A stretch of 11,629 nucleotides of DNA from a bacterium (GTDB lineage Bacteria; JACRDZ01; JAJRWM01): assembly GCA_024276815.1 (NCBI GenBank), contig JAJRWM010000157.1, positions 1-11,629 on the forward strand, given 5' to 3'. Below are positions 1 to 11,629 of the stretch, in pieces; positions within the stretch are counted from its first letter, which is position 1, and each line of letters starts with the position of its first letter. The position numbers and the translations under genes are program-made. The notes beneath the pieces were generated by a model, which was not told the origin of the DNA, searched no databases, and saw nothing but the letters and a program-made list of their open reading frames with translations.

Positions 1-1554
1 ATCGCGGAAGTTTACGCGCTGAATCTGCTTTTGCTCGCCTTGCTGTTTTTCATGTATTTTCGTTCTGAAGCAAAGAGCGATCTGAAGTTGTTTTTGTTTT
101 TCGCGGGCCTCAGCCTTGGCAACCATTTAACGCTGGTTTTGTTTCTCCCGGCTCTTATCTTCCTGTTCTCTGATCTTCGGCGGCTCAAATTTCTTTTAAC
201 CAAAGGCCTGCCGGTAATAATCCTGCTGGGCGGGCTTTACCTGTACCTGCCTTTGAGAGCCGCGGCTAATCCGCCGTTAAACTGGGGCGAGCCGGCTAAC
301 TGGGGGAATTTTCTCTGGCTGGTCAGCGGGGCGGAATTTTCCGGGCGTATGTTCAAAGGGGGGCTGAGCGCGCTTGTCGGTCGGCTGGGGCAAACCGTCG
401 TCCTGTTCGCCAATCAGTTCCAGTTGGGAATAATTTTGGGCTTAATCGGCATGGTGATGGTCTTCTTCAAAGACCGCCAGCAAGGCCTGTTCCTGCATCT
501 GGCCTTCTGGGGAGTGGTCGTCTTTACCCTGGGTTACGACATTACGCCGCTGAGTGACTGGCGGGCCTATTTCCTGCCGGCCTGGCTGGTCTTCAGTTTT
601 TTCATCGCTTACGCCCTGGCCCATTTCCCGACCTCGAAAACCGGCGCGCTGATGTTGCTGGCCCTGCCCCTGGTCATGACCAACATCAATCCCTGTTTCA
701 ATCTGCATCGGGACGACTACGCCCCCTCGCGCGACGCCCGGTTTATCGTCAAGCTGCTCAAACCGGACGCCTTGATCATTAACCACGACAGCGCCCGGAC
801 CTTCAGCCTGCTCTACCTGAAATATATTGAGAACCATAAAACGGGCATTGATCTCGTTTACGCTCCCCTGTTGAATTACGACTGGTACGTTGAGCGCCAG
901 AAGCGCAAGGGGATACTCTTCCCCTCCGCGCCCCGGAAGAGTATTAAATACAGCAGCTACTTAGGCCGGATCGCCTACCTTAACCTGCCAGATCGCCCTG
1001 TTTACGGTTTTGACTGGTGGACAGAAAATTTCCCCAACCTTTTACCTCAAGGCCCCTTGTTCCAGATCAGGCAAGACAAATTTGAGGCGCGAAATATCCC
1101 GCGGGTCAAACAACTGGAAAAAGCTTATTATGATTACCTGACAACGCCCGGCGAAGAGCTTTCCTTGCAGTTGAAACAAATTCTCAGCGAGCATTACGCC
1201 GCGCTGGGCAGTTTTTTCCAGCGGCATTTACTCTTCAGGGCGGCCATCCCGTTTTATCGCCGCTCGTTAAAATTCAACGCCCGCCAGGTCGTTTTGCGTA
1301 ACAACCTGGCGATCTCTCTTGAGGAAAGCGGACTCTACGAAGAGGCGATTGAGGAATACCTGGCGACCATCAGGACGCGGCCTGATTATACCAGCGCCTA
1401 TGGTAACCTGGGGCAGCTCTACTACAGAACAGGTCAGCGGGATAAGGCTGTTCAGATAATCATCAGGGCTTTAGAAACCAACCCCCGGGGAGAATATACC
1501 GGCGAACTGAGAAACGACCTTTACAAAATACAGCGGGGCGAACCGCTGAAATGA
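1..1554 (+). CDS. DUF2723 (GT117-like) membrane protein with C-terminal TPR repeats, 5' partial
   Basis: The reading frame is open from the first base, so the N-terminus lies outside the window; 517 residues are visible. It opens with AEVYALN, the typical entry of a mid-protein helix in DUF2723 proteins, followed by SLGNHLT and YLPLRAAANPPLNWGEP, which are family hallmarks. Hydrophobic segments lie near residues 6-20, 29-57, 66-84, 131-155, 161-178, 188-208 and 215-228. A soluble region follows, then about three TPR units (about 398-428, 432-462, 466-496). The family (GT117) is proposed to transfer sugars from lipid-linked donors to proteins at the membrane; acceptor and donor cannot be told from sequence. 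The TPR tail probably binds a partner protein. The TGA at 1552 is followed by a 127-base gap carrying a promoter, so this gene probably belongs to an upstream transcript. Family call is fairly sure, biochemical role is inference. Confidence 0.85.
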   Translation: MAEVYALNLLLLALLFFMYFRSEAKSDLKLFLFFAGLSLGNHLTLVLFLPALIFLFSDLRRLKFLLTKGLPVIILLGGLYLYLPLRAAANPPLNWGEPANWGNFLWLVSGAEFSGRMFKGGLSALVGRLGQTVVLFANQFQLGIILGLIGMVMVFFKDRQQGLFLHLAFWGVVVFTLGYDITPLSDWRAYFLPAWLVFSFFIAYALAHFPTSKTGALMLLALPLVMTNINPCFNLHRDDYAPSRDARFIVKLLKPDALIINHDSARTFSLLYLKYIENHKTGIDLVYAPLLNYDWYVERQKRKGILFPSAPRKSIKYSSYLGRIAYLNLPDRPVYGFDWWTENFPNLLPQGPLFQIRQDKFEARNIPRVKQLEKAYYDYLTTPGEELSLQLKQILSEHYAALGSFFQRHLLFRAAIPFYRRSLKFNARQVVLRNNLAISLEESGLYEEAIEEYLATIRTRPDYTSAYGNLGQLYYRTGQRDKAVQIIIRALETNPRGEYTGELRNDLYKIQRGEPLK

Positions 1555-1598
1555 ACCTGACCCGCGGGGTGTTCTGGCGGCATAATAAGATACTGAGG

Positions 1599-1623
1599 CC
1601 AGTTTTCACCCTGCGGTAACTGG
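1599..1623. repeat. Inverted repeat abutting the -35 box
   Basis: CCAGTT (1599-1604) and AACTGG (1618-1623) are perfect 6-base inverted arms separated by 13 bases. The right arm ends exactly where TTGACA begins. It may be an operator for the following promoter or a weak RNA hairpin after the upstream gene. No T-run follows, so it does not look like an intrinsic terminator. Confidence 0.35.
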
Positions 1624-1659
1624 TTGACATTTTGCGCTCCGCAAGGTATTTATATATTA
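1624..1659 (+). promoter_or_regulatory. Candidate sigma-70 promoter of the oxidoreductase-to-rsmD operon
   Basis: A perfect -35 box TTGACA lies at 1624-1629. An A/T-rich -10 region covers 1647-1659. TATTTA at 1647-1652 has the ideal 17-base spacer but matches TATAAT at only 3 of 6 positions. TATATT at 1653-1658 is a better match but sits 23 bases away. The spacer holds a small perfect inverted repeat, TTGCG (1632-1636) and CGCAA (1640-1644) around a 3-base loop, which could be an operator half-site pair. It is the best promoter-like sequence seen ahead of the gene cluster. Confidence 0.5.
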
Positions 1660-1681
1660 TTAAACAGGGCCGGGAAAGGGG

Positions 1682-2881
1682 ATGTTTTTGGTACTCAAAG
1701 TGGGAGTCATTGGTTGCGGACGCATCGCCTCTCTCCTGGAGGAAGACCCCTTAAGAGAACACCCCTGTACTCACGCCGGAGCTTATCGCGAGGTTGAGGG
1801 CGTTGAGATAGCGGCGGCCTGCGATATTAACCGGGAACGTCTGGAACGATTCTGCGCTACCTGGGATGTGGAACGTAAGTATCAGGATTACCGGGAGTTG
1901 CTCGCCCAGACAGATATCGAGGTCGTCAGCGTCTGCACCTGGCATGACAGCCACGCCGGAATCGTGGTGGCGGCGGCTAAAGAACCGCATATGCGGGCTA
2001 TTATCTGCGAAAAGCCGGTCGCCATGAATTTAGCTGACGGCCGGAAAATGGTTGAAACGGCCGGAAAACATAACGTTCAGTTGGTTGTCAATCATGAACG
2101 CCGCTGGCAGAGCAACTACCGGAAAGTAAAAGAGATCATTGATGAAGGATTGATCGGTCCGGTGCGCACGGTCATCGGTAACATCCTGACCGGCACGCCC
2201 AGAGCAGACAGTTGGCAGAGCAGTTTCGGGCGGGTTGGCGGAGGCCCTTTGCTGCATGACGGGACTCACTTAATAGATATCATGAGGTTTTTGTTTGGCG
2301 ACGCGCTTTGGGTCTACGGCTGGGCGGAACGTAATGACGACGAACTGCCGGTTGAGGACACAGCGGTGGCCCTGATCCTGTTTGAGCGGGGAGTAAAGGC
2401 TTTTATCGAAGGCGGCGGGCGGCGCAATTATTTTAACTTTGAACTTGATATCCAGGGACGGGACGGCCGGATTCTCATCGGCAACGGGCTGTTAAAATTA
2501 TGGCGCAGCAATACTTCGAGCCGCTATAGCGGGTTCTATGATCTGGTCGAGGAACCTTTTCCCGCTTTCGCATACCAGAATCCCTATGTGGCGATGGTCG
2601 AAGAATTAGTCAGCGGTAAGGAACAAACCAGTTCCAGCGGAGTTGACGGTCTGGCCGCGCTGGAAATAATTATGGCCGTCTATCATTCCGCCGCTCGGGG
2701 GGGCGTCAAGGTCGCCTTGCCCTTTAAAAAGAAATATTCGCCGCTTAAAAAAATGTTTTCCCGGGCTGGAGAGAGGCCATTAACGCTTTGTTCCGTTTCT
2801 TTCGTAAACACAGCAATACTCCGCCGGCTGAAAGCTTGCCGGTTGCCCGGGACGCTTTCATCGGCCAGGCTGAAATCATAA
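1682..2881 (+). CDS. Gfo/Idh/MocA family NAD(P)-dependent oxidoreductase
   Basis: A Rossmann fold opens the protein with GVIGCGRIAS (residues 8-17), the dinucleotide-binding loop. The family signature EKP is at 110-112 (CEKPVAMNLADG). The C-terminal catalytic domain carries GGGPLLHDGTHLID (186-199) with the expected D193, H196 and D199. The family oxidises or reduces sugar, inositol or related hydroxy substrates with NAD(P); the substrate cannot be predicted. Recognisable family sequence ends near residue 350 (ALPFKKK). The last 40 or so residues look unlike the family and overlap the next gene by 94 bases (see findings). Start: the purine run GGGAAAGGGG (1672-1681) directly touches ATG 1682, leaving no spacing, whereas TTG 1688 two codons later has a 6-base spacing. 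The true start may be TTG 1688 and the protein two residues shorter. Confidence 0.88.
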   Translation: MFLVLKVGVIGCGRIASLLEEDPLREHPCTHAGAYREVEGVEIAAACDINRERLERFCATWDVERKYQDYRELLAQTDIEVVSVCTWHDSHAGIVVAAAKEPHMRAIICEKPVAMNLADGRKMVETAGKHNVQLVVNHERRWQSNYRKVKEIIDEGLIGPVRTVIGNILTGTPRADSWQSSFGRVGGGPLLHDGTHLIDIMRFLFGDALWVYGWAERNDDELPVEDTAVALILFERGVKAFIEGGGRRNYFNFELDIQGRDGRILIGNGLLKLWRSNTSSRYSGFYDLVEEPFPAFAYQNPYVAMVEELVSGKEQTSSSGVDGLAALEIIMAVYHSAARGGVKVALPFKKKYSPLKKMFSRAGERPLTLCSVSFVNTAILRRLKACRLPGTLSSARLKS

Positions 2882-4335
2882 ACGCCTTAACGCCGATAAT
2901 TAATACCACCAACAGCTCCCAAGCATGTCTCCCGCACCTCCTGCTTCAGGGGAGCTACGGTAGCGGTCGCCAAACTCTGGCCGGCTGGCTGGCGAACAAG
3001 ACCGGCCGCCGCAGCCATTTTTTTGACGCAGCGGAACATGCTGGCGTTTCGGACCTTATCTTAACGCTGGCCGAAATTGAATCATCAGAGATTTTGATAA
3101 TAAAAAACCTGGACCGTGTTTCGCCTGAAATCATGAAGGCGCTGCTGGAGATCCGGCAAACGAATTCTCTGGTCTATCCCAATCCCCAGACGGGTGAAAA
3201 AGAGCGCTGGGAGACTCCTGCCTTCACGATAATCGGCATAGTTAACGATGGTGAAAATCTCCCCCGACAGTTGCGGGACGGCTTTTCTTATCAATTCATC
3301 TTCAGAAGCTATACCAACAATGAAGCCGCCCGGATTATTTATAACTGGGGACGTATCCTTTTTCCCGCCGCTCAGCGTCTGGCTGAATTAACCGGTCGTC
3401 GTTTACCTTTGGCCTGGGAAGTATACCAGTCTCTTTTCGAGGCCAAGTTTGAGTCGCAACCGGAAATCAATGTCGCCAGCGTGGAAAAAGCGGTCGCCAA
3501 TCTGGAACTGGACAAGAATCACCTGACCAACCAGGAACGCTTTTTTCTCAAGCTTTTAATTGAATCCGGGCAGCCGGTCACAGAAAAAGTCCTGGCGGCG
3601 GAACTGAACCTTACGCCTCTGGCGGCCGATAACAGGAAAAAATACCTGGCGGACAGTAAGTTCATCGTGACAACGCCGGCCGGCTGGCTGGCAACCCTGA
3701 GGGCGCGTCTGGCCTTAAACCTGCTTCAGCCTTTTGACCGGCAACTGGTAAAGTTAAGCAGCCGGGAAACCAGGGAAGAGGCGATCCGGCAACTGGTGGA
3801 GCGAAAAGAAGAAAGCGTTCGCTACCTTGTCCGCACTCTGTCTGAGCCGGACCGGAAACTGAAAGCAAGCGCTCTGCGCGTAATCTCCCAAATGGCGGAA
3901 AGCGTTTTCCCGGAACTGGAATCAGAATTAAAAAACAAGGATATTCCGGTCCCGGTTAAAATGGCAATCATCAAACTGCTGGGCGAGAGCCGGTCGCCCC
4001 AGGCCTTACCTGTTTTACAAAGGGTCGTCAATTCCCGCGAGCCATGCTTGAGGCTTGCCGCCATTGACAGCATGGGGTTGACCGGCCAGGGCAAAGCGAT
4101 AACTTTTTTAACCCGGCTGATAAAAAAAGAAAAAGAACCGGTACAATTGGCCGCTGTCGCCGCCTTGCGAAAACTTGGCAGCTTCGAAATTATTCTGCCG
4201 CTCAAGGAACTGGTCAACAGCGTGCCGTTCGTGGTCCAGAAAGCGATTCTCGCCGCGCTCAGACAGGTTGGCGATGAAAACGTCGCGGAACTGTTGGATA
4301 AAGAAAGGGCTTATTGTCAAAATGGGAAGAGATGA
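2788..4335 (+). CDS. RuvB-like AAA+ pseudo-ATPase fused to HEAT repeats
   Basis: A protein of 515 residues. Residues 17-310 can be laid along the Holliday-junction helicase motor RuvB: FIGQAEI (24-30, RuvB YIGQ), LLLQGSYGSGRQTLA (51-65, Walker A region), EILIIKNLDR (101-110, Walker B region), FTIIG (146-150, sensor 1), LRDGF (162-166, arginine-finger region), then a RuvB-type winged helix (about 244-310) with LADSKFIVTTPAGWLAT. The nucleotide-binding residues are changed: Walker A K to R61 with the next S/T to Q62, Walker B DE to KN (106-107), LRDRF to LRDGF, and the PRIANR sensor 2 stretch is lost. ATP hydrolysis is therefore unlikely. Residues 325-505 hold about five or six HEAT-like helix pairs, typical protein-binding scaffolds. 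The TTG start at 2788 is preceded by GGAGAGAGG (2768-2776); TTG 2836 is an alternative. It overlaps the kinase gene by 14 bases, suggesting translational coupling. RuvB ancestry is fairly sure; function is unknown. Confidence 0.8.
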   Translation: MFRFFRKHSNTPPAESLPVARDAFIGQAEIINALTPIINTTNSSQACLPHLLLQGSYGSGRQTLAGWLANKTGRRSHFFDAAEHAGVSDLILTLAEIESSEILIIKNLDRVSPEIMKALLEIRQTNSLVYPNPQTGEKERWETPAFTIIGIVNDGENLPRQLRDGFSYQFIFRSYTNNEAARIIYNWGRILFPAAQRLAELTGRRLPLAWEVYQSLFEAKFESQPEINVASVEKAVANLELDKNHLTNQERFFLKLLIESGQPVTEKVLAAELNLTPLAADNRKKYLADSKFIVTTPAGWLATLRARLALNLLQPFDRQLVKLSSRETREEAIRQLVERKEESVRYLVRTLSEPDRKLKASALRVISQMAESVFPELESELKNKDIPVPVKMAIIKLLGESRSPQALPVLQRVVNSREPCLRLAAIDSMGLTGQGKAITFLTRLIKKEKEPVQLAAVAALRKLGSFEIILPLKELVNSVPFVVQKAILAALRQVGDENVAELLDKERAYCQNGKR

Positions 4336-6916
4336 ACTCAGATCCAAGATCAAAGATATCAAGGACTTGCCCACCCTGCCTTTAGTTGTTACCCGAATAC
4401 TTCAGTTGGTGAGCGACCAGGAATCGTCGGTCGATGACGCCGCTAATCTTATCCGTACGGATCACGCCATCGCGGCCAAGATCCTGAAAGTGGTCAACAC
4501 CGCGTTTTACGGCTTTCCCAAAAGAATCACGACCATCAGCCAGGCTGTCGTCATTTTGGGATTCAATCCTATCAAGCACCTCCTGCTGAGCGTGTCCGTT
4601 TTCGATCTTTTCCGCGATAAAAACAATGACCGGGTATCCTTTGACCTGAAAAAGTTCTGGGGACACTCCCTGGGTACGGCGGTAGCCTCGGAAATGATCG
4701 CGAAAACAACAGGATACCCCCAGCCGGAAGAAGCGTTTTTGGCCGGTCTTTTGCATGACCTGGGCAAAATTATTCTCTGCCTGTATTTACCTGATGAGTT
4801 CTCGCAAGCGCTGGATACTGTCCTGAAACAGGAGTTGTATTTTTACCAGGCGGAGAAGAAGGTTTTTGAGACCGACCACGGCCTGATCGGGAAATGGGTC
4901 GCGGACAAGTGGAACCTGCCGCCCCTTCTGGTCAGCGCGATACGTAACCACCATCAGACGCCGACCTTTATCAAAAAACTGGAACCGGCCTCAGCCCAAC
5001 TGACCGCTATCGTTAAAATCGCTGACGGTATCATCAAGCGGGAAGACATCGGTTTCAGCGGCGATTACCGGATACCGGCCAAAGAGCCTGAATTGCTGGA
5101 TTTCATCGGTTTGAGCGATTCAGATTACGATCAGGTATTCATCAAGTTGAAAGAAGGTATTCAAAAAGCCGCGGAAGTCCTGAACATAAGCAACCAGGAA
5201 TTACCTGATTACACTGTTTCCATCCAGCAGGCCAACATCGAACTGGGCGAGATCAATCTTTCCCTGGAACAAGCCAATATCGCCCTCACCCAGCGGCTGA
5301 CAGAACTTTCCGCCCTTCATGAAATAGGGTTTGAGTGGCACAAACAACGCGGGTTACATGACACGCTGACCATGATTTGCCGAAAAATACACGAGGTTTT
5401 AGGCTTCGACCGTGTTTTATTGGGCCGCTATCAGAAAAACACGAAAACGCTGGAATTCCAATTGTTGCTGGGTCAAAACTGCCCTCAGCCTTTCAGCCTG
5501 GGCGTCACGGCTGACAGCGTTTTCAGCCATATCTTTACCACCAAAAAATCTGTCAACCTTGAGGATGTCGAGCGCTCTGAATATGCCGGTGAAGATTTCT
5601 TTCGGCGGATAAAATCCCACGCCTGCGCGATCTTTCCCATAATTGCCAACCAGGAAATTGTGGGAGTGATCGTCGTTGACAATCAAAAAAACGATAAAAC
5701 GATCAACTCCGACAACATCAAATCGCTGGAAACTTTTGTAAATCACGCCGGCGCCGCTTTTGAAAGAGATGACTTGATTCATTCTCTGGAAATCGCCAAC
5801 AACGAACTAACCGACGCCAATAATGAACTGAAGAATAAGGTGCTTAATTTAACGGCTCTGAAAAATTATAATCAACTGATTATCGAGAGTATGACCAACG
5901 GGATAATCACCATCAACAAGGACCTGCTGATTATCGTCTCCAACCCGGCCTGTGAAGATATCCTGGGCCTGAAAAGGGGAGAAATTATGGGCAAAAAGAT
6001 CGACACGATCATGAGCCTGAAAAACCTGACTACGATTTTAAAGCAAACGATTAATGACGGTAAACCCTTTGTCCGTCATGAAATAAAGCTGGTCAGGCCC
6101 GATAATCAACAGGAACTGACCCTGGGAATCAGCACCGCTCCTTTAAAAGACAAAGACCAGAAGAAAATCGTCGGCGCTATTTCTATTTTCCGCGATCTGA
6201 CCAAGTTGAAACAGTTGCAGGCTTCTTTACGCCGACGGGACAAGCTCTCGGCCCTGGGGGAAATGGCTGCTGCTCTGGCGCACGAAATCCGCAATCCGCT
6301 GAACCCGATAAAAGGCTTTGCCCAGCTTATGGAACGGGAAATTCCGGCAGACGACCCCCGCCGGGAATACACCCGGATAATAATTCATGAAGTTGACCGG
6401 TTGCGGCTGATGCTGACCCACTTTTTAGAGTTCACCCATTCCAAGGAATTATACCTGGAAAGCGTTGACATCAACCATTTAGTCTCTGAGACCCTGCTCC
6501 TGATCAGTAACCAGGAAGGCACCAGTGTGATTATGTTTGGCACGGAGTTGGCCGAGGATCTCCCCCCGGCGCTGGTTGATGAAAACTACCTTAAGCAGGT
6601 AATGCTTAACATCATCCAGAACGCTACGGATGTCCTGCTTGAGAGCAAAGGGGAAGGCTCCGAGATTATCATCCGCACCAGGAAACTGAACGATCAATAT
6701 CTGGTTATTGAGGTTGCCGATAACGGTCCGGGTATTACGGCCGAGAACCAGAGCCGGTTGTTTGAACCGTTTTTTACCACCAAAAAGAACGGCACTGGTT
6801 TGGGTTTATCGACTTGTTATCGTATAATTGAGGATCATCAGGGAGAGTTAACCTTCAAGAGCGAGCCGGGGCAGGGCGCCACTTTTATAATCAAACTGCC
6901 TTTAGCCAGGGAGTAA
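4322..6916 (+). CDS. Soluble HDOD-GAF-PAS sensor histidine kinase
   Basis: An 864-residue protein with no membrane segment, so a cytoplasmic sensor. Order: an HDOD domain (about 8-285) starting with LPTLP (17-21) and containing H115, HD at 145-146, H186, HH at 210-211 and D234; a helical linker with repeated QANI; a GAF domain (about 328-480); a short coiled coil (about 485-512); a PAS domain (about 513-630); HisKA with the phospho-acceptor H654 in ALAHEIRNPLNP; and HATPase_c with the N box around N767, DNGPGI at 800-805, FEPFFTTKK at 814-822 and GTGLGLS at 824-830. All kinase catalytic boxes look intact. ATG 4322 is chosen because the HDOD family starts just after it and AAAGGG (4304-4309) lies upstream; the frame stays open further up but only inside the preceding gene. 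The next gene, a double-receiver regulator, begins two bases after its stop and is the likely partner. Confidence 0.93.
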   Translation: MGRDELRSKIKDIKDLPTLPLVVTRILQLVSDQESSVDDAANLIRTDHAIAAKILKVVNTAFYGFPKRITTISQAVVILGFNPIKHLLLSVSVFDLFRDKNNDRVSFDLKKFWGHSLGTAVASEMIAKTTGYPQPEEAFLAGLLHDLGKIILCLYLPDEFSQALDTVLKQELYFYQAEKKVFETDHGLIGKWVADKWNLPPLLVSAIRNHHQTPTFIKKLEPASAQLTAIVKIADGIIKREDIGFSGDYRIPAKEPELLDFIGLSDSDYDQVFIKLKEGIQKAAEVLNISNQELPDYTVSIQQANIELGEINLSLEQANIALTQRLTELSALHEIGFEWHKQRGLHDTLTMICRKIHEVLGFDRVLLGRYQKNTKTLEFQLLLGQNCPQPFSLGVTADSVFSHIFTTKKSVNLEDVERSEYAGEDFFRRIKSHACAIFPIIANQEIVGVIVVDNQKNDKTINSDNIKSLETFVNHAGAAFERDDLIHSLEIANNELTDANNELKNKVLNLTALKNYNQLIIESMTNGIITINKDLLIIVSNPACEDILGLKRGEIMGKKIDTIMSLKNLTTILKQTINDGKPFVRHEIKLVRPDNQQELTLGISTAPLKDKDQKKIVGAISIFRDLTKLKQLQASLRRRDKLSALGEMAAALAHEIRNPLNPIKGFAQLMEREIPADDPRREYTRIIIHEVDRLRLMLTHFLEFTHSKELYLESVDINHLVSETLLLISNQEGTSVIMFGTELAEDLPPALVDENYLKQVMLNIIQNATDVLLESKGEGSEIIIRTRKLNDQYLVIEVADNGPGITAENQSRLFEPFFTTKKNGTGLGLSTCYRIIEDHQGELTFKSEPGQGATFIIKLPLARE

Positions 6917-6918
6917 GA

Positions 6919-8262
6919 ATGTTAAACCAGGTTTTAGTTGTTGATGATGTTGGTTATACCAGGGCGCTGTTTCAACATGCCTTAAATGGTGAAGGGTATG
7001 ATGTCTGTTGCGCTGAAACCGGGATGGAAGCGCTTCGGTGTATTGAAAACGAGCTGCCCAGCCTGGTTATTCTGGACATTAACTTACCTGATATTTCCGG
7101 GATTGAAGTGCTTGAAGAGATGCGCCGCAAAAAGCATAAAACTCCGGTTATTATCATTACGGCCCGCGATGATGAAACTTTCCTGCAAAAAGCGGTGGAT
7201 TTAGGTGTCTACGCTTTTTTAACCAAACCGGTTGATTTGAATGAGTTCCTGGCTTTGCTACCCGCCATATTTGATCCGACCAGCCATATCTTAATTGTTG
7301 ACGATGAAGAGCTTACGGTACAACTATACACCAATGTTTTAAAGGCCGAAGGATACCGGACCAGCAGTTCAACCAACGGGGAAGAAGCCCTTAAATTATT
7401 GCGCTACCGTCATTATGACGCCGCGGTGCTGGACCTTAACCTGCCCGGTATTGACGGAGTGGAGATTTTAAGACAGGTCAGGGCGTTGGGCGAGACCCTG
7501 CCGATCGTCATCACCTCCGCCTATGCCGACCAAAGCACGGAGAAGCAACTTCAGGAATATAAAATTGATGGTTTCCTGGAGAAGCCCATTGACACCTCGC
7601 GGCTGATCATGATCATCAAAAACCTGGTTGGCACTGTCACCTCCAGGGCTGAAAACGATTTTTCAATCTATGACTTTGAGGGCCGGGTCAGAAACAGCTT
7701 GCTGTTAAAGCGGTTAATTTCACAGGCGATAAAAAAGAAATTTACCCGTTTTATTTTTAACCTGACCAAGGTCACCAGCATCAGTAAATCGATTGAGGAA
7801 ACGCTGCTGACAATCCTGGGCAAAAATATTCTGGCCAGCCGGATTGTCTTGACCGACGACCAGCAAATTGATTTTTTGAAAAGCGTCCAGCCGTCCCCTG
7901 TCTTTCGCAGCGTTGATCTCGCCAAACGGAACATTCTTGAGGCGACGATACGCCAGGAGGCCATCGATGAAGAGCTTTCCGTTAAGCCGGAAAAAGCGGA
8001 GCGGGTGCGCGATCTGACCGATTATGACGGGGAAACCTATCTTGTCCTGCCCATTCCCAAGGAAGAGATGGAGGTCGGCATGATTTTGGCCAACCCCATA
8101 AGCAATGAGTCGGGAAAAGTTGTTTTGTTGAGCGAGGGAGTAACCTTAACCGCCAAGGATATTGAAAGAATCCTGGAACTGGAACACGTTACGGATATTT
8201 TTATCAAACAAAAACACTTTCGTCAGGGTGACTCGCCTGATCAAGCGCCCGATAACGATTAA
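6919..8262 (+). CDS. Response regulator with two receiver domains, a STAS-like segment and an HD-GYP-flank-like tail
   Basis: A protein of 447 residues. Receiver 1 (1-118) has the acidic pair D9 D10, phospho-acceptor D53, T81 and K103. Receiver 2 (121-238) has D128 D129, D172, S200 and K222. Both have complete phosphorylation sites. Residues 248-342 alternate strands and helices in a way reminiscent of a STAS domain (FIFNLTKVTSISKS at 278-291); this is tentative. Residues 374-430 (LPIPKEEMEVGMILANP, then LLSEGVTLT) resemble the segment that precedes the HD domain in many HD-GYP proteins, but no HD domain follows. No DNA-binding, GGDEF or enzyme output domain is visible, so it probably acts by protein contacts. 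GGGAG at 6909-6913 lies 5 bases before ATG 6919. The stop shares one base with the rsmD start (TAATG), indicating translational coupling. Confidence 0.9.
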   Translation: MLNQVLVVDDVGYTRALFQHALNGEGYDVCCAETGMEALRCIENELPSLVILDINLPDISGIEVLEEMRRKKHKTPVIIITARDDETFLQKAVDLGVYAFLTKPVDLNEFLALLPAIFDPTSHILIVDDEELTVQLYTNVLKAEGYRTSSSTNGEEALKLLRYRHYDAAVLDLNLPGIDGVEILRQVRALGETLPIVITSAYADQSTEKQLQEYKIDGFLEKPIDTSRLIMIIKNLVGTVTSRAENDFSIYDFEGRVRNSLLLKRLISQAIKKKFTRFIFNLTKVTSISKSIEETLLTILGKNILASRIVLTDDQQIDFLKSVQPSPVFRSVDLAKRNILEATIRQEAIDEELSVKPEKAERVRDLTDYDGETYLVLPIPKEEMEVGMILANPISNESGKVVLLSEGVTLTAKDIERILELEHVTDIFIKQKHFRQGDSPDQAPDND

Positions 8263-8819
8263 TGAGAATAATCGGCGGCAAGCATAAGGGGCGCAAGCTT
8301 CACTATCATCAACGACCTGGTTTACGTCCCACGACCGGGAGGGTGAAAGAAGCTCTTTTTAACATTCTGGGGCCGGCTCTGGTAAACTCCAGCTTTCTGG
8401 ACCTCTTTGCCGGCTGCGGCAGCGTGGGGCTGGAAGCTGTCAGCCGGGGCGCGGAACCGGTTGTTTTGGTGGAAAAAGACGGCCAGAGTTGTCAGGCAAT
8501 TCACCGGAATCTGCGTTTAATCACCGAAAAAGCCATGGTACTCAACCTGTCCTTTGAATTGGCTTTAAAAAAACTGGCGGCTGAAAATCTTTCTTTCGCC
8601 TACATCTTCCTTGATCCCGGCTATCATTCAGGGTTAGCGGAAAGCTGTTTACAAGCGTTAAGCAAAAATAGTATAATAAATGATAATACTTTAATTATCG
8701 CTGAACATCCCGCGCGCCTTGTTCTGCCGGAATCATTTGGTCAGCTTGTAGCGGTCCGGCGGCTGGTGTATGGAGGTAGTGGTTTGGCTTTTTATCAACC
8801 AGGTCAGGCTGAAGAATGA
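8262..8819 (+). CDS. rsmD: 16S rRNA (guanine-966-N2)-methyltransferase RsmD
   Basis: A 185-residue protein of normal RsmD length. It starts MRIIGGKHKGRKL and continues RPTTGRVKEALFNIL (22-36), the family N-terminus. The SAM-binding motif is FLDLFAGCGSVGLEA (45-59), with the acidic E71 in VEKD. The catalytic motif, normally DPPY, reads DPGY here (118-121, IFLDPGYHSG). AEHP at 148-151 and YGGSGLAFY at 170-178 match the family end. The enzyme methylates N2 of G966 in helix 31 of 16S rRNA during 30S maturation. The start overlaps the preceding regulator by one base, so it is translated from the same message, although the functions are unrelated. rsmD followed by coaD is a common bacterial gene order, which supports both calls. 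Confidence 0.93.
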   Translation: MRIIGGKHKGRKLHYHQRPGLRPTTGRVKEALFNILGPALVNSSFLDLFAGCGSVGLEAVSRGAEPVVLVEKDGQSCQAIHRNLRLITEKAMVLNLSFELALKKLAAENLSFAYIFLDPGYHSGLAESCLQALSKNSIINDNTLIIAEHPARLVLPESFGQLVAVRRLVYGGSGLAFYQPGQAEE

Positions 8820-8862
8820 GGTTGTTATCGTGGTTATTAAGCAAAGTCGTTGGGAGCGTAAA

Positions 8863-8871
8863 TGCTATAAA
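8863..8871 (+). promoter_or_regulatory. Extended -10 promoter-like sequence
   Basis: TGCTATAAA fits the extended -10 pattern TGnTATAAT with one mismatch. No good -35 box lies 16-18 bases upstream, which extended -10 promoters tolerate. It would give a coaD leader of about 180 bases. Weak evidence. Confidence 0.25.
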
Positions 8872-8910
8872 AGCGCGGGCGGTTGGCTCCTCGCTCCAGA
8901 TAAATTTCGG

Positions 8911-8940
8911 TTGTTAGGGCGTGTTGCTAGCAGGTGTAAT
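8911..8940 (+). promoter_or_regulatory. Candidate sigma-70 promoter for coaD
   Basis: TTGTTA (8911-8916, 4 of 6 matches to TTGACA) and TGTAAT (8935-8940, 5 of 6 matches to TATAAT) are separated by 18 bases. Transcription would start near 8947 and leave a leader of about 110 bases containing the hairpin and palindrome described here. Confidence 0.3.
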
Positions 8941-8985
8941 CTTTATTTGCCACCAGCCCACGAAAGTTTTTGTCTGGGGATTGCC

Positions 8986-9002
8986 GGGGGAGCGGTTCCC
9001 CC
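8986..9002 (+). other. Perfect G/C hairpin in the coaD leader
   Basis: GGGGGA (8986-8991) pairs with TCCCCC (8997-9002) around a 5-base loop GCGGT, giving a strong 6-bp stem. It is followed by CCTCCTCC rather than a T-run, so it is not an intrinsic terminator. It may be an RNA structure affecting message stability or translation. Confidence 0.4.
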
Positions 9003-9020
9003 CCTCCTCCAAGAGTTTCC

Positions 9021-9030
9021 CCTAATTAGG
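9021..9030. repeat. 10-base perfect palindrome upstream of coaD
   Basis: CCTAATTAGG is fully self-complementary and ends 29 bases before the coaD start. It partly overlaps a second short palindrome, GGTACC (9029-9034). It could be an operator, but a 10-base palindrome can also occur by chance. Confidence 0.25.
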
Positions 9031-9059
9031 TACCATATTGATGATGACCGTGAGTTCAA

Positions 9060-9560
9060 ATGGATAAAATAGCGATCTATCCGGGTAGCTTCGACCCCAT
9101 CACCTGCGGTCATATCGATTTGATTCAGCGGGGCAAAAAGATATTCACCACTTTAATTATAGCGATAGGTGAAAATTCCGCCAAACGGTCGCTTTTTTCT
9201 TTGGAGGAACGTCTTTCCATGGTCAAGGAAGCGACGCGGGGTATGCCCGATGTTGAAGTGACAACTTTAACCTCGCTGATAACCAGCTTCGCGGAAGAAC
9301 GCGACGCTCACGTTCTTTTGCGAGGGGTCCGGGCGTTTTCTGATTTTGATTATGAATTTCAAATGGCCCTGATGAACCGCAAAATATCACCGGACATTGA
9401 AACCGTGTTCATGATTCCTGATGAAAGTTATTCCTATATCAGTTCGCGGATTGTCAAGGAAGTCGCTCGGTACGGAGGCTCAATTGCAGGGTTGGTGCCG
9501 GACTTTGTGGCGACCCGGCTATGGGCTAAACTGGGGAAGGTCGAGCACCAGCATGACTGA
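9060..9560 (+). CDS. coaD: Phosphopantetheine adenylyltransferase CoaD
   Basis: This 166-residue protein matches the usual length of about 160. It catalyses the fourth step of coenzyme A synthesis, joining ATP and 4'-phosphopantetheine to give dephospho-CoA and pyrophosphate, in the cytoplasm. It has the nucleotidyltransferase motif YPGSFDPITCGH (7-18) with the TxGH histidine at H18, the phosphopantetheine-contacting K42, the LLRGVRAFSDFDYE block (86-99) with R88 and R91, and YSYISSRIVKEVARYGG (124-140) with the ISSR ATP-binding segment. All expected catalytic residues are present. The ribosome binding site is weak; GTGAG at 9050-9054, 5 bases before ATG, is the best candidate. Its stop overlaps the thioredoxin start by 8 bases, so the two are probably co-translated. 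Confidence 0.96.
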   Translation: MDKIAIYPGSFDPITCGHIDLIQRGKKIFTTLIIAIGENSAKRSLFSLEERLSMVKEATRGMPDVEVTTLTSLITSFAEERDAHVLLRGVRAFSDFDYEFQMALMNRKISPDIETVFMIPDESYSYISSRIVKEVARYGGSIAGLVPDFVATRLWAKLGKVEHQHD

Positions 9561-9897
9561 ATACGAATCCTTGATGAGCCTGGACGAGAGCAATTTTACG
9601 ATTGAGGTTGACGAGGAAAGGCGGAAAATAGTTTTAATTGATTTCTGGGCGCCCTGGTGTTCGCCTTGCGATATAATAAAGCCGCTGATTGCTGAACTGG
9701 CGGATGAATACCGGGAACGCCTGAAGGTTTGCCAGGTAAATATTGAGGAACACCCCGGTCTGGCTGACCGGTTCGAAATAAGGGGAGTACCCTATCTTTT
9801 ACTGCTCAAAGAGGGTAAGGTTTTGCATAAACTGGTCGGTCTGTTTTCGAAATCACAGTTGGTCGAAATCATCGAAGAGACAACCTCCATTATCTGA
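9553..9897 (+). CDS. Thioredoxin family protein
   Basis: This 114-residue single-domain protein has the length of a classical thioredoxin. The active site is WAPWCSPC with C36 and C39, preceded by the buried acidic residue D30 (LIDFW). The cis-proline is P80 (RGVPYLLL), and G90-rich EGKV plus the final amphipathic helix complete the fold. It lacks a signal peptide, so it should be a cytoplasmic dithiol-disulfide oxidoreductase. The central CxxC pair is S-P rather than the standard G-P, and the cis-proline is followed by Y rather than T; both could shift redox potential or partner choice. ATG 9553 overlaps the coaD end (ATGACTGA), with GGGGAAGG at 9533-9540 as a rather distant ribosome binding site; ATG 9574 is an alternative that would still keep the fold. 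Confidence 0.92.
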   Translation: MTEYESLMSLDESNFTIEVDEERRKIVLIDFWAPWCSPCDIIKPLIAELADEYRERLKVCQVNIEEHPGLADRFEIRGVPYLLLLKEGKVLHKLVGLFSKSQLVEIIEETTSII

Positions 9898-9990
9898 TTA
9901 CGGGGCCTTGATAATAAAGAATACGGGCAAAAACCAACACGACTCACTTCGAACGCAGGGAAAATTCGCCAAAACATCTGGATATTTATA
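9898..9990 (+). other. Short gap between thioredoxin and membrane protein genes
   Basis: These 93 bases contain no terminator hairpin with a T-run and no convincing promoter. The frame of the following gene stays open from the thioredoxin stop through this gap, but no ATG, GTG or TTG lies in frame before ATG 9991. Read-through from coaD-thioredoxin into the membrane protein gene is possible. Confidence 0.4.
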
Positions 9991-11629
9991 ATGATACAGC
10001 AAAACAAATTAGCATACGCCAACCGCTGGTTACTACTTTTTTTCTTTTTTCTCTCCGGCATGAGCGGTCTCATTTACGAGGTCTTATGGGTCCGACAGCT
10101 CTCCTTGATCTTCGGGGCGACGGTTTTGGCGGTAAGCACCGTTCTCAGTTCCTACATGGCCGGCCTGGCGTTGGGAAGTTATTTCTTCGGGCGCTGGGTT
10201 GACAAGTTACAGTTTTCTCCCCTTAGGGTTTATATTGTATTAGAAGCCGCTGTGGGCTTAACAGCCTTACTTTTACCCTTCGCTTTTAAACTCCTGTTAT
10301 CTCTTTACCCTCTGTTAACTTCCTGGTTCGGGAGTTCATTTCTGTTCGGCCTGGCCAGATTCATCATTCTTTTCTGCTTGCTTTTATTGCCCACTTTTTT
10401 AATGGGCGGGACTCTGCCGGTGATCAGCCGGCTTTTTGTCGCGGCGGAAGAAAAGCTTGGCGGCGATATTGGTAAAATCTACGGCTGGAATACTTTCGGC
10501 GCGACTGTTGGCTGTTTCATCACTGGTTTTTGGCTGATCAACCGCTTCGGGGTGGCCAACTCCAACTATTTCGCGGTAGCGATAAATTTTATGGTCGCCC
10601 TGGGCGTTTTTATTACCCTGCGGGATTTGCTGGAACTGACCGGGCCGGCCGCTCAAGTTCCAGCGCCGGTTAAGCCGGTTAAAAAGAGGCGCCCTTCCCG
10701 GGAGAAACTGTTAGTCCTTGTGGCAATCAGCGCTTCGGGTTTCACCGCCTTGGTTTACGAGGTTGTCTGGACGAGGCTTTTGACCTTGATTTTAGGAGCG
10801 TCTGTTTACGCCTTCACGATCATGCTGACCATTTTTTTAGCCGGCATTGCCCTGGGCAGCCTGGTTGGCGGCCAACTAGCCGATAAAAGCGAAAATCCCT
10901 TGTTTGGTTTCGCGGTCCTGGAAATACTGATCGGAATTTTTGGTATTATTTTGGTCTCCGTCTTTAACTATCTGCCCAACGCGTTTTTACATGTTTACAT
11001 TAATTACTCCAGCGACTGGAGCACCGTGACGATCTTTGGCATCTGTTTTGCCGCCACGATGATGATCCTGCCGACCTTTTGTTTTGGGATGACTTTCCCC
11101 TACGCCATCAAGCTTTATTTTTATGGCAGCGAGGAACTGGGGCGGGATGTTGGCGTAATCTACAGCGTGAATACGGTCGGCTCGATTTTTGGCTCGCTGG
11201 CCGCCGGTTTTATCGGTATTCCCTATTTAGGCACCCAGATGACCAGCAGATTGAATGTCTCGCTGAACCTTCTGATTGGTATCAGCCTGATTGTTTTTAT
11301 CGGTGAGTTTGTTCAGAGCAAGAAAAGGCTGGTAGCTCTCTGCCTGGCCGTAATACTTATTCCCGGCCAGTTTTTACTCCCCGGCTGGAGCCAGAAAACG
11401 CTGGTCAGCGGCGTTTTCTTTTCTGTGAAGGAAAACTTCTTCTCTGATCTGAACGCACCCGGCCAGAAATCCGCCAGCGAAGGGAATCTTCTCTTTTTCG
11501 AGGAAGACGTTACGGCGACTGTTTCCGTACTCGGTTTTGAAAAAGGCGACAAGAGCATTCAAATCAACGGCAAAACCGTGGCGTCAACCAACTATAAGGA
11601 TATGAGGCTCCAGCAGATGCTGGGACACC
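9991..11629 (+). CDS. Membrane-fused spermidine synthase-like protein, 3' partial
   Basis: An uninterrupted frame of 546 codons runs off the window end. It matches the type often annotated as fused MFS/spermidine synthase: a polytopic membrane part followed by a soluble aminopropyltransferase-like domain. Around 12-14 hydrophobic segments cover residues 12-465. The membrane part is an internal duplication: SGMSGLIYEVLWVRQL (22-37) and SGFTALVYEVVWTRLL (249-264) correspond, as do MAGLALGSYFFGRWVDK (56-72) and LAGIALGSLVGGQLADK (283-299). A basic linker (KKRR, 231-234) separates the halves. The soluble part begins near residue 500 with EEDVTATVSV, NGKTVAST and QQMLGH, the usual lead-in to the Rossmann domain, but the catalytic core lies beyond the window. 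Polyamine synthesis is therefore unproven. ATG 9991 fits the first membrane helix; no clear ribosome binding site precedes it. Confidence 0.88.
   Translation, partial: MIQQNKLAYANRWLLLFFFFLSGMSGLIYEVLWVRQLSLIFGATVLAVSTVLSSYMAGLALGSYFFGRWVDKLQFSPLRVYIVLEAAVGLTALLLPFAFKLLLSLYPLLTSWFGSSFLFGLARFIILFCLLLLPTFLMGGTLPVISRLFVAAEEKLGGDIGKIYGWNTFGATVGCFITGFWLINRFGVANSNYFAVAINFMVALGVFITLRDLLELTGPAAQVPAPVKPVKKRRPSREKLLVLVAISASGFTALVYEVVWTRLLTLILGASVYAFTIMLTIFLAGIALGSLVGGQLADKSENPLFGFAVLEILIGIFGIILVSVFNYLPNAFLHVYINYSSDWSTVTIFGICFAATMMILPTFCFGMTFPYAIKLYFYGSEELGRDVGVIYSVNTVGSIFGSLAAGFIGIPYLGTQMTSRLNVSLNLLIGISLIVFIGEFVQSKKRLVALCLAVILIPGQFLLPGWSQKTLVSGVFFSVKENFFSDLNAPGQKSASEGNLLFFEEDVTATVSVLGFEKGDKSIQINGKTVASTNYKDMRLQQMLGH

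Follow-up and report, generated by a model that had tools for sequence, protein, structure and literature searches.

RuvB is among the most conserved bacterial motors. What, then, might a RuvB-like protein do that has lost its motor residues and gained a HEAT repeat tail? The question is raised by an open reading frame at positions 2788-4335 (plus strand) of the window, by which we mean the whole 11,629-nucleotide stretch of DNA analysed here, from contig C83 of a draft genome of 2.39 Mb in 246 contigs. The frame begins with TTG, encodes 515 amino acids and follows a Shine-Dalgarno-like element read from the sequence, GGAGAGAGG (2768-2776, plus strand), 11 nt 5' of the start. Its 515 codons run without a stop or frameshift, and the reading frame is unchanged across the junction between the RuvB-like and HEAT parts. 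Codon usage in both halves is similar to that of the neighboring genes, which suggests a working gene and speaks against decay or recent foreign insertion. Upstream, a Gfo/Idh/MocA oxidoreductase frame (1682-2881) overlaps the gene by 94 nt in a different frame; its final ~50 residues lie beyond the family domains, and may reflect an earlier true end or a frameshift hidden by the overlap.

Is the protein really a relative of RuvB? The assignment rests first on the sequence profile and second on a structural model. The NCBIfam RuvB model PRK00080 matched residues 19-312 (profile positions 22-326 of 330; 88 bits, E = 5.4e-25), TIGR00635 scored 80.7 bits (E = 9.3e-23), and Pfam RuvB_N reached 45.1 bits, above its gathering cut-off of 27. 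The scores stay far below the equivalog cut-offs of the two NCBIfam models (282 bits for PRK00080 and 299 for TIGR00635). Other AAA+ models trailed RuvB by many orders of magnitude in the NCBIfam scan: the RFC small subunit model scored 13.2 bits against a cut-off of 317, far from clamp loader/RFC membership, and PHROG clamp loader matches were weak (best, 35 bits). Judged from the sequence, the resemblance to RuvB is far beyond chance.

An AlphaFold2 model of the protein (mean pLDDT 83.9) contained every RuvB subdomain followed by HEAT helices, although its alignment input consisted of 42 RuvB sequences from viral contigs, which biases the model towards RuvB. Within this RuvB-aligned model we found the three-domain fold of RuvB, including the presensor-1 hairpin (strands 127-131 and 138-142) and the winged helix (wing strands 293-296 and 299-302). 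The best solved-structure match of its first 320 residues was RuvB 7x5b (Z 29.8, 3.0 Å, 301 residues); RUVBL proteins and clamp loaders were distant next matches (Z about 17), and Foldseek agreed. In a single-sequence run, only the HEAT tail was modeled with confidence, and the RuvB part was not. Based on the NCBIfam match and the comparison of the model with 7x5b, the RuvB-like region spans residues 18-312 (2839-3723, plus strand) and comprises the large and small AAA+ subdomains and the winged helix. The first-pass annotation, made from the sequence alone, had proposed a RuvB relative rather than a member of another AAA+ clade, and both the profile and the fold comparison bear this out.

To locate what has been lost, we aligned the protein with 111 RuvBs from its own genome, other genomes, and GTDB genomes. 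Ninety-nine columns were conserved in at least 95% of these RuvBs, and the 515-residue protein keeps 34 of them. Residue roles were taken from structural papers on RuvB (PMC9477746 and PMC10272136), whose residue numbers we mapped onto the protein by motif and spacing. All the motifs that follow lie on the plus strand and were placed by the alignment. Walker A reads GSYGSGRQ (residues 55-62; 2950-2973) where RuvB has GPPGLGKT; K61R and T62Q replace a lysine and a threonine that are essentially invariant among the 111 RuvBs, and the GxxGxGK[T/S] pattern is lost. Walker B reads ILIIKNLDR (residues 102-110; 3091-3117) instead of VLFIDEIHR, with D106K and E107N at two equally invariant positions, so that the DE pair is missing. 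Sensor 1, GIVND (residues 150-154; 3235-3249) in place of GATTR, has lost its threonine (T153N), and the arginine finger is gone from LRDGF (R165G; residues 162-166; 3271-3285; LRDRF in RuvB). Sensor 2 has become GRRLPLAWE (residues 203-211; 3394-3420; RGTPRIANR in RuvB), in which the arginine is absent from LPLAWE and E211 stands at the aligned position. The N-terminal ATP-contacting arginine (R17L) and the aspartate of the trans signature (D122I) are lost as well. Retained are the signature glutamate (E121), the equivalent of Arg101 (R110), the P-loop glycines G55, G58, and G60, and other conserved positions.

How unusual is this pattern? The Walker A GK[T/S] and Walker B DE residues were kept in all 38 RuvBs tabulated from this and other genomes, which had been retrieved by similarity to the 515-residue protein and not by motif. 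Viral RuvBs also keep the Walker residues, but they were selected by their intact motifs and so provide no test of conservation. In these comparisons, the joint loss of the motor motifs is exceptional. Conserved positions were kept less often when charged (8 of 36) than when uncharged (26 of 63), a difference that is only suggestive (P = 0.08).

The first-pass annotation had named R61/Q62, K106/N107, LRDGF, and LPLAWE as substitutions, and each was found where it had placed them. Its description of the protein as catalytically dead fits the lost ATPase residues; a wholesale loss, on the other hand, is contradicted by R110 and E121, which are retained. From the alignment, motor activity appears very unlikely, hydrolysis of ATP would not be expected, and nucleotide binding seems unlikely; weak binding may persist, as lysine to arginine is a conservative change.

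The DNA contacts point the same way. Thermus thermophilus RuvB holds DNA with a triad of wing arginines, R297, R300, and R302 (PMC10272136). In the wing of the present protein (residues 293-303; 3664-3696, plus strand; alignment), the equivalent residues are T295, A298, and W300 (TTPAGW versus RTPRGR). The equivalent of the DNA-contacting Arg147 is D154 (R154D in the alignment). That the protein binds DNA in the manner of RuvB is thus predicted to be unlikely.

What the protein has gained is a tail of helical pairs at residues of about 315-511 (3730-4320, plus strand), supported by HEAT_2 and by helices in both structural models. Pfam HEAT_2 scored 61.4 bits over three stretches, against a cut-off of 27.7, which places the tail among HEAT repeats; the gain of HEAT-like repeats that had been proposed for it is therefore upheld, and the tail is modeled confidently even without an alignment. 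Of the two options in the first-pass proposal of a DNA- or protein-binding scaffold, the DNA option is weakened because the wing triad and the Arg147 equivalent are lost, and the HEAT tail favors the other. NACHT gave only a sub-threshold match (11.9 versus 26.7 bits), located in the HEAT part, and for the RuvB-like core Pfam returned neither NACHT nor NB-ARC; the core is therefore not that of a STAND protein. We also considered a defense system; PADLOC matches were confined to the HEAT part, and no system was called.

Could the protein simply be the RuvB of this genome? An ordinary ruvB with intact GPPGLGKT, FIDEIHR, LRDRF, and RGTPRIANR motifs lies on contig C26 of the same genome, and a full-length, intact ruvA lies on contig C122. 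The genome thus does have another ruvB, the separate intact copy that the first-pass annotation had proposed looking for, and with both genes present the RuvB-like protein is not its branch migrase. In the tree, the branch of the RuvB-like protein was 4.4 long, against a median of 0.21, and had no particular placement; the genome's own RuvB was no closer to it than other RuvBs. Its origin may accordingly lie in an old duplication or an import, and the earlier label of RuvB paralogue holds for RuvB homology but not for paralogy, given the lack of extra closeness to the genome's own RuvB.

Several further observations concern these genomes. The genome's own RuvB (contig C26, 4174-5241) shares 70% identity with sequences from Geobacteraceae and Desulfuromonadales, which, in a phylum represented by four genomes, could be explained by horizontal transfer, by binning, or by real relatedness. 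Another genome of the phylum (G003) carries two intact ruvB genes, on contigs C8 and C55 (C55, 1494-2516), and draft contamination may be involved. Contig C9 of the source genome holds another RuvB_N-type match (7683-8036; 45.8 bits, over the cut-off) with one in-frame TAA, and contig C60 (4484-5215) encodes a small secreted protein whose C-terminus carries a PEP-CTERM-like sorting signal, PEPGTMLLLGSGLLGLGGFRKKSE.

We then asked how widespread this make-up is. It did not turn up in the three remaining genomes of the phylum, in 386 spread bacterial genomes and 386 of one other phylum (about 770), or by exact-peptide scans of genome and viral contig collections. Likewise, we found no orthologue in 17 genomes around the closest RuvBs or in two tiny phyla. 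These negatives hold at the thresholds used and for the lineages sampled, and distant orthologues could escape them. Four second candidates with partial RuvB matches (L059, L060, L061, and L062) turned out to be standard RuvBs whose Walker motifs are intact. The open-licence literature that we searched contained no description of a naturally inactive RuvB or of a RuvB-HEAT make-up, in line with the earlier remark that no described family has this make-up. The whole finding rests on one orphan sequence from a single draft genome. We conclude that an inactive RuvB-family AAA+ protein fused to HEAT repeats is real and unusual, and a single orphan.

The genomic context, absent from the first-pass annotation, is a tight operon that also encodes a histidine kinase and a response regulator. 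An 864-residue HDOD-GAF-PAS-HisKA-HATPase kinase (4322-6916, plus strand) starts at an ATG within the RuvB-like gene; the two genes share 14 nt, and the stop codon of the RuvB-like gene (4333-4335) thus falls inside the start of the kinase gene. The gene of a two-receiver response regulator (6919-8262, plus strand) begins 2 nt 3' of the kinase stop and shares 1 nt with rsmD, which is followed by coaD and a gene for thioredoxin. Such overlaps and close spacing suggest that the RuvB-like gene is transcribed together with the kinase gene and that their translation is coupled. Since the operon continues into rsmD, coaD, and the thioredoxin gene, shared transcription by itself does not single out a partner. 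Near the other HDOD genes that we checked in the phylum there was no HEAT or RuvB-like gene; the arrangement was seen only at this locus. The kinase, with its HDOD domain at the N-terminus, had no full-length match in 98 genomes at E ≤ 1e-60. In the response regulator, the tandem receivers are followed by a C-terminal stretch of ~200 residues without a clear family. Further along the window, an MFS-type fused spermidine synthase-like protein (9991-11628) is cut through by the contig end.

Taken together, we tentatively favor the reading that the protein is a pseudo-ATPase derived from RuvB and extended by a HEAT tail, serving as an adaptor or scaffold for the co-encoded kinase. The pseudo-ATPase part of this reading appears well supported, and, going by gene order alone, the kinase would be the likeliest partner. 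The three-domain RuvB fold would be retained as a frame, with no ATP cycle and no RuvB-style grip on DNA, and the HEAT tail would offer a surface for protein binding. The protein may bind the HDOD-GAF-PAS kinase, or a partner upstream of the kinase, and so tune signaling to the two-receiver response regulator.

A related reading, which we regard as possible but doubtful, is that of a RuvB-derived sensor module, in which a motor fold without ATPase or DNA function, joined to HEAT repeats, provides an input or adaptor for the kinase and has reached a STAND-like layout independently. Somewhat less probable is a ligand-gated switch that binds nucleotide without hydrolysis and has its domains arranged as in STAND sensors. 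The P-loop glycines, the conservative K61R, and the succession of ATPase core, winged helix, and repeat tail speak for such a switch, but T62Q, D106K, E107N, R17L, and the absence of sensor 2 take magnesium, phosphate, and nucleotide contacts away from a core that matches neither NACHT nor NB-ARC. We think it unlikely that the scaffold serves a target other than the kinase, such as something that works with the housekeeping genes downstream, or a protein encoded elsewhere; unrelated housekeeping genes do share the operon, yet the immediate neighbor, with an overlapping start, is the kinase. Less likely again is a non-catalytic regulatory subunit of RuvAB that joins or caps the genome's own RuvB hexamers and modulates branch migration. 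The full RuvB fold of the model and the intact RuvA and RuvB of the genome would suit such a subunit, but the trans residues of the subunit interface (R165G and D122I) and the DNA contacts are lost, the gene sits in a signaling operon away from the ruv genes, and its product is not especially close to the RuvB of the same genome. Least probable is a functionless ruvB copy in decay, or a chimera created during assembly, which the long branch, the single draft genome, and the 94-nt overlap with the preceding frame might suggest, but which is at odds with the uninterrupted frame across the junction, the neighbor-like codon usage of both halves, and the fold predicted at a mean pLDDT of 84 with RuvBs as the alignment.

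Should the protein indeed function as a scaffold, as we favor, the RuvB fold would be recruitable for signaling after the loss of its engine. The protein also offers a natural comparison of RuvB positions, in which the 34 kept would be structural and many of those lost would serve the motor.

How does this make-up compare with known systems? STAND ATPases (NACHT/NB-ARC sensors) carry a P-loop core, a winged helix, and superstructure-forming repeats in that order. The 515-residue protein has the same order of parts, but its core is RuvB-like and its nucleotide site degenerate; the likeness is one of layout only, because the core has no NACHT or NB-ARC match. In the clamp loader, delta prime is a degenerate AAA+ scaffold, a structural part without ATPase activity within a replication machine; it belongs to a different AAA+ family from the present protein and has no HEAT tail. 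Eukaryotic RUVBL1 and RUVBL2, whose folds come next in similarity (Z about 17), are active ATPases with an inserted domain II and, unlike our protein, no HEAT tail. Closest is RuvB itself (TIGR00635/PRK00080; PDB 7x5b, 1hqc, and 7pbl), with 22-28% identity, homology over all three domains, and the same predicted fold; the 515-residue protein differs in lacking the ATP, magnesium, arginine finger, sensor 2, and most DNA-contact residues, and in carrying the HEAT tail. Two of its changes, the Walker A lysine to arginine and the removal of the arginine finger, have counterparts in the Thermotoga maritima RuvB mutants K64R and R170A (PDB 1in6 and 1in7), in which the RuvB fold persists. Those mutants are single changes made in the laboratory, whereas here all the motifs have been altered together in nature.
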